Positions 1 through 64,000 of a DNA stretch of 64,000 nucleotides are shown here, piece after piece. The stretch lies in assembly GCF_024436435.1 (NCBI RefSeq), contig NZ_JAFMZP010000005.1, forward strand, positions 124,001 to 188,000, read 5' to 3'. Numbering within the stretch: the first letter of the stretch is position 1; each line of letters starts with the position of its first letter. The stretch comes from Desertivirga xinjiangensis. GTDB taxonomy: Bacteria; Bacteroidota; Bacteroidia; Sphingobacteriales; Sphingobacteriaceae. The translations under genes were made by a program, and so were the position numbers. Below the pieces are notes generated by a model, which worked only from the letters and a program-made list of their open reading frames with translations, made no database searches and was not told where the DNA came from.

Positions 1-2493
1 GTGAATGATATTGAAAGCGTTTCGGTGTTAAAAGATGCGGCCTCTGCCGCAATTTACGGTACCCGGGCGGCTAATGGAGTTATTTTGATCACTACTAAAA
101 CGGGTAAGCGGAATACGAAACCAAGTATTAGTTTTCAAAGTAACCTGTCAGTTATACGGCCTACTGCAAATGTGGAATTTGTTAATAATTATGCAAAGGC
201 ATTAACAGCAACACAGGTTGGGCAATCTGCTACCACATTGCCATCTGCTTTTGCTTTTAAAAACGGTACAATTGATCAATGGCTATCTCAAAGTCTCATT
301 GATCCTAAAAAGTATCCCAGTACCGATTGGTGGGATGTGATCTTAAGAGATGGGGTTTCCAAAAATTACAATATCTCCGTAAGTGGCGGAAGTCAGAATA
401 ATAATTATTACTTGTCTTTTGGTGCCCTGGATGAAACAGGAATTCAAATTGAGAACGACTTTAAACGGTATAACGCCACTTTTAATTTCGATACAAAGAT
501 CATCGAATCCATCAGCTCGGGAGTGAAATTTTCGGGTAACTGGTCCGACTTAAAGTATAACTACAGCGAAGGTATGACGGCTAACAGTACGAGTGGATTA
601 GACCTTTTCTCGGCACCTGCCGGTATTTTGCCTTTCGACCCTGTTACAGGATACTACGGCGGTGCAATGGCTTACAACGAAAGCTCACAAGCCACCAATG
701 TTTATGCTGATTATATGGTTAGAAACAGGAATAATATGAACCAGAAGCAGGCATATCTGAACGGCTATTTAGACTGGAAACCGGTAAAGGGCCTGGTAGC
801 ACACATCGATTATACATTAAACTATAATAACAGATTTGACTGGAGGGCTGATATGCCAACCCGGGCTTATAACTTTCAAACAGAGGATTGGGGTCCAAGG
901 ATTTATGTAGGGACAAATGAGCCTATTTATAACGTAGACAGGGAAGGGATTAAAACACAGTTCACTACCCGGCTGAATTATGATGTGACTGTTGCAAAGG
1001 ATCATAGTATTGCAGCTATGGCAGCTTACAGCGAGGAGTATTGGAAAGACAGATCGCTTTCGGCGAGCCGAGCAAGCAGGCTAACTCCGAATATGACTGA
1101 AATTGATGGGGCATTGAATGAGGTTCAGACTACCGGAGGTAACTCTGAAACTGAAGGTCTTCGATCTTATATCGGTCGCTTAAACTACTCCTATAAAGGA
1201 AAATATCTTATTGGGGGAACATTCAGAGCTGATGCCTCATCCAGGTTCTTATACGGAGACAGGTATGGGTATTTTCCATCGGGGGCTGTTGGCTGGCGAC
1301 TTTCTGAAGAATCATTTATTAAACCTTTATTGGAGAAAATAGCGGTGAACTCTGCTAAACTCAGGGTTAGCTATGGAGCATTAGGTAACAATGCCGGGGT
1401 GGGGCCATATGAACAGCAGGAATGGTTAACGCCTAGTCACTATTTTCTGGGGGCAGCTCCGGTGATAGGTTTGACCAATAAAAAGTTTATTAATTATAAT
1501 CTTTCCTGGGAAAAAACTAATGTTTTCAATACGGGTATGGACTTGTCCATGTTCAGTGATAAATTATTACTTGAACTGGATTATTATGAAAGGTTAACCA
1601 AAGGTATGAACAGACCTTCGGATCTGTCAATTCACTTATTGGGTGCTTATACGCCTCCGCGAAGGAATATTGGTGATATGAGGAACAGGGGGATAGAAAC
1701 CAATCTAACCTGGAATGATCGTGTAGGAGAAGTACGATATATGGTTAATATGAATTACTCTACTAACAGAAATAGGTTATTGTCCTGGAATGAGCCCCTT
1801 GCGAATGGTTCTGTCTTTGTAGATATGCCTTATAATTTTGTTTATGCCTTCAAATCGATAGGTATTGCACAAACATGGGAGGATGTCTATAAAGCTGCTC
1901 CTCAAGGCGCTGCCCCTGGAGATATTTTGCTGGAGGATGTAAATGGCGATGGAAAAATCGATATTAATGACCGGGTCGCTTATTCTAAGTATCAACTAGG
2001 GCGGCCTACATCTAACTATGCTTTAAGGGCTTCAGCCTCGTGGAAAGCCTTTGATCTGGCATTTATGTTTCAGGGAGCTTACGGCAGAAAAGAGTTTTGG
2101 ATGAATAGAGTGAACAGCACCTTTTTGGGTACGGCAAACCAGGCAGTTACTAATGAACAATTATACGAAACCTGGAATTTAGATAACCGGGATGCAGAAT
2201 ATCCGCGATTACTGCCCAGTACCTTAGGGTCAACAAGTACCAATAATTATCTGAGCACCCACTGGTTGCAGGACCTGTCTTACGTAAGGTTAAAAAATGT
2301 ACAGGTAGGCTATACCTTTAAAAATACTCTCTTTCAAAAAGTCGGTTTGAGTAAGATCAGAGGGTATGTGTCCGGAGATAATTTGCTGACCATTACTAAA
2401 TTTAAAGGACTTGACCCTGAGAAGAGTACCTATGCCAATGATTCTTATCCCATCACTAAGAGTATTGTCTTTGGGCTTAATGTTGAATTTTAA
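1..2493 (+). CDS. SusC/RagA-family TonB-dependent outer-membrane receptor, 5' partial
   Basis: The reading frame is open from base 1, so the true start lies upstream and only the last 830 codons are seen. The first 35 residues are the end of the plug domain, with the SusC hallmark run around ESVSVLKDAASAAIYGTRAA and ILITTKTGK. The rest is a long aromatic-rich beta-barrel ending in Phe, as expected for an outer-membrane barrel. In this family the receptor imports oligosaccharides or other large nutrients across the outer membrane with a SusD lid, powered by TonB. The susD gene starts 12 bp downstream, so the two are co-transcribed. Missing here are the signal peptide, the carboxypeptidase-regulatory-like domain and any STN domain. 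The substrate cannot be told from sequence; the downstream lyase and sugar-acid genes suggest an acidic polymer. Confidence 0.95.
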   Translation: MNDIESVSVLKDAASAAIYGTRAANGVILITTKTGKRNTKPSISFQSNLSVIRPTANVEFVNNYAKALTATQVGQSATTLPSAFAFKNGTIDQWLSQSLIDPKKYPSTDWWDVILRDGVSKNYNISVSGGSQNNNYYLSFGALDETGIQIENDFKRYNATFNFDTKIIESISSGVKFSGNWSDLKYNYSEGMTANSTSGLDLFSAPAGILPFDPVTGYYGGAMAYNESSQATNVYADYMVRNRNNMNQKQAYLNGYLDWKPVKGLVAHIDYTLNYNNRFDWRADMPTRAYNFQTEDWGPRIYVGTNEPIYNVDREGIKTQFTTRLNYDVTVAKDHSIAAMAAYSEEYWKDRSLSASRASRLTPNMTEIDGALNEVQTTGGNSETEGLRSYIGRLNYSYKGKYLIGGTFRADASSRFLYGDRYGYFPSGAVGWRLSEESFIKPLLEKIAVNSAKLRVSYGALGNNAGVGPYEQQEWLTPSHYFLGAAPVIGLTNKKFINYNLSWEKTNVFNTGMDLSMFSDKLLLELDYYERLTKGMNRPSDLSIHLLGAYTPPRRNIGDMRNRGIETNLTWNDRVGEVRYMVNMNYSTNRNRLLSWNEPLANGSVFVDMPYNFVYAFKSIGIAQTWEDVYKAAPQGAAPGDILLEDVNGDGKIDINDRVAYSKYQLGRPTSNYALRASASWKAFDLAFMFQGAYGRKEFWMNRVNSTFLGTANQAVTNEQLYETWNLDNRDAEYPRLLPSTLGSTSTNNYLSTHWLQDLSYVRLKNVQVGYTFKNTLFQKVGLSKIRGYVSGDNLLTITKFKGLDPEKSTYANDSYPITKSIVFGLNVEF

Positions 2494-2505
2494 AGAAAGA
2501 TCGTC

Positions 2506-4329
2506 ATGAAGAAAATAATATACATAATTCTATCCTTGCTAACGGTTGTCTCCGCAGGTTGCCGAAAAGATCTGCTTGAGCGAAATCCAACGGCATATCC
2601 TAGCACCAGCACTTTTTGGTTAACTGAGGGAGATGCTTTAGCTGCCCTGATGGGTAACTACTCAGTTTTCAGACCCTGCTTTGACAGGGATTATCATTTT
2701 GATGGGCACGGTGACTTTTTGAAAGTTTATAATGTTGGAGCTGCGCCCATTAGTATAGCAGTGAACAATCCAAGCAATTATGGAGGTGGCGCCTCGGCCT
2801 TGTACAGAGCCCTTTACGGCTCAATTGTAAATTCAAATTATGTAATTGAAAACGTAAGCAATAGGTTGCTGCCTAACGCTAAAACCGATGCTTCAAAAAA
2901 GAATCTCGAAGCTATCATCGGGGAAGCAAAACTTTTAAGAGGAATCGCGTATTTCAGATTGATCTCTCTATGGGGTGACGTTCCTTACATCTATAAAATA
3001 GCTAAAGAACCCATAGAGGTTGATACTCTTTCCAGGATGCCAATTGCCAGAGTAAAAGATTCTATTTATGCGGATTTTACTTATGCGTATGAGAAGCTTC
3101 CGAACGTAGCCGAGGCAAAGGGGCGGGCAGGAAAACCGGCTGCATTATCGTTCAGGGGTAAACTTCAATTGTTTTGGGGCTCCTGGAAGAAACATGGCTG
3201 GCCGGAGCTTGAAGGGTTCGTGCAATCGCAAACTGAAGCCACTTCAGCATTTGAAGGAGCTGCAGCCGATTTTAAAAAAGTCATTAATGATTTCGGACTA
3301 ACGTTATTTAGAAATGGTGAGCCCGGAGAATGGGGGGAGATGGGTAAAGCTGACGTCCTTCCCAACTATTATTATCTGTTTATTCCATCAACAGGAAATC
3401 TAGAGCCAGGCAGTGAAATGATAATGGTGCTTACCCATGGAGGTAATGCAAGTAACCAGAGTGAGGAATACATGCGGGTGTGGACAGGTGTATCGGTAGG
3501 GCTTTCTCAGAACCAGGTGGTTGCCCGGTATGAAATTGCTGACAGGTATCAGTCGACTATCACCGGGGATTTTCTACCAAAAATGATCCAAATGAACCCA
3601 GCAACAAACCCTGCTGCCCGCACAACGCCGAATTCAGCGGTCAACCCAGAGTCATACAGGAACCGGGATTACCGGATGAAAGCAACGCTTCTTTGGGATT
3701 ACGAAAAAATTATGGGTATAGGCACTACCGAAGTAACAGGTTTTGTGCCATTTATTTATAAGTCATGGGGAGCTAGAGTGACTATAGATGGGACCTCTTA
3801 TACCACGTTTAATGATAATACCACTAATCTTTCAGGGATTGAGGAAAGGAAGTTCGTTCGTAACTATGGCGGACAAAATAGAAGTTCCGGCGATTACAAC
3901 TGGCCTTTAATGCGCTTGGCGGATGTGTATCTAATGTATGCAGAAGCTTCAAACGAGGTTTATGGGCCGCTGCCTGATGCAATCGAACTGGTGAACAAAG
4001 TAAGGCACAGAGGAAATCTTCCTCCGCTTGCAGCAAGCAAAACCGGATCGCCAATTGATTTCTTTAACGCCATTGAGCAAGAGCGGATTGTGGAATTGTT
4101 TGGCGAGGGGCAGCGCACTTTTGACTTAAGAAGATGGCGTGCATTGGAACGTGTGTTCGGCCCTGCATATGGCGATGGAAAGTGGTTCCAGGATACGTAT
4201 GGCAATAATTGGGAAAGATTCTTTTTCAATGCCCCTGAACTAACTTATCAAAGATGCTATATCTACCAGATTCCTGAAACAGAACGGGTGAGGAATAAAA
4301 ATCTTAGCCAGAACATCCCATGGAGATAG
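2506..4329 (+). CDS. SusD/RagB-family surface lipoprotein
   Basis: A 607-residue protein with a lipoprotein signal peptide: a hydrophobic stretch then VSAGC, with the acylated Cys at residue 19. The body fits the SusD family. It has the early FWLTEGDALAALMGNY region, the TPR-like segment with LLRGIAYFRLISLWGDVPY, and near the C-terminus RLADVYLMYAEASNEV and the EQERIVELFGEGQRTFDLRRW motif. SusD proteins sit on the cell surface, bind ligand and close over the SusC barrel. It follows the SusC gene by 12 bp and precedes two small lipoprotein genes, a common PUL order. Its ligand is unknown. Length and motif order are normal, so it looks intact. Confidence 0.96.
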   Translation: MKKIIYIILSLLTVVSAGCRKDLLERNPTAYPSTSTFWLTEGDALAALMGNYSVFRPCFDRDYHFDGHGDFLKVYNVGAAPISIAVNNPSNYGGGASALYRALYGSIVNSNYVIENVSNRLLPNAKTDASKKNLEAIIGEAKLLRGIAYFRLISLWGDVPYIYKIAKEPIEVDTLSRMPIARVKDSIYADFTYAYEKLPNVAEAKGRAGKPAALSFRGKLQLFWGSWKKHGWPELEGFVQSQTEATSAFEGAAADFKKVINDFGLTLFRNGEPGEWGEMGKADVLPNYYYLFIPSTGNLEPGSEMIMVLTHGGNASNQSEEYMRVWTGVSVGLSQNQVVARYEIADRYQSTITGDFLPKMIQMNPATNPAARTTPNSAVNPESYRNRDYRMKATLLWDYEKIMGIGTTEVTGFVPFIYKSWGARVTIDGTSYTTFNDNTTNLSGIEERKFVRNYGGQNRSSGDYNWPLMRLADVYLMYAEASNEVYGPLPDAIELVNKVRHRGNLPPLAASKTGSPIDFFNAIEQERIVELFGEGQRTFDLRRWRALERVFGPAYGDGKWFQDTYGNNWERFFFNAPELTYQRCYIYQIPETERVRNKNLSQNIPWR

Positions 4330-4354
4330 TCTTTAATTTTAAACGAATATTCTG

Positions 4355-4762
4355 ATGAAAAAAATAATATCACTTCAAATAGCCTTTGTTGCGCTCTGTA
4401 TACTCGGCATTCTTTCCTGTAAAAAAGATTTCCCTGTTGATGGGGATGGACTGCTGATCACTAGTAGGTCGGATTGTTATGTCAGTAGCTTTGAATTGTT
4501 AGGAGCCGATTTTCAAACGGTCAGAAGTAAAGTGGCAACTATCGACACTACAGCACAGACAATCAATGTGGAGGTCTGGTATGGAACAGACTTAAAAAAC
4601 CTTTATCCTCAGTTTAGTCTGGTTACAGATGCTGTCCTGGATCCGAAAATAGTTGGAAAAGTGGATTTCTCTGATTTATCCGTGCCGAAAGAATGGACTG
4701 TAGTCTCAGGAAATAGAAAAGTCAGAAAGACATATAAAGTGTTTTTAACGGTTAAACAGTAG
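4355..4762 (+). CDS. small lipoprotein, DUF5018-like
   Basis: A 135-residue protein with a signal peptide ending ILSC (acylated Cys at residue 22), followed by KKDFPVDGDG. One short beta-rich domain remains, with phrases such as SSFELLGADF, INVEVWYGTDL and TYKVFLTV. These resemble the short Ig-like DUF5018 type found in lipoproteins beside SusC/SusD pairs. The family match is my pattern recognition and was not searched. It lies 25 bp after susD and 30 bp before the next lipoprotein gene, so it is in the same operon. By position it may be a surface glycan-binding or spacer protein. No catalytic residues are visible. Confidence 0.7.
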   Translation: MKKIISLQIAFVALCILGILSCKKDFPVDGDGLLITSRSDCYVSSFELLGADFQTVRSKVATIDTTAQTINVEVWYGTDLKNLYPQFSLVTDAVLDPKIVGKVDFSDLSVPKEWTVVSGNRKVRKTYKVFLTVKQ

Positions 4763-4792
4763 ATCAAGCCGCATTTAACTAAAACCACCAAA

Positions 4793-5779
4793 ATGATGAA
4801 AAAATTAAAAAAATATTTGCTGTTCCTGGTGTGTATTTCACTATTAACGGCATGCAAAGACGAGGAATTTCAAATACCTACGGCATCACAAGATCTCCAG
4901 AATGACTTAATAAAGAGATCTCTCGGTCCTAATATTGTAGGGGGAACTATTGAGTTTGCTTACGCGTCGGGTATTATTCCGGAAAAAGGAAAGCTGGTTT
5001 CAATGTCGGTAGAAGCAAGTATCGCGGGAGCTGCGGGTACTTACATGGACAATAAGACATATACTACCAACAGTTCAGGTGCTGATATTGGTGTAGCCAT
5101 AGGAGAGCCTTCAGTTACAACTGATAAGGTAACGGAGGTTGTATTTAATACCGATGTTTCTGCGACTACCCTGCGGTATTACTATAAAATTCCGGAGGAA
5201 GCCAGAGGCAAAACCGTAAGTTTTAAGTTTTCGGCTAAGGCCAGCAACGGAGAATCGGTGGTATATCAGACGGATGCTTATGAGATCAGGAAAATGGATA
5301 TGCAGTTGGATTTGATAGCTAAAGATGCCGCGAATTGTTTCATCTCTATCGCCGATATGAAAACATACGATGCTGCCTTTGCAGCGGCTAATCCTGGTAA
5401 AATCGACCTGATATATTTATACAGGGCGCTTACCAATGTAACTTATGCGCATTCGCTGGTTGCACCGGCCGCAGATCCTATGTATATGCCATCTTTCACA
5501 TTGCCTGCGGGGCTTACTAATAATTCAAAAATAGTAAAAGCCTTTACGGTGCGCGATCAGCAACTGGCCAGGTTGCAATATGGCGTTTTCGTAGACGATG
5601 CCGACCTGTTTGCTAAAGATTATGTTGATGCACCTAACTTTGCTATTAACATGAAAGCCGAAGGAGGTATCTGGGTGCAAACCGCAGATGGAAAATATAG
5701 TGCTTACATCTTTGTAAATAGCGTGAATAATACCACGAAAGAAATGAAAATAAGCATTAAAAGATTAGCGCTTAAATAA
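4793..5779 (+). CDS. DUF4466-family lipoprotein
   Basis: A 328-residue lipoprotein with a signal peptide ending LTAC (Cys at about residue 21) and an acidic KDEE just after it, typical of lipoproteins exported to the surface. Translation may start at 4793 or at the adjacent ATG at 4796. The mature protein looks like DUF4466 proteins, which occur in Bacteroidota polysaccharide loci. Recognisable stretches are LIKRSLGPNIVGGTIEFAYA near the N-terminus and YYYKIPEEARGKTVSFKFSA in the middle. The presumed role is binding ligand on the surface, not catalysis; this is inferred from context. It is 30 bp after the previous gene and 23 bp before the lyase gene, so it is probably the fourth gene of the operon. 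Confidence 0.8.
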   Translation: MMKKLKKYLLFLVCISLLTACKDEEFQIPTASQDLQNDLIKRSLGPNIVGGTIEFAYASGIIPEKGKLVSMSVEASIAGAAGTYMDNKTYTTNSSGADIGVAIGEPSVTTDKVTEVVFNTDVSATTLRYYYKIPEEARGKTVSFKFSAKASNGESVVYQTDAYEIRKMDMQLDLIAKDAANCFISIADMKTYDAAFAAANPGKIDLIYLYRALTNVTYAHSLVAPAADPMYMPSFTLPAGLTNNSKIVKAFTVRDQQLARLQYGVFVDDADLFAKDYVDAPNFAINMKAEGGIWVQTADGKYSAYIFVNSVNNTTKEMKISIKRLALK

Positions 5780-5802
5780 TTATTTCCCGTGTAATTTAAA
5801 TT

Positions 5803-8538
5803 ATGACCATTTCAGTTTCTAAGAGTCCTAAGACTTTCCTAGCTTTCTTGACTTTGCTGCTTGCCTTTCAAAGTTCATCAGGGCAGGACAGCATCATTGA
5901 CCGCAAGGAAATCGCGTTCGCGAAATTTAAGCCCAACCGAAAAATAGTAAATACCGTGTTTGATGGAAAACCAGGAGTTTATCTTAAGGAAGGAGTCTTA
6001 AGGTCCAATCTCGATTCAATCAAGATACCCGACCTTGAAGTTTCTATCAACGCAGGCAAGCCGGGATTGTATATTTTAGAAGCAGAAACCACACCTGTTG
6101 ACCTTGCCCGGCTGAAAAAAGAAGACCAGTCGGGCAAGTTAACCTTGCGGGCAAAACTCATCAATGGCGATTTCAGGCCAACCTATCGCATCGTATATGA
6201 TGTTTATAAAGGTGGGCGCCAGGAACTTGGTAAATTCGAATTGAAATACGCAAAGCAGCTCCTTAAGATCTGGCTTCCCGAGAATCTGGTTCTGCAACGT
6301 TTATTTATAAGACCCTATGTGGCACCTAAAGCTCCTGTTGAAGCCGAAAACTATAAGCCTAAAGTAATTCCGCCGGCTGGACATCCGCGCTTGTGGCTCA
6401 ATAAAGAATCTTTACCGGTCATCAGAGAGCGTCTCAAAGATACTTCTCATGCTGAAGCATGGGCTGAAATAAAAAACCGCGCAAACGCAGAGCCCGATTT
6501 TAGTTTTAATCCTGAAAAGGAAATCTTTTACAATGAAGCGTTGGAAAAGATCATCGAAGCGAAAGCTTTTTATTACCTCATGACCAATGAGAAAACTGCA
6601 GGTGAAGCTGCTGTACGCCTTACCTTGGAATATCTCTCTGTTCTGGAGTTTGGTAATATTTCCTATGGTGACATTACAAGAGAGGTTGGACGTGCTATGT
6701 ATACGGCCTCCCTGGTTTATGACTGGTGTTACCCGCTAATGAATCCAGATAGTCGCCGGCAGCTTAGAACCGATCTAATGCGCCTGGCGCGGGACCTGGA
6801 AGTTGGTTGGCCGCCGTTTTATGGCCTGGAAAGTATCGTGAACGGTCATGGAAATGAATCGCAGATCTGCAGGGATCTTTTAGCCATGAGTATTGCTATT
6901 TATGATGAAGATCCGGAGCCTTATAAATATACGTCCTATTCTGTTCTGGAACAATTAGTGCCCATGCGGGAATTTGAATACCAGTCGCCAAGACATAATC
7001 AGGGAATAGACTACGGAGGCTACAGGTTTGGCTGGGAAATGCATGCTGCCTGGCTATACTACAGGATGTTGGGATACGCTGTTTTTGATGACAACATTAA
7101 AAATCTACCAGATTACTGGCTCTATATGCGCACGCCCGATGGGAAGATGCTGAGAGACGGCGATATGTTTAATGTGAAATATAACGCCAGCGGAAATTTC
7201 TATTGGAAAAATCCTCAAACGATGCTTTTATGCTACGCATATTCGGGGAATAGATTGATCAAAGGGGAATTTGTAAAGCAGGGGGGATTAAAAGATAATC
7301 CGGTCTTATTCCTGCTTCTGGATGATCCTGCTCTTCAGCCCGACTTTAACCTCAGCCAGTTGCCGCAAACAAAAGACTTTGGTCCTGTTTTAAATAGTAT
7401 GATCGCCCGGACCGGTTGGGACGAGGATAAGTCCAGCGGAAATGTTATTGTAGAGTTCAAAGGAGGAGGCTTTCATTTCGGGAACCACCAGCATGCAGAT
7501 GCAGGCGCTTTGCAGATTTATCATCGGGGAATCCAGGTTGGGGATCTCGGCCTTTATCTTTCCTATGGATCTCCTTATGATTTTAATTTCAATAAACGTT
7601 CCATATCACATAGCATGGTATTGGTAAGGGATCCCGCCGAGCCCTTATTATTCAGGACAAAAACGAATGATGGCGGTACCCGGTTCAGTCAGCGCTTTCC
7701 GCGGGCAGTAAAAGAGGTACTGACAGACAATTGGTTCCAAACCGGATATGTTAGAGCTTCAGCTACGGGTTCAGATCTTCTTCGTCCGTCTTTCAGTTAC
7801 TTTAATGTAGATCTCACGGCGGCTTATTCGGAGAAAGTGACGGCTTACACCAAAAGTATGTTATTTCTGAACCTTAAAAGGGACGACGTTCCGGCTGTTG
7901 TAGTACTACTTGATCGTATAACCTCGCATGAAGCCGCTATGAAGAAATACTGGCAGATCAATACCCTTACAAAACCTGAGTATGTGAAGGATAAATTCAT
8001 TCTAAGCAGTGCAATGGAGGGAAAAGAAGCATTGACTTATGTTAATATGATCAAACCTAAAGTGTCTGAAAGGACATTTGAAGTGTTTTCTGGCGATTCG
8101 TCTACTAAAGTGTTTGAAGATTATTACACTGTAAAGTCTCCCTGGCCAGAAGCAAAAGGTTCCCGTATAATGGTCTCTCCCAAAGCTGATACTAAACTCA
8201 CTGAATTTGCAACAATATTTCAGATGACAGAAAAGGGAGCTGCGGAGCTGCCTGTGATAATAGAGGAAAAGACCGGTTATTTTATATTAAAGATTGCAGA
8301 TAAAGTTATTGTGCTTGCAAAGCCTGATGTTTTTCTTGACGAAGATATTGAACTCAATATTCCGGCTGAAGGCAAATACGAGATTATCTGTTTGGGTTTG
8401 AAGGCGGGATTTTGGACTATTAAAGATCTGAAAAAAGGACATTCAACAAATGAAAATATCTTAAAAGATAAGCATTCTGTATCCTGGGAAGGAGAGGCTG
8501 GCCGGTATGTATTGTCACCTTTTAGACAATATAGGTAA
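5803..8538 (+). CDS. heparinase II/III-family polysaccharide lyase, secreted
   Basis: A 911-residue protein with a signal peptide (about residues 1-28, cleavage near SSSGQ) and no lipobox Cys, so probably periplasmic. An N-terminal domain (about 30-190) precedes the alpha/alpha-toroid (about 195-500) and the heparinase II/III beta domain (about 530-780). Expected site residues are visible: H349 in NGHGNES, Y404 in QGIDYGGY, H562 and H564 in NHQHADAG, D581 in GDLGLY and H603 in ISHSMV. H564, D581 and H603 match the zinc ligands of heparinase II by order and spacing. Family members cleave uronic-acid-containing chains by beta-elimination, leaving an unsaturated uronosyl end. It is the only polysaccharide-cleaving enzyme in the locus. 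The particular PL family and substrate are undetermined. Confidence 0.9.
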   Translation: MTISVSKSPKTFLAFLTLLLAFQSSSGQDSIIDRKEIAFAKFKPNRKIVNTVFDGKPGVYLKEGVLRSNLDSIKIPDLEVSINAGKPGLYILEAETTPVDLARLKKEDQSGKLTLRAKLINGDFRPTYRIVYDVYKGGRQELGKFELKYAKQLLKIWLPENLVLQRLFIRPYVAPKAPVEAENYKPKVIPPAGHPRLWLNKESLPVIRERLKDTSHAEAWAEIKNRANAEPDFSFNPEKEIFYNEALEKIIEAKAFYYLMTNEKTAGEAAVRLTLEYLSVLEFGNISYGDITREVGRAMYTASLVYDWCYPLMNPDSRRQLRTDLMRLARDLEVGWPPFYGLESIVNGHGNESQICRDLLAMSIAIYDEDPEPYKYTSYSVLEQLVPMREFEYQSPRHNQGIDYGGYRFGWEMHAAWLYYRMLGYAVFDDNIKNLPDYWLYMRTPDGKMLRDGDMFNVKYNASGNFYWKNPQTMLLCYAYSGNRLIKGEFVKQGGLKDNPVLFLLLDDPALQPDFNLSQLPQTKDFGPVLNSMIARTGWDEDKSSGNVIVEFKGGGFHFGNHQHADAGALQIYHRGIQVGDLGLYLSYGSPYDFNFNKRSISHSMVLVRDPAEPLLFRTKTNDGGTRFSQRFPRAVKEVLTDNWFQTGYVRASATGSDLLRPSFSYFNVDLTAAYSEKVTAYTKSMLFLNLKRDDVPAVVVLLDRITSHEAAMKKYWQINTLTKPEYVKDKFILSSAMEGKEALTYVNMIKPKVSERTFEVFSGDSSTKVFEDYYTVKSPWPEAKGSRIMVSPKADTKLTEFATIFQMTEKGAAELPVIIEEKTGYFILKIADKVIVLAKPDVFLDEDIELNIPAEGKYEIICLGLKAGFWTIKDLKKGHSTNENILKDKHSVSWEGEAGRYVLSPFRQYR

Positions 8539-8544
8539 GTAGTT

Positions 8545-8574
8545 TTTGTATATCAGATTGTATTCTTAATTTTG
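8545..8574 (+). promoter_or_regulatory. Bacteroidota-type promoter for the GntR gene
   Basis: TTTG at 8545-8548 and TAATTTTG at 8567-8574 are separated by 18 bp, matching the TTTG-N19-TAnnTTTG consensus. Transcription would begin about 8580, twelve or so bases before the ATG at 8593. The TTG at 8572, which would give a longer reading frame, lies inside the -7 box and cannot be the start. The regulator can therefore be expressed apart from the SusC operon. Confidence 0.7.
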
Positions 8575-8592
8575 GCGATAAATGTATGCAAA

Positions 8593-9231
8593 ATGAAAGA
8601 AGATTCGTTGGCTCATAAGGTGTATTTAGAGGTAAGGAAAAAGATACTTTCCAGCCAACTGGCTGGCGGCGCACGTTTAGTAGAAAATTTTTGGGCCGAA
8701 AAGTTATCTGTTAGCAGGGTGGCTGTGAGAGAAGCTTTTATGAGATTGGCCGGAGAGAGCCTGGTTGAGTTTGGAGGTAAAGGCGGCTGTTTTGTGAAAA
8801 GCATGACGATTGATGATATTAAGGAGATCAGGGAGTTGCGGGAGATACTTGAAATAGGTGCGTTAAAAATTCTTTTTGCAAAGAAAGACAAAGCGGTTGT
8901 TAAGGAACTGGAGTTGATCTGTGATGATTTTTCTGATATGGCAGCGAAGGGATATTACGGCGGAGCCTGCGAAGCCGATGTTAAGTTTCACGAGAAAATG
9001 ATTGAGGGTTCTGGTAATTCAAGGCTGATACAGATGTATAAGAACAGTAATATTCCGCTGTTTCACATGAGGTTAGGTGCTGCAATGGATCAGATGGAAG
9101 ATTACCAGGATACTAATAAAGAGCATCGGGCGATAGTTGAGGGTTTAGCCACCGGTGACTGGGAGCTTGCTTACTCATCTTTGGTGAGACAGTTAGACAG
9201 GGGAGAGCAGGAAGCCCTGGAGTTAGTTTAA
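8593..9231 (+). CDS. GntR-family transcriptional regulator, FadR/FCD subfamily
   Basis: A 212-residue protein counted from ATG 8593; the longer TTG start at 8572 is excluded because it overlaps the promoter. Residues 1-70 form a winged helix with the GntR signature around LSVSRVAVREAFMRLAGESL. From about residue 85 comes an all-helical FCD domain with a D-x3-H pair in ADVKFHEKM and later His residues (EHRAIVEGL), which in this family bind a metal and an organic-acid effector. Such regulators usually repress sugar-acid catabolic genes until the acid appears. It sits between the SusC operon and the lactonase/dehydratase genes. GTATAC dyads at 10085-10117 fit an FCD-type operator. It is likely the local regulator. 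Confidence 0.9.
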   Translation: MKEDSLAHKVYLEVRKKILSSQLAGGARLVENFWAEKLSVSRVAVREAFMRLAGESLVEFGGKGGCFVKSMTIDDIKEIRELREILEIGALKILFAKKDKAVVKELELICDDFSDMAAKGYYGGACEADVKFHEKMIEGSGNSRLIQMYKNSNIPLFHMRLGAAMDQMEDYQDTNKEHRAIVEGLATGDWELAYSSLVRQLDRGEQEALELV

Positions 9232-9243
9232 CTCCATTTCATC

Positions 9244-9287
9244 ATTAACAAAAAAAGGGATCTTACACGATCCCTTTTTTTGTTAAT
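9244..9287. terminator. bidirectional terminator, 19-bp perfect stem
   Basis: A perfect 19-bp inverted repeat (9244-9262 and 9269-9287) encloses the 6-base loop TTACAC. The outer part of the stem is A-rich on one side and T-rich on the other, so it can act on both strands. It separates the convergent GntR and SMP-30 genes. The stop codon of the SMP-30 gene lies in the loop and its last codons are in the stem. Confidence 0.9.
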
Positions 9288-10060
9288 GGCTGCTGTACAA
9301 GAAATCCTTTTCGCGCTTCTGTAATGATTATGCCTTTTAAACCTGATGGGTCTATTGCACAGTTGGTAGGATTTTCGCCAATGGCGTCTATAGGTGGTTG
9401 TTGCAGGCCAGCCGGGTTCCAAATTTTAATTTGTCCTGAGCCATAAACGGCCACATAGAGATTCTCCTCGTCGTCAAATGCAATACCATCGGGCCCAACC
9501 GGACCACCGGTCTCTGCAAATAATATCTGGTTGCTTAATTTTTTTTCTTCCGTATCCCAATCAAACTGCCATATTTTATGGGTTCCTGTTTCTGCTACAA
9601 ATAACTTCGATTGGTCAGTGTTGAAAGCTAATCCATTAGGGTAACGCATTCCCGCGTAGATCTTTGCTAGTGATCTGTCCTGACCTAAGCAGCATATGTA
9701 TCCTGTATTGTCATCCAGGCTGTCTCCCGGGCAAGTAAAAAGCAGATTGCCCAGTTTGTCAAAAGCAAGGTCGTTGGGCATTTTCAGCGATTTTCCCTCG
9801 ATCTGGTTGACAATAGTGGTGTTAAGATTTAACAGGGGATCAAATGTCCTTATGCTGTTCTGCCGGGAATCGCAGAACCAGATAAGGTTATTTTGGTCAA
9901 TCGCTATCCCGTTTGGAGCTCCATCAACCTTGTATCTGCGACTTATGGAATTGCTGATCAGAATCAGGTTCCCTGCTTCTTTTTCAACAAGCCAGATGTC
10001 TCCATTTCTGTCGAAGCATGGGCCTTCCGGAAAGTTCAAACCAGTCAAAAGAATTCTCAT
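9263..10060 (-). CDS. SMP-30/gluconolactonase-family lactonase
   Basis: A 265-residue protein without a signal peptide, so cytoplasmic. It has the six-bladed propeller pattern of SMP-30/LRE proteins: an early FPEGPCFDRNGDIWLVE (E near residue 13), PNGIAIDQNNLIW, LAFDKLGNLLFTCPGD, RYPNGLAFNTDQSKLFVAET and VGPDGIAFDDEENLYVA. The E, N and D positions are the usual divalent-metal ligands. Family members hydrolyse aldonolactones to aldonic acids. Here that would supply the acid used by the enolase-type dehydratase at 11529. It is transcribed divergently from that operon across a 137-bp region with GTATAC palindromes, and converges on the GntR gene. Assignment to the family is firm; the actual lactone is unknown. 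Confidence 0.88.
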   Translation of the reverse strand: MRILLTGLNFPEGPCFDRNGDIWLVEKEAGNLILISNSISRRYKVDGAPNGIAIDQNNLIWFCDSRQNSIRTFDPLLNLNTTIVNQIEGKSLKMPNDLAFDKLGNLLFTCPGDSLDDNTGYICCLGQDRSLAKIYAGMRYPNGLAFNTDQSKLFVAETGTHKIWQFDWDTEEKKLSNQILFAETGGPVGPDGIAFDDEENLYVAVYGSGQIKIWNPAGLQQPPIDAIGENPTNCAIDPSGLKGIIITEARKGFLVQQPLTKKGIV

Positions 10061-10084
10061 AAAAAAAATAAAAATTTAATGTAA

Positions 10085-10117
10085 ATGTATACATAAAAAA
10101 TGTAATTTAGTATACAT
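10085..10117. promoter_or_regulatory. paired GTATAC palindromes, candidate GntR operators
   Basis: The divergent region between the lactonase and aminotransferase genes has ATGTATACAT (10085-10094, a perfect 10-bp palindrome). A second GTATAC lies at 10110-10115 in the context TTTAGTATACATT. Their centres are 23 bp apart, about two helical turns, so both face the same side of the DNA. FCD-type GntR proteins bind dyads of the general form GT-Nx-AC, which fits. The assignment to the nearby GntR regulator is inferred. Confidence 0.5.
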
Positions 10118-10197
10118 TATTCGATGGGGTCAGCGATCTGATTATAGCTGTCTCCCTCATGATTTACGTAATATAATATAACAACGAATAACATTCT

Positions 10198-11520
10198 ATG
10201 CAAGAGAACTTAAAGTCTGCAGAAATTTTGGAGAGCAACCAGCAATGGATACCAGGAGGGGTTGTGTCATTAAACAGAAAAACCGACCCCAACATTTGCT
10301 TTGTGAAAGGGCAGGGTAGCCGCGTAGTTGACGCCGATGGAAACGAGTATATCGATTATCAGGCTGGTTTCGCGGCTTCTTTTTTTGGTCACAATGATCA
10401 GGACATCAACCAGGCTGTGCAGAACACAATTCAGGAACGGCAAGTATTAATGGGGGCTGGTCCCACACTTTTAGAAGGAGTTTTTGCTAAGATGTTCTGC
10501 GAAAGCGTGCCGGGGGCAGAAAGTATACAAATTACGACTACAGGTTCGGAAGCTACTTATCATGCGATCAGGTTATCCAGAGCGGTCACCAAGCGTAATC
10601 ATATCATTGTTATGCAAGGCGGTTATAATGGCTGGCATAACGACGTTGCCTGTAATGTGATCAGTAGCCTGGAAGATGTTGGCCCTCATGTCAGTCCCGG
10701 AGAATATCCTTTCGATTCATTAAGTGCGGGCGTGCCATCTGCGCATAAAGATCTGATCCATGTAGTTAACTATAATGACCTGGAAAGCATTGCTTTTGTG
10801 CTTGAAAAATATGATGTCGCTTGTATCTTGCTGGAGCCTTTGCTACAAAATATTGGCATTGTGAAGCCCCAGGCGGGTTACCTGCAAGGTTTGAGGGATC
10901 TTGCAGATAAAAATGGTTGTTTGTTAGTTTTTGATGAAGTTAAAACAGGTTTCAGGCATGCTTTGGGGGGCTACCAGTCTATTTGCGGTGTCATCCCGGA
11001 TCTTTCTACTTTTGGAAAGGCGGTAGCGAACGGTTATCCACTAGGCGTTATCGCGGGTAAGAAGAAATATATGGACTATTTTATTCATCCCGAAAAAGAA
11101 AACAGGGTACTGATTGCAGGAACATATAACGCTTTTCCGCTTACCACAGCTGCAGCTATAGCTACGCTCGAAAAGCTAAGGTCCCCGCTTCATAAGGTAT
11201 ATGAGCACGTGGAAAATCTGGGGGTAGCTTTAGAGCAGGGATATCAAAAAATATTTTCTAAATTAGACAGACCGGTATATATAGCAAGACAGGGCTCTGC
11301 CTTTTGTGTATATTTCATGGATCATGAGCCTGTTGATTACCATGATATTTTGGTGAATCACGATTTTGATTTTGACTCCCGTTATCGTAAGGAATTGATA
11401 AAGCACGGTATTTATAAATTCCCTGCTCCTATAAAACAGGGAAGCATATCTTTTGCGCATACAGCTGAAGATATAACAAAGACTTTAGAGGTAACTGAGC
11501 TGGTTTTAAAACAAATATAA
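10198..11520 (+). CDS. class III aminotransferase, glutamate-1-semialdehyde-aminomutase-like
   Basis: A 440-residue PLP enzyme. The PLP lysine is K274 in [13 protein letters not shown], the cofactor aspartate is in [12 protein letters not shown], and the phosphate site is in [13 protein letters not shown]. The fold and the substrate entry GGVVSLNRK resemble glutamate-1-semialdehyde 2,1-aminomutase (HemL) and related class III aminotransferases. Its place in a catabolic operon, next to a sugar-acid dehydratase and two amidohydrolases, argues against a role in haem synthesis. It more likely moves or removes an amino group from the substrate. It is the first gene of the operon, 8 bp before the dehydratase gene. 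The true amino donor and acceptor are not known. Confidence 0.85.
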
Positions 11521-11528
11521 TCGGGTAT

Positions 11529-12707
11529 ATGAAGATTACGGCAATTGAAACGTACGTGTGTAATGCCCGTATGAGAAATTGGATTTTTGTAAAAGTACTT
11601 ACCGACCAGCCAGGTTTATGGGGCTGGGGAGAGGCAACCTTAGAGTGGCATACTCAGAGTGTGGTTGGTGCCATCAAAGATATTTCGCAGTTGTTAGTGG
11701 GAGAAGACCCCAGAAGAATAGAATACCTCTGGCAGATGATGTATCGCCAACATTTCTGGCATGGCAATGGGATTGTGAGAGGAACCGCGATCAGCGGTAT
11801 CGATATTGCACTTTGGGATATTGCAGGTAAAGTTCATGGAGTTCCATGTCATGAACTCTGGGGAGGCAGGGTAAGGGACTATATCCGTTTATACTGTCAT
11901 CTTGGAGGCGGTAAGATGGAAGATTTTTATGAAACTGCACCCGGTGACGCTTCCCGCTTTGGTGAGCTGGCTCAAAAAGCTGTTGAAGAGGGTTTTACCG
12001 CGTTCAAGTCTATGGCTGTACCAGAGACAATGCCGCTGGAGGGGCTGCGGCCGGTAAAATATGCTGAGGCATGTGTGCGTGCCATGAGAGAAGCTGTGGG
12101 CGACGATATTGACATTATGGTAGATTGCCACGCCCGTCCTAGTCCAAGGATGGGAATGTTGTTCGCTAAAGCTTTAGAACCCTATGGCCTGTACTTTTTT
12201 GAAGAGCCCTGCTGGCCGGAGACGATGGAAGACATAGCTCTGATTCAAAGAGCTGTGCAAACACCGATAGCTTCGGGTGAGCGTCTCGTTGGTGTGCATG
12301 CTTTCCGGGAACTATTAGAAAAAAGGGCTGTGAGTGTAATTCAACCGGATATCACACACTGCGGTGGCTTGAGCGAAGCAAGGAAGATTTCTGCACTGGC
12401 AGATGCCTACCGGGTTTCGGTTGCGCCTCACAACCCTCAGGGACCGGTGAGTACCGCCGCTTCCATAGAACTAGGTTTTGCTACACCTTCTTATATCATT
12501 TGTGAAAGTGTTCATAAAGACGTAGAGTGGCGGGAAGACGTGGTTTCAGAAGGTTTCACCGTTCAGAAAGAAGGCCGGATTGTCCTGCCTAATGGCCGCC
12601 CTGGTTTAGGTATAGAGATTAATGAAGAGGAGGTGAAGAAACATCCGTTTCAGCAGGAAGTACTGCAAAGAACATTTTACAAAGATGGTAGTGTAGGTGA
12701 TTGGTAA
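11529..12707 (+). CDS. enolase-superfamily sugar-acid dehydratase, galactonate-dehydratase-like
   Basis: A 392-residue mandelate racemase/muconate lactonizing family protein. It starts [10 protein letters not shown] and ends SVGDW, both close to D-galactonate dehydratase (DgoD) proteins. Metal ligands fit D199 (in VDCHARP), E225 or E226 (FEEP) and E251 (SGERL). Candidate acid/base histidines are H201 and H301 (VAPHNPQGP). This class removes the alpha proton of a carboxylate sugar and eliminates water to give a 2-keto-3-deoxy acid. An aldonate made by the neighbouring lactonase is a plausible substrate. No KDG kinase or aldolase gene occurs in the window, so later steps must be elsewhere. Substrate stereochemistry cannot be read from sequence. 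Confidence 0.88.
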
Positions 12708-12723
12708 AATCGATTTTTATTAG

Positions 12724-13491
12724 ATGCAGGAGTTTAAAGATAAGGTAGTTGTAATTAGTGGTGCTTTAGGCGATATCGGTCTTGCTATTGCATCCAATTA
12801 TCTGGAAGCTGGCGCTATCGTCATTTTAGGAGATTTGCTGCCCGGAGATGCAGCCCGAAACAAGTTACTTCATCTCGAAAAGTATCAGTCGAACGCTGAA
12901 TATAAACAGCTGGATGTTTCTGATCATAAGCAGGTAGAAAGCTGGATGCAATACGTTGAAGAAAAGTATGGGAAAATAGATTATTGTATTGCTAACGCAG
13001 CACGGGTTACAATAAAAAATTTTCAGACCTTAACAGCCGAAGAATGGTCGCTCGAAATGCGTGTAAACCTGGATGGCGCCTTCTATTTTGCCAATTTTGC
13101 TGCAAAGAGCATGGTGCGTAAGTCTGTTAAAGGTTCTATCATATTTCTCGGAAGTTGGGCCGCTCATGCTGTTCATCAGAGCCTTCCTGCCTATAGCGTA
13201 TCTAAAGCTGCAGTACGAATGATCAATCAGACAATGGCCCTTGAATATGCACAATTCGGTATCCGGGTAAATGAAATCGCCCCCGGGTATGTCAACGCCG
13301 GTTTAAGTAAATCGGTATGGGCCGAATTGCCTGAACAAAGATCTGTAGCCCAAAACAAAGTTCCTTTAGCACAGATCATGGAAGCAGAAGATGTGGCTGT
13401 ACAGGTTGCCTGGCTTACATCTGCTCAATGCCAGCACGTCACAGGGTCCTCTTTTCTAATGGACGGAGGACTGTCTTTACTTAGACCCTAA
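12724..13491 (+). CDS. short-chain dehydrogenase/reductase
   Basis: A 255-residue classical SDR. The nucleotide site is near the N-terminus (VVISGALGDIGLAIA), NAA appears at CIANAARV, and the catalytic set is S144, Y157 and K161 (YSVSK). The end, HVTGSSFLMDGGLSL, is typical. The acidic D38 after the second strand (ILGDLL) suggests NAD over NADP. It lies 16 bp after the dehydratase and 13 bp before the ceramidase-like gene. In sugar-acid operons such enzymes oxidise a sugar or reduce a keto-deoxy acid. Which applies here is not known. Confidence 0.9.
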   Translation: MQEFKDKVVVISGALGDIGLAIASNYLEAGAIVILGDLLPGDAARNKLLHLEKYQSNAEYKQLDVSDHKQVESWMQYVEEKYGKIDYCIANAARVTIKNFQTLTAEEWSLEMRVNLDGAFYFANFAAKSMVRKSVKGSIIFLGSWAAHAVHQSLPAYSVSKAAVRMINQTMALEYAQFGIRVNEIAPGYVNAGLSKSVWAELPEQRSVAQNKVPLAQIMEAEDVAVQVAWLTSAQCQHVTGSSFLMDGGLSLLRP

Positions 13492-13504
13492 TTAGATCAT
13501 ATTA

Positions 13505-14875
13505 ATGAATAGTAATTTACCACCGGCTGAACCCCATGCCGCTGCCAGGTTGAAATTCCAACTTATTGAGGCAGATATTACACCACCAAAAGGCATACAT
13601 GTCCGTAATTGGGGTGCGTCAAAATCGGATGTAGCGTCTGGCGTTCATAAGCCCTTATATATGTCTTGTTTGCTCACTGAAAGTGCAGACGGGGAGTTAG
13701 GGGTTATTATAGCCGCTGATCTTGGCTGGTGGAAAAACAATACCGACGAGCTAACTCTGCGTACCACAATTCTCCATGAGTGTGGGCTTAGTGAAAAGCA
13801 GCTATTGTTTTGTCTCTCGCACACTCATGCGGGGCCGAGTATATGTTCTAACGACAAAGAGCAGGTTGGTGGCGATCTGATTATCCCATACCTGGAATTC
13901 TTAAAAGATACAGCTATACAAAGTATCAAAAAAGCCAGGCAAAATTTGACTGACGGTTTCCTTTCCTGGGAATACGGCTGCTGTGATCTGGCGGCTAAAA
14001 GAGATCTGGACTTGGACGGGCAGTTTTTAATTGGTTATGATCCTTCCTCGAAAGCGGATAATACGTTGCTGGTGGGTAAATTGAACGATGGCAACGGTCA
14101 ACTAAAAGCATTGATCTGCAACTATGCCTGTCACCCCACGACGTTTGCACATGAAAACACCCTGATCTCTCCAGATTATGTGGGTGCTATGCGCGAAACG
14201 ATCAAATCTCAGCTAAACGTTCCCTGCCTGTTCTTACAAGGGGCATCGGGTGATCTTGCACCCAAAAAACAGTACGTTAAAGAGCCTGGGGTTGTAGATG
14301 CAAATGGCCGTAAGCTAGCTTATGCAGTTCTGTCGACCTTAGAAAATGCTTCCCCATACGATCGGCAATGGACATTCGATACCGCTTTACAGTCGGGAGC
14401 GCCACTGGCTATTTTTGAAGAAAATAAGATCGTCGCAAGCTCGTTTTTCAGACAGCTTAAGTTTGAAGTAAAGATCCCTTACAAACAACTTGCTTCTGTT
14501 GAGGAGATTGAGGACGATTTTAATGCCTGCCGGGACCGGGTAATGAAGGATCGTTTGTGGCGAAAGCTTAATACCCGTAAATCGATTGGCGACAGGACGC
14601 ACGCGAGCCTGCCTATATGGATCTGGCAATATGGCGATGCGTTTATTATCGCACAGTCTAACGAAGTATATTCTGTATGTCAAGAATATATAAGGCTTCA
14701 TTTCAAGGATCGGTTTATTGCTTTCGTTAATATCGCCAATGGTTACCAGGGTTATTTGCCTCCTGCTGATCTTTATGGGAAGGATATCTATGCCGTCTGG
14801 CAAACTCCGTTTGAGAAGGGTGGATTAGAGTTGTTGATGGCAGCAATTATATCAAAGATTCAGAAATTAATCTAG
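13505..14875 (+). CDS. neutral/alkaline ceramidase-like amidohydrolase
   Basis: A 456-residue protein resembling the catalytic N-terminal domain of neutral/alkaline non-lysosomal ceramidases, but lacking their C-terminal Ig-like domain. Zinc-site motifs are clear: H106 and H108 in LSHTHAGP and H210 in NYACHPTTF, matching His97 and His204 of the Pseudomonas enzyme by context. LQGASGDLAPK follows as in the family. There is no signal peptide, whereas true ceramidases are secreted, so it probably acts in the cytosol on an imported amide. Placed beside an aminotransferase, an M20 amidohydrolase and serine dehydratase, it may release an acyl or amino-acid group from a sugar. The fold assignment is good; a ceramide substrate is unlikely here. 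Confidence 0.8.
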   Translation: MNSNLPPAEPHAAARLKFQLIEADITPPKGIHVRNWGASKSDVASGVHKPLYMSCLLTESADGELGVIIAADLGWWKNNTDELTLRTTILHECGLSEKQLLFCLSHTHAGPSICSNDKEQVGGDLIIPYLEFLKDTAIQSIKKARQNLTDGFLSWEYGCCDLAAKRDLDLDGQFLIGYDPSSKADNTLLVGKLNDGNGQLKALICNYACHPTTFAHENTLISPDYVGAMRETIKSQLNVPCLFLQGASGDLAPKKQYVKEPGVVDANGRKLAYAVLSTLENASPYDRQWTFDTALQSGAPLAIFEENKIVASSFFRQLKFEVKIPYKQLASVEEIEDDFNACRDRVMKDRLWRKLNTRKSIGDRTHASLPIWIWQYGDAFIIAQSNEVYSVCQEYIRLHFKDRFIAFVNIANGYQGYLPPADLYGKDIYAVWQTPFEKGGLELLMAAIISKIQKLI

Positions 14876-14890
14876 AAACACACAAAACTG

Positions 14891-16456
14891 ATGAAGTTAG
14901 AATTCATTGACATTGCAATTTTCGGCATTTACATTGTCGGTATTGTCGCCCTTGGATTATATGCGTCCAGGCAAAGCTCCAACTCGAAAAGGGATTATTT
15001 TCTGGCTGGTGACAAGCTACCCTGGTGGATGATCGGCGGCAGTATTATCGCTGCCAATATCAGCAGCCACCATCTGGTAGGGGCTATGGGTGCTGCTTAC
15101 AGCAGGGGCTTTGTTGCCATTACCCTTGAATGGGGAGCGATACTGATCGGATTCAATGCGCTATTATGGGTTTTTCTACCCTTTTACATCAGGAACGGTT
15201 TCTATACTGTTCCTGAATACCTAGAGAAACGCTTCGGCACCTCCACCCGGGTACTGTACGCCATTCTGATCTTGTTCACCTATATTTTTGTAGAGATAGG
15301 TGCGGTTTTGTATCTGGGAGGATTAACCCTGCATGCACTTTTTGAAATTCCAATCTTCTATAGCATCATTGGAATGGCGCTGCTGACTGGCTTATACACT
15401 ATTTTAGGGGGGCTGAAAGCAGTGATATGGACGGAAATGGTACAGCTGACCATCCTGGTTTTGGGTGGCGCGGTTTTGACTTTTGCCACGATCGACAGGG
15501 CCGGAGGATTCGAGTCGATCGTCGAATCATCAAAAAACTGGAAGATGTTCTATCCTGCCAGCGATCCTGATTTTCCATGGACCATGTATCTTGGCGGCTT
15601 ATTGTGTATCAGCGTGTTTTACTGTGCAACAAATCAATTTATCGTGCAACGTGTGTTGGCGGCCAAAAACGAATGGCACGGCCGTATGGGTGTCATTTTT
15701 GGAGACTATCTTAAGTTTTTTGTTCCACTGATCATTACTATCCCTGCCTTGGTTGCACCGGCCTTTTTACCTCCATTGGAACAGCCGGATCTGCTATTTT
15801 CCACATTGGTAAAAACCTTGCTCCCTAATGGCTTAATAGGTTTAGTGATGGCGGGATTAATTTCTGCAATTATGTCGCATATTTCAGGAGCCATAAACTC
15901 TTGTACTACCATCCTTACCGTAGATGTTTATACTCAGTACATTAACAAAAAAGCATCAGACAGGCAGGCCATATTATTTGGAAAAAAAGCGGGCGTTGTT
16001 ATCATATTTTTTGGGATATGTAGCGCAGTATTATTATTAAGCTATTCGGATAAACCGGTCTTTCTTTATTTGATGAACTTGTATGGTCTGTTTACGCCCG
16101 GCATCGCTACCATGTTTTTAATGGGTGTTTTCTGGAAAAGAACCAAATCACAAGGTGCCTTTGCCGCCGGGATCTTAACCATACCTTTGTCTTTGTTGAT
16201 GGAGTTTGCTTTTCCGGATATGCCATTTTTTAACCGCACCGGAATCGTGTTCTGGACATGTATGCTGGTGTGTGCCGGAGTAAGTTTATTTTATAAGCCT
16301 ACGCCAGATTCGCAACTAGATGGTCTGGTTGTTAGTTATGGGAAAAATGATGGTGTGCTAAGTTATAATGAAACCTATAAAGGGTTAAAAAACCCAACGC
16401 TGTGGTGGTCAATTATTACTATAGCAGTGTTGTATTTTTATATCAGATATTTTTAA
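14891..16456 (+). CDS. sodium:solute symporter (SSS/SLC5 family)
   Basis: A 521-residue membrane protein with about 13-14 hydrophobic segments, starting IDIAIFGIYIVGIVALGLYAS. Family features include KRDYFLAGDKLPWWMIGGSIIAANIS near the start of TM2 (quoted here only as a landmark, residues 35-60), FYTVPEYLEKRFG in the cytoplasmic loop and ATNQFIVQRVLAAKNE in the middle. SSS carriers couple Na+ entry to uptake of sugars, sugar acids or amino acids across the inner membrane. Lying 15 bp after the ceramidase-like gene and 11 bp before the M20 gene, it is the likely importer for the monomer or dimer made in the periplasm. Several Bacteroidota uronate loci use carriers of this kind. Exact substrate unknown. 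Confidence 0.92.
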   Translation: MKLEFIDIAIFGIYIVGIVALGLYASRQSSNSKRDYFLAGDKLPWWMIGGSIIAANISSHHLVGAMGAAYSRGFVAITLEWGAILIGFNALLWVFLPFYIRNGFYTVPEYLEKRFGTSTRVLYAILILFTYIFVEIGAVLYLGGLTLHALFEIPIFYSIIGMALLTGLYTILGGLKAVIWTEMVQLTILVLGGAVLTFATIDRAGGFESIVESSKNWKMFYPASDPDFPWTMYLGGLLCISVFYCATNQFIVQRVLAAKNEWHGRMGVIFGDYLKFFVPLIITIPALVAPAFLPPLEQPDLLFSTLVKTLLPNGLIGLVMAGLISAIMSHISGAINSCTTILTVDVYTQYINKKASDRQAILFGKKAGVVIIFFGICSAVLLLSYSDKPVFLYLMNLYGLFTPGIATMFLMGVFWKRTKSQGAFAAGILTIPLSLLMEFAFPDMPFFNRTGIVFWTCMLVCAGVSLFYKPTPDSQLDGLVVSYGKNDGVLSYNETYKGLKNPTLWWSIITIAVLYFYIRYF

Positions 16457-16467
16457 AGCATGTTGTC

Positions 16468-17673
16468 ATGTTAACGAGCCAGGAGATTATTCAACTAACA
16501 CAGGACTTATATGAGAAAGTGGTCGCTTACAGGCGTCACCTTCATAAGCATCCGGAGCTGTCTTTTCATGAGTATGAGACATCTGCGTTTGTCAGGAAAC
16601 AGCTTGATATATTGGAGATAGCCTGGGAAGAGGTAGCCGGTACGGGAGTTGTGGGAGTAATAGAAGGCGGTAAGGAGGTTAGTGATAAAACTGTTGTTTT
16701 AAGGGCCGACATCGATGCACTTCCTATTCTTGAAGAGATTCAATCCGGATTTCGTTCCCGGAATGAAGGTGTGATGCATGCCTGCGGACACGATTTCCAT
16801 ACTGCAAACTTGTTAGGTGTTGCCTCCATTCTCAAAACATTAAAGAATTCCTTTTCGGGCAAAATATTGTTGCTCTTTCAACCTGCGGAAGAGAAGATCC
16901 CTGGCGGAGCGAGAGCTGTGCTGGATTCAGGATGCCTGGAAAAACTGGGTGGAAATATAACAGCGGTACTGGGCCTGCATGTTAGTCCGCGATTGCTAAC
17001 AGGCGAGATCGGTTTATGTCCCGGTCGTTTTATGGCTTCCAGTGACGAGATATACCTCAAAATTAAGGGCCGTGGCGGTCATGCGGCCGAACCCAACAGG
17101 GCGATCGACCCAATAATGATCACAGCTCAATTGCTTTCTACTCTGCAACAAGTGGTCAGCAGAAAAGCAGATCCCTCCATTCCCAGTGTATTAACTTTCG
17201 GTAAGATTGTCGGCAATGGCGCTGCCAATGTTATACCAGACGATGTATGGTTAGAAGGAACCTTTAGGACAATGGATGAATCCTGGCGAAAACAAGCACT
17301 TCAGCAGGTAGAAGAAATTGTTTTTAAAACAACTGAAATGTTGGGAGCAGAAGCACAGTTGGAAATCAGGAACGGGTATCCCGTTTTAATAAACGATGTT
17401 AGCTTAAGCCAACAGTTTATAGCATTAATGCTGGACTATTTTTCTCCGGATTGCTTTAGAAACGTTCCGGAATGGATGGCGGCAGAAGATTTTGCATATT
17501 ACTCACACAAGTATCCATCCTTATTCTTTTTAGTAGGCATAAAAAACCCGCTTACAGAGGTTCAATATGGATTGCATAACGCTAAGTTTGATTTAGACGA
17601 AAAAGCGTTTTTAAATTCAATGCAGGCACTGACACTAGCTTGTCTTAGATTTCTCGGTAATGAATGTAAGTAG
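16468..17673 (+). CDS. M20-family amidohydrolase (N-acyl-amino-acid hydrolase type)
   Basis: A 401-residue protein from ATG 16468. The frame is open from 16402, but that stretch overlaps the symporter gene and encodes no family sequence. Metal-site motifs of M20D amidohydrolases are present: MHACGHDFH (C106, H108, with H111), QPAEEKIPGGA (tandem Glu, one catalytic), LGLHVSP and a late GLHNAKFDLDE. Such enzymes cut N-acyl or N-acetyl groups from amino acids and related amides. The start is 11 bp after the symporter stop, and its 3' end overlaps the next gene by 14 bp. With serine dehydratase two genes on, it may free L-serine from an amide; that link is inferred. Confidence 0.88.
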   Translation: MLTSQEIIQLTQDLYEKVVAYRRHLHKHPELSFHEYETSAFVRKQLDILEIAWEEVAGTGVVGVIEGGKEVSDKTVVLRADIDALPILEEIQSGFRSRNEGVMHACGHDFHTANLLGVASILKTLKNSFSGKILLLFQPAEEKIPGGARAVLDSGCLEKLGGNITAVLGLHVSPRLLTGEIGLCPGRFMASSDEIYLKIKGRGGHAAEPNRAIDPIMITAQLLSTLQQVVSRKADPSIPSVLTFGKIVGNGAANVIPDDVWLEGTFRTMDESWRKQALQQVEEIVFKTTEMLGAEAQLEIRNGYPVLINDVSLSQQFIALMLDYFSPDCFRNVPEWMAAEDFAYYSHKYPSLFFLVGIKNPLTEVQYGLHNAKFDLDEKAFLNSMQALTLACLRFLGNECK

Positions 17674-18631
17674 AAGAAAGTTTTTAACATCAACAAGCAT
17701 TCTAGGTCTCACGTCCATACTTTATGGATCTAAGGCTTTCTCGTTAGGATCTTCAGGAAAAAGAATAGGGATCGTAGGTCTCGATTCTTCTCATTCGATA
17801 GCGTTTACTAAAGAATTAAATGCAAACCACTCCAATGACAGTTATAAGGGTTACCGTGTTATCGCCGCTTATCCTTTCGGAAGTCCTGGTATCCCACTTA
17901 ACCGGAAACGTATCCCCCTTTTCACTGAAGAAATCGAAAAGTTAGGGGTTAGGGTTGTGCAAAGTTTAGAGGAACTACTTCAAAGTGTAGATGCGGTCTT
18001 GCTGGAAACGAATGATGGTAATTTACACTTGAGCCAAGCCGAAACTATTCTGAGGGCTGGAAAACCATTGTTTATTGATAAACCAATTGCTAATTCTTAT
18101 AACGATGCCTCGACGATCTTTTCTTTTGCTGAACGATATCAAACTCCCGTTTTCTCCACGAGTTCTCTAAGATATATCAAGGGTTTACAGAATATAGAAA
18201 AGAAGACTGTTTTAGGAGCTGATGTGTTTAGCCCCGCTCATTTAGAACCATCTCATAAAGATCTGTATTGGTATGGTATCCATGGAGTTGAGATGCTTTT
18301 TTCACTTTTAGGGATCAATTGTATCAGCGTGCAGACAACTCATACAAACGATTTTGATATGTATGTAGGGAAATGGTCTGATGGCAGAATTGGAACGCTT
18401 AGGGGAACCAGAAAAGGAGTTGATGGTTTTGGCGGCACCGTATTTACAGAGAACAAAACGATAACGCTGGGAGCATATCAGGGCTATGCGCCCTTGTTAA
18501 AAGAAATAGTGACTTTTTTTGACAGTGGAGTCTCACCCGTAGAAAAAGATGAAACCCTGGCAATTTGTAAATTTATAGACAGTGCCTTTGAAAGCCGGTT
18601 GAAAAATGGCGAAACAATTTACCTGATGTAA
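17660..18631 (+). CDS. Gfo/Idh/MocA-family oxidoreductase with export signal
   Basis: A 323-residue protein. The N-terminus [17 protein letters not shown] has a twin-arginine motif and hydrophobic core, so export by Tat with bound cofactor is expected. The nucleotide-binding start is [19 protein letters not shown], a variant of the usual GxGxxG. A family-type EKPIAN-like site reads [13 protein letters not shown], with the catalytic-type lysine, and [11 protein letters not shown] provides the late His. It begins inside the last codons of the M20 gene, so translation may be coupled. Exported proteins of this family occur often in Bacteroidota sugar loci, with mostly untested roles. The gene ends 67 bp before serine dehydratase. 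Confidence 0.85.
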
Positions 18632-18698
18632 AGCTTTATGCCTTTCACTGGTAACCACAGTAATAGTAATTCTATATCAGAATCCAATAAGTAAAGGG

Positions 18699-20123
18699 AT
18701 GGCATACGAGTACATTTCGATATTCGATATATTTAAGATAGGGGTCGGGCCCTCGAGTTCGCATACCCTGGGACCGTGGAAGGCAGCTTTGTATTTTCTA
18801 AATGAACTTGAGCAAAATCAGCTTTTACATAAAGTGAGTAGCCTCCGTGTGCATCTCTATGGATCACTCGCGAAAACGGGAATAGGACATGGGACAGATA
18901 TAGCACTTCTTTTAGGTTTATCTGGCTATGATCCTGTACAGATTGATCCAGATAAGATCCCGGAAATCCTGAAAAGAGTAAGAACTGAAAAAAGCTTATC
19001 TCTTAAAGGTCAACAGCAGCTTGTTTGCGATGAGAAAGAATCCATTTTATTTCATTTAGGGGAGGTGCTTCCATTTCATTCAAACGGGTTGAAATTTGAG
19101 GCGTTTGAAACAGATAAGCTTATCATTGAAAGGACATATTTTTCCATTGGAGGTGGTTTTGTGGTGCAGGAGAACGATGAGAAGGTGGAAGATATGCCTA
19201 AAGTGCCGCCATATCCGGTATCTACGGCCGCTGACTTGCTTGAATGGTGTGAAAAAAAGGAAGGAACGATTTCAGATGTAGTGCTGGAAAATGAAAGACA
19301 ATGGAGATGTGAGGAGGAGGTGAGGATGGATCTGCTGCATATCTGGCAGGTGATGAAAACATGTATATACCGGGGTTGTACAACGGAAGGTGTACTGCCA
19401 GGAGGACTTCATGTTGTACGGAGAGCAGCAAATATGAGCGCCAGATTTTTAGGTGGAAAACACCACAGCAGTTATGAGGACTGGGCGAAAAAAATAACCA
19501 CCGGCAATAAAGAATTTCAGGACATAATTGCATGGGTAAGCTGTTTCGCGCTTGCCATAAATGAAGAAAATGCTGCTTTTGGCCGCGTCGTAACAGCACC
19601 TACAAACGGTTCGGCGGGGGTGATCCCGGCAGTTTTACTTTACGCCGTGCTTTTTCACAACGCTGTGGATGATGATGTCATTCGTTTTTTATTAACAGCT
19701 GGTGAGATAGGTAGTATTTTTAAAAAAGGAGCAACTATTTCGGCTGCCATGGGTGGCTGCCAGGCAGAGATCGGTGTTTCTTCCGCGATGGCTGCAGCAG
19801 GATTAACCGAAATAAGTGGCGGCTCAGTTCAGCAATGTTTAATGGCTGCCGAAATAGCGATGGAACACCATCTCGGTTTAACATGCGACCCTGTTGGAGG
19901 ACTCGTTCAGATCCCCTGTATTGAGCGTAATACTATGGGAGCGATCAAGGCAATAACGGCTAGTCAGCTAGCCTTGGCATCAGATCCAACTCAAGCCCGG
20001 GTAAGTCTGGATAAAGTGGTTAAAACAATGTGGGACACAGCTCAGGACATGCATGCACATTATAAAGAAACTTCGGAAGGTGGTTTAGCTATTAATATTC
20101 CAATGAGTTTGAGCGAATGTTGA
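18699..20123 (+). CDS. sdaA: L-serine ammonia-lyase, single-chain iron-sulfur type
   Basis: A 474-residue protein with both domains fused. The N-terminal substrate loop reads [14 protein letters not shown] and the catalytic domain contains [13 protein letters not shown]. The cluster cysteines are C354, C396 and C407, with gaps of 42 and 11 residues as in the Legionella enzyme (343, 385, 396). The very last residue is C474, matching the C-terminal tail cysteine that caps the cluster in that enzyme. It makes pyruvate and ammonia from L-serine with a [4Fe-4S] centre. As the last gene of a polymer-catabolic operon it hints that serine is released from the substrate. It could instead be a housekeeping gene read through from the operon; a 67-bp gap precedes it. 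Confidence 0.93.
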
Positions 20124-20140
20124 TCGACTCTATCTCTCTT

Positions 20141-20500
20141 TTATCTTAAGATCTTCTCCATCTTTCGCCCCTTGGCAAGCTCGTCCACCAACTTGTCTAA
20201 ATACCTTAATTGCTGTGTTAAGGGATTTTCAATTTCTTCGATACGATAGCCGCAGATCAGACCGGTAATAAGATGAGCATTCGGATGCAGTGTGGCTCTC
20301 TGAAAAAAAACTTCAAAAGTTACTTTTTCCTCAATAAGTTCCTGTTGTTTCTTTTTATCAAAACCGGTTAGCCACTCAATCACTTCATGAAGTTCTTCTT
20401 TTGTTCTTCCTTTCTTCTCTACTTTTTGGACATACATAGGGTATACCGAGGCAAATGTCATATTTGCTATTCGTGCATCGTGATGAGCTGTAGTTTTCAT
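20141..20500 (-). CDS. DUF2200-family protein
   Basis: A 119-residue cytosolic protein recognisable as DUF2200 by MTFASVYPMYVQKVEKKGRT, IEWLTGFDKKKQQ, FFQRATLHPNAHLITGLICGYRIE and IENPLTQQLRYLDKLVDELAKG. No catalytic motif is evident. It is small, rich in Lys and Glu, and helical by appearance. The function of the family is not known. It converges on the serine dehydratase gene with a 17-bp gap and no clear terminator, and is followed upstream by a 117-bp spacer to the ClC gene on the same strand. It is not obviously linked to either neighbour. Confidence 0.88.
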   Translation of the reverse strand: MKTTAHHDARIANMTFASVYPMYVQKVEKKGRTKEELHEVIEWLTGFDKKKQQELIEEKVTFEVFFQRATLHPNAHLITGLICGYRIEEIENPLTQQLRYLDKLVDELAKGRKMEKILR

Positions 20501-20617
20501 GGTTTTATATATGGTACTGTTTGACCTGAATTTTCTCTTAAACTTACAAAACTATTATGTAATAACATCAAGCTTAGAGCGACTTCACTGAGCCGACAGA
20601 ACAATATGTTTTGAAAA

Positions 20618-22522
20618 TCAGGTCTGGGAATATTCCTGTAGCAGCTGGCGATATCGATCAAGTATGGTTGATTTTGAAATAAAACCAGTGAAGCGTCCGT
20701 CTTTATCCACCACTGGCAGACGCCACAAATCCGACTCATCAAACTTCTTAACAATGTGATTTACATTACTGTCAGCAAATACCACAGCGCTTGGCACCCG
20801 CAGGAGCTTAGCTATACTTATACTGGTACCAGAGCTGAACATGTAAGGCCTGAGATCATCAAGAGTAATAATTCCCTGAAACACCATATCGCCGTCAACA
20901 ACTGCTATATGGTTCTTCTTTCCGTTTTTGACCAGGTTGAGCAGCTCATCAAACGTTGCTGTGACTAAGATTTTTTGTACATCCTTTTCTATAAGATCTT
21001 CTGTGTTGAGCAGTGATAGTAGATTTTTATCGTGTTCGCGTGTGAATATCTTTCCCTCTTCAGTAAGTTCCTGCAGATCAGGTGAGACTGGCGAAAAGGC
21101 TCTGGCCATCAGGTAGGAGATCACCGAAACGATCATCAGGGGAATGAAAAGGTCATATCCGGCGCTGGACTCTGCAATCAGAAATATTGCGGTGAGCGGA
21201 GCGTACAAAACGCCGCTCATAACACCAGCCATGCCTACGATCACCAGATTTACGAAGGGAACATTTTCGAAGCCCAGAAGGTTGCATAGTGTGGCAAAAA
21301 AGCAGCCAAGTGTGCCTCCGGCAAAAAGAGACGGAGCGAAGTTTCCGCCATTTCCTCCAGATTGAATAGTTATAGAGGTGGCAAATGCTTTAGCCAGACA
21401 AGTTAACCCCAGAAATCCCAGCATCATCACGGGTTCGTATTCAAAATACCGGAAAAAGCTGTTCGCAATGATTTTTTCTCCTTGCCCGTTAGTAATGTCC
21501 TTTATTGTTTGATAGCCTTCTCCGAAAAGAGGAGGCAGCAAAACGCAGAATATGGAAAGTAACATGCCGCCAAGCATCGCCTTCTGCATTTTTGAAATAG
21601 TAAGCTTCTTGAAAAATCGTTCGACTGAATGGGTTACAACTACGAAATAGCGGGCATAGAACCCACAGGCAACTCCGAGCATGATATAAAATGGAACGTT
21701 ATAATAATTGAACGCTGTACGGGCAGTAAAATGAAAAAGGATGTCTTCCTGCAGGATTATCCTTGACAAGAGGCTACCGCAGACAGCAGCTATTACCAGG
21801 GGAATGAAATCCGTAAAGACCACTCCGGTAAGCAATATTTCAAATGCGAACATCATACCGGCTATCGGGGCATTAAAAGCGGAGGCAATTCCGGCAGTGG
21901 CTCCTGCGGCCAATAATAGAGTGCGGTCCTTGTAAGGCAAGCCGTAACGCTGTGCATAATTCGATCCGATAGCAGACCCCGTAACGGCTATCGGACTTTC
22001 CAGTCCTGCCGATCCGCCAAGGCCAACTGTTACTGCACTCTGAATGATCTGTGAATACATCTTTACCTTAGATACCAGGCTTGAATTCTGTGCTATCTCA
22101 TACAAGATCGCAGGAATACCTTTTCTGTCTTGTCCTTTAAAGAAAACGACTACCAGCAAGGTTGTAAGGGTTATCCCTAGAAAAGGAAACACTATATAAA
22201 AGAGTATCTGGTATTCAAAATGGACCTCTCGGGTAATGAGATGATGGATGTAAGAAACAAGTGATTTCAGAATAACTCCTGCCAGACCAGCGGTTATGCC
22301 AACAAGAATACCAGAGAGAATAAGGAACTGGTTCCTGGAAAGCTTACTTTTAAGCCAGTGCAGCACAATTTCATAACTTTTCGCAGTACTTACTCCATAC
22401 CGGGTAAAATCCTTTTTGAACCTAAGGAAACTATGATATTTTTTTATGTATCTGAAATCAGCCAAATTTTTGCGGTGCCCGAATTTATTTATTGGATTAC
22501 AAATGTAGTTAATCCTTCGCAT
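20618..22522 (-). CDS. ClC-family chloride channel/antiporter with CBS domains
   Basis: A 634-residue protein by the longest reading frame. The ClC core (about 65-485) shows the three anion-path motifs: RKGIPAILYE (the GxGIP position), SAGLESP with the gating glutamate E175, and GGNGGNFAPSLFAGG (GxFxP, near residue 393). A GIASAFNAPIAG motif follows the second. A pair of CBS domains occupies about 505-634, ending VDKDGRFTGFISKS. The gating Glu is present, so H+/Cl- exchange is possible. The start is uncertain: ATG 22522 overlaps the imuA remnant by 34 bp and the first 60 residues look unlike the family, so translation may begin at a later non-ATG codon. Confidence 0.92.
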   Translation of the reverse strand: MRRINYICNPINKFGHRKNLADFRYIKKYHSFLRFKKDFTRYGVSTAKSYEIVLHWLKSKLSRNQFLILSGILVGITAGLAGVILKSLVSYIHHLITREVHFEYQILFYIVFPFLGITLTTLLVVVFFKGQDRKGIPAILYEIAQNSSLVSKVKMYSQIIQSAVTVGLGGSAGLESPIAVTGSAIGSNYAQRYGLPYKDRTLLLAAGATAGIASAFNAPIAGMMFAFEILLTGVVFTDFIPLVIAAVCGSLLSRIILQEDILFHFTARTAFNYYNVPFYIMLGVACGFYARYFVVVTHSVERFFKKLTISKMQKAMLGGMLLSIFCVLLPPLFGEGYQTIKDITNGQGEKIIANSFFRYFEYEPVMMLGFLGLTCLAKAFATSITIQSGGNGGNFAPSLFAGGTLGCFFATLCNLLGFENVPFVNLVIVGMAGVMSGVLYAPLTAIFLIAESSAGYDLFIPLMIVSVISYLMARAFSPVSPDLQELTEEGKIFTREHDKNLLSLLNTEDLIEKDVQKILVTATFDELLNLVKNGKKNHIAVVDGDMVFQGIITLDDLRPYMFSSGTSISIAKLLRVPSAVVFADSNVNHIVKKFDESDLWRLPVVDKDGRFTGFISKSTILDRYRQLLQEYSQT

Positions 22523-22902
22523 TTCAAAGCTTCTTCTGTTGCCCAGAGTACATCCTTTTCCCGGTTTACATCGATAACTAGTATACGGTCAGGTGCCAGC
22601 CCTGTTGACAATAGTGATGGGGGGAAAACTTGCCTGGAGGTACTGATCCATAAGCAAATTCCATTATCTTTTACTAATGAGCCTAAGAGAGCGCTCATAA
22701 ATCCCAGGCAAGCAGAGGATTGTTCTCCGGCTGCTACAAATTCGTGGATAGTTCCTGTAGGGAAGGTTTGGTTTGGAAATGCAGCTTCAATTGCCTTGAG
22801 ACCTGAAACACGATTTCCATCTGTATTAACTGGTTTAAAACCCTCAAGAAGCAGAATTTTTTTCCGCAGTTGATTGATGATATTTTGTTTATCGGCTCGC
22901 AT
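22489..22902 (-). pseudogene. imuA: 3'-truncated imuA (SOS mutagenesis cassette protein)
   Basis: A 137-residue reading frame matching the first part of Bacteroidota ImuA, a RecA-like partner of ImuB and DnaE2 in translesion synthesis. Landmarks are LQGFK-like LLEGFKP, AFPNQTFPTGTIHEFVAAG, LWISTSRQVFPP, LAPDRILVIDVNREKDVLWA and EEALKCEGL. Normal ImuA is about 240 residues; here the frame ends eight residues after EEALKCEGL, so roughly the last 100 are missing. No matching sequence follows in another frame before the ClC gene. No imuB lies next to it. The promoter and a dyad operator upstream are intact, so it may still be transcribed. dnaE2 near 63 kb implies a fuller cassette beyond the window. 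Confidence 0.82.
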
Positions 22903-22928
22903 AATCTTCTTCCTAATTCTTGAGAATA

Positions 22929-22956
22929 CAAATCTATTACTAAAACTATTAGTAAT
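22929..22956 (-). promoter_or_regulatory. imuA promoter -7 box with dyad operator
   Basis: On the minus strand a -7 box TAGATTTG (22936-22929) matches TAnnTTTG. Directly upstream is a perfect dyad with 8-bp arms, ATTACTAA-N5-TTAGTAAT (22936-22956), filling the space between the -7 and -33 positions. A repressor bound there would block RNA polymerase. No good -33 element is visible. The same dyad occurs in the same position before the radical SAM gene at 25513. Confidence 0.7.
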
Positions 22957-23153
22957 TTAAAAATATGAATAAATTAATTTTTGCCTCAGTTTTGATGGGT
23001 GGGGGTTGTTGTTTTAATTATTCCCCATATAATCTTGAATTTTTCGCCCCTTAATATTTTTCAACCCTACTAAGTTTGGAAACAGGATAAACGAGCGTTC
23101 CTATAGAGCCTTGTCCTGATCATAAATTAATTATTAACCAATTGATAAACTGT

Positions 23154-25442
23154 ATGAAATTAAGCTTACCATTAATATCCCTGGGGCTATTGCTTCTGCT
23201 TTATAACTTTTCTTTAGCACAAACGCCCTGGCAATCGAAATTTGTTAAGATTGATGATGACGGAAAGCTAACCTACGTTCCTGATGCAAAGGGAAATATC
23301 ATCCCTGATTTTAGTAGGGTGGGCTACCATCGCGGAGATATACCTATTCCTGCAGTAAGGGTTGTTAAAACGATAACTTCTCCGGGGGCAAATGCAGACG
23401 CTACTCAACTCGTAAAAGACGCAATCACTGAAGTCAGCAATATGCCAATTGGAGCTGACGGCTTCCGTGGAGCTATCTTATTTAAAGCAGGTACTTATCG
23501 TATTAACGGAAAAATTCAGATAAAAGTTAGCGGCATTGTTTTACGAGGTGAAGGTAATTCTACATCCGGAACGGTTCTAATAGATACCGACTTAAATTCT
23601 CAGCATCGTTTTATTGAAATAGGCGATGGCACCTCCTCGAGAACGGAAGTGGCAGGAACCCGGGTAAATATAACTGATGCTTACGTTCCGGTAGGAGCTA
23701 CTACATTTACCGTTGCCGACGCCTCAAACTATAATGTTGGAGATGATATTATAGTGTACCGGCCAGCGACAGCCAATTGGATACACGATTTAAAAATGGA
23801 TCAGATCCCGCCCAATCCCGATGGGAGCACCCTGCAATGGACAACAGCAGAATACCATCTGTCATTCGAACGAAAAATTGAAAAGATTGAGGGCAACAAA
23901 ATTACTATTGAAAATCCGATAGTAATGGCAATGGAAACCAATTATGGAGGAGGGCAGATCTATAAATTTACGTCAAACAGGATTAAAGAGATTGGGATCG
24001 AAGATATGTACCTGCAATCTGCTTACCGTCCGGCTGTACTTAAATCCTGGGGTGATCCCAATAACCCAGCTCATTATACCTACGATGAACAACATGGATG
24101 GCACGCCGTGTATATACAAAGGACCGAAAATGCATGGGTAAAAAATATTACAGCTCAATATTTTGGTTTTTCTGCAGTTACTGTAGATTATTTAGCTAAG
24201 TGCGTGACCGTAATAGACAGTAAATGCATCAATGCGCAATCAAATATAACAGGAAGCAGAAGATATTCTTTTAATACCGGACAGGCTCATCTATGCTTAT
24301 TTAAAAACCTGGAAACCACAGATGGCAGGCATGATTTTGTTTCCGGGAATCAAAATTGCGGTCCGCATGTATTTACCAATTGTAAAGCCAGGGTTACTTA
24401 CGAAGCTGCTGGCCCTCACCATCGCTGGAGCACAGGCTATTTATACGATATGATTGATACAGATGGTGAACTGAGTGTGCAGGATAATGCTAACTATGGC
24501 ACAGGTCATGGCTGGATTGGAGCGAATATAGTTTTCTGGAACTGTAAGGTGAATAATACTGTTTTGCAATCGCCTTGGGTTTCGGCAAAAAATTATGGTA
24601 TAGGCATCCAGTATATCAACCCCGGAGTGCCTAATTTTCCCACCCCTGTACGGCCCAATGGTGAATGGGAAAACCCCAATACTCCCGGATTAACGCCAGC
24701 ATCCTTGTATGAGGCACAAGTGAAAGCCAAAAGGCAGCCCCCGCTTGGACAGGTAGTTGTTTTAAAAGCGAACAATGAAAAATATGTTACTGCAGATAGA
24801 ACACTGACATCCACTTCACCACCAATGACCGCCACCTTCACTACTTTGGGAACCTGGCAACATTTTACACTTGAAGACGCAGGAACCGGCCTTGTTTCCA
24901 TAAAGGGCTCCAACGGGAGATATGTATGTTCAAAAGATGGCCTTTCTGACATGCTCTGTGATAAAACCACTGTCGGCAGCTGGGAAAAATTCACCGTTGT
25001 GTTTTTGGGTTATAACTCGATCGCTCTTAAGGGGAACAACGGTAAGTATGTAAGTTCAAATAATGGCACTTCAAAAATGCGTTGTGATAAAACTACTATC
25101 GGTCCAGCTGAGATTTTCACTTGGTCGTATCCGGATGGAAGTACCACTGTTTTAAGTTTAGCTCCTGAATCTGGCGAAACCAGAAAAACGATTACTGATA
25201 CAGATCCTGGATTAGTTGTTTATCCCAACCCTGCAGAGAATAAAATTTCTATTGAGGTGAATAAGATGTTATTAAGCCGGATCTATTTATCGGATATGAG
25301 AGGAACTGTTTATAATCTGCCGGTTATAAAATCAGGAAATATTTTGGAGATAAATGTTTCATCTTTAATCCCGGGGACATATCTTCTTAATATTGTTAAG
25401 TATAGCGGCGAGGTGATCAGCAAGAAAATAATTAAGAATTGA
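23154..25442 (+). CDS. secreted beta-helix protein with beta-trefoil and T9SS sorting tail
   Basis: A 762-residue protein from ATG 23154 (the TTG at 23142 gives four extra residues before the signal peptide). A signal peptide runs to about residue 22 (FSLAQ). About 60-520 is a pectate-lyase-like right-handed beta-helix, opening with DATQLVKDAI, FKAGTYRINGKI and GIVLRGEGN and continuing with repeated strand turns. About 531-661 holds three repeats of a fascin-like beta-trefoil (YVTADR, YVCSKD, YVSSNN, each with a CDKTT-type ending in two copies). The last 75 residues (LVVYPNPAENKISIEV, then SGEVISKKIIKN) are a type A sorting domain for type IX secretion. It probably binds or cleaves a polysaccharide at the surface. 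No catalytic residues could be assigned. Confidence 0.85.
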   Translation: MKLSLPLISLGLLLLLYNFSLAQTPWQSKFVKIDDDGKLTYVPDAKGNIIPDFSRVGYHRGDIPIPAVRVVKTITSPGANADATQLVKDAITEVSNMPIGADGFRGAILFKAGTYRINGKIQIKVSGIVLRGEGNSTSGTVLIDTDLNSQHRFIEIGDGTSSRTEVAGTRVNITDAYVPVGATTFTVADASNYNVGDDIIVYRPATANWIHDLKMDQIPPNPDGSTLQWTTAEYHLSFERKIEKIEGNKITIENPIVMAMETNYGGGQIYKFTSNRIKEIGIEDMYLQSAYRPAVLKSWGDPNNPAHYTYDEQHGWHAVYIQRTENAWVKNITAQYFGFSAVTVDYLAKCVTVIDSKCINAQSNITGSRRYSFNTGQAHLCLFKNLETTDGRHDFVSGNQNCGPHVFTNCKARVTYEAAGPHHRWSTGYLYDMIDTDGELSVQDNANYGTGHGWIGANIVFWNCKVNNTVLQSPWVSAKNYGIGIQYINPGVPNFPTPVRPNGEWENPNTPGLTPASLYEAQVKAKRQPPLGQVVVLKANNEKYVTADRTLTSTSPPMTATFTTLGTWQHFTLEDAGTGLVSIKGSNGRYVCSKDGLSDMLCDKTTVGSWEKFTVVFLGYNSIALKGNNGKYVSSNNGTSKMRCDKTTIGPAEIFTWSYPDGSTTVLSLAPESGETRKTITDTDPGLVVYPNPAENKISIEVNKMLLSRIYLSDMRGTVYNLPVIKSGNILEINVSSLIPGTYLLNIVKYSGEVISKKIIKN

Positions 25443-25463
25443 AAGTTTAGTACGCTAACGAGT

Positions 25464-25493
25464 TTTGAATTGCTAAAATAATTAGTATTTTTG
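25464..25493 (+). promoter_or_regulatory. promoter and dyad operator of the radical SAM/repair pair
   Basis: TTTG at 25464-25467, an 18-bp spacer and TATTTTTG at 25486-25493 form a consensus Bacteroidota promoter. The spacer holds the dyad TTGCTAA-N5-TTAGTAT (25470-25488), which ends within the -7 box. It differs from the imuA operator at one position in each arm and keeps the CTAA-N5-TTAG core. A repressor common to both genes is the simplest reading. Confidence 0.72.
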
Positions 25494-25512
25494 CGGGGTA
25501 AATGGGGAAGAT

Positions 25513-26772
25513 ATGGTGAATGACCGCGTGACGCAGAAGCTTGAGATATTGGCTGGAGCGGCAAAATATGATGTTTCCTGCTCTTCGGGACAAGGCAATC
25601 GTGAGAATAAAAATAAAGGACTTGGAGATTCTAAAGCAAACGGCATCTGTCATTCCTTTACCGAAGATGGGCGATGCGTAGCCCTGCTCAAGATCTTATT
25701 AACTAACCATTGTATTTTTGATTGTGCTTACTGTGTAAGCCGTAAAAGTAATGACGTAAAACGCGCTGCCTTTACCGTAGACGAGGTTGTTGATCTCACC
25801 ATTAGTTTTTACCGCAGGAATTACATTGAAGGATTATTTCTAAGTTCAGGAATTTTCTACAGCCCCGATTATACCATGGAGCGACTGGTTAAAATCGTCA
25901 AAAAACTACGCAAAGAGCAAAACTTCAATGGTTATATCCATTTAAAAGCTATTCCGGGCGCTAGTGAGGAATTAATTAAAGAAGCTGGACTCTATGCAGA
26001 CCGTTTAAGTGTGAACGTAGAAATGCCAACCGAGCAGAGTTTAAAGCTCCTGGCACCTGATAAAAATCATCAGGATGTGATCAAACCAATGGAGTATCTT
26101 AAAAATGAAATTGCCGGTCATAAGGAGGAAACGAAATTGAATAAAAGGGCACCGGTTTTTGCACCAGCAGGTCAAAGTACCCAGATGGTGATCGGTGCGA
26201 CCAAAGAAAGTGACCTGGAAATCCTCGGAATGGCTGACTACTTCTATCAGCAAATGAAACTTAAACGGGTATATTATTCAGGTTATGTGCCGATAAGTTA
26301 TGATGGCCGGCTTCCAGCAATTGGCACCCCGGTTCCGATGATCCGGGAAAACAGGCTCTATCAGGCTGACTGGCTTGTGCGCTATTATGGTTTTCATGTC
26401 AATGAATTAGTAGGCTTTGATCAACCTAACCTCGAACTTGATATCGATCCAAAGCTAAGCTGGGCATTGAGGAATTTACATCAATTTCCGCTAGATATAA
26501 ACATAGCTGACATAGAACTCATAAACCGTGTCCCCGGAATCGGATTCTTAGGTGCTAAAAAAATTGTGGCTGCCCGTAAGTTCAAAACGCTTAAGCCCGA
26601 AGACTTAAAGCAAATGGGCATCGTCTACAACCGGGCAAAATATTTCTTAAGTGTAAGTAATCCTTTTTCAGCACATAAAGATTATACTGCAATTCAGATC
26701 AAAGAACGGATTCAGAATTTGCAGAATAGTAAATACAAAAGTGATTTTTCTCCGCAGTTAACCCTGTTTTAA
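25513..26772 (+). CDS. radical SAM protein, putative DNA modification/repair (TIGR03916 type)
   Basis: A 419-residue cytosolic protein. The radical SAM cluster cysteines are C67, C71 and C74 (CIFDCAYC), preceded by SFTEDGRCVALLKILLTN. The end carries a helix-hairpin-helix DNA-binding segment (about 330-355, INRVPGIGFLGAKKIVAARK). This architecture and sequence fit the TIGR03916 family, described as putative DNA modification/repair radical SAM proteins and usually paired with a TIGR03915 gene, which here starts 10 bp downstream. The reaction is unknown; the HhH and SAM parts suggest lesion repair or base modification. A consensus promoter with a dyad shared with imuA lies just upstream, which supports damage-inducible expression. 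Confidence 0.9.
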   Translation: MVNDRVTQKLEILAGAAKYDVSCSSGQGNRENKNKGLGDSKANGICHSFTEDGRCVALLKILLTNHCIFDCAYCVSRKSNDVKRAAFTVDEVVDLTISFYRRNYIEGLFLSSGIFYSPDYTMERLVKIVKKLRKEQNFNGYIHLKAIPGASEELIKEAGLYADRLSVNVEMPTEQSLKLLAPDKNHQDVIKPMEYLKNEIAGHKEETKLNKRAPVFAPAGQSTQMVIGATKESDLEILGMADYFYQQMKLKRVYYSGYVPISYDGRLPAIGTPVPMIRENRLYQADWLVRYYGFHVNELVGFDQPNLELDIDPKLSWALRNLHQFPLDINIADIELINRVPGIGFLGAKKIVAARKFKTLKPEDLKQMGIVYNRAKYFLSVSNPFSAHKDYTAIQIKERIQNLQNSKYKSDFSPQLTLF

Positions 26773-26782
26773 TTTTAAGCAG

Positions 26783-27574
26783 ATGACATCAGTTGTTTAC
26801 GACGGAACCTATGAAGGATGGCTGACAGCAGTCTTTGATATCTATGAATATAAGTTGGATGATGTGGTTTTTGCTAAAGGAGAACAAGCTGCAGCATTTC
26901 TTTTCGGAACAAGGCATGAAGTGACGACAGAAGATCGAAAAGCAAAGCGCGTACTAAAAGGCTTACAGCAACGATTATCATCAACTGCACTAAAGAATAT
27001 AAACTTAACGTTTTTGTCGGAAATTGACTATTCCGAAGATATCATGCTGCGTTTTGTTCGCTATGCATTCAGCAGTGGCGTAAATGTAGAGCAGGATTTA
27101 GCCAACCGCCTAGTGTGGGAAGTATGGGAGGCTGCCCGGCGGGTTAGAAAGGAAGCGCACCGAATGGAAGCTTTTGTACGCTTTAAACTTACAAAAGATG
27201 ATTTGTATGATCCATTGTATTATGCTGTTATCGAACCACAATGTGATGTTTTACCTCTTATTAGCGATCATTTTAAAAACCGCTATGCAGACCAGCGCTG
27301 GTTGATTTATGATCTGAAGCGAAAGTACGGTATCTATTATGATTTAGAAATGCTGAATACCGTGGAGGTCCAATTCAGCGATAAGCTCGGCTCAGCGCAA
27401 ATAAAAGCAGAGCTCTGCGACGAACGCGAAGAACATTTTCAGAACCTCTGGTGTCGCTATTTCGGCGCGGTAAATATAGAAGCCCGCAAAAATCTGCGCT
27501 TACAAATGAAACATATGCCTAAACGATACTGGAAATATTTGACAGAGAAGATGCCGGATTACCATCGTTCATAA
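26783..27574 (+). CDS. TIGR03915-type putative DNA repair protein
   Basis: A 263-residue protein, partner of the radical SAM gene 10 bp upstream and sharing its operator. Landmarks for the family are YDGTYEGWLTAVFDIYE at the N-terminus, RRVRKEAHRMEAFVRFKL in the middle, FKNRYADQRWLIYDLKRKYGIYYD and the end LRLQMKHMPKRYWKYLTEKMP. There is no signal peptide. Family members are nearly always next to TIGR03916 and sometimes near or fused to uracil-DNA-glycosylase-like domains; no such domain is fused here. Biochemical role unknown. The many basic and aromatic residues are compatible with nucleic-acid binding. Confidence 0.88.
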   Translation: MTSVVYDGTYEGWLTAVFDIYEYKLDDVVFAKGEQAAAFLFGTRHEVTTEDRKAKRVLKGLQQRLSSTALKNINLTFLSEIDYSEDIMLRFVRYAFSSGVNVEQDLANRLVWEVWEAARRVRKEAHRMEAFVRFKLTKDDLYDPLYYAVIEPQCDVLPLISDHFKNRYADQRWLIYDLKRKYGIYYDLEMLNTVEVQFSDKLGSAQIKAELCDEREEHFQNLWCRYFGAVNIEARKNLRLQMKHMPKRYWKYLTEKMPDYHRS

Positions 27575-27924
27575 AAGTAATAAAGGCCGGAACTTATTCC
27601 GACCCGTATTTAGCTTACTAAGCACCTGGTACAATGGCTCTTCTACCAAGATGTCTGTCTTTCTGGTTTAGTATATCGTCTTTAAGATAGAGTAATTCTT
27701 ATATTAACAACAAGATAAGACAAGTGGATGAATTTTTTTTAAAAACACGTATTTAAACCCGGGAAGCAGTAAAAATACGTAATCGCGATTGTATGCACAT
27801 TTAAGTCCATCTTAACTCAAAACTAAGCGGGCTTTTATCACTCTGATGGTTCTTTATTCGATTCCTTTCTGTATTATTGGCCCAAATTATGGTGCTATCC
27901 GGACAGTACCATCCCTAATAACAT
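27575..27924. other. intergenic region, no gene seen
   Basis: 350 bp without a convincing reading frame. A weak inverted repeat at 27585-27604 (GGCCGGAA and TTCCGACC around CTTA, one mismatch) may end the repair operon but has no T-run. ACGTATTT and AAATACGT (27747-27754 and 27773-27780) form a widely spaced repeat of unclear meaning. An imperfect 20-bp palindrome lies at 27890-27909, just before the DUF808 start codon. Confidence 0.4.
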
Positions 27925-28797
27925 ATGGCATCAGGTATTTTTGCAATTTTAGATGATATAGCTGCATTGATGGACGACGTTTCGGTGGCAGCGAAAATAG
28001 CAACTCGCAAAACGGCGGGCATTCTGGGAGACGATTTAGCGGTAAACGCGGAAAAAGCCACCGGCTTTCTCTCTTCGAGGGAACTTCCTGTATTATGGGC
28101 TATTACGAAGGGTTCTCTGCTGAATAAAGTGATCATTGTTCCCATTGCGTTATTGCTGAATGCATTCTTTCCGGCAGCCATTAATATTGTTTTAATCCTT
28201 GGAGGATTATATCTTGCATATGAGGGCGTCGAAAAAATAATTGAATATTTTTTTCATCGTTCGAAAGAGGGGCATGAGGTAATTGAAGAGGTAGAACAAG
28301 ATGGGACTGCCGCGGAAAAAGCAAAAATAAAATCAGCAATTACTACTGACTTCATCTTGTCGGTAGAAATTGTAATTATCGCCTTAGGAAGCGTTACTGA
28401 ACAAGCGCTCACCACTCAGATCCTCACCGTTATAGCTGTAGCCTTATTGGCTACTATAGGTGTATATGGCATAGTGGCGCTTATTGTGAGAATGGATGAT
28501 GCAGGTTTCAGGCTTATCAAATATTCCAATGAAAAGGGTTTTTTATCAATGCTGGGAACTCTGCTGGTTAAGTCGCTACCCGTAATTATCAGGATCCTGG
28601 CCATAGTTGGAACTATCGCTTTATTACTCGTTTCAGGCGGTATCTTTGTCCATAATATCGACTATTTTCATCATGTCTTTACGGAAGTTCCAACCACAAT
28701 CAAGGAGTTTGCGCTTGGTACAATTGCCGGCTTACTTGTGGTGATAGTATTAACTGCTGGAAAAAAAGTATGGTCTTGGATCAAATCCAAGAGATAG
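27925..28797 (+). CDS. DUF808-family inner-membrane protein
   Basis: A 290-residue membrane protein of the DUF808 (YedI) family. It begins ASGIFAILDDIAALMDDVSV and continues KTAGILGDDLAVNAEKATGF, both family signatures. About six to seven hydrophobic segments follow, for example KVIIVPIALLLNAFFPAAI, FILSVEIVIIALGSVTE and VLLVSGGIFVHNIDYFHHV-like residues near 225. The family is widespread in bacteria and no function is established. It starts with a clear ATG and is followed 14 bp later by an AraC-type gene on the same strand. Co-expression with that gene is possible. Confidence 0.9.
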   Translation: MASGIFAILDDIAALMDDVSVAAKIATRKTAGILGDDLAVNAEKATGFLSSRELPVLWAITKGSLLNKVIIVPIALLLNAFFPAAINIVLILGGLYLAYEGVEKIIEYFFHRSKEGHEVIEEVEQDGTAAEKAKIKSAITTDFILSVEIVIIALGSVTEQALTTQILTVIAVALLATIGVYGIVALIVRMDDAGFRLIKYSNEKGFLSMLGTLLVKSLPVIIRILAIVGTIALLLVSGGIFVHNIDYFHHVFTEVPTTIKEFALGTIAGLLVVIVLTAGKKVWSWIKSKR

Positions 28798-28811
28798 TGA
28801 TGAGATAATAA

Positions 28812-29198
28812 TTGAAAGGAGTGAGCTTTTATCTGCACGAAATTAACCGGATAAAAAATACTTGTTATTCAAATAGCAAGCAGATCGAAACCGTTATTCG
28901 TACGCGGAATTACATCATTAGTAATTTAGATAAAGAACTGAACCTCGACATGCTTTCCGACACCGGCTTTACCTCCAAATTCCACTTATTACGACTGTTC
29001 AAAAAATACTATGGACAGACACCCATACAATACCTGACCGACATCAGGATTGGAAAGTCGAAAGAGTATCTGAAGAAAGGGATGTCTGTAACCGAAACTT
29101 GTTATTCTATTGGATTTGAAAGTCCGAGTTCATTCAGTACTTTGTTTAAACGCAGGTTTGGACGTACGCCAAGTGAATTTCAAAAAGAGCAATTTTAA
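28812..29198 (+). CDS. AraC-family transcriptional regulator, DNA-binding domain only
   Basis: A 128-residue protein consisting almost only of the paired helix-turn-helix AraC domain: LNLDMLSDTGFTSKFHLLRLFKKYYGQTPIQYL, given as a landmark region (about 43-76), then MSVTETCYSIGFESPSSFST and FKRRFGRTPSEFQK. No sensor domain is present, so it belongs to the short AraC group. The start is uncertain: TTG 28812 gives this length, with GTG 28821 as an alternative. A VOC-fold gene begins 56 bp downstream, a pairing often seen for short AraC regulators. What it senses is unknown. Confidence 0.85.
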   Translation: MKGVSFYLHEINRIKNTCYSNSKQIETVIRTRNYIISNLDKELNLDMLSDTGFTSKFHLLRLFKKYYGQTPIQYLTDIRIGKSKEYLKKGMSVTETCYSIGFESPSSFSTLFKRRFGRTPSEFQKEQF

Positions 29199-29254
29199 CA
29201 AAGTGACTTTCATGCTTAAGATGGAACTTCGTTATTATTCAAGAAGATTCAAAT

Positions 29255-29647
29255 ATGAAAGTAAAAGTAGTAAGCATCCCTGTTTTAGATCAGGAAAAAG
29301 CATTAACATTTTATTCGAAGATTTTAGGTTTTGTCAAAAAAATTGACCTTCCACTAGGCGATAACAGGTGGTTAACGGTTGTGAGCAAAGAAGAACAGGA
29401 TGGAACGGAAGTTCTGTTGGAGCCATCCCCAATTCATTTCGAGCCGGCCAAAATCTACCAGAAGGCACTGCTTGATGCTGGAATTCCCTACACTCTTTTC
29501 CATGTTGATGATGTTCAAAAGGAATATGAGCGACTATTAGCGCTCGACGTGAAATTTAGCATGAAGCCGGCCGAAATGGGAACTGTTAAAATTGCTGTTT
29601 TCAATGATACCTGCGGAAATAATATCCAGATCGTCGAGATGTTGTAA
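29255..29647 (+). CDS. VOC-family (glyoxalase-like) protein
   Basis: A 130-residue protein with the two beta-alpha-beta-beta-beta modules of the vicinal oxygen chelate fold: VKVVSIPVLDQEKALTFYSK-type start with FYSKILGF, WLTVVSKEEQDGTEVLLEP, then PYTLFHVDDVQKEYERLLA and a final ACGNNIQIVEML-like end (DTCGNNIQIVEML). In glyoxalase-like proteins a Glu near the end of each module binds metal; E in LLEPSP and E in QIVEML fit this. Function ranges from resistance to dioxygenases and cannot be fixed here. It is next to an AraC gene and followed at once by a strong terminator. Confidence 0.85.
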   Translation: MKVKVVSIPVLDQEKALTFYSKILGFVKKIDLPLGDNRWLTVVSKEEQDGTEVLLEPSPIHFEPAKIYQKALLDAGIPYTLFHVDDVQKEYERLLALDVKFSMKPAEMGTVKIAVFNDTCGNNIQIVEML

Positions 29648-29650
29648 AAG

Positions 29651-29683
29651 AAAAGTCTTCAAACGGGGAGAATGAAGACTTTT
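29651..29683 (+). terminator. terminator of the AraC/VOC operon
   Basis: Perfect 10-bp stem, AAAAGTCTTC (29651-29660) with GAAGACTTTT (29674-29683), around a 13-base loop. It begins four bases after the VOC stop codon and ends in TTTT. Confidence 0.8.
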
Positions 29684-30042
29684 GCTAACCAATTATAAAC
29701 CACTACAAACATAGAGGTTTTGCCACAAACCAGCAGTCTTTTAACAAGATTTAACAATTTGATAATATTTGGAAGCTTGCTGCACGCGTGCGCCAATCCG
29801 ATCTAAGTATAACGAAGAATCCTCTGAAATAGCTCTAAACAATAAGCCCTTGTCTGAAAGACAAGGGCTTTGTATCGTTACATTTGGTTAGTTGAACGCC
29901 TAAATGTACGAATGTTTTTGAAATTGGCAATATTTTATTGAAAAAATACCCGAAAATTGCGAAATGCATTTTTTAAATAATATTTAATTCTTTTCCCTCA
30001 ATTAATATTGAGATTCTATCTTAGTGCAATCAATTTTAAATT
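29684..30042. other. intergenic region with orphan hairpin and short GC-rich repeat
   Basis: About 360 bp with no reading frame I can support. It holds TGCACGCGTGCGCC (29781-29794), a motif also seen at 43679-43692, and the hairpin described at 29844-29870. A degenerate promoter-like AATATTTG sits near 29764. A small RNA between about 29775 and 29873 is possible but unproven. Confidence 0.35.
29844..29870. terminator. orphan hairpin, terminator-like
   Basis: Perfect 12-bp stem AAGCCCTTGTCT / AGACAAGGGCTT with a GAA loop. It lies 196 bp past the VOC gene, which already has its own terminator, and no annotated gene ends here. The plus-strand tail is only TTTG, so termination may be weak. Confidence 0.5.
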
Positions 30043-31356
30043 ATGACACAATTCTTTAAGATCAATAGCTTTCCCTGCCGAAAACTGCTTTCAATTTTAT
30101 TCATCAGTTTTAGTATCACCAGTGCTTATAGTAAAACTGATAGCCTTTCTATCGTTTTTAAAGCCGACCATAAGGATTGGATCTATAAGACGGGCGAAAA
30201 ACCAGTCTTTACAGTGACTGTATTTAACAATGGTAAGCCCGTTAACAACCTGAAGCTTAAATACCAGGTGGGACCAGAGAAAATGCAACTGATAAAATCC
30301 GACTCTGTTACCCTTAAAAAGAATTCCTTTGTATTACCATCGTACACGATGGACGCACCAGGTTTTCTGAGGTATACAGTGACCGCCCAGGTGAATGGTG
30401 CCGAGGTAAAAAGTATGATAACGGCGGCATTTTCACCTGAAAGTATTAAGCCCACCATTGAATTGCCGCAGGATTTCAACCTGTTTTGGCAAAACGCTAA
30501 GCGCTCCTTAGCTAAGGTTCCGGTGGACGCGAAGATGGAGCTTATCAAAGAGTATTCTACGGATGCGGTGAACGTTTACCAGGTGAGCTTCCAGAACATT
30601 AATCAATCGAGGATTTATGGAATGCTTAGCGTGCCGAAAAAAGAAGGGAAGTATCCTGCCGTATTAAAGGTTCCTGGTGCCGGAGTAAGGCCGTATAAAG
30701 GAGACGTTGCTCTCGCTGCAAACGGAGTTATAACTTTAGAAATAGGGATTCATGGGGTTCCGGTAAACCTGGATACTGAGGTTTATAAGAACCTGAGTAC
30801 CGGTCCGTTATTTTCCTACCCATCAACCAATTTAGACAACAGGGATAATTATTATTATAAACGGGTTTACCTGGGTTGTGTAAGAGCCCTGGATTTTCTT
30901 GTTTCACAGCCTGCTTATGACGGAGAGAATCTGGCAGTTTACGGAGGAAGCCAGGGCGGCGCACTGTCGATCATCACCACGGCTTTAGATTCAAGGGTTA
31001 AGTTTCTGGGAGTTTATTATCCTGCCTTATGCGACGTAACCGGTTATTTGCATAACCGTGCTGGCGGCTGGCCGCACCTTTTTGCCGGTAATAATGCTGC
31101 AAATAACAATAAACCGGAAAAGCTGGAAACCTGTAAGTATTATGATGTTGTAAATTTCGCTAAACAAGTTAAAGTACCGGGTTTTTATAGCTGGGGCTTT
31201 AATGATCTTACTTGTCCGCCGACATCAATGCATGCTGCGTACAATTCAATCTCATCTCCAAAAGAATTAGTGATATATAAAGAAACCGGGCATAATACAG
31301 TCCCTGAGCAAAGAAATAAGATGACTTCCTGGCTTTTATCGAAGATAAAGAAATAG
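30043..31356 (+). CDS. secreted acetyl-xylan-esterase-like alpha/beta hydrolase
   Basis: A 437-residue protein with a signal peptide (about 1-30). Residues 33-130 form an Ig-like domain, and about 140-437 is an AXE1/cephalosporin-C-deacetylase-type hydrolase. The catalytic triad fits S303 (YGGSQGG), D388 (WGFNDLTCPP) and H417 (ETGHNTVP). Enzymes of this family remove acetyl groups from xylan and xylo-oligosaccharides or related small esters. It is a single gene: a 395-bp gap precedes it and a hairpin repeat follows. No other xylan genes are nearby, so the natural ester is uncertain. Confidence 0.88.
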   Translation: MTQFFKINSFPCRKLLSILFISFSITSAYSKTDSLSIVFKADHKDWIYKTGEKPVFTVTVFNNGKPVNNLKLKYQVGPEKMQLIKSDSVTLKKNSFVLPSYTMDAPGFLRYTVTAQVNGAEVKSMITAAFSPESIKPTIELPQDFNLFWQNAKRSLAKVPVDAKMELIKEYSTDAVNVYQVSFQNINQSRIYGMLSVPKKEGKYPAVLKVPGAGVRPYKGDVALAANGVITLEIGIHGVPVNLDTEVYKNLSTGPLFSYPSTNLDNRDNYYYKRVYLGCVRALDFLVSQPAYDGENLAVYGGSQGGALSIITTALDSRVKFLGVYYPALCDVTGYLHNRAGGWPHLFAGNNAANNNKPEKLETCKYYDVVNFAKQVKVPGFYSWGFNDLTCPPTSMHAAYNSISSPKELVIYKETGHNTVPEQRNKMTSWLLSKIKK

Positions 31357-31362
31357 TTTATG

Positions 31363-31406
31363 AGGCACACGCGACACTGCTGGCGCAAGCGTGCCCGCGT
31401 GTGCCT
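31363..31406. repeat. GGCACACGCG hairpin repeat between convergent genes
   Basis: An 11-bp inverted repeat, AGGCACACGCG (31363-31373) and CGCGTGTGCCT (31396-31406), encloses a GC-rich 22-base loop containing GGCGCAAGCGTGCC. It is between the convergent esterase and MBL genes and may terminate both. Related units occur at 43670-43692 and, in part, at 29781-29794, so this is a short dispersed repeat family. Confidence 0.65.
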
Positions 31407-31433
31407 AACCCTTTTAAAACCTTAAATCAAACC

Positions 31434-32786
31434 TTAATTGAAACTCCTGATCGCTTCCCCGATATCATAAACCTCGGTGCGCCCCAATAATTCTGCTGAA
31501 AGCAGTGAACTTGCTGCAGCACTCCGGTATCCGCCAGCACAATGGACGGCAACAGGTTTATCAGCAGGTATTTCCTTTATCCGTTCCCGTAATTCGCCTA
31601 ATGGAATTGCTATACTGCTAGGAAATATTTTCTTTTCTTTTACTTCAGTCGCATTCCGGACATCAACGATGGTATAACTTTGAGGATTGCGCCTGAAGTG
31701 CTCCAGGTCAAAAGGTGGATTTTTCTGATCGGCATAATTCACAACAAAGGCTTCTTTTACTATAGCTTCATAACCAATAGAAGCACTTCTTTTAAGCATA
31801 TCCATTAATTGATCTTCGTCCCTGGCTGCAAGATAAAAGCTCTCTCCCGGTCTGATAATGCTGCCAAGCCAGGTCTCAAATTTATCCCCATCCATAATAT
31901 TGACCGAGTGGGAGAGATGTCCTTTTTTGAAATCTTTATCATCCCTAACATCCACTATCCATAACCCTTCTTCCAGCGTAGAAGCCTCAGCCTGGGTGTT
32001 TACGATCTTTCGGTTTACATTTTCAACGCTTGAAGAAAATCCAGGTGCCCCTTTTTTATTCAGGTCAACATTATAAGGAAAATAAGCCGGAATAAAAGGC
32101 AGGTCAGAAGTTAACTTTTCCACAAATTGATGTTCCTGCATTTCCTGCAGCGACCAGTTATGTTTCTTTTCGGCGCCGATAGTGCTACTGCTCGCCTCGC
32201 TAAGAGCTTTGCCGCATAAAGATCCTGCACCATGAGCAGGGTAGACAACCACATTATCTGCCAGGCTTGCGAGCTTTCCCCGCAAAGAAAAATACATCTG
32301 TTTAGCCAGGTGCCCCCTTAAAGCTTCCTGATCACCTCCAGCCTCCCTAAGATCCGGCCGACCGCAGTCTCCTACAAATAACGTATCCCCGGTAAAAACC
32401 GCTTTATCTATTCCCTGATGTTCCAGAACCACTGAAAGACTATCTGGAGAATGTCCGGGGGTATTTAATGCCCTTAGCCTGATCTTTCCAAATTCAATCA
32501 CATCGCCCTCATCGAATGGGTAAAACGCATAAATTGCTTTCGTCAACTTGCTTGCATAGATCTTTGCACCCTTCCTGTTTTGTATCTCCAGGTGGCTGCT
32601 GACGAAATCCGCATGTGGATGTGTTTCAATCACACCAATAATTTCCGCTGCATTGTCATCAGCAAAACGAAAATATGGCTCCGGATCGCGTGAAGGGTCA
32701 ATTAATACGATCTGCTTTTCATTTTCACTCAGAATAGCATAACTGTATTGGGCTAAATACTTGTTTTCAAACTGCTGTACTTTCAT
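31434..32786 (-). CDS. MBL-fold hydrolase with two rhodanese domains (persulfide dioxygenase-like)
   Basis: A 450-residue cytosolic protein. Residues 1-235 are a metallo-beta-lactamase domain with metal ligands H56, H58, D60 and H65 (THPHADFVSSH), then GHSPDSLSV, TGDTLFVGDCGRPD and VYPAHGAGSLCG, as in ETHE1-like persulfide dioxygenases. Two rhodanese domains follow: about 265-345 (WIVDVRDDKDF) without an active-site Cys, and about 365-450 with C416 in VHCAGGYRS, which should be active. The family oxidises persulfides in sulfide detoxification, passing sulfane sulfur via the rhodanese Cys. The gene stands alone on this strand, 56 bp downstream of the DUF502 gene. Confidence 0.9.
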   Translation of the reverse strand: MKVQQFENKYLAQYSYAILSENEKQIVLIDPSRDPEPYFRFADDNAAEIIGVIETHPHADFVSSHLEIQNRKGAKIYASKLTKAIYAFYPFDEGDVIEFGKIRLRALNTPGHSPDSLSVVLEHQGIDKAVFTGDTLFVGDCGRPDLREAGGDQEALRGHLAKQMYFSLRGKLASLADNVVVYPAHGAGSLCGKALSEASSSTIGAEKKHNWSLQEMQEHQFVEKLTSDLPFIPAYFPYNVDLNKKGAPGFSSSVENVNRKIVNTQAEASTLEEGLWIVDVRDDKDFKKGHLSHSVNIMDGDKFETWLGSIIRPGESFYLAARDEDQLMDMLKRSASIGYEAIVKEAFVVNYADQKNPPFDLEHFRRNPQSYTIVDVRNATEVKEKKIFPSSIAIPLGELRERIKEIPADKPVAVHCAGGYRSAAASSLLSAELLGRTEVYDIGEAIRSFN

Positions 32787-32842
32787 ATAGGTAGAAATTA
32801 GGTTTGTATCATTTTCAGCCTCAGCAATAGCAAATCAGACTT

Positions 32843-33436
32843 TTAGTCTAGTCCGCTTACCCCGCCGGAAACCACCATTTTCATGGCGGCGCTGGCACTC
32901 ATGTTAAGTGGTTCAACTTTTTCTGTTTTAACAATATATAGCTGGCCTGCAAATGAATAGGAGAAGGGGAAATAAACAGCAACCTGCCCCGGCAAACCGA
33001 TTTTACTAAGATCTTTGTTGGTAACAAAACCTATTTGTTTTAAGCCGCTTTCGTTCAGCTCCACCAGAACAGGTTCACTGAACTTCTTTTCATCGCCCAC
33101 AAAAGCTTCTGTAAGATCCTTAATAGACGAATATAGAAAGTTAAAGAGGGGCAGCTTTTTAAGCCACTTATTGAACCATATTTTAATAGGTTCGGTAATG
33201 AAGTTAGTAACTACTATGCCTGCGAATATCAGGATGACAACAATGGTAAGTATCCCCAATCCGGGGATATACAAGGGTTGCCCAGTTTTGCGGTCGGTCC
33301 ACAACGGACTCAGATTTAGTGAGCTGTCAGCAGTAGATACCGCCCAGAAAATCAGGTAAAAGGCAGCTGCAATTGGTACAACAATTAATACACCTTTAAT
33401 AAAATAGTTAAATAAAGACCTTAAGATTCTGTTCAT
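32843..33436 (-). CDS. DUF502-family membrane protein
   Basis: A 197-residue protein from ATG 33436; a reading frame seven codons longer exists but begins in sequence unlike the family. There are two transmembrane segments, at about 10-30 (FIKGVLIVVPIAAAFYLIFW) and 55-80 (ILTIVVILIFAGIVVTNFI). After the second comes a cytosolic or periplasmic domain with the family phrases LPLFNFLYSSIKDLTEAF and FSEPVLVELNESGLKQIGFVT, then GQVAVYFPFSYSFAGQLYIV. DUF502 proteins are common in bacteria and plants; a bacterial function is not established. The preceding MurF-Alr gene, 69 bp upstream, runs on the same strand. Confidence 0.9.
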   Translation of the reverse strand: MNRILRSLFNYFIKGVLIVVPIAAAFYLIFWAVSTADSSLNLSPLWTDRKTGQPLYIPGLGILTIVVILIFAGIVVTNFITEPIKIWFNKWLKKLPLFNFLYSSIKDLTEAFVGDEKKFSEPVLVELNESGLKQIGFVTNKDLSKIGLPGQVAVYFPFSYSFAGQLYIVKTEKVEPLNMSASAAMKMVVSGGVSGLD

Positions 33437-33505
33437 CGGCAAATAAAGAAAGACCAAAAATAGTAATATTTAAGTGGTGTTAACTTAACCTGCAAGATAT
33501 ATTAT

Positions 33506-35986
33506 TTATTCAAAGTAGTACACTCTTTTTACCCTTCCGGAGATGCCAGTCAAAACTTCATAAGGGATAGTTTCCAGTTGAAATGCAATATCCTCCACGC
33601 GGATCACCTCATTAAATACGATCACTTCATCTCCTTCGGCCGCATCTACGCCCGTGATATCCAGCATGCACATATCCATACAGATATTTCCGATGGTAGG
33701 TACCGGGTGCCCGTTTAATAACATCTTCCCCTTACCATTACCCAGCTTACGCGAGTAACCATCGGCATAGCCAATTTTGACCGTAGCGATCCTGCCTCCC
33801 GAAGGGAGCACTCCTTTCCTGTTATACCCAACCGTATCACCCGGATCAAGCTCTTTGATCTGCGAAATAGCCGTTTTTAGTACGGTGACCGTTTCAAGTG
33901 GCGATTTCTTGTTTTTAAAAGAGCCATCGAATCCATATAAGCCAATACCCAACCTTACCATGTTTAGTTGGGCTTCTGGCAAACGACTTATAGCAGAGGT
34001 ATTCGATACATGCCTTAAAAATGAATACCCTAAAACCAGCTCTATCTGCCCGGTCATTTCATTAAAAAGGTTCATTTGATGCCTGGTAAAATCGTCGGAG
34101 TCCGGGTCTTCGCTGGCTACCAGGTGCGAAAATGCACTGACGATCCTAATACAGGTGTTTTCTTTTAGCTCATTCAGAAGCGCCTTGAGATCGCTTTCTA
34201 AGAATCCCAGGCGGTGCATACCAGTATCCAGTTTCAGGTGAACCGGATAATTCTCCCGGTTTTTTCTTTTTAGCGCTTCAGTGAAATCCTTTAATATCCT
34301 GGAACTATAGATCTCGGGCTCCAGTGCATGCTCGATCATGGTATCAAAAGCTACAACGTCAGGGTTCATCACCATTATAGGCAAGCTTATTCCAGCCTTT
34401 CTCAAAGTCACACCTTCATCGGCATAAGCTACCGCGAGGTAATCAACCTTGTTGAATTGAAGTAAGTTAGCTATTTCATAACTGCCACTTCCATAAGAGA
34501 AAGCTTTAACCATTACCATCAGTTTGACGCCGGGTTTCAGCTGAGATTTGTAATAGTTTAAGTTGTTTTCAACGGCATTAAGATTAATCTCCAGTACCGT
34601 GTCATGCACCTTCTGAGTTAACAACTTGCTGATCTGCTCGAACTCGAATGACCTGGCGCCTTTCAGGAGAATAGTTTCGTCCTCAAATTTTACCTCTGCC
34701 AGACCCCGCAGTAAGGACCTGGTATCTTTGAAGAAGAACTTCTCCTGTCTAAACTTGTCGCGGAACTTGCTGATCCCTTCCCCAACACCAATTAGACGGT
34801 CCACTTCCTTAATATCCAGCAAGTCTGCAACCTGCTGATAAAGCAGTTCAGCATCAAGTCCGGCTTGCGGAATATCAGATAATATAAGTGTTCGTTTAGG
34901 ATGCTGATTTTGTTGCTTTAAAAAATCAAGGGCGATTGCCAGGGAAGAAATATCTGTACTATAGGAATCGTCAATGATTGAACAATTGTTTATACCGCCT
35001 TTCAACTCCAGCCTCATACTTACAGGATGCAGCATATTAAGCTGCAGATCAGTATCCGGCTGCTTATAACCCAGAGCAAGTATGGTAGCCCAGCAGCAAA
35101 TAGCGTTTTCAATAGAGGCAGCATCCGTAAAAGGGACCGCACATTCTACATTCTCATTAAGGTATCTGCCCCTGATAATGGTAGAGTTTTTACTGCTGGT
35201 ATTGGCACTTTCATCATCAAAAAGCATCAGATCTGCGTTCTTGTTGTTCCAGCCCCAGGTAAATTTCTTTTTTCCAGGAATTTCGCCTGGATAATCTTTC
35301 AGGTATTTAGGCGAATAAATAAGGAGATCAGTATCCCTGAACAATGCTAGTTTTTCGGCTATCTTTTCTTCCCTCGATGCGAAACCTTCATTATGCGCTT
35401 CCCCGATATTAGTGAGGATGCCTATGGTTGGCTGGATAATGTTCTTCAGACTTTCCATTTCGCCCTTACGGGAAATACCCGCTTCAAAAATAGCCAGTGA
35501 ATGTTCTTCGGTCATTCGCCATACGGAAAGCGGGACGCCGATCTTTGAATTATAACTTTTCGGACTTCGCACAATGTTCTTTTCGGGTGCAAGCAGCAGG
35601 TATAGCCACTCTTTAACAATGGTTTTGCCATTGCTTCCGGTAATGCCGATCACCGGGTAATTAAATTGACTGCGATGCCAGGCCGTTAGCTTCTGCAAAG
35701 CTTTTAAGCTGTCCTCAACAAGATAGAAATTGGCGTCCGAATATTTATCGGCCAAACTGCCTTTTTCTGTGATTACAAAGTTCCTAACCCCGGCCAGATA
35801 TACTTCATTTATAAATTCATGACCATTCCGCCGTCCATGTAAAGCGAAAAAAAGAGTGTTTTCCATATCGCTCAGCTTGCGACTGTCGTATGCAAGCGTA
35901 CGGATGCTGCCGGCAGGATCTTTAATAAAAGTCTTAGCCTGAATGATTTGTTCTACCTCTTTAACGGAATATGCTTTGTGATACAT
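33506..35986 (-). CDS. MurF-alanine racemase fusion protein
   Basis: An 826-residue bifunctional protein found in Bacteroidota. Residues 1-455 are MurF-like (adds D-Ala-D-Ala to the UDP-MurNAc-tripeptide): SLRTLAYDSR-type UDP-binding start, ATP loop GITGSNGKT (114-122) and Mur-ligase domains. The usual MurF DDTYNANP site here reads DDSYSTD (about 339-345), a variant typical of this fusion. Residues 465-826 are alanine racemase with the PLP lysine K494 (VMVKAFSYGSG) and the catalytic-type Tyr in VGYNRKG. Making D-Ala next to the ligase that uses it links two steps of peptidoglycan synthesis. No essential racemase residue is missing. A promoter was not clearly identified. Confidence 0.95.
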   Translation of the reverse strand: MYHKAYSVKEVEQIIQAKTFIKDPAGSIRTLAYDSRKLSDMENTLFFALHGRRNGHEFINEVYLAGVRNFVITEKGSLADKYSDANFYLVEDSLKALQKLTAWHRSQFNYPVIGITGSNGKTIVKEWLYLLLAPEKNIVRSPKSYNSKIGVPLSVWRMTEEHSLAIFEAGISRKGEMESLKNIIQPTIGILTNIGEAHNEGFASREEKIAEKLALFRDTDLLIYSPKYLKDYPGEIPGKKKFTWGWNNKNADLMLFDDESANTSSKNSTIIRGRYLNENVECAVPFTDAASIENAICCWATILALGYKQPDTDLQLNMLHPVSMRLELKGGINNCSIIDDSYSTDISSLAIALDFLKQQNQHPKRTLILSDIPQAGLDAELLYQQVADLLDIKEVDRLIGVGEGISKFRDKFRQEKFFFKDTRSLLRGLAEVKFEDETILLKGARSFEFEQISKLLTQKVHDTVLEINLNAVENNLNYYKSQLKPGVKLMVMVKAFSYGSGSYEIANLLQFNKVDYLAVAYADEGVTLRKAGISLPIMVMNPDVVAFDTMIEHALEPEIYSSRILKDFTEALKRKNRENYPVHLKLDTGMHRLGFLESDLKALLNELKENTCIRIVSAFSHLVASEDPDSDDFTRHQMNLFNEMTGQIELVLGYSFLRHVSNTSAISRLPEAQLNMVRLGIGLYGFDGSFKNKKSPLETVTVLKTAISQIKELDPGDTVGYNRKGVLPSGGRIATVKIGYADGYSRKLGNGKGKMLLNGHPVPTIGNICMDMCMLDITGVDAAEGDEVIVFNEVIRVEDIAFQLETIPYEVLTGISGRVKRVYYFE

Positions 35987-36582
35987 GCCGGGTAAATTTC
36001 CTGAAATTTTTAGATATTAAGCTATGTTTTTGCGATTGAATTTATTTGCGATGGAGAGTAGGCCAGGCTGTCACTTATTAGACCTGCAGGGAAGGATATT
36101 TGGACCAGGACATCATCGAAGATATTTTTTTATCACGGATGTTTTTTCTAGATTTATACATTATTGAATAGCCTCCGGAATGACGGTAAATAATTCAACA
36201 AGCAAAGCAGGGAAGAGCCCTTCCCAGTAAAAATTCAACTTTGAGCTATCTTCGTTAATACTTCTTGCCAAGTCCTGAACAGGTTTTATATATTGCTGCC
36301 TACAATCTTCGTAAGTACCGCAGTGAGTCCGCCTTTATTTGCAATAGGCGGACTTTTAGAGCTATTTAGCTAGCATATACGCAGCAATATATTGAAGATG
36401 GGGATAACCCGTCCTTAAGTTGGTCAGGAGCCTGGCCGTTTACTAAACCTTGAAATATACTGTAATTGTTGTGGTGGGATTTTTTTTACAATAAGTGACC
36501 TAAGTCATTGATTGACACATGGTCCTTACTTAGTTTTATGTTCAAATATATAAAATTTATATACGTAACAAAAAATAAAACG
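35987..36582. other. intergenic region, mostly unexplained
   Basis: About 600 bp between divergent genes with no reading frame I would defend. A 50-bp stretch at 36005-36054 looks like the recX promoter/leader at 37607-37656: a 12-base identity TTTTTAGATATT, then TTTTTG, then GAAT and CGATG at matching spacing. It contains the hairpin at 36326-36354. A 38-codon open frame from ATG 36051 has no recognisable product. The last 40 bp before 36583 are AT-rich and probably hold the promoter of the next gene. Confidence 0.4.
36326..36354 (+). terminator. orphan terminator-like hairpin
   Basis: Perfect 9-bp stem AGTCCGCCT (36326-36334) / AGGCGGACT (36346-36354), 11-base loop, followed by TTTT on the plus strand. 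No gene upstream on the plus strand ends here. It could close an unannotated small RNA starting near 36.05 kb. Confidence 0.5.
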
Positions 36583-37542
36583 ATGGCAACAATAGATAAA
36601 AAGGGAGTTCTTCACGGTTCTGTATACAACATTGTTTACAGGGGCTACTTTGATAAGCAAGTAGCACAAATGAAGCCCAAAAAGTTCAAACAAACCCTGG
36701 CAAGCAAGGAAAGCAGCCTGGAGTTCGGTTTATGCAGCACTACGGCCCGAGTGATCAGGCATGCATTTGGCTATACTTACGGCGGTTATGATGGGCGAAT
36801 GATCAATCGCATGAATTCGGCTGTCCGGAACGGCGTCACGGCCAGTCAAAAGGCACGGGGCGAAAGAGATATGCATGATGCCGATCTGGGTTTCCTGAAT
36901 GGATTCCAGTTTAATAACAATTCACCTTTACCTAAGGTGCTGCGGGCAAGGCCTCAAACCTGCCTTGATGCTGAAAACAAGATCTGTATTGAGCTTCCGG
37001 CGATCACCCGAAAGGACATTCAAGCCCCGAGCGTTAATGTTCATAATTATGTTCTTCGCTTTGTAGCCATTGCCTTCGACTTTAAAAAGGAGGTTTTTTG
37101 CTATAACAGCGTCAAGGAAATAAAGATCGGATACAAGGAAAGCTTTGAAGGCGGAGTGATCCGTTTGGATGATGAAGTGATTAAAGGCAGGTTAGTGATG
37201 CTGAGCATGTCCATTCATGCCTATGCAAGTGACGGTTTTGGAGGAGCACAAACATTCAACTCAAAAGCCTGGAGTCCTTCCGAGTTGATAGGGGCATGGC
37301 ACATTGAGGCCGAAACAGAAACAGAAACAGAAAACAGTGATAATGGTAAAACGTATCGGATAATTCCTCTGTATTATCCTGGAAATAACATATTGAAAGA
37401 AATTGCCAGCTTGCGCGAAAAAGCTGAGGCGACGGCCAAAAAACGACCGGACAAAACATTATGGTTAAAACCTAAGAGTAAAGTCAAGACAGATACAGGT
37501 GGCGGGCCGCCCAAAGGAGATATTAAATTTCCTGAAAAGTAA
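36583..37542 (+). CDS. hypothetical protein, Bacteroidota type
   Basis: A 319-residue cytosolic protein from ATG 36583 (MATIDKKGVLHGSV). A 25-codon longer frame exists but its extra residues are AT-rich filler. I do not recognise it with certainty. The short start, a basic FKQTLASKESSLEFGLCS-like helical region and a beta-rich middle (about 130-260) recall DUF6266 proteins of Bacteroidota. Near residue 245 is an acidic run EAETETETEN encoded by a GAAACA hexamer repeated in tandem (37316-37335), where slippage would add or remove Glu-Thr without a frameshift. The C-terminus is Lys/Pro/Gly-rich. It is transcribed alone, ahead of recX. No function proposed. Confidence 0.7.
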   Translation: MATIDKKGVLHGSVYNIVYRGYFDKQVAQMKPKKFKQTLASKESSLEFGLCSTTARVIRHAFGYTYGGYDGRMINRMNSAVRNGVTASQKARGERDMHDADLGFLNGFQFNNNSPLPKVLRARPQTCLDAENKICIELPAITRKDIQAPSVNVHNYVLRFVAIAFDFKKEVFCYNSVKEIKIGYKESFEGGVIRLDDEVIKGRLVMLSMSIHAYASDGFGGAQTFNSKAWSPSELIGAWHIEAETETETENSDNGKTYRIIPLYYPGNNILKEIASLREKAEATAKKRPDKTLWLKPKSKVKTDTGGGPPKGDIKFPEK

Positions 37543-37603
37543 GGTTCAGAACCCTGCTGAATATTTGCTAATTTAATAACAACTGGATTAAAGTGAATTT
37601 TTT

Positions 37604-37634
37604 CGGATTTTTTAGATATTGAACGATATTTTTG
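37604..37634 (+). promoter_or_regulatory. recX promoter
   Basis: TATTTTTG at 37627-37634 matches the -7 consensus TAnnTTTG, 19 bp before the recX ATG. The -33 position (about 37604-37608) reads CGGAT with T-runs on both sides, so it is only a weak match to TTTG. Confidence 0.5.
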
Positions 37635-37653
37635 AGATCGAATAAATTTTACG

Positions 37654-38127
37654 ATGAAGCGTCCCGATACAGCTCCTCTTGATAAAAAGTCGGCATTGGC
37701 TAAGGCAGAACATTATTGTGCCTACCAGGAACGATCGCAACAGGAATTAAGAGACAAGCTGTACGAATACGGTCTACTGTCATCAGAAGTGGAAGAGGTG
37801 ATTGCGGAGCTGATAGAAAACAACTTCTTGAATGAGGAACGTTTTGCCCTGGCCTATACTTTAGGTAAGTTCAGGATAAAAGGCTGGGGGAAGCTGAAGA
37901 TCAAAATGGCATTAAAGCAAAAAAGAGTGCCTCCGAAAATGATAGAAAAGTCATTAAAGCAGATAGACGGAGAGGAGTATGCCAGGAAATTAAAGGAGAT
38001 CTTAGACAAAAAAGACGCCCAGCTTAAAGAAAATGACGACTGGAAAAGGAAGCAGAAATTGATTTCGTATGCTTTAACAAAAGGCTATGAAAGAGATCTT
38101 ATTTTAGATGCGCTGACAATCAGTTAA
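37654..38127 (+). CDS. recX: RecX-family regulatory protein
   Basis: A 157-residue protein with the three-helix repeats of RecX: ALAKAEHYCAYQERSQQELRDKLYEYG (about 14-40, shown as a landmark), VIAELIENNFLNEERFALAYTLGKFRIKGWG and KLKIKMALKQKRVPPKMI, ending YALTKGYERDLILDAL. RecX binds RecA filaments and limits recombinase and coprotease activity. recA is not in the window. It lies in the segment between a hypothetical gene and the tRNA array, with its own promoter. Confidence 0.93.
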   Translation: MKRPDTAPLDKKSALAKAEHYCAYQERSQQELRDKLYEYGLLSSEVEEVIAELIENNFLNEERFALAYTLGKFRIKGWGKLKIKMALKQKRVPPKMIEKSLKQIDGEEYARKLKEILDKKDAQLKENDDWKRKQKLISYALTKGYERDLILDALTIS

Positions 38128-38161
38128 TTATTTTTAAGTTAAAAAAAAGATAACAAATATA

Positions 38162-38191
38162 TTGACAGGAATGCTTTTCTGTCTATATTTG
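38162..38191 (+). promoter_or_regulatory. strong promoter of the tRNA array
   Basis: TTGACA at 38162-38167, then TATATTTG at 38184-38191, with 19 bp between TTG and TATATTTG, equals the Bacteroidota consensus exactly. It lies 36 bp upstream of the first tRNA. Confidence 0.85.
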
Positions 38192-38227
38192 CATCACCAA
38201 AACGCAATAGCAGTACGCTTAGCAAAT

Positions 38228-38300
38228 GCGAAAGTAGCTCAGTTGGTAGAGCGCAACCTTGCCAAGGTTGAGGTCGCGAGTTCGAACCTCGTCTTTCGCT
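38228..38300 (+). tRNA. tRNA-Gly (GCC), copy 1
   Basis: Cloverleaf of 73 nt: acceptor GCGAAAG/CTTTCGC, D-arm GCTC-AGTTGGTA-GAGC, anticodon loop TTGCCAA giving anticodon GCC, and T-arm with GTTCGAACC. CCA is not encoded. Identical to copy 2 at 38491. Confidence 0.95.
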
Positions 38301-38355
38301 CAGATCCCTTCTCTAAAGGAAGGGATTTAAAATTTAAAAGAGTTCTTTTAAGTTT

Positions 38356-38441
38356 GCTCGGGTGGTGGAACTGGTAGACACGCAGGACTTAAAATCCTGT
38401 TCGCCTTAAAGCGAGTGCGGGTTCGATTCCCGCCCCGAGTA
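38356..38441 (+). tRNA. tRNA-Leu (TAA), copy 1
   Basis: 86 nt with a long variable arm, as expected for tRNA-Leu. Acceptor GCTCGGG pairs with CCCGAGT (last pair G-U). The anticodon stem CAGGA/TCCTG holds loop CTTAAAA, giving anticodon TAA. T-loop GTTCGATTCC is standard. CCA is not encoded. Copy 2 at 38617 is identical. Confidence 0.94.
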
Positions 38442-38456
38442 CTGGTGGTAATAATG

Positions 38457-38488
38457 AATCTCTAAGATCATCGAAGATCTAAGAGATT
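38457..38488 (+). repeat. hairpin between the two tRNA pairs
   Basis: AATCTCTAAGATC and GATCTAAGAGATT flank a six-base loop ATCGAA, with one mismatched pair, followed by TTTT. It could terminate part of the transcription after the first tRNA pair or guide processing. Confidence 0.5.
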
Positions 38489-38490
38489 TT

Positions 38491-38563
38491 GCGAAAGTAG
38501 CTCAGTTGGTAGAGCGCAACCTTGCCAAGGTTGAGGTCGCGAGTTCGAACCTCGTCTTTCGCT
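38491..38563 (+). tRNA. tRNA-Gly (GCC), copy 2
   Basis: Same 73-nt sequence as copy 1: acceptor GCGAAAG/CTTTCGC and anticodon GCC in loop TTGCCAA. It lies 49 bp after the first tRNA-Leu. Confidence 0.95.
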
Positions 38564-38616
38564 CGAATCCCTTCCATAACGGAAGGGATTTAATTTTTAA
38601 AAGGTTTTCAATACCT

Positions 38617-38702
38617 GCTCGGGTGGTGGAACTGGTAGACACGCAGGACTTAAAATCCTGTTCGCCTTAAAGCGAGTGCGGGTTCGATTCCCGCCCCGAG
38701 TA
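38617..38702 (+). tRNA. tRNA-Leu (TAA), copy 2
   Basis: Same 86-nt sequence as copy 1 with anticodon TAA and the long variable arm. It is the last tRNA of the array and is followed by a terminator at 38704. Confidence 0.94.
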
Positions 38703-38703
38703 C

Positions 38704-38738
38704 AAAAGAGGGTGCCCAAAGAGGCACTCTCTTTTTTT
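38704..38738 (+). terminator. terminator of the tRNA array
   Basis: Stem AAAAGAGGGTGCC / GGCACTCTCTTTT with one G-T pair, loop CAAAGA and a T7 tail. It begins two bases after the last tRNA. Confidence 0.85.
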
Positions 38739-38771
38739 AAGCGATAAATTTTAGATTTTCAAAGTTTTCAG

Positions 38772-38936
38772 GGATCAAGCTTAAAAGTTGGGGGCCTTCC
38801 TTGCTTCGTCATCCTGAACTTGTTTCAGGACCTCCTGCTTAAGCATTTCCTTTATAGCCCAAGAGATGCCGAAATGAAATGAGTTCGGCATGACGACCGT
38901 TTTAAAAGTTGGCATTAATGCGCTTAGCCGGGGCGA
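38772..38936 (+). repeat. damaged copy of a MITE-like intergenic repeat
   Basis: Starts with the terminal sequence GGATCAAG followed by AAAAGTTGG and includes CGTCATCCTGAACTTGTTTC, CCTTTATAG, CCGAA...GGCATGACGACCG and GCGCTTAGCC. This is the reverse complement of the copy at 43735-43930. The right terminal repeat is missing after GCGCTTAGCC, and internal spacing differs by a short deletion. The 118 bp from 38937 to 39054 are unlike the full copy and hold no gene. Confidence 0.8.
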
Positions 38937-39054
38937 TCCGTCTGAAGAATTATGGTCGTTAGCCGTTAAATCACTCTGGATGACCACACTCATCAGCGGT
39001 ACCACCAGATAACACTGAAATGACATCATAAGAATGCCTCGAGGGGGCATTAGA

Positions 39055-39459
39055 CTAGGCAATCATCACCCCTGGCTTATTCACTACCGGAATCCGGATA
39101 AAGTTTGAATCAATTATACTCTCCGGAAGAAAGATGAATTTCTTATCATAAATATGGCCGTCAATATAATAGCTCAACCAGTATTCATTCGTGAGGCCAA
39201 AAACCTGCTCATCGATTGCTTCAATTTTAGCGTAATCTTTTCCTCCAACGTCTCCAATTGAATGTCGCAGGATAGAGGTCTTAACTTCTTCACCATCCTT
39301 TAAGCCATACCCTTTAGACGTTACCAGCACCGTTTCTATCGGTTCATTTTTCAGATTGATGAGGTAAACATTCCAAACCTTTGCTTCGGGCGTTTCCTTT
39401 TCTAACACAACAGCTATCGCTATATCTTCAACTACTTTTACAGGAATGTCTTTCTTCAT
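39055..39459 (-). CDS. conserved Bacteroidota protein of unknown function
   Basis: A 134-residue cytosolic protein. I recognise the type from other Bacteroidota: VEDIAIAVV, WNVYLINLKNEPIETVLVTSKGYG, KTSILRHSIGDV, FGLTNEYWLSYYIDGHIYDKKFIF and a final VNKPGVMIA. Homologs are sometimes labelled phenylalanyl-tRNA synthetase alpha, but no synthetase motif is visible and that label looks wrong. The sequence is beta-rich with many aromatic residues. It stands alone between the repeat region and the DUF92 gene. Confidence 0.75.
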   Translation of the reverse strand: MKKDIPVKVVEDIAIAVVLEKETPEAKVWNVYLINLKNEPIETVLVTSKGYGLKDGEEVKTSILRHSIGDVGGKDYAKIEAIDEQVFGLTNEYWLSYYIDGHIYDKKFIFLPESIIDSNFIRIPVVNKPGVMIA

Positions 39460-39578
39460 AAAACGGGTTATATAGTCTCCCGCGAACCTCTGGAAAGCAG
39501 GAACCCTAAATTAATAAATCCTTTTTAGACATTAAAACCTGCATGAACAAATCCCTGAAAATTGGATGAATTAAAGGA

Positions 39579-40301
39579 CTAACAAAAAATTAAGGCGGTC
39601 ATTGCCCCTGATACCGTATTCATGAAGTTAACTGCATTATTATTGAGTTGCCCGTGTCTTTCTAAACTGGCACCAAGTATTGAATCAACAATATTGCCGA
39701 TACAACCGCTAATGATGATAATTAAGAACGGAGTCCAGTCTGATGCGCCAGCACAGTATATTGATGCGATAAGGGTGGCGCCCACAGTTCCGAACAGGGT
39801 TCCCTCCATACTAACCACCCCATTTAAACCCCTTAAGTCTTTTTTTAACGTTAAAATGTTGTAATAACGGCGCCCATAAATATTTCCCAATTCGGACGAC
39901 AGGGTATCGGAAGTTGCGGATGCAAAGGCTGCTGCTATCATTACTGAAAAAAGACCTGAATGATCCGGGAATAGCAAGCATGAAACTCCCAAAATGGCTG
40001 CAAAGCCTGCATTAGCCAGCACCTGCCAGGCATCTCTTTTGCCTTGGTTAGCCTCTTCAAGTCCCAACGAAATCTTGTTCTTTCTTTTCCAGAATGTAGC
40101 ACCGGTCCCTAAAACGAAAAAGGTGATCAGTATAGATAGTCCGGTAAAACCTGCGCCTAAAAAAATACATAAGGTTAGGATTCCACCAATGAAACTTGCC
40201 CATAACGAGAGCTTTCCGGTTCTGTAGCTGGCAATCATTCCGCCAAGAACAATAATTGCAAAGATACTATAGCTTGAAACGGAATGATCTGGTATAGTCA
40301 T
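39579..40301 (-). CDS. DUF92-family membrane protein
   Basis: A 240-residue protein with about six to seven hydrophobic segments. DUF92 features are SFIGGILTLCIFLGAGFTGLS, a loop KRDAWQVLANAGFAAILG and AAAFASATSDTLSSELGNIYGRRYYN, then GVVSMEGTLFGTVGATLIA and GCIGNIVDSILGASLERHG. Plant members (VTE6) phosphorylate phytyl phosphate; bacterial roles are not established. A similar prenyl-kinase role is possible but not shown. The MFS gene lies 39 bp upstream on the same strand. Confidence 0.88.
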   Translation of the reverse strand: MTIPDHSVSSYSIFAIIVLGGMIASYRTGKLSLWASFIGGILTLCIFLGAGFTGLSILITFFVLGTGATFWKRKNKISLGLEEANQGKRDAWQVLANAGFAAILGVSCLLFPDHSGLFSVMIAAAFASATSDTLSSELGNIYGRRYYNILTLKKDLRGLNGVVSMEGTLFGTVGATLIASIYCAGASDWTPFLIIIISGCIGNIVDSILGASLERHGQLNNNAVNFMNTVSGAMTALIFC

Positions 40302-40340
40302 GGTTCTTTATCATAGTTAAATTATCATGGTTAATTAGGA

Positions 40341-41540
40341 TTAATCAAGTTTCTCGACTTGCTGTTGTGAAACATTAGGTATAAAAAGGTATAAAAAGGC
40401 CAGGAATGCCAGGCCCGCTGATCCATAAAAGATGTAGGGAATCCTTTCAGAATGTTCCTGAAATGCCAATCCTGCCAGGTATGCCCCAATGCCGATGCCG
40501 GCCTCCAGTGCGATATACATGGTTGCAATAGCCTTCCCCCGATGATCTGGGCGGCTCAGATCAATGGTCCAGGCATTGTTGGCGGGTGACAAAATGCCGG
40601 TAGCAACCCCGTAAAGGGCTGAAGCAAGCAATAGGCTTAATGCCGAATCTGCCATTCCAACGAGTATCATAGAGATACAAAGCAGAATCAGCGCCGTTTT
40701 TATCACCAGCACTCTTCCGTGCTTGTCAGACAGTTTGCCGGCAATGAACCTTATTAATAAGGACGAGATCGTGAAGGTCATGAAAAACAATCCTTTATTG
40801 GCAACTCCTAGAAATTCGCCCCAATCCGGCACCAGGGTCAGTATCACACCGTAACTCATGTACGACAGTAAGGTTACTATGGCTGCCGGCAGAACTTGCT
40901 TCTCGATAATTTCGTTCCGGGATATCCGGAGCAAGGCGAAACGGAACTTTTGCTTTTGTTTAACCGTTTCTTTCATATTCATCACTATGAGAATGGAAAG
41001 TAATGCAAATGCCGACGAGGTATAGAATAGAACGTTTATAGAATAGTATTCGCTGAGAAAGCTGCCTATAGCAGGCCCTATGGCCATACCTGTACTGAAA
41101 CACAAGCCGTGTATGCCCAATGCTTCTCCCCAGCGGTTAACGGGAATAATATCGGCAACGTAAGCTGAGGTAGCTGTAGGTTTGAAACCCGTTGAAAAAC
41201 CGTGCAGTAATCTTAAGAAAAGAAAGCCCGACACAGAACTAAGTATGGGGTATAAGAAACCGCAAACAAAACAAACTATAGAGCCAATGGCCATTACAGG
41301 AACACGCCCGATAGTGTCTGTTAGTTTACCGCTGAAAGGTCTTGAGATTCCGGCGGTAACCGTAAACAGCGCTATGATCAATCCTTTATGTTCTGCACCG
41401 CCCAGGCTGCTGAGGTATGCCGGTAGCTCGGGGATCAGCATGTTGAAACTGGCTGAAAACAAAAGGGAGCTTAGACAAAGCAATGCAAAGGAGAGGGTAT
41501 AGATAGAAGTTTGCGGAGTGATTGGGGGAGGGCTTTGCAT
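40341..41540 (-). CDS. MFS transporter
   Basis: A 399-residue protein with about 12 transmembrane segments. The loop between TM2 and TM3 reads RPFSGKLTDTIGRVPVM, close to the MFS signature A motif, and its second-half counterpart is RFIAGKLSDKHGRVLVI. The sequence resembles drug or arabinose-efflux-type exporters. Substrate cannot be inferred. It is 5 bp downstream of the GreA-like gene and may be co-transcribed with it. Confidence 0.9.
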   Translation of the reverse strand: MQSPPPITPQTSIYTLSFALLCLSSLLFSASFNMLIPELPAYLSSLGGAEHKGLIIALFTVTAGISRPFSGKLTDTIGRVPVMAIGSIVCFVCGFLYPILSSVSGFLFLRLLHGFSTGFKPTATSAYVADIIPVNRWGEALGIHGLCFSTGMAIGPAIGSFLSEYYSINVLFYTSSAFALLSILIVMNMKETVKQKQKFRFALLRISRNEIIEKQVLPAAIVTLLSYMSYGVILTLVPDWGEFLGVANKGLFFMTFTISSLLIRFIAGKLSDKHGRVLVIKTALILLCISMILVGMADSALSLLLASALYGVATGILSPANNAWTIDLSRPDHRGKAIATMYIALEAGIGIGAYLAGLAFQEHSERIPYIFYGSAGLAFLAFLYLFIPNVSQQQVEKLD

Positions 41541-41545
41541 TAAGT

Positions 41546-42004
41546 TCAGATCACGTCTAAAATAGTAAACTCTTTATGGTTAAACATTACAGTGGCTCCT
41601 TTGGTGGAACCCATCAGGGCTCTGCCCATTGGTGAAATTGGCGACACGGCGAAATAGGAACGGTCTGCAATTTTTACCTGTCCGGCGCTGATAGCTATAA
41701 AGAAGTTGCCCTGGCTGGTAAGAACTACGCTGCCAGCCTGCACGATTTCATGGCCTTTATCGGGATTTATAGCGCTTAATGCGTGTTTAAGTTTGCGCGC
41801 CTCATGTAATTGTGTCTGGTTGCGGGAGATCTCCTGCTGCATCATTTCGCGGGTGGTTTCGTATTTATCGCCAGCACTGCTTTTTGTATCGTCAGCTGAG
41901 GCTTCCTGCGCAGATAAGATTGCCTGTTCTGCAGATCTTATGCGTTCTTCGGCATAATTCAGACAATACAGGTGGAGTTCATTTTTAATCTGAAGCATGT
42001 ACAA
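41546..42004 (-). CDS. GreA/GreB-like protein
   Basis: A 152-residue protein. An N-terminal coiled coil (about 1-75, rich in Glu, Arg and Gln) with SSAGDKYETTREMMQQEISRN is followed by an FKBP-like globular domain (about 85-152) with GSVVLTSQGNFFIAIS, SPISPMGRALMGSTKGATV and ending FTILDVI. This is the layout of GreA/GreB transcript-cleavage factors and of Rnk. Homologs in Bacteroidota are often mislabelled as 3-oxoacyl-ACP synthase. The acidic pair at the coiled-coil tip of true Gre factors is not clearly present, so cleavage activity is uncertain. The start may be ATG 42004 or 41998. Confidence 0.75.
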   Translation of the reverse strand: MYMLQIKNELHLYCLNYAEERIRSAEQAILSAQEASADDTKSSAGDKYETTREMMQQEISRNQTQLHEARKLKHALSAINPDKGHEIVQAGSVVLTSQGNFFIAISAGQVKIADRSYFAVSPISPMGRALMGSTKGATVMFNHKEFTILDVI

Positions 42005-42112
42005 AGGAAATAAATCTTTAAATAAGAATGGCCGGATCGCAATAATTTGCAGGATCCAGCCATTTCTTTATGACAGAAAAATTGATATCTATTAGCTTAT
42101 TTATTTATTTGT

Positions 42113-43516
42113 TTATTCGCTGGTACGTTTTAAACCATACTTCTCAATTTTACTGTAAAGATGACTTCTCTGAATATCAATGTCATCTGCAGTTTTAGAA
42201 ACATTCCAGTTATTCTTTTCCAGCTTGTATTTAATGTACTCCTTTTCGGCGTTGTCCTTATACTCCTGGAAACTGGCAAACTGATCGAAGTTGGGTGTTT
42301 GCAGCTGAGGAGAACTGTGGGAAGGGCTGCCGTTAAATGTCACCGGAGTTTCAGGGCCGGAAGGATTAGCAAAGGTGCGTACGTCACCTTCTGTGATCAC
42401 CTTATCACTAAGAATGATCAGTCGTTCAACCATATTACGCAGCTCCCGAATATTTCCTGTCCAGGGTAGCGACTTAAGGGCCTCAATAGCGCCGTCACTG
42501 AACTTCTTTACGGGCATACCGTATTCATTACAGATTTCCTCGCAGAAGCTCTGGGCAATGATCGGGATATCATCCTTACGTTCAGTTAAAGGCGGTACAT
42601 GGATCAAGATCACACTTAGCCGGTGATACAAGTCCATCCGGAAGTTGCCATTTTCAATTTCTTTGAGCAGATCTTTGTTTGTTGCAGCTATAACGCGCAC
42701 ATCAACCTCAATCTCTTTTTCGCCGCCCACCCGGGTGATCTTGTTTTCCTGTAAGGCTCTCAGAACTTTCGCCTGTGCCGAGTGGCTCATGTCGCCAATC
42801 TCATCCAGGAACAACGTTCCGCCGGTAGCCTGCTCGAATTTACCTATCCGCTGTTTAACAGCTGACGTAAATGATCCTTTCTCGTGTCCGAACAGTTCAC
42901 TTTCGATAAGCTCAGATGGGATAGCTGCACAGTTCACCTCAATAAGGGGTGCATTCGAGCGGTTCGATTTTTCATGCAGCCAGCGGGCTACAAGTTCTTT
43001 ACCACTTCCGTTAGCTCCCGTAACAAGTACCCTGGCGTCGGTAGGGGCAACTCTGCTGATCGTATCTTTGATCTTACCGATAGCTGGTGAGTTTCCTAAG
43101 ATCTCCCTTACCTTGCTTACCTTTCGTTTTAAAACTTTGGTTTCGGTGACCAGGTTTCCACGCTCGAGAGCGTTTCGTACGGTGATGAGAAGCCTGTTGA
43201 GATCAGGTGGTTTCGAAATAAAATCGTAAGCCCCTTTTTTGCTTGCTTCAACAGCTGTTTCGATAGTCCCGTGGCCGGATATCATAATGAAGGGGAGGTC
43301 GGGTTTAAGTGCAAGTCCTTCTCCAAGAACTTCCATACCGTCCATCTTGTTCATTTTGATATCACAAAGAACCAGATCGAAATCTTTGTTCTTTATCAAT
43401 TCCAGGCCGTCGATGCCATTGTCTACATCCTCTACGAGGTAGTCTTCATATTCAAGGATTTCCCTTAATGTGTTGCGTATTGCACGTTCGTCGTCTACAA
43501 TAAGAATTTTTGCCAT
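42113..43516 (-). CDS. sigma-54-dependent response regulator, NtrC family
   Basis: A 467-residue protein in three parts. Receiver (1-120): phosphoacceptor D52 in LVLCDIKMNKMDG. AAA+ domain (about 145-385): Walker A VTGANGSGKE, Walker B GGTLFLDEIGDM, and the loop that contacts sigma-54 reads GSFTSA in place of canonical GAFTGA. Fis-type helix-turn-helix at the end (VSKTADDIDIQRSHLYSKI). It would bind enhancers and open promoters held by RpoN. GSFTSA is a conservative variant that I believe is normal in Bacteroidota members. No histidine kinase gene is adjacent, so its partner is elsewhere. Confidence 0.93.
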   Translation of the reverse strand: MAKILIVDDERAIRNTLREILEYEDYLVEDVDNGIDGLELIKNKDFDLVLCDIKMNKMDGMEVLGEGLALKPDLPFIMISGHGTIETAVEASKKGAYDFISKPPDLNRLLITVRNALERGNLVTETKVLKRKVSKVREILGNSPAIGKIKDTISRVAPTDARVLVTGANGSGKELVARWLHEKSNRSNAPLIEVNCAAIPSELIESELFGHEKGSFTSAVKQRIGKFEQATGGTLFLDEIGDMSHSAQAKVLRALQENKITRVGGEKEIEVDVRVIAATNKDLLKEIENGNFRMDLYHRLSVILIHVPPLTERKDDIPIIAQSFCEEICNEYGMPVKKFSDGAIEALKSLPWTGNIRELRNMVERLIILSDKVITEGDVRTFANPSGPETPVTFNGSPSHSSPQLQTPNFDQFASFQEYKDNAEKEYIKYKLEKNNWNVSKTADDIDIQRSHLYSKIEKYGLKRTSE

Positions 43517-43669
43517 AATGCTATGTTCTTGGAAACGCAGGGCTGATGTAATTGTTTGTACGTTGTATACAAATATATACAGTATTAATTGAAAAGCTAA
43601 TTATTAAGGTCATGAGCTCAATTTTTTAGGGAAAGTTTTTTGTGTTCTTTGGGTGGTAGGTGGTTTTTA

Positions 43670-43692
43670 GGCACACGCGACACGCGTGCGCC
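43670..43692. repeat. GGCACACGCG hairpin repeat, short form
   Basis: GGCACACGCG and CGCGTGCGCC around a loop ACA, pairing at nine of ten positions. It is related to the longer hairpin at 31363-31406 and shares ACACGCGTGCGCCAA with 29781-29795 in part. Confidence 0.55.
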
Positions 43693-43734
43693 AAAGCTTT
43701 TTCATAAATCAATGTAAATCCTTTGGACGATGGG

Positions 43735-43930
43735 GGGGATCAAGTAGAAAAGTTGGGGGCGGCTAAGCGCATTAGTGCCAAACTTTTTAAAACGGTCGTC
43801 ATGCCGATCCTGAATCAAGTTCAGGATTCGGCAACTCTTGGACTATAAAGGACCTGCTTAAGCAAGAGGTCCTGAAACAAGTTCAGGATGACGAAGGAAA
43901 AGAACAACCTCCAACTTTTCCGCTTGATCC
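43735..43930 (-). repeat. MITE-like element with terminal inverted repeats
   Basis: About 196 bp ending in inverted repeats of the form GGATCAAG-N2-AAAAGTTGG (left from 43737, right to 43930). ACGATGGG occurs directly on both sides (43727-43734 and 43931-43938), as expected for an 8-bp target duplication. Inside are palindromes built on CCTGAACTTG/CAAGTTCAGG. There is no coding capacity. The second, damaged copy lies at 38772-38936 in the opposite orientation, so the element has moved in this genome. Confidence 0.8.
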
Positions 43931-43962
43931 ACGATGGGCTTCAAGGTTATGCATTATCCCTC

Positions 43963-43993
43963 AAAAAAATCCCCCCGGGAACCCTGGGGGGAT
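43963..43993 (-). terminator. rnpB terminator
   Basis: On the minus strand ATCCCCCC and GGGGGGAT form an 8-bp stem, followed by a T7 tail. It starts six bases after the end of the RNase P RNA. Confidence 0.88.
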
Positions 43994-43998
43994 AATAA

Positions 43999-44359
43999 TT
44001 TGCAAGCCTGTAAGCCGGGTTCTGTTTCCTGCCAGGCAGAAATTCTATCATTTATCTAGCCCTGCCATCACTGACAGGATCTAACGACCTACCCGCTAAC
44101 TCGGGCGAGCAACCCTCAAACGTTAGCTTATTTGGTCTTTCAACTCCTGGGGTTTACCGCGATGCATGTCGCCATACAAAGCCGTGAGCTCTTACCTCGC
44201 GTTTTCACCCTTACCACAACGAATCATGGCGGTTTATTTTCTGTGGCACTTTCCGTATCCCGTAACAGGACCCTTCCCGTTAGGAAGCAGGATGCTCTGT
44301 GTTGCCCGGACTTTCCTCTCTTCGCAAGCGAACAGCGATAGAACGGCTTGTGCTGCAAA
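43999..44359 (-). ncRNA. rnpB: RNase P RNA, bacterial type A
   Basis: Catalytic RNA of RNase P, which trims tRNA 5' ends. Read on the minus strand it has the conserved start region GAGGAAAGTCCGGGC (around 44320-44306) and the universal 3' region AGAACCCGGCTTACAGGC (44020-44003). The P1 helix pairs TTTGC and AAGCC near the 5' end with GGCTTGCAAA at the 3' end, which sets the limits given. A GC-rich terminator follows directly. The ends could be off by a few bases. Open frames on the plus strand through this region are not real genes. Confidence 0.93.
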
Positions 44360-44389
44360 AATAGCGAAAATAAGGGAATGTTTTCTGGC

Positions 44390-44896
44390 TTAGGATTTGT
44401 TTAATGTCAATAGCAATTCGTCTAAGTTGCCTAAGGCCATTGTAAAGCCTTCCTTGAATCCAAGTTCAATTACCTTTTCAAGATCAGCAAGACTTTGATA
44501 TTTTGCTGTAATTGTTACTGTGGTTTTATGGTCTCTTTCACTGAAATTATTCGTCCAGAGTGTCCTTGGCATAGTTTGATCAACGCTTCCGTTTTCATCG
44601 CAGAATGCGTCTAATCCCGTGTAGCTCTTTTTAGGATCGATTTTTTGGTAGTCATTTTTACACCAATGTTTCTGACCTTCCGGGCTAAGCATATGATACA
44701 ACCACATTCCGCCTTCTCTGAAATCCATTGATTTAGTTACTGTCTGATAGGGTTTGGGAGCCCACCATTGATCGAGGAGTTCTGGCTCGGTCCAGGCACT
44801 CCAAACCAGGTCAAGGTTTGCGTCAAATTCTCTTTTTACATTTACGGTGTTGTTTTCTTTGTCGACAGCAAAGTCAAATAATAGTACTGTTTTCAT
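44390..44896 (-). CDS. SRPBCC/AHSA1-family protein
   Basis: A 168-residue protein of the START-like AHSA1 fold. It has [31 protein letters not shown] near the N-terminus, as in activator-of-Hsp90-ATPase-like bacterial proteins, then [18 protein letters not shown] and [17 protein letters not shown] at the end. A hydrophobic ligand cavity is expected; the ligand is unknown. Its ATG overlaps the stop of the ArsR gene (ATGA, 4 bp), so translation is coupled. ArsR plus SRPBCC is a common two-gene unit in Bacteroidota. Confidence 0.9.
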
Positions 44897-45213
44897 GTTT
44901 TTGGTTTTTTGATTGTTGATAATAGTTCATCTAGTTGACTGAAACGAGTTTCCCAGATTTTACGGAACTGTTCCAGCCATTTGTCTATTTCTTTCATTCT
45001 CTCCACTTCAAGCCGGTAATAAATCTCCCTGCCTTTCTGTTCGCCTTTTACCAGTTCGCACTCTGTCAAAATGCGTAGATGTTTTGAAACTGCTTGTCGT
45101 GATGTATTAAACTGTTCGGCAATGGCATTTGGTGTCATTGCTTGCAGGGCTATCAGGGTAATGATTGCCCGTCTGGTTGGGTCAGCAACTGCCTGGAAAA
45201 TATCTCTTCTCAT
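44893..45213 (-). CDS. ArsR-family transcriptional regulator
   Basis: A 106-residue winged-helix protein: [20 protein letters not shown], then the recognition region [24 protein letters not shown] and the wing [10 protein letters not shown]. It has none of the metal-binding cysteines of arsenic sensors, so it belongs to the group paired with SRPBCC genes. A promoter with a TATATTTG -7 box overlapped by a GTTGCA-N8-TGCAAC dyad lies 28 bp upstream, which suggests it represses itself and the SRPBCC gene. Confidence 0.92.
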
Positions 45214-45240
45214 GTTTCAGTGGTTTTATGAAACTAAACG

Positions 45241-45276
45241 GTTGCAAATATAAATGCAACTGATCGGTTTCGCAAA
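45241..45276 (-). promoter_or_regulatory. promoter and autoregulatory dyad of the ArsR/SRPBCC operon
   Basis: On the minus strand TTTG (45276-45273), a 20-bp spacer and TATATTTG (45252-45245) form a promoter. GTTGCA-N8-TGCAAC (45241-45260) is a perfect dyad covering the -7 box. Protein binding there would block transcription. ArsR as the binder is inferred from position. Confidence 0.65.
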
Positions 45277-45380
45277 TTGTTTTAAGAAAAATTGTGTTTA
45301 GAAGGCGTTGGGGAAATTACAAAAGGATTGCTTAATGTGATGCGAAAAATTCTGAACTTGGCCCGTATAACCAGGTAAGA

Positions 45381-46406
45381 ATGGAAATAGGAATAGATAG
45401 CTTCGCTTCGGCATTATACGGATCAAATACCTTGACACCGGTCATAGCTATGGAGCAATTGCTGGAACGCATCAAGTTGGCAGATGAGGTCGGTCTGGAT
45501 GTTTTTGGAATCGGAGAACACCATAAAAAAGAGTTTCTGGATTCAGCTACTGCGGTGATCCTTGCTGCAGCGGCTGCGCAAACCCGCCGGATTCGCTTGA
45601 CGAGCGCAGTGACTGTCCTGAGCGCAGCTGATCCGGTTAGGGTCTTTCAAAGCTTCGCTACGCTGGACCTGATCTCAAAGGGACGCGCTGAAATAGTTGT
45701 GGGGCGCGGTTCATCAATAGAAGCTTACCCGCTTTTTGGCTTCAACCTTAATGATTATGATGCCTTGTTCCGGGAAAAGCTTGAGCTTCTACTGCAAATC
45801 CGTGAGCAGGAATTTGTTAGCTGGTCCGGGCGCTTTCGCCCTGCACTTGATAATCAGCCGGTTTACCCGAGACCTTACCAGGAAAAGATACCCGTATGGC
45901 TTGGGGTAGGTGGTACCCCCGAATCCTTCGCCCGTGCCGGAGCGTTAGGCTTGCCGCTTATGGTAGCTATCATCGGCGGAAATACACATCGCTTCAGGCC
46001 ACTTATTGATCTGTATAAAGATGCAGGTGCACGCGCCGGATTTGGGCAAGACCAACTGAAGGTTGGATTACATTCGCCCGGATATGTAGGTACTGATAAT
46101 GATGCCGCAATAACTGAATACTATCCAGGCTATGCTGAGTTGTGGACGAAATTAGGGAGGGAGCGCGGCTGGCCACCGGTTACCAGGCAACAGTTCGATC
46201 AGCTGATCGGGCCGAAAGGCGTTTTGCTTGTGGGAGGGCCGGAAAGGGTGGCCGAGAAACTGCTGGCACACAGCGAGTCGCTTGGTGGAATTTCCCGGTT
46301 TACTTTCCAGATGGATAATGCGGGATTGACACACCAGCAGCTGATGCGTTCGATCGAACTGATCGGTTCGAAAGTGATTCCTTTGCTGAGATCCGAAAAG
46401 GCTTAG
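45381..46406 (+). CDS. LLM-class flavin-dependent oxidoreductase
   Basis: A 341-residue luciferase-like monooxygenase-fold protein: LDVFGIGEHHKKEFLDSATAVILAA, RIRLTSAVTVLSAADPVRVFQ, GRAEIVVGRGSSIEAYPLFGF and PVWLGVGGTPESFARAG. The EHH motif and GRG-S segment shape the FMN site in this class. Bacterial members oxidise varied small organics and the substrate is unknown. The gene is divergent from the ArsR operon across 167 bp and ends at a strong terminator shared with the S46 peptidase gene. No flavin reductase is adjacent. Confidence 0.88.
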   Translation: MEIGIDSFASALYGSNTLTPVIAMEQLLERIKLADEVGLDVFGIGEHHKKEFLDSATAVILAAAAAQTRRIRLTSAVTVLSAADPVRVFQSFATLDLISKGRAEIVVGRGSSIEAYPLFGFNLNDYDALFREKLELLLQIREQEFVSWSGRFRPALDNQPVYPRPYQEKIPVWLGVGGTPESFARAGALGLPLMVAIIGGNTHRFRPLIDLYKDAGARAGFGQDQLKVGLHSPGYVGTDNDAAITEYYPGYAELWTKLGRERGWPPVTRQQFDQLIGPKGVLLVGGPERVAEKLLAHSESLGGISRFTFQMDNAGLTHQQLMRSIELIGSKVIPLLRSEKA

Positions 46407-46496
46407 TTTGCTACGTATCGAGCTTAATGAATACGCCACTCAAATAGAGGAAAGCAGCACTTCTCAAAGCCGAAAAAAAGCAATTAACAGATTAAA

Positions 46497-46535
46497 AAAC
46501 AAGGCTGTCTTAAAAGACTTAAGACAGCCTTGTTT
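46497..46535. terminator. bidirectional terminator, 17-bp perfect stem
   Basis: AAACAAGGCTGTCTTAA (46497-46513) pairs completely with 46519-46535 around the loop AAGAC. A/T-rich outer ends serve both strands. It separates the LLM gene from the convergent S46 gene. Confidence 0.88.
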
Positions 46536-46552
46536 GTAATAGCTTAGACTAT

Positions 46553-48730
46553 CTAATTATTCTTAATGCCAATTTCTTTTAGCAGAAACCCTGCTTTATC
46601 AACCTTTGATGCTACCCACAACACATACCGGATATCCACACCAATAGACCTGCTATAATTCTCGTTCCAGGCATAATCATTAATTGTTGCTTCGTAAGCC
46701 CTGTCGAAATTCACTCCAACCAGCTCGCCATAGGCGTTCATTATTGGGGAGCCCGAGTTGCCGCCCGTAGTGTCCATATTGTAGAGGAAGGCTACAGGTA
46801 CATCGTTCAGATCATTCTTTGCGAAGGGTCCAAAATCTTTTGCCTGCCACAGGTTCTTAATAACCGGCGGATAACGGTAATCCGGGTTATCGGTACTGCC
46901 TTTTTCCAACAGGCCCTTAATGGTGGTAAAAGGCTTCATATAAGTAGCATCAGAAGGGGAGTAGCCTCTCACATAACCGTAGGTTAGCCTTAAGGTACTG
47001 TTGGCATCCGGAATGAATAGCTGTTTCTTATGCAGTTCTTTCATCGCTACATAATCGCCCATTAGTTTGTTCAATAAGCCTTCAGTGCGGTCTCTTTCAT
47101 GTTTGCTTTCAAAGATCTGCTTGCTTAAACCTATTTCGAAGTTTAGCAGGGCATCATTATAAGAGCTTAGCGTAGTGGACGATTTCAATAGCGTGTTCAG
47201 TACATAATTTTCATCCTTCAGTCTGGTGTATTCCAGGGTGCTGCCTATAAATTTGTCGATCTGTTCCTGGTTACTAAAGCCTTTAGTGATCATCTTGTCT
47301 ACGATCTGGATGCGTTGATTTTTGGGAAGCTGTGAAGCGTCTAATAGCATTTTTGTGAAGATTGTCCTGTCGGCATCCAGGTCATAACTATCGTATATCT
47401 GTTTTAAATTAGCTGAGAGGAACTTGACGCTGTCGGTATAAAATTTTTCTTTCAGGGCCCCAGGTTTCGCCGCCATTCTCATTTTAAAAGAATTGATCTG
47501 CCGGGCTACACTCAATAAGCTGGTGCTGCTATAGATCTGTGCCAGCCACATATCGCGGTAAACGCTACTATAGATCACTTTATAAAGCTGGTCGATGTCG
47601 CTCATCAGGTTACCATAATTCTTTTTTAGTTCAATATCCGAATTGATGAAGGCAGCTAGTTCTGCGTCCTCTTTAGCTTTTTGCTCAACAAGGTTGAGGC
47701 CCTTTAGTCCTTTAAGCTTACCGCGGTAGTTTTTCAATACATTTGCATTGCGTTTGATCCTTGTTGAGAGCTTTAATTCGGTAGCACGGTTCTTCTTCCC
47801 GGTTTCTTCCAGTACTTTGTTCTGATAATCATACAGATTGGCGGTGTAGGGAAGCAGGTATTCCTGCTGGTAACGGATGAATTGAGATGGCCGGTTTCTA
47901 AAAGTCCTGCCGGGATAGCCAAGGATGAAAACAAAGTCTTCTTCACTTACGCCATTTGCGTTCACCTTCAAGAACTTCTTCGGGGTGTAGGGTACGTTGT
48001 CTTTGGAGTATTGAGCTGAACTTCCGTCGGGTGCTACATAGGCCCTCATGAATGCAAAGTCGCCGGTATGCCTGGGCCATACCCAGTTATCTGTTTCACC
48101 TCCGAATTCACCGATGTCGCGTCTGGGTACATAAACCAACCTTACGTCCTGAATAGTTTTGTACCTGAATAATACATAGGTTTTCCCAATAAACATCTCA
48201 GACACCTCAGCCCTGATGGTTTTATCGCTGCTTTCTGCCTGCCGGGCAATATCCTTCATCTTATCATTGATGATGCGTATACGAGCCGCAGGGTCAGTGA
48301 TGCCTGTTACGGCACCGAGGACCTGCGCAGAAACGTCTTCATAGCTGTCGGTGATGCGGCAGGTGAGGCCTTTAGCGGAGATTTCCTTTTGTTTGGAACC
48401 GGCTACAAAGCCATTTTCAAGGTAGTCGTTTTCCGGAGAACTTGCCTGCTGGACAGCACTAAAGGCACAATGATGATTAGTAATGATCAAGCCTTCATTC
48501 GATATGAACGAGCCGGTACATCCGCCGACATTTACTAATGCATCGATCAGGCTTATGCTGTCGGGATTGTAAATTTCTTTCTGGCTGATCTTTAGTCCCG
48601 CCTTATTTAAGTCAATTTTATTCAACTCACTCAGGGGAAACATGCCTTCGTCGAATGGACGGTAGGCAGAGACGCCAACCAACAATGCAACGAGGGCAAG
48701 GCCTCCGAAGGTTTTCCTGCTAAATTTCAT
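46553..48730 (-). CDS. S46-family dipeptidyl-peptidase, DPP11-like
   Basis: A 725-residue periplasmic serine peptidase with a signal peptide (about 1-22). The triad fits H87 (TNHHCAF), D224 (RHTGDFAFMR) and S659 (TGGNSGSP). The helical cap domain is in the middle (about 290-570). In S46 peptidases the residue after FD near the end sets specificity: Gly for hydrophobic P1 (DPP7), Arg for Asp/Glu (DPP11). Here it is R677 in GVNFDRAYE, which points to DPP11-type cutting after acidic residues. It frees dipeptides from oligopeptides for uptake. It is a single gene, ending at a shared terminator. Confidence 0.93.
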   Translation of the reverse strand: MKFSRKTFGGLALVALLVGVSAYRPFDEGMFPLSELNKIDLNKAGLKISQKEIYNPDSISLIDALVNVGGCTGSFISNEGLIITNHHCAFSAVQQASSPENDYLENGFVAGSKQKEISAKGLTCRITDSYEDVSAQVLGAVTGITDPAARIRIINDKMKDIARQAESSDKTIRAEVSEMFIGKTYVLFRYKTIQDVRLVYVPRRDIGEFGGETDNWVWPRHTGDFAFMRAYVAPDGSSAQYSKDNVPYTPKKFLKVNANGVSEEDFVFILGYPGRTFRNRPSQFIRYQQEYLLPYTANLYDYQNKVLEETGKKNRATELKLSTRIKRNANVLKNYRGKLKGLKGLNLVEQKAKEDAELAAFINSDIELKKNYGNLMSDIDQLYKVIYSSVYRDMWLAQIYSSTSLLSVARQINSFKMRMAAKPGALKEKFYTDSVKFLSANLKQIYDSYDLDADRTIFTKMLLDASQLPKNQRIQIVDKMITKGFSNQEQIDKFIGSTLEYTRLKDENYVLNTLLKSSTTLSSYNDALLNFEIGLSKQIFESKHERDRTEGLLNKLMGDYVAMKELHKKQLFIPDANSTLRLTYGYVRGYSPSDATYMKPFTTIKGLLEKGSTDNPDYRYPPVIKNLWQAKDFGPFAKNDLNDVPVAFLYNMDTTGGNSGSPIMNAYGELVGVNFDRAYEATINDYAWNENYSRSIGVDIRYVLWVASKVDKAGFLLKEIGIKNN

Positions 48731-48827
48731 GATGTATTGAGTATTTGTGTGTAACGATGCAAAGGTAGTGTTATTTGTAAGTTATAAGTTGTAAGTAGTG
48801 CTAAGTTATAAGTAGACCAAAAAGAAA

Positions 48828-48852
48828 GCCCCCGGCGTAAATGGCCGGGGGC
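48828..48852 (-). terminator. terminator of the small basic protein gene
   Basis: Stem GCCCCCGGC / GCCGGGGGC (48828-48836 and 48844-48852) with loop GTAAATG. On the minus strand it is followed by TTTCTTTTT. It lies 13 bp past the stop of the 48866 gene. Confidence 0.82.
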
Positions 48853-48865
48853 CGGTCAGAACAAT

Positions 48866-49243
48866 TTAGTTTCTGTGCCCGTAATACCGGTCGTTACTCC
48901 GGTTATGGTGCCAATGATTGTCCCTTTTGTGTTTTTTGCGTTGTCCCGGAGGCATGCCATGGGGATGTCTGCGGTAATTATCCCTGTCGCCGCGGTGATA
49001 AACCTTCACCCTGTCTGTGCGGATCTCATAGTGAGCGGGAATGGTCCTGCCGAAGATGGCGCCGCCTGTGCGTCTCGCAGGCACCCAAACCCTGCGTTCG
49101 CGCACTTGCCAATGGTATGAACCATTGTTGTCACGGCATACTTCCCTTTCATCATACCTGCGGATCTCGTTCCGGGAATGCGACTGTCCTGATGCTGAGC
49201 CCAATGCTGCAATGAGCGCCAGCGATAAAAGAATTTTTTTCAT
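48866..49243 (-). CDS. small secreted basic, His/Arg-rich protein
   Basis: A 125-residue protein from ATG 49243 (MKKILLSLALIAALGSASGQ); ATG 49249 two codons earlier is also possible. A signal peptide of about 20 residues is followed by a mature protein very rich in Arg, His, Tyr and Asn. The middle has WQVRERRVWVPARRTGG and IPAHYEIRTDRVKVYHRG, with a YxxRTDRV pattern seen in short YXWxP-type periplasmic proteins. The last 35 residues carry several His (HPHG, NHWHHN), a possible metal or anion site. I do not recognise a family with confidence. Signal peptide and terminator on this strand show that the plus-strand frame here is a shadow. Confidence 0.7.
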   Translation of the reverse strand: MKKILLSLALIAALGSASGQSHSRNEIRRYDEREVCRDNNGSYHWQVRERRVWVPARRTGGAIFGRTIPAHYEIRTDRVKVYHRGDRDNYRRHPHGMPPGQRKKHKRDNHWHHNRSNDRYYGHRN

Positions 49244-49450
49244 TACCATAATTTGTTTCTAAGTGGCAATGAAGCGATCATGAGAGCTCATGATGGTTTC
49301 ATCTTAAATGTGTGTTTGTGTGTCCCATAAAACGACGCCTTGCTGCCTTCTGGTATAAATATGACGCAGAATTGATGCAAATGGTTTCATCGTAAACAAT
49401 ACTTACCGTGAAATTACTTCTTTCTGCCTGTGGCAGAGGTATATTTGTGC

Positions 49451-49921
49451 ATGGCAGAAGACTTACTTATTGCATCAGGAAACAAAGATGAACAGTACCG
49501 TTCATTGCTTCCGCAGATCAAAGCGTTGGTAGAGGGTGAAACAGATCTGGTTGCTAACCTGGCAAATATAGCAGCCGCGCTGAAAGAACAGTTTGATTTT
49601 TTCTGGGTAGGGTTTTACCTGGTTAAAAATGATGAACTGGTTTTAGGGCCTTTCCAGGGACCTGTGGCCTGCACCAGGATAGCCAGGGGAAAAGGGGTAT
49701 GCGGCGCTGCGCGCGAACAGTCGAAAACGCTTATCGTCCCCGATGTGGAAGCTTTTCCGGGGCACATTTCCTGCAATTCTTTATCGAAGTCGGAAATTGT
49801 GGTGCCCTTGATCCGGGCCGGCGAAGTATGGGCGGTTCTGGATGTAGACAGTGAATATTTGGCGCATTTTGACTCAACAGATCAAAAACACCTGGAGGAA
49901 ATAGTGGGACTGATCCAATAG
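49451..49921 (+). CDS. msrC: free methionine-(R)-sulfoxide reductase (GAF domain)
   Basis: A 156-residue single GAF-domain protein from ATG 49451; a GTG seven codons earlier is not favoured. FFWVGFYLVKNDELVLGPFQG and the three reductase cysteines C74 (VACTRI), C84 (GKGVCG) and C108 (HISCNS) match E. coli fRMsr C84, C94 and C118 with the same spacings of 10 and 24. The enzyme reduces free methionine-R-sulfoxide with thioredoxin, protecting against oxidants. TATATTTG at 49440-49447 is a perfect -7 box only three bases before the ATG, so the mRNA may be leaderless if that box is used. Confidence 0.93.
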   Translation: MAEDLLIASGNKDEQYRSLLPQIKALVEGETDLVANLANIAAALKEQFDFFWVGFYLVKNDELVLGPFQGPVACTRIARGKGVCGAAREQSKTLIVPDVEAFPGHISCNSLSKSEIVVPLIRAGEVWAVLDVDSEYLAHFDSTDQKHLEEIVGLIQ

Positions 49922-49948
49922 CTAAATCCTCCAGGTCATCATACTATT

Positions 49949-50386
49949 TTATTGCTTAAACTTTAATAAAAACGCATCCGACAACTTTATCAGGTTGGCA
50001 TAAGTTGAATCGATTGAGGATATCTTAAGTTTTTCGTTAGTGAAATAGCTTGCCGCCTGCTCATCCGATTTATTCCCTTTGTCCGCTTCAAACTGATGCA
50101 TCCAGTCGTTCATAAGGTCGTCCGCCTTACTTAGTTTATTCTGAAGTTGTGCAATGGTGTCCTTTTCCCTGATGATATCCATGCCCGGATAATGTTTAAC
50201 CAGGCTATCTAGATTCTCAGCAAGGGTGTCCAGCTTTCGCTTGTTTTTGTAAGCAAGTTCAGCATCGAGCATCACTTCATCGTGTATCGTGACCACTTCG
50301 TCGCGTATCGATTTGTAATCCGCATTTTGTCTACAAGACATACACCAGGTTGCTGTTATTATTGCAAGTAAAAATATTCTCTTCAT
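49949..50386 (-). CDS. hypothetical lipoprotein
   Basis: A 145-residue protein with a lipoprotein signal MKRIFLLAIITATWCMSC (acylated Cys at 18). The mature part is helical and charged, with heptad-like stretches (VVTIHDEVMLDAELAYKNKRK and IAQLQNKLSKADDLMNDWMHQ), probably a coiled coil. Similar Bacteroidota proteins have been labelled viral A-type inclusion protein for their coiled coil only. Function unknown. It is 13 bp downstream of the BNR-protein gene on the same strand and is likely the last gene of that locus. Confidence 0.75.
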   Translation of the reverse strand: MKRIFLLAIITATWCMSCRQNADYKSIRDEVVTIHDEVMLDAELAYKNKRKLDTLAENLDSLVKHYPGMDIIREKDTIAQLQNKLSKADDLMNDWMHQFEADKGNKSDEQAASYFTNEKLKISSIDSTYANLIKLSDAFLLKFKQ

Positions 50387-50399
50387 TGTTGTTATTGAC

Positions 50400-51719
50400 T
50401 TATTTTAAATGGACGGCTCTGTAATAGACAGCCGGTTTATTGTTAAGCTCCCTGACCCAGGCGACAATCAACTTATTATTTAAAACTGAAATAACCGCAT
50501 GATGATCATTATGCGATCCGTCGGTTACATCGATCGATTTCTCTTCCTCGGCATCCTGCAGGATCTTCAGGCTGATCCGGGATTTTACTCCTGGCATCTG
50601 AGTATGTGGCATCCTGGAATGATCTCCCTTATGCTGATGTTTAGGTCCTTCCGCTTTTTCATGTCCCTCAACCGGTTCTTCAAAAACTAATGCCTGCCTG
50701 CCTTCTGGCAAGGTGACCATCTGGGGATGGCGACCCTCGCTGCTGATTAGAGAGCGATTGGAAAAGCCTTCATTTAAAGCACGGGTATGGTATATACCTG
50801 GCTTCCCTTCCGCAGCAGTAAACCAAACAGCATGTATGCCGTTGCGGCCTGTCGCCAGGGTCGGGCCAGAATGGGGACAACCTTCTATTTGCCAGTGATC
50901 ATTGCTTAGGGCCTGTTCGGCGCTAAAAGTCTGTCCGTTATTATCTGAGGAGATATAGACAATATCCCGTACTTGTTTGCCTAAAAGCTTTTCAGGAAAC
51001 GTAATGCTGCGATAAGCGATATGGATCACTCCATTTTTATCACAAAAGAGGTCGGTGCGGCAGCATTCGCAGGTGCTTTTATTGAGACAGCTGTCGGCGC
51101 CGAAACCTGTTCCTGCAGAGGTTTTTGAAAGGAAGAGGGCTGAGCCTTTCTCTGCTTTTCCGTAACGGCCATCAAGCCAGATGGCCGCAATTTCACCGCC
51201 TTTCAGCCTTGAGATGTCAAAAAAGCCCCTTCCATGAGCATGAGAGGTGTCGGAGTGGAGGAAAGATGAGGGCGACCATGTTTTTCCATTGTCAGCAGAC
51301 AAGCTGTAATAGATAGCCCCTGCATAGGGATTTTTCTCGTTTACAAATCTTTTAGAATAAACAGCCAGCACCGTTCCATCGTTCTTAAAGGCAACCTTGC
51401 CCATGCTTTCGGCCGAAGCTGCGCAACCGGCGGAAGCGGGGATAACAACAGGCGCTAAAAATCTGCCGGCAGCGGAATCGTACACAGCATATTGCAAGCG
51501 GTTTAAGGAGTCGCTTCCGCTCTTAGCCGTCCAGCAAAGTACCGGATTATTATGATTATCACGGCTAAAATAAGGTCCTGCGGACTCGATGCTTTGTGTA
51601 TCCACCGCGTTTTCGGCGGAGTTTTCCCGCGTGGGTTGCTTGCAGCTGAAGGCAACAGAAAGCCATAGGAACAGTCCGGCCAGGGCTTTAAAAGTTTTTC
51701 TATAAGTTTGCATTCGCAT
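50400..51719 (-). CDS. BNR-repeat (sialidase-like) lipoprotein with CxCC motif
   Basis: A 439-residue protein from ATG 51719 or 51713, which overlaps the end of the TonB receptor gene. A signal peptide ends AFSC (lipid anchor likely). The rest is a six-bladed propeller with sialidase-type Asp boxes such as SADNGKTWSPSSF and SSDNNGQTFSAEQ. There is no Arg triad or FRIP motif that would prove sialidase activity. The stretch SCLNKSTCECCRTDLFC has five Cys in 17 residues, which could bind metal or form disulfides. A His-rich loop (HEKAEGPKHQHKGDHSRMPH) follows later. With the TonB receptor upstream it may be a surface metal or ligand-binding partner. Confidence 0.75.
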   Translation of the reverse strand: MRMQTYRKTFKALAGLFLWLSVAFSCKQPTRENSAENAVDTQSIESAGPYFSRDNHNNPVLCWTAKSGSDSLNRLQYAVYDSAAGRFLAPVVIPASAGCAASAESMGKVAFKNDGTVLAVYSKRFVNEKNPYAGAIYYSLSADNGKTWSPSSFLHSDTSHAHGRGFFDISRLKGGEIAAIWLDGRYGKAEKGSALFLSKTSAGTGFGADSCLNKSTCECCRTDLFCDKNGVIHIAYRSITFPEKLLGKQVRDIVYISSDNNGQTFSAEQALSNDHWQIEGCPHSGPTLATGRNGIHAVWFTAAEGKPGIYHTRALNEGFSNRSLISSEGRHPQMVTLPEGRQALVFEEPVEGHEKAEGPKHQHKGDHSRMPHTQMPGVKSRISLKILQDAEEEKSIDVTDGSHNDHHAVISVLNNKLIVAWVRELNNKPAVYYRAVHLK

Positions 51720-54033
51720 AGCGTTTATTTTGTAGATGGATGGAAATGCCGAGGCTGAATGTCCGCGGTGCCGCTGCATTATACGTTGCTCCGTATTGGT
51801 TTGCCGTAACATTGGTGGCGTATAGTTTATCCGTAAGATTTATAGCATTTAGCCACATCCCGGCGCTACGGGCAAATCCGCTTTTAAGCTCATAGCCTAA
51901 TCTTAGATTGAAAACATCGTAACCCTGGTAACTTTTGAAGTTGGCACTGTTGATGTAATACCTGTTCAGGTGTTGCCATTCCACAGCAGAGCGAAAGCCT
52001 TCTATAAATGCAGGTTTCCATGTAAGTTCTGTGTTTGCTATCCAGGAGGGTGCATTAGCCATTCTGTTGCCATCGTAGCTTATTGTTTTACCGGAAAGGA
52101 TCTCGCTGTAATCCAGATAGGTGTGTCTGGCCAAAGTGCCGCCGATCCTCACTTGCCAGCTGGCCGCAGGCATAACGATCAGGTTGTATTCCATACCGGT
52201 ATGCCGGGTAGCGCCAGCATTCTGGTTTTGAGTGGTATTGTCAGCTCCGAGCACGCTGATAATCTCATTTTTTCCATCCATGTTGTAAGCACTGAGTTCA
52301 AGAGCCAGCTTCCTGTTTAGCAAAGGTAGCCAGCCACCTATCTCATAGTTATAAAAAGTAGCCTGTTTGAGACGGTCCACCTGGCGCGAGTTATACAGCG
52401 TTCCGGTTTCAGGCGGCTGAAATCCTAAACTAAAATTGGCGTATACACCCCGGCCTTTTCCCAGATCGTAGGTAGCGCCGAACTTGGGAGCAATGATGTT
52501 ATAGTTGTCTTTTTGTTGCTGTTTGTATTTGGTTTGATCAGCCGGCAGGGAGTTCCTGAAATTGTATCTCACGTTATCGTAGCGCAGCCCTGCAACTATA
52601 CGCAAAGGCGACACTGGATTCAGTTCATATTGCACAAATGCTGCGGTATTAAAAAGCTTTATGCGATAATCATCAATTAAAGAATCAGTTTTTGTATAAC
52701 CGGTGTAGTAATTGTTTGCCAAGTCTTTATCGATGCTCAGGAAGTTCGCATTGAACGTGCTCGGACTGTTGTCCAAATAAAAGCCGCCGATCAGTTTGGA
52801 GTTTAAAAAATTAATGTTCGTACGGTGTTGGATCAATAGACCGTAACTGTTAAAACTCTGATCATTCTCCTGTCCAACCGAACGCAGGTACTGCTTCGAT
52901 TCATTACGTACATCCGAAATATAGTAAGCCGGAAGCTGCCCGGTTGAGTTATCCCGGAAGAAAGCAGTCACAAACGTCGCATTAGAAGCATTCCAGGTAT
53001 GATCGAGACGGGTGCTGGCCCTGAAAGCGGCTACCCTCCGGTATGTAAATCGTTGATTGCTTGCATAACGCTGGCCGTAAAAGCGGGCACTATCAAGACT
53101 GCCGGGAGTCTGGGTATTAAGGTAATTGTAAGTTGCCGAAAGCAAGAGCCTTGTTGCCGGAGTAAAAGCGTAGCTGGCTTTAATGCTGGCGGAGTACTTA
53201 TCAAAATCCGTATAATCCTGCCAGCTATCCCTTTGCCTGGCGGTATAAGCGGCGGCATATACGTCCAGTTTACCCTGCGACCATCCGCCGCTGGCATCCG
53301 CCCTGTAGTAATTATATCCATCGCCCTGAACGGAGATTTCCGGAGAAGCTCCGGCTCCGGGAACAGGGCTTATGAAGTTAACTGAGCCACCGATCGAATT
53401 ACTGCCATACAGGGAAGAAGAAGGGCCCTTAAATACTTCAATATCCCTGACACTGTTCATGTTGATCTCGTACAGGGCATTGTGGTTAAAAATTCCGGTG
53501 GGCCGGATAGGTAAGCCATCTTCCAGATAGAGGTACAGAGCATTGTAGCTGATCGGCTGCCTGATGGCCATGGTATGTTGCTCGTTACCGAGGTTCACCA
53601 TGTAAACACCCGAAACCTTATTCAGCAGCTGATACAGGGCTGTTGCCCGGGTATCCTTAATTGTTAAGCCATCAACCTTGCTTATAGCGGCAGGCACGTC
53701 TTTTCTTTTTTGTTCCTCCCGGCTCGCGGAAACTACGATTTCCGTCAGGTTGTTCAGTGAAGGAGTGAGGCTTACAATAATTTTTATGCCTTCCGGAGCG
53801 ACGACCTTTGAAACATACCCTATACATGAGATGCTGATTGAATCAGCCCGGCTTGTAAGAGTGAAATGCCCTTGTTTGTCAGTGCTTGAAGTTTCAGAAT
53901 TCTTCAGGGCTTTAATAGTTGCGCCCGCAACAGCTTGGTTGGTCTGAGCATCAATAACCCGACCGCTACACTGTTGCTGCGCATATAACGACTGGAATGC
54001 ACATAAAATGCAGACCATAGCGATGCGTTTCAT
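51700..54033 (-). CDS. TonB-dependent outer-membrane receptor
   Basis: A 777-residue receptor with a signal peptide (to about 19), a carboxypeptidase-regulatory-like domain (about 22-95: GRVIDAQTNQAVAGATI), a plug (about 100-225: SASREEQKRKDVPAAISKVDG, IEVFKGPSSSLYGSNSIGGSVNF) and a 22-strand-type barrel ending FSLGISIHLQ plus a basic tail. It lacks the SusC motifs and has no SusD partner, so it resembles siderophore or metal-chelate receptors. A small Cys-motif membrane protein is encoded 81 bp upstream, and a Cys/His-rich BNR lipoprotein follows with overlap. Together they hint at copper or another metal; this is not proven. Confidence 0.9.
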   Translation of the reverse strand: MKRIAMVCILCAFQSLYAQQQCSGRVIDAQTNQAVAGATIKALKNSETSSTDKQGHFTLTSRADSISISCIGYVSKVVAPEGIKIIVSLTPSLNNLTEIVVSASREEQKRKDVPAAISKVDGLTIKDTRATALYQLLNKVSGVYMVNLGNEQHTMAIRQPISYNALYLYLEDGLPIRPTGIFNHNALYEINMNSVRDIEVFKGPSSSLYGSNSIGGSVNFISPVPGAGASPEISVQGDGYNYYRADASGGWSQGKLDVYAAAYTARQRDSWQDYTDFDKYSASIKASYAFTPATRLLLSATYNYLNTQTPGSLDSARFYGQRYASNQRFTYRRVAAFRASTRLDHTWNASNATFVTAFFRDNSTGQLPAYYISDVRNESKQYLRSVGQENDQSFNSYGLLIQHRTNINFLNSKLIGGFYLDNSPSTFNANFLSIDKDLANNYYTGYTKTDSLIDDYRIKLFNTAAFVQYELNPVSPLRIVAGLRYDNVRYNFRNSLPADQTKYKQQQKDNYNIIAPKFGATYDLGKGRGVYANFSLGFQPPETGTLYNSRQVDRLKQATFYNYEIGGWLPLLNRKLALELSAYNMDGKNEIISVLGADNTTQNQNAGATRHTGMEYNLIVMPAASWQVRIGGTLARHTYLDYSEILSGKTISYDGNRMANAPSWIANTELTWKPAFIEGFRSAVEWQHLNRYYINSANFKSYQGYDVFNLRLGYELKSGFARSAGMWLNAINLTDKLYATNVTANQYGATYNAAAPRTFSLGISIHLQNKRYANANL

Positions 54034-54114
54034 TGATTTGTCTTTAAGTTAAACCATCACCATAGTTCAGACAATAGCCTTGAACCTTAGGTGTTAATCA
54101 GAGTAATGGTGAAA

Positions 54115-54495
54115 CTAGACTCTGGGCGGCTGGAAAAAATCAGATGAACGGTTACTAAGGCTAAAAGGTAAATCGGAAAAAGAAGTATGAACTATTTGAG
54201 GCACAGGAACAATCAGGTTAACTTTTCTGGTGATCAGCGCTTCCTGGAAGTTGTTTTTTTGCGACTGCCGCTCCTGATTCTTTTCTTTCTCTTCGGCCTG
54301 TTTAATCTTTTTGGCTAGGTAGCACTTCCCTTTACAATTCAAGACAGGTTTATCCCGGTTCTCGCAAAGCTTCGCTGCAATATACTTTTGATTTAGTGAA
54401 AAACCGGCAAACAGGAAACACCTGCTTAAGTTGGCGGTTAAAACAGTCACAATTAAAAGATATGCGGTTAAAGCACGAAACATAATTTGCTGCAA
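54115..54495 (-). CDS. small membrane-anchored protein with C-x9-C-x3-C motif
   Basis: A 126-residue protein (start ATG 54495, or 54483). A hydrophobic N-terminal segment (about 6-24) anchors or exports it, followed by C26. The conserved core IAAKLCENRDKPVLNCKGKC holds C44, C54 and C58, then YLAKKIKQAEEKEKN. I know this core from small Bacteroidota proteins encoded next to TonB receptors; the family has no proven role. The Cys spacing suggests metal binding. It is the first gene of the receptor/BNR/lipoprotein run. Confidence 0.7.
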   Translation of the reverse strand: MQQIMFRALTAYLLIVTVLTANLSRCFLFAGFSLNQKYIAAKLCENRDKPVLNCKGKCYLAKKIKQAEEKEKNQERQSQKNNFQEALITRKVNLIVPVPQIVHTSFSDLPFSLSNRSSDFFQPPRV

Positions 54496-54647
54496 ATGTA
54501 AAATTTAATGATCAGCCAGCAAAGTGTTTAACAGAATTGTAGGCAAACCGTGTCATTGGAATTTCAGATTTAATTACTCGATGCTTTTAAGGCATATTAA
54601 CTCGTTTACTTTCATTAAGATTGCAGGCAATTGCAAATAAAACACAC

Positions 54648-54941
54648 ATGCCAGCACAATTAGTTAAAACACCCCTTGGGCGGTTTAGAATTATCGCGTT
54701 TTTGGAAGGTTTATCTTACCTTCTTCTAGGTGTCACCATGATCCTGAAATATCAATTCGCCATGCCTGAACCCAATAAGATTGTAGGAATGGCTCATGGC
54801 GTTTTATTTGTAGCTTACGTGTTCCTGCTTATTCCAGTGGCACTTCATTATAAGTGGAGCTTCGGTAAGGTAGCTGCGGCATTCCTTGTTTCTCTTGTGC
54901 CATTCGGCACTTTCTATGCTGAGAAAAAGATCTATAAATAG
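54648..54941 (+). CDS. DUF3817-family membrane protein
   Basis: A 97-residue protein from ATG 54648; a TTG nine codons earlier is not needed. Three hydrophobic segments are seen, with the DUF3817 phrases LGRFRIIAFLEGLSYLLLG, VGMAHGVLFVAYVFLLIPVAL and AAAFLVSLVPFGTFYAEKKI. These short proteins of three helices are common in bacteria and their role is unknown. It is followed by an AT-rich inverted repeat and then glutamate racemase. Confidence 0.9.
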   Translation: MPAQLVKTPLGRFRIIAFLEGLSYLLLGVTMILKYQFAMPEPNKIVGMAHGVLFVAYVFLLIPVALHYKWSFGKVAAAFLVSLVPFGTFYAEKKIYK

Positions 54942-55011
54942 GGTGAGGAGTGATGAATTATGAGTTATAAATTATGAATGGCCGTTCATCACTCATAATT
55001 CATAACTCACC
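54942..55011. repeat. AT-rich inverted repeat of ATTATGAGT/ACTCATAAT units
   Basis: The 70 bp after the DUF3817 gene is built from ATTATGAGT-like words and their complements. GGTGAG at the left and CTCACC at the right close the structure; ATTATGAGT (54958-54966) pairs with ACTCATAAT (54991-54999). It may act as a terminator or be a small mobile repeat. A smaller run of GTTATAAGT words is at 48778-48813. Confidence 0.55.
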
Positions 55012-55049
55012 ATTAGATTCGTTAATAATTCATCATTAAATTCGCGTTT

Positions 55050-55874
55050 ATGAAAGAAGCAGGGCCCATAGGCATATTTGATTCAGGATACGGTGGTTTA
55101 ACGGTTTTCAGGGAGATAGCTAAGGTGCTGCCTCAGTATGACTATCTATATCTTGGAGATAATGCCAGGGTTCCTTATGGCACCCGCTCTTTCGAAACCG
55201 TGTATCGCTATACCTGGGAGTGTGTGCAGCATCTGTTCAGCATGGGTTGCAGGCTGGTTATCCTGGCTTGTAATACGGCCTCCGCAAAAGCGCTGCGAAG
55301 TATTCAGCAAAACGACCTCACACAATTGCCAGATCTGCGCCGCGTCCTTGGGGTGATCCGGCCCACAGCGGAACTAGTGGGGGAATACAGCAAAACCCGT
55401 CGGGTTGGAATCCTTGGCACTCAGGGAACTGTGGCATCTCAATCGTATATAATAGAGATCGAAAAGTTTTTCCCCGACATCAAGGTAGAGCAGGAAGCCT
55501 GTCCCATGTGGGTTCCCCTGGTGGAAAACAATGAGTTTGACTCGCCAGGTGCGGATTACTTTATCAGGAAGAATCTGGATAGCCTGCTACAGAAGTCTCC
55601 GGATATCGACACCCTGGTGCTGGCATGTACGCATTATCCTTTGTTAATAAATAAGATCAGACAGTTTGTCTCAGCTGATATAACGCTTATATCTCAAGGT
55701 GAGCTGGTGGCAGAGAGCCTTTATGATTATTTGCAGAGACATCCCGAGATCGAGATTTTATGTTCAAAGAATGGGGATGCCGAATTTTATACCACCGAAT
55801 CAACCGACGGGTTTAACCAAAAGGCTAAAGTTTTTCTCGGCCAGGAAGTGTTCTCAAAACACCTAGCTATTTAG
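55050..55874 (+). CDS. murI: glutamate racemase
   Basis: A 274-residue cytosolic enzyme that makes D-glutamate for peptidoglycan. Key residues are D11 (IGIFDSGYGG), C74 (LACNTASAK), C193 and H195 (LACTHYPLL), the two-cysteine acid-base pair of the family. Motifs YLGDNARVPYG and VLGVIRPTAE are also normal. The gene is single, with a repeat on the left and a polysaccharide deacetylase gene 69 bp to the right. Length is standard. Confidence 0.95.
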   Translation: MKEAGPIGIFDSGYGGLTVFREIAKVLPQYDYLYLGDNARVPYGTRSFETVYRYTWECVQHLFSMGCRLVILACNTASAKALRSIQQNDLTQLPDLRRVLGVIRPTAELVGEYSKTRRVGILGTQGTVASQSYIIEIEKFFPDIKVEQEACPMWVPLVENNEFDSPGADYFIRKNLDSLLQKSPDIDTLVLACTHYPLLINKIRQFVSADITLISQGELVAESLYDYLQRHPEIEILCSKNGDAEFYTTESTDGFNQKAKVFLGQEVFSKHLAI

Positions 55875-55943
55875 GTCGCTTTTTTTCTAATAAATAATAA
55901 TTCTGTTGTTCCTGATGGATTCATTCGCTTAATTTGCGGTCAT

Positions 55944-56840
55944 ATGAAATACTTCAGGTTAATACCTTTTGTCTGCGCCGCATTGTTGTTAGCTTCCTGT
56001 CAGGAAAATAAAAAGTTAAGTGATGAAAGCAACGCAGACAATACAGGCAGTTCGGCAAGTACGCAAGTGGCCGGTACATCTCAAACCAACACCGAAACAG
56101 CCGCAAAGGCAGAACGTAGGCCAGCAGATGCAGCCACCATTTTGAGTCGCAAGCAGGTTCCGATCCTTTGTTATCATCAGATCCGCGATTGGAAAGCTTC
56201 AGACTCCAAAACCGCGAAGGATTACATTACCCCTGTAGCTACCTTTAAAGCGCATATGAAAATGCTTGCTGATAGCGGCTATCATTCGGTATTGCCTGAG
56301 CAGGTATATAATTACCTGGTATATGGCGATTCTTTACCTTCTAAACCTGTAATGCTGACCTTTGACGATACGGATCTGGATCAGTTCACAGTTGCTGCGC
56401 CGGAACTTAAAAAGTACGGATTTAAAGCTGCTTATTTTATCATGACGGTATCTTTAGGCAGACCCCGCTACATGAGCAGGGATCAGGTAAAGCAATTGTC
56501 TGATGAAGGCAACCTGATTGGCAGCCACACCTGGAACCATGAAAATGTGAAAAAGTACAAAGGCGACGACTGGAAAAAACAAATCGAAAAGCCGACGAAA
56601 ACGCTGGAAGAAATTACCGGTAAGAATATCGAATACTTTGCTTATCCTTTCGGATTATGGAACAAGGAAGCTATCCCGGAGCTTAAGAAAAGGGGATTTA
56701 AAGCTGCATTTATTCTGGCAACCACCCGCGATCAGGATGATCCACTGTTTACCATACGGAGGATCATTGCCAGCGGCTATTGGAGTGCAAAAACCTTGCA
56801 TAACAGTATGGTGAATAGTTTCTCCGGAAAAAGAAACTGA
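55944..56840 (+). CDS. polysaccharide deacetylase lipoprotein (NodB/CE4 domain)
   Basis: A 298-residue lipoprotein: signal ending LASC (Cys 19), then a Ser/Thr/Ala-rich linker (about 25-65) and a NodB domain (about 70-298). The metal-site residues are D141/D142 (TFDDTDLDQF), H195 and H199 (GSHTWNHEN), with FAYPFGLWN further on. CE4 enzymes remove N- or O-acetyl groups from peptidoglycan, chitin or exopolysaccharide. Attached to a membrane by lipid and next to glutamate racemase, it might act on the cell wall, but that is inferred. It ends at a strong shared terminator. Confidence 0.9.
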   Translation: MKYFRLIPFVCAALLLASCQENKKLSDESNADNTGSSASTQVAGTSQTNTETAAKAERRPADAATILSRKQVPILCYHQIRDWKASDSKTAKDYITPVATFKAHMKMLADSGYHSVLPEQVYNYLVYGDSLPSKPVMLTFDDTDLDQFTVAAPELKKYGFKAAYFIMTVSLGRPRYMSRDQVKQLSDEGNLIGSHTWNHENVKKYKGDDWKKQIEKPTKTLEEITGKNIEYFAYPFGLWNKEAIPELKKRGFKAAFILATTRDQDDPLFTIRRIIASGYWSAKTLHNSMVNSFSGKRN

Positions 56841-56844
56841 AATA

Positions 56845-56873
56845 AAACAGCGCTCGCTCAGTGAGCGCTGTTT
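56845..56873. terminator. bidirectional terminator
   Basis: AAACAGCGCTC (56845-56855) pairs with GAGCGCTGTTT (56863-56873), loop GCTCAGT. It lies between the convergent deacetylase and molybdenum-enzyme genes. Confidence 0.85.
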
Positions 56874-56880
56874 ATTTTAA

Positions 56881-59118
56881 TTATAGCAGCTCATCAAAAT
56901 GAACAGGTAACTTATTGATCCGTTTCCCTGTGGCGTGAAAAATAGCATTAGCAATAGCCGCAGGCATGGCAACCAGGCCGATTTCACCAACTCCTTTTAC
57001 ACCAGCTTCGTTTATAAGTTCATCCGGCTCATCTGCAAAAATCACATCCAGTTCATTCACGTCCGCATGCACGGGTATGTGGTATTCTGCCAGATTTGTA
57101 TTGATATACTTTCCAAGCTTTTCGTCAAGGATAGTTTCTTCATGCAAGGCTTTGCTGATACCCCATACCATAGAACCGGTTATCTGACTCCGGGCTGTTT
57201 TAGGATTGAGGATCTTTCCTGCGGCTACAGCCGATACAGCTCTTGTAACAGCGATAGTTTTCAGTTCTTTATCTACTTCAACTTCGACAAAAGCAGCACT
57301 ATGAGTGGCCTTGGTGTATTTCCTTAGTTTGAAAGCATGAGGCATTCCCATATTGACAGTTCTGACAGGTCGGCCATTATTTGAGGCGACAATCTCTTGA
57401 AAGGACACAACGCTCATGGGGTCCTTCTTCAAGCGGATAGTGCCATTCTTAAACATCACATCGTCTTCGGCTGCTGCCTTTAGCGGCGAGTTAGAGATCG
57501 CTTTTGCCTTTTTCAATAGCTTTTTTTTCAAAGCTCTTGCCGCAATAATTATCGCTGATGCTGTTGACGCTGCAATAGCAGAACCGCCCTGAAACATTGA
57601 AAAAGGCTTCTGACTATCACCATAATTGAATGTTACGTCCTCCAGGGGCAGGCCCAAAGCATCAGCGGCCACCTGTGTCATCACGGTAAATGTTCCGGTT
57701 CCTATATCAGTTACAGCGTTATTAATAATAAGTTTCCCCTCTTTAGTGATAATGGCTTCGATACGGGAGGGGAACTGGTAGGCATCCCATATACCTGTAG
57801 CCATACCGTATCCCACTAATTTATTGCCGCGAGTCATGCTGCCGGGTTCGGGATTTCGGTCTTTCCATCCAAAACGCTCTGCCGCCTTTAGATAGCATTG
57901 CTTCAATTCTTTACTGGTAAATGATTTACCTGTTGAAGGGTCAATTTCAGAATAATTCCTTAAACGAAGTTCCAGAGGATCCATCTTCAGTTTATAAGAA
58001 AGTTCGTCCATCATGCACTCAATAGCATGCATTGCTGTGCAGCCACCCGGTGCCCGCATATCAAGAGGCGAAGGTAAGTCGAGCGGAGCCAGCTTGTATT
58101 CAAGAAGAGTATTGGCCGCCGGATAAAGCTTGTGGCTCCAGGTAACCACACTTTCTGCATAGTCCTCAAATTGCGATGTTTCGCCAATCGCAAGGTGATT
58201 CATAGCCGTGATGCTTCCGTTTTCGTCTGTACTGAATCTAAGTTTCTGATACGTTTGCGGGCGGTGGCCGAAAGTAAACATCTGCTTTCTGTCGAGTGTA
58301 ACACGGACATTCCTTTTTAATTCCAATGCAGCCATTACACATAAGAAAAGCTGATGCTGCGGCCTTAAACCTGATCCGAAAGTACCTCCCACAAAAGGAG
58401 CTATTACCCTGACATTTTTATAAGATAATCCAAATGCATTGGCCACATAGAGTTGATTGTTTATGGTACCCTGAGTTTTGTCGAATATGGTGAGTTTTCC
58501 GTTTCCCTCATAAACCGTTGTAGTTGCAAATAGCTCCATGGGATTATGGTGCTCCGTACTATGCAGGTACTCTGCAGTATGCTTTACTGCAGAGTTTTCA
58601 AAGGCTTTTTCAAAATTGCCTGTAGGCGCCGGTGGAGGAGGTTTCAGGAGGGTTGCGATGCCTTTCTTTGCATCCCGTCCCTTTTCCAGGTTATTATCCA
58701 GGCAGGTCTCGAAGAATTCTTCTTCATACTCAAAACGGACAAGGGTGGAGGCGTACCTCGCTGTTTCAAAATCATTCGCCACCAGCAATGCTATCGGCTG
58801 ACCGTTATACTTTATTTCGTTGTCGTACAGAGGCTTGAATACGGTGCCTGGCGGCGCATCCATATCTGCATACTTTATATCGAGCCAGGGCAATTCCGGC
58901 CGGTTTTCATGACTGAAGACCGCTACAACACCTTCAACCGCAGTAGCGGCACTTGTATCTATGCTCGTTATCTTCCCCTTGGTGATGGTGCTGTTTATTA
59001 CGTAGCCGTATAAAAGATTGGGGGCATCATATTCGGCTGCGTATTTAGCTGCGCCAGTGACTTTGAGTCTGCCTTCCAAACGACTTACAGGTTTTCCAAC
59101 TGATGACTGATCTGACAT
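56881..59118 (-). CDS. aldehyde oxidoreductase molybdenum subunit (PaoC/YagR-like)
   Basis: A 745-residue xanthine-dehydrogenase-family large subunit. The N-terminal part (SVGKPVSRLEGRLKVTGAAKYAAEY) and the cofactor loops GGTFGSGLRPQHQ, LDMRAPGGCTAMHAIE and TDIGTGTFTVMTQVAAD place the molybdopterin, and the catalytic Glu is E712 in VKGVGEIGLV. It lacks a Tat signal, as expected because the small subunit normally carries it in PaoABC; here that subunit has none either, so the enzyme is probably cytosolic. PaoABC oxidises aromatic aldehydes to acids for detoxification. Order mo subunit last on this strand, after FAD and FeS genes, is conserved. Confidence 0.92.
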   Translation of the reverse strand: MSDQSSVGKPVSRLEGRLKVTGAAKYAAEYDAPNLLYGYVINSTITKGKITSIDTSAATAVEGVVAVFSHENRPELPWLDIKYADMDAPPGTVFKPLYDNEIKYNGQPIALLVANDFETARYASTLVRFEYEEEFFETCLDNNLEKGRDAKKGIATLLKPPPPAPTGNFEKAFENSAVKHTAEYLHSTEHHNPMELFATTTVYEGNGKLTIFDKTQGTINNQLYVANAFGLSYKNVRVIAPFVGGTFGSGLRPQHQLFLCVMAALELKRNVRVTLDRKQMFTFGHRPQTYQKLRFSTDENGSITAMNHLAIGETSQFEDYAESVVTWSHKLYPAANTLLEYKLAPLDLPSPLDMRAPGGCTAMHAIECMMDELSYKLKMDPLELRLRNYSEIDPSTGKSFTSKELKQCYLKAAERFGWKDRNPEPGSMTRGNKLVGYGMATGIWDAYQFPSRIEAIITKEGKLIINNAVTDIGTGTFTVMTQVAADALGLPLEDVTFNYGDSQKPFSMFQGGSAIAASTASAIIIAARALKKKLLKKAKAISNSPLKAAAEDDVMFKNGTIRLKKDPMSVVSFQEIVASNNGRPVRTVNMGMPHAFKLRKYTKATHSAAFVEVEVDKELKTIAVTRAVSAVAAGKILNPKTARSQITGSMVWGISKALHEETILDEKLGKYINTNLAEYHIPVHADVNELDVIFADEPDELINEAGVKGVGEIGLVAMPAAIANAIFHATGKRINKLPVHFDELL

Positions 59119-59167
59119 AATTTATTTGCTTTTACTACACGTTGTACTGTTGTTGAAAGTCTGAAAA

Positions 59168-60187
59168 CTATGCTGATGGTCTGGCGCCGGGAAGCTGTTG
59201 TTCCGGATGGAGAGCCATTAAGCCATTTCGGATAATGGCTCTTTTTGCTAGTTCTATTTTAAAACTATTGTATTTGAAGCCTTTTGCACCCTGTAATAGT
59301 ATTTCAGCTGCGCCCGCGAAGCTTTCCGCGTTGGCTTGCTTCCCTTTTAAAAATAATTCTGCTTCATTGATGCGCCAGGGCTTATGGGCAAGCCCTCCCA
59401 GGGCGATACGTGCGTCGGTAATGATATCGCCACTGAGTTCTAAACCGGTAGCAACAGATACCAGGGCAAATGCGTAAGAATGCCGGTCGCGAAGCTTGAG
59501 GTAAGAATAGTTTCCGGAAAATCCTTTCTCTGGCAAGTCAATAGACGTAATAATTTCTCCATGCCGCAGGTTATTATCCTGTTCAGGCATATCTCCGGGC
59601 AGCCGGTGAAATTCTGAAAAGGGGATAGATCGTTCGCCATCGGTTCCGGATGTATTTACCACGGCATCCAATGCAGCCAGAGCCACACACATATCGGAGG
59701 GGAAGACCGCAATACAATTATCGCTGGCGCCTAGTATAGCATGGATGCGGTTATACCCATCGATAGCAGAACAGCCGGAGCCAGGCGTACGTTTATTGCA
59801 GGGCACATTTGGATCATAAAAATAGTAACAGCGTGTGCGTTGAAGTAAGTTCCCCCCGTTACTTGCCATATTGCGTATCTGTGCCGAAGCCCCTGCCAGA
59901 ATTGCTTTTGAAAGCAGGGGATAACGTTTTTCAATAATTGGGTGATAAGCTGTATCGGCATTGGACACAAATGCGCCCAATCGGACGCTTCCATCTTCTT
60001 TTTCTTCGATAGAGTGGTGTTCTTTCACCTGATTCAGGTCGACCAGCAGTTCTGGTTCCATAAGGCGATATTTCCATAAGTCGATCAGGTTGGTTCCGCC
60101 CGCTACAAATGCAGCTTTGTTATTAGTGGATACCAACTGAATTCCGTCAGCTATAGACGCTGCCTGCTGATAATCAAAATTGTTCAC
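59168..60187 (-). CDS. aldehyde oxidoreductase FAD subunit (PaoB/YagS-like)
   Basis: A 339-residue FAD-binding subunit. The FAD loop is AAFVAGGTNLIDLWK (about 26-40) and ASNGGNLLQRTRC follows at about 108-120. Four cysteines, C120, C130, C139 and C158 (RTRCYYF, VPCNKR, GSGCSA, DNCIA), match the extra [4Fe-4S] cluster of PaoB, which ordinary xanthine dehydrogenases lack. It passes electrons from the FeS subunit toward the acceptor. Its start overlaps the end of the small-subunit gene by 14 bp. Confidence 0.92.
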   Translation of the reverse strand: MNNFDYQQAASIADGIQLVSTNNKAAFVAGGTNLIDLWKYRLMEPELLVDLNQVKEHHSIEEKEDGSVRLGAFVSNADTAYHPIIEKRYPLLSKAILAGASAQIRNMASNGGNLLQRTRCYYFYDPNVPCNKRTPGSGCSAIDGYNRIHAILGASDNCIAVFPSDMCVALAALDAVVNTSGTDGERSIPFSEFHRLPGDMPEQDNNLRHGEIITSIDLPEKGFSGNYSYLKLRDRHSYAFALVSVATGLELSGDIITDARIALGGLAHKPWRINEAELFLKGKQANAESFAGAAEILLQGAKGFKYNSFKIELAKRAIIRNGLMALHPEQQLPGARPSA

Positions 60188-60650
60188 GAGATCCTCCTTC
60201 TTTTACTTCCATAATGGCATCAATGATATTGGCGTTTGCTCCACAGCGGCAAAGGTTGCCGCTCATCAGTTCCTTTACCTCTTCGCGGGTTTTGGCCTTG
60301 CCTTCTGTAAGCAAACCAATCGCACTGCATATTTGGCCAGGAGTGCAATAGCCGCATTGAAAAGCGTCATGCTCAATGAACGCTTTTTGCAGGGGATGCA
60401 GTTCGTCTCCCTCGGCAATGCCTTCTATCGTGGTGATAGCCGCACCGTTCTTCATCACCGCCAGGGTCATGCAGCTGAGTATGCGCTTATCATCGCAGAT
60501 CACGGTGCAGGCGCCACATTGCCCATGATCACAACCTTTTTTGGTGCCGGTAAGAAGGAGGCGTTCCCTTATGGCATCCAGTAGCGAAACCCAGGGTAAA
60601 ACGTCAAGTTCATAGGTTTGCTGGTTTATGTTAAGCTTGACTATAGGCAT
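60174..60650 (-). CDS. aldehyde oxidoreductase [2Fe-2S] subunit (PaoA/YagT-like)
   Basis: A 158-residue small subunit. The plant-ferredoxin-type cluster uses C40, C45, C48 and C60 (GCDHGQCGACTV then LSC); the second cluster uses C99, C102, C134 and C136 (CGYCTPGQ, NLCRCGA). No Tat signal is present, unlike E. coli PaoA, so a cytosolic site is likely. It is the first gene of the three-gene operon. A truncated Gfo/Idh gene lies 68 bp upstream on the same strand. Confidence 0.94.
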   Translation of the reverse strand: MPIVKLNINQQTYELDVLPWVSLLDAIRERLLLTGTKKGCDHGQCGACTVICDDKRILSCMTLAVMKNGAAITTIEGIAEGDELHPLQKAFIEHDAFQCGYCTPGQICSAIGLLTEGKAKTREEVKELMSGNLCRCGANANIIDAIMEVKEGGSREQF

Positions 60651-60718
60651 GGTGACGATATTTTAATGTAAATGTTATAAGAGTGTTACTCAATGTAGAA
60701 GAGGTCTATTCGTTTCGA

Positions 60719-60982
60719 TTAAAACACTATTCCGGCCAGGTAACAATGCTGAGTTTCCTGCAATGCAGGCGCCAGTTCACCTTCAGCATAATTGCCCAAT
60801 CCTACTAAAGCTATTCCAAGCTTCTTTTGGCCCTTTTGTTCAGCCGCCTCATATCGTCTTTTTTCGTTAGTACTACCCGAACAAGCAATTAATGAACTCA
60901 TTGCCGAAGTACCCAGGGCAGCAAGGCCAAGCCCCAATGAAAGGTTGCCTAAAAATTTCCGGCGATTATGTTGCGCATTCAT
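60719..60982 (-). pseudogene. 5' fragment of an exported Gfo/Idh/MocA oxidoreductase
   Basis: An 87-codon frame. It starts with a Tat-type signal (NRRKFLGNLSLGLGLAALG) with a downstream Ala/Ser segment, then the nucleotide-binding start KLGIALVGLGNYAEGELAPAL and QETQHCYLAGIV. It stops there, at a point where intact proteins of 350-450 residues continue. The break comes about 70 bp before the molybdenum operon, and no downstream part is seen. A deletion that fused the region to the operon is a simple explanation. The remnant may still be expressed as a short exported peptide. Confidence 0.8.
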
Positions 60983-61080
60983 ATTGTCTGTACTACTGGT
61001 TAAAAAATGATAACTAAGAATATGGATAAGGGTTTCTAAAAAGTTGATCTCGCTATATTTTTAAATTTTTAAACTCTTGC

Positions 61081-61126
61081 TTTGAAATACAAAGTGCTTT
61101 TTGTTAACTTTGTGTTGCAAAGTAAC
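61081..61126 (+). promoter_or_regulatory. promoter with dyad overlapping the -7 box
   Basis: TTTG (61081-61084), a 20-bp spacer and TAACTTTG (61105-61112) form a consensus promoter. ACTTTG-TGTTG-CAAAGT (61107-61123) is a dyad covering the -7 box and start point, extended by GTTA and TAAC at the edges. It looks like a repressor site. A similar CTTTG...CAAAG arrangement is, from memory, common before small membrane-protein and PadR genes in Bacteroidota. Confidence 0.55.
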
Positions 61127-61159
61127 TTTTACAGGATTAGAAAAATTAAATCGTTTGAT

Positions 61160-61447
61160 ATGAACTACAAATTAACTATTAGAGAAATATTCAGCTGGCT
61201 GTTCGGCATGGCTGTTTTAGTAGCCGGGGCAATAAATACCTTTTGGGGTAATGATCCAGGTTTCGGGATTTTCCTGACGCTGCTTTCTTTGGTTTATTTC
61301 CCTCCGGTAGATGCGATCGTTCGAAAAAATATTGCGGTATCTGTACCCGTACTGGTTAAAATGCTTCTGGGTGTTTTTATTATCTGGGCATCGTTAGGGG
61401 TAGGGGAATTGTTTGATAAAATAGACCTCATGATGATGGATTTGTAG
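61160..61447 (+). CDS. small membrane protein, unknown
   Basis: A 95-residue protein from ATG 61160 (MNYKLTIREIF). The frame extends 26 codons upstream, but that part covers the promoter. Three hydrophobic segments are seen at about 11-30, 36-50 and 65-85 (SWLFGMAVLVAGAINTFWG, PGFGIFLTLLSLVYFPP and VLVKMLLGVFIIWASLG). I do not recognise the family. Its promoter carries a dyad, so it may be induced by a specific signal. It is convergent with the LLM gene at 61474. Confidence 0.65.
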   Translation: MNYKLTIREIFSWLFGMAVLVAGAINTFWGNDPGFGIFLTLLSLVYFPPVDAIVRKNIAVSVPVLVKMLLGVFIIWASLGVGELFDKIDLMMMDL

Positions 61448-61473
61448 AAAAAACAACAGAGTCGACTACTTTT

Positions 61474-62436
61474 TTAGATTCTGATCTTGGGTAATACATT
61501 TTCTCCAAAGTCACGGATAAACAGTTCTTGCTCCCGGTTTACATTATGAAGGATGATTTTATCAAAACCAAGCTCGATATCTTTTTCAATCCATTCAAGA
61601 TGTTGATTTAGATCAGAGGATATGCGGACCATCTTAGCAACATCCTCCGGCCTGACAAATTCTGCGATTGCATCATAGTGAGCTGTTGTCGGCATGTCGG
61701 CCAGGACAGTGCCCTGGAAAATATTTGTTCGCCATTGGTCATAAGCACCAGAGAGGGCGGCTTCTTCATAGCGTGAATAGGATAGCTGCGTTTTCAGGTA
61801 CATCGGCTTGCCTTCTCCTCCATTGTTTCTAAAAGCTTCCACCGTTTCTTTAAGCTCATTTTCCGGTTTAGATACAGTGATCAATCCATCCGCCCAGGAA
61901 CCAACCCAGGCCGCAGTTTCTTTTGTCACAGCAGCTCCGATTATCAGCGGAGCTGTGGAAGGTAAAGTGTACAGGCGTGCGTTTTCAACACGTATGAGCC
62001 CATCATGGTTGACAGTCTTTCCGGCAAACAGATCTCTCATTACATTCACGCACTCTAATAGCCTGGCATTCCTTTCTGTTTTGTCAGGCCACTTATCCCC
62101 AGTGATCTGTTCATTAAGAGCCTCACCGCTCCCTACAGATATCCAAAAACGGTTTGGAAACATTTCAGCAAGGGTGGCTGCTGCCTGTGCAACAATAGCA
62201 GGATGATTGCGCTGCCCTGGTGCACAAACCACACCGAAAGGTATGGACGTGCATTGCATAGCCGCACCCAACCATGAAAATGCATAGCCACTCTGGCCTT
62301 GTCTCTCGCTCCAAGGATGGAAATGGTCAGAGGAATTAATCGATGTAAAACCGGCTTTTTCGGCTAACTGAACAAGCTTCATTAACTCACTTGGTTTGAA
62401 CTGTTCGTGAGAGGCATGGTATCCAATTGAAATCAT
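61474..62436 (-). CDS. LLM-class flavin oxidoreductase, TIGR03885-like
   Basis: A 320-residue luciferase-fold protein. IGYHASHEQFKPSELMKLVQLAE, GFTSINSSDHFHPWSERQGQSGYAFSW (landmark region about 30-55) and RFWISVGSGEALNEQITGDKWP resemble F420-type oxidoreductases such as Fgd, but in Bacteroidota, which make no F420, the group (TIGR03885) is expected to use flavin. Substrate unknown. The gene is not in an obvious operon; dnaE2 ends 122 bp upstream on the same strand. Confidence 0.86.
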   Translation of the reverse strand: MISIGYHASHEQFKPSELMKLVQLAEKAGFTSINSSDHFHPWSERQGQSGYAFSWLGAAMQCTSIPFGVVCAPGQRNHPAIVAQAAATLAEMFPNRFWISVGSGEALNEQITGDKWPDKTERNARLLECVNVMRDLFAGKTVNHDGLIRVENARLYTLPSTAPLIIGAAVTKETAAWVGSWADGLITVSKPENELKETVEAFRNNGGEGKPMYLKTQLSYSRYEEAALSGAYDQWRTNIFQGTVLADMPTTAHYDAIAEFVRPEDVAKMVRISSDLNQHLEWIEKDIELGFDKIILHNVNREQELFIRDFGENVLPKIRI

Positions 62437-62558
62437 CTTTTTGAGCTTTAATTGTAGCTCTGTCAGATTCTAACTCATGGTTGTTTCTATTGTTTGGAGG
62501 TTATTGCTAATTATCTGGTGAACAGCTTTGACAAATCGCATGAAAAACCAAAGATTTA

Positions 62559-64000
62559 TTAGCCCATTACCGGATTCTCCTGAATATCGAGCTTTGCAAA
62601 CTTCCTTACCTCCAAACTAGCAAATCCAAAATCTGCTACCACCTTGCCTTCAATCAAATAACACCCTGCCCCGCGGAAAGGATAACCCGGAGTAGTACCC
62701 GGAAAATGAACCGTATCGAAGAATTCACCCTCATTGTCCAGGAAAGTTCCAAACCACATTTTCTTGTTGTTCTTTGTATGAACCGTCTTTTCACAGACGT
62801 ATTGCCCGACCATCTTAACCGTCTTTCCGATCACGGTATCCAGCTCTTTAGCCATTAGCTCACCCCGAAAGCTGGTTTTCAAAAGCGCGAACATTGTCAT
62901 AGACACCGGGAAGCCGAGCAGCTCCAACTCATGATACGCATCTTCCAGCTTAGTACAGGTTAGTTCCGGCAGGGTGTAACTTTTTGCCTCTGTATGAAAA
63001 AGCTCCGCTTCATTCCTGCGATGAGCCTTGTTTCCAAAGGATGCAAACAACGTATGAACATCCCATAACAATTCCTTTTTTGATCTTCCTGTAAACCTTA
63101 AAGCTCCCACACGGATCAGGATAATACACTGTTCCAGGCCAATTCCCGTGCGGCTGACAAAATCGTCTAGATGGAGGTACTTACCCTTGTGCTTCCGCTC
63201 CTCCGGTATAAGGCTGATGAACTTGTTTTCCAGCCCCTGAATCCCAATGAAACCCAGATAAGCGTCTGTGCCGTATATAGATACCGCAGAATCACTATGG
63301 TTTACGCAAGGCAGGTGAACCATAGCTCCAGCCTTCTTTAGCTCATGCAGATATAGCCAGCGAGTATAAAAACCGCCATAGTTATTCAGTACCGCTACCA
63401 TGAACTCCCTCGGAAAATAAGTTTTTAAGTATAAACTTTGATAACTTTCTACCGCAAAGCTGGCTGAGTGCGCTTTAGAGAAACTGTAGCCTGCGAAACT
63501 CGATACCTGCCTCCAGACTTCTTTAATCGTGTTTTCCTCTCTGCCTAGTTTACGGGCACCCTTAAAAAAGCGCTCCACTAAACGGTCAAATTCTTTCCTG
63601 GAGCGGTACTTTCCGCTCATGCCTCGTCTCAGGATATCGGCGTCCGACCCATTCATTCCGGCGAAGTGGATGCATATTTTTATCACGTCTTCCTGATACA
63701 CCATCACTCCATAAGTTTCCCGAAGTTGTTCCTCCATTACCGGGTGGAGGTAGTTCACCTTGTCGGGCGCGTGATGGTATTTGATATAGGCAGGCATCAT
63801 ACCTGAACTGGCAACACCCGGACGGATGATAGAGCTCGCAGCCACTAAAACCAGGTAGTTATCGCAGCCCAGTTTTTTAATTAACTGACGCATGGCAGGC
63901 GATTCAATGTAGAAACACCCGATTGTGATGCCCTGCTTTAATTGCTCGTTTACTTTAGGGTCAGTCATGAAATTTTTCACCTGGTGTATGTCGATCTTAC
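62559..64000 (-). CDS. dnaE2: error-prone DNA polymerase DnaE2, 3' part
   Basis: 480 codons at the C-terminal end of a C-family polymerase; the frame stays open to base 64000, so the gene starts outside the window. Visible parts are the end of the palm/fingers (SSIIRPGVASSGMMPAYIKY, YGVMVYQEDVIKICIHFAGMNGSDADILRRGMSGK as a landmark near the 5' edge), the thumb-side FSKAHSASFAVESYQSLYLK, helix-hairpin-helix FIGIQGLENKF and an OB-fold region near the end (VGQYVCEKTV, KKMWFGTFLDNEGEFFD). DnaE2 acts with ImuA and ImuB in damage-induced mutagenesis. imuB and an intact imuA are expected upstream beyond 64000; the imuA fragment at 22.5 kb is separate. Confidence 0.93.
   Translation of the reverse strand, partial: KIDIHQVKNFMTDPKVNEQLKQGITIGCFYIESPAMRQLIKKLGCDNYLVLVAASSIIRPGVASSGMMPAYIKYHHAPDKVNYLHPVMEEQLRETYGVMVYQEDVIKICIHFAGMNGSDADILRRGMSGKYRSRKEFDRLVERFFKGARKLGREENTIKEVWRQVSSFAGYSFSKAHSASFAVESYQSLYLKTYFPREFMVAVLNNYGGFYTRWLYLHELKKAGAMVHLPCVNHSDSAVSIYGTDAYLGFIGIQGLENKFISLIPEERKHKGKYLHLDDFVSRTGIGLEQCIILIRVGALRFTGRSKKELLWDVHTLFASFGNKAHRRNEAELFHTEAKSYTLPELTCTKLEDAYHELELLGFPVSMTMFALLKTSFRGELMAKELDTVIGKTVKMVGQYVCEKTVHTKNNKKMWFGTFLDNEGEFFDTVHFPGTTPGYPFRGAGCYLIEGKVVADFGFASLEVRKFAKLDIQENPVMG

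Follow-up and report, generated by a model that had tools for sequence, protein, structure and literature searches.

The 64,000-nucleotide stretch analysed here, referred to as the window, carries the same type of inverted repeat in two promoters, one 5' of a truncated imuA and the other 5' of a radical SAM gene, and the question raised by this locus is whether the two are operators of one regulator and, if so, which. An earlier, sequence-only reading had proposed that they join an imuA remnant and a pair of repair genes under a LexA-like repressor. The dyads are present in both promoters, at the -7 boxes of the imuA fragment and of the TIGR03916 gene, among the following features:

20618..22522, minus strand: ORF for a ClC-type chloride channel, directly downstream of the imuA fragment on the same strand
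22489..22902, minus strand: truncated imuA, 137 aa, C-terminal part missing, matched by profile NF033429
22929..22936, minus strand: -7 box TAGATTTG of the truncated imuA, starting directly after the dyad and abutting it
22937..22955, no strand: candidate SOS operator of the truncated imuA, TTACTAAAACTATTAGTAA, a CTAA-N5-TTAG dyad that matches the pattern exactly
25464..25467, plus strand: possible -33 box TTTG of TIGR03916, found by eye, 18 bp ahead of the -7 box
25470..25488, no strand: candidate SOS operator of the TIGR03916/TIGR03915 pair, TTGCTAAAATAATTAGTAT, a match to the pattern
25486..25493, plus strand: -7 box TATTTTTG of TIGR03916, sharing 3 bases with the right arm of the dyad
25513..26772, plus strand: TIGR03916 radical SAM putative DNA repair protein, 419 aa (E 1.8e-192, 640 bits, cut-off 343.5)
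26783..27574, plus strand: TIGR03915/DUF4130 putative DNA repair protein, 263 aa (E 2.5e-78, 263.1 bits, cut-off 112.25; PF13566)

The imuA-side sequence, TTACTAA-N5-TTAGTAA, is a perfect dyad, and the sequence 5' of TIGR03916 is TTGCTAA-N5-TTAGTAT. TAnnTTTG at -7, together with a -33 element, is the consensus of promoters in Bacteroidetes. Arms, gap and position had all been said to agree between the two promoters; for position this is right to within 3 bp, as the -7 box abuts the dyad of imuA and overlaps that of TIGR03916 by 3. The TIGR03915 gene starts 11 bp past TIGR03916 on the same strand. We take TIGR03916 and TIGR03915 to correspond to COG4277 and COG1573, respectively.

Exact readings of TTRCTAA-N5-TTAGTAW in the window number three, these being the imuA dyad on both strands and the TIGR03916 dyad on one. 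When up to two mismatches are allowed there are 9 matches against 2.8 expected, a count reached by 1 of 100 shuffles, and the symmetric pattern TTRCTAA-N5-TTAGYAA gives 4 matches where 1.7 are expected, with 8 of 100 shuffles attaining that count, so that the window by itself would be only suggestive. A third dyad with one mismatch, at 47271-47289, was treated as chance because it is inside a 725-codon ORF. Taken with the evidence from the rest of the genome and from relatives set out below, we put at about 0.94 the probability that both dyads are SOS boxes of the non-canonical LexA of Bacteroidetes, represented in this genome by a repressor encoded on another contig, C21.

Across the 5.5-Mb genome, TTRCTAA-N5-TTAGYAA is present exactly at 5 places and with one mismatch at 18. 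Seven of these 23 places precede the repressor or a gene recognisable as part of SOS or repair, namely the XRE-S24 repressor, the intact imuA (C19:374356), the imuA fragment, TIGR03916, dinB (C22:190702, 2.7 kb past the end of the window), sbcD, and an RNase_T/GIY-YIG exonuclease. One place is 5' of a DUF763 gene and one is 5' of a 2'-5' RNA ligase-like gene (C23:135859). Others are found before a secreted protein, small proteins (3 places), DUF4007, a prophage-like region, and one gene of no recognised kind, with the rest inside ORFs or of uncertain setting. Sites in which the core is exact and 2-3 positions differ are present 5' of an splB-like radical SAM gene, rmuC, and another 2'-5' RNA ligase-like gene. 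The expectation that such hits would cluster at SOS and repair genes is therefore borne out in that they are concentrated there (7/23 here and 30/73 in relatives), but they are not confined to these genes. Similarly, of the genes that had been named in advance, the repressor, the intact imuA cassette, and TIGR03916 have the dyad, but recA of this genome has degenerate dyads only (3 mismatches).

Sites inside ORFs were excluded from the regulon (L009, L011, L015, L018-L020, L025-L027, L031, L032, and the first sites of L023 and L035). Also uncounted were L033, which is in a 51-codon frame 84 bp ahead of a sigma-factor-like ORF, and L021, L028, L034, L036, and L022 (its first site), which are before genes for which no tie to repair was found. 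The reading of the L004 site as chance was withdrawn because the same gene carries the box in three more genomes.

With both strands counted, TTRCTAA-N5-TTAGYAW has 18 exact matches in this genome and its reversed control has none. Enrichment of the bare core RCTAA-N5-TTAGY over the whole genome is unconvincing: it occurs 41 times and the control 30 times, and a single recurring 15-mer with a variant of it accounts for 12 of the 41. The long pattern at up to two mismatches is in small excess (168 against 135 per strand). The signal resides in the extended dyad and its placement.

The earlier statement that no repressor is encoded in the window agrees with our search, in which no S24 repressor was found within the 64 kb. 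The whole genome has a single match to PF00717 over the cut-off, on contig C21, as well as a weak second S24-like match in a protein search (C1:164154). The former is the S24 repressor that had been predicted:

Contig C21:280556-281329, minus strand: XRE-S24 repressor, 258 aa (PF01381 E 1.3e-12, PF00717 E 3.1e-6, both over cut-off)

Its own promoter carries an exact dyad. HTH_3, HTH_19, HTH_31, and Peptidase_S24 are the only domains in the Pfam scan of this protein, from which the LexA winged helix (PF01726) is absent. All 22 aligned orthologues have Ala106-Gly107, Ser143, and Lys182; the alignment covers the 23 family loci except L075. The best 80 of the 237 relatives of the repressor in named genomes are mostly from Pedobacter, Mucilaginibacter, Sphingobacterium, Olivibacter, and Desertivirga, which we take to be genera of the Sphingobacteriaceae. 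An exact CTAA-N5-TTAG is upstream in 79/79 usable loci of these best 80 (one is too short), and all 79 have two sites at up to 3 mismatches. The site of the repressor in this genome is common to a small divergent gene, GIY-YIG-like by eye, for which there is no Pfam match.

Conservation in relatives was assessed as a dyad with no more than 2 mismatches within 150 bp upstream. By this measure, the dyad is before 15 of 15 TIGR03916 genes over the cut-off (15 of 41 genomes have one), before 23 of 23 same-family orthologues of the repressor, and at 28 of 31 imuA loci, the latter taken from 61 matches in 51 of 101 genomes. The three exceptions among the imuA loci are two with a dyad at 3 mismatches and L170, where nothing like the site can be recognised. 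Left out of the counts were L052, where the TIGR03916 match is under the cut-off, and L280, which is too short. Single-base shuffles reach 2 or fewer mismatches in 1.3% (TIGR03916), 2.0% (repressor), and 0.9% (imuA) of cases, as do 0.9% of random and 3.0% of AT-rich control windows elsewhere in the fetched loci; the regions L160-L162 were used only in the pool of random windows. The spacers are divergent among the conserved dyads. The dyad therefore holds before TIGR03916, imuA, and the repressor within the family. Seven loci of repressor homologues (L076-L082) were left out, one of them a partial locus and the other six belonging to different families of the class. As two of the seven have a site with up to 2 mismatches near the gene start, and the other five are without, this would suggest that the dyad rule is a family rule.

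The placement of the -7 box was compared at the same loci. The 31 imuA loci gave 24 hits in which TAnnTTTG starts 0 or -1 bp from where the dyad ends. The 15 TIGR03916 loci gave 7 hits with a start at -3 and one more at +6, and a spacing seen in 7 of 15 loci can hardly be called a rule. For the repressor, no TAnnTTTG was found near the dyad at any of the 23 loci.

Counted on both strands in 25 genomes of the family, TTRCTAA-N5-TTAGYAW is matched exactly 168 times and its reversed control 31 times, and the real pattern outnumbers the control in 22 of the 25. In relatives, 72 stretches with 73 exact sites among the places listed were read for the genes that follow, a few places at contig ends or already fetched having been dropped; the gene classes come from clustering and were named from the Pfam results of this genome or by eye. 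Genes of SOS or repair type or the repressor are behind 30 of the 73 (splB-like 10, dinB/umuC-like 5, imuA 4, umuD-like 4, repressor 3, RNase_T/GIY-YIG exonuclease 2, recA 2). Further sites precede DUF763 (5), 2'-5' RNA ligase-like genes (4), and the secreted protein also seen in this genome (3), with the remainder before singletons or small groups of no recognised kind. For nine of the 73, the site falls within an ORF of 100 aa or longer.

It might be proposed that such dyads arise by chance, or as artefacts of promoter composition in AT-rich spacers. The 3.0% of AT-rich windows that yield a dyad at up to two mismatches, the lack of convincing enrichment of the bare core (41 vs 30), and the 8 of 100 shuffles that reach the symmetric count in the window would all be in keeping with this. 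Composition would not be expected to place the dyad upstream in 15/15, 23/23, and 28/31 cases with divergent spacers between the arms, nor to give 168 exact matches against 31 in 25 genomes, and on these cross-genome counts the explanation was rejected, its probability being close to nil. That the dyads are operators of another regulator sharing these promoters, such as a prophage CI-like or an unrelated HTH repressor, is very improbable, although slightly less so. The weak S24-like match on C1 could be such a protein, and a dyad with one mismatch is present in the prophage-like region of the same contig (C1:139386). Against this, the dyad is upstream of the orthologues of the C21 repressor itself, in all of the 23 same-family loci and in all of the 79 usable loci from the best 80 of 237 named relatives, and a published member of this repressor group binds the core (PMC8565304). 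The SOS boxes of the C21 repressor are therefore the preferred identity of both dyads.

A separate matter is whether the box at the imuA fragment still serves a function. As had been suggested, this imuA is a remnant. Its match to NF033429 (E 7.8e-13, 48.7 bits) covers model positions 16-116 of 181 and is below the cut-off of 150 that would be expected of a full-length ImuA. Elsewhere in the family, 59 of the 60 other imuA matches (51 of 101 genomes) are in open frames of at least 244 codons, and the sole comparably short frame among the 61 has 100 codons (G073). A search of named genomes for further relatives of the short imuA found none. Neither imuB nor dnaE2 adjoins the fragment, the next gene being the ClC ORF, and an intact imuA followed by an imuB-like ORF (identified by eye) is present on contig C19. 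The likely true start of the ClC gene, judged by eye against a homologue in G001 with 63% identity, is just past the stop of the imuA fragment; no imuA was found in the 420 nt translated upstream of the G001 homologue. A possible separate -7 box, TACATTTG, can be seen by eye at the junction between the two.

We lean towards the view that the box at this one locus is a functionless relic, kept only since the 3' loss is recent, which would be compatible with its origin as an SOS operator. The loss of the 3' part of the gene, the missing imuB and dnaE2, the rarity of so short a frame, and the intact copy on C19 are all consistent with this. On the other hand, the box of the fragment is a perfect dyad and the frame is still open, and the ClC gene, which directly follows on the same strand, could use the promoter. 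ClC may be read from the SOS promoter, or else from the possible -7 box of its own at the junction.

With the dyads read as SOS boxes, their working can be proposed from the published system. Non-canonical LexA proteins of Bacteroidetes, S24 repressors with a phage-type HTH, bind CTAA-N5-TTAG, as reported by Sanchez-Osuna et al. 2021 (PMC8565304). In other Bacteroidetes, binding was seen by EMSA and mitomycin-C induction of targets by RT-qPCR; for P. actiniarum, both binding and damage induction are described with the CTAA-N5-TTAG motif, and in S. agarivorans, where the repressor has another motif, recA was not induced (PMC8565304). The authors state that data from a non-cleavable mutant are lacking (PMC8565304). 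By analogy with that study, a dimer of the C21 repressor would bind CTAA-N5-TTAG beside or over the -7 box in undamaged cells and keep the promoters off. On DNA damage, RecA filaments would trigger self-cleavage at Ala106-Gly107 through the Ser143/Lys182 dyad, as is typical of the S24 family in general, and the dimer would then leave the operator, allowing expression of the repair genes. Because the dyads resemble the binding sites of the described SOS repressor, DNA damage very probably induces the adjoining repair genes.

Throughout this family, the dyads link the uncharacterised TIGR03916/TIGR03915 pair with the SOS response, which supports a role for the pair in coping with induced damage or in error-prone synthesis. 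DUF4130, the Pfam match of the second gene, is described in PMC3765255 as a predicted mutagenesis-related enzyme. No biochemical test of the pair was found in the literature searched by family names.

What might be new is small. Possible additions to the published regulon are DUF763 and 2'-5' RNA ligase-like genes, whose conserved dyads would give them a functional context, and the truncated imuA with its SOS promoter upstream of ClC. DUF763 has a dyad at up to 2 mismatches at 7 of 8 matches (8 of 41 genomes), 5 of the 7 being 10-11 bp ahead of the first matched codon. For the 2'-5' RNA ligase-like gene there are 19 matches. The six closest, which have 49-100% identity and count the one in this genome, all have a dyad; among the remaining 13 it is present in 4 and absent from 9, including the seventh closest, which is from the same family. 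DUF763, COG1415, RNA ligase, and SbcD are absent from the main text of PMC8565304, and no paper on DUF763 together with SOS was found in the literature searched. The joint proposal that the SOS regulon of the Sphingobacteriaceae includes both DUF763 and 2'-5' RNA ligase/LigT-like proteins as conserved members, and that a chance rearrangement put an SOS promoter and an ImuA fragment upstream of ClC to give a damage-inducible channel, is tentative and, as a whole, rather doubtful.

As for known systems, the TIGR03916-TIGR03915 (rSAM_link_UDG/DUF4130) pair is like those already recognised, both genes being adjacent and over the curated cut-offs, with nothing unusual seen. Canonical LexA of E. coli would be expected to share the general working of a self-cleaving, autoregulated S24 repressor with a DNA-repair regulon, but it has a winged helix where the repressor here has a phage-type HTH_3, and its operator, quoted in PMC8565304 as CTGT-N8-ACAG, is unlike the dyad described here. 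The non-canonical LexA of Bacteroidetes is far closer. The core dyad, the 5-bp gap, and an HTH_3 and Peptidase_S24 repressor with its own box are common to both, as are dyads in the promoters of SOS genes and the Ala-Gly and Ser-Lys residues. The targets overlap at the imuA cassette, dinB, splB, the GIY-YIG exonuclease, and COG1573-COG4277, taken above to be the present pair. The regulon in PMC8565304 includes both imuA-imuB-dnaE2 and the COG1573-COG4277 pair, and large regulons of the CTAA-N5-TTAG type are reported there in the Sphingobacteriaceae. What sets this genome apart from the published system is a shortened imuA that has a box of its own and a ClC gene as neighbour. The sequence-only hypothesis is thus very probably right but not new, its principle having been published in 2021, and the sites in this window represent a new instance of a known regulon (PMC8565304).

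The SOS-type dyad (TTRCTAA-N5-TTAGYAA/W), the predicted operator of the non-canonical LexA of Bacteroidetes, recurs in front of several kinds of gene in the genome under study (G000) and in its relatives, at the following fetched loci (L), with contigs (C) given for those of G000.

Small proteins beginning MLFKVLSKV or MSFKVLSKV: G000 C21:540913 (L002), C6:6980 (L008) and C25:7830 (L035); relative G001, L105
Secreted-looking protein: G000 C23:213891 (L004); L111; L153; L159
Unknown protein of about 150 aa, exact dyad: L096, L123, L124

Each of the small-protein genes, which are divergent from other small genes, has a dyad with the spacer TATTT or AAATA, and the three of these proteins that were tested have no match in Pfam. 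The dyad lies 1-22 bp upstream of the start of the secreted-looking protein in four genomes, and a Pfam search with the tested stretch likewise gave no match. For the unknown protein it is 16-17 bp upstream of the start, in three genes from two relatives.

The one-mismatch dyad at C1:139386 (L007) is between divergent genes in a prophage-like region, where ParB-like and terminase-like ORFs were recognized by eye. Its presence within this region suggests that a mobile element may use the SOS repressor of its host. Another one-mismatch dyad, at C11:212261 (L010), is some 100 bp upstream of a DUF4007 gene, which is followed by an ORF that by eye is ATPase-like. A second, weak S24-like match, close to a contig end (C1:164154-164570), has 34% identity to the C-terminal part of the 258-aa XRE-S24 repressor.

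The SOS core is mimicked by a 15-mer, GCTAAGCGCATTAGT, which accounts for 11 copies and one variant among the 41 core matches across G000 and is possibly an interspersed repeat.

Window 43762-43776: copy of the 15-mer, with ten more places elsewhere in the genome
Window 22460-22522: ClC chloride-channel gene directly at the end of the truncated imuA, same strand

The sequence upstream of the ClC homologue in G001 differs from that of the window gene.
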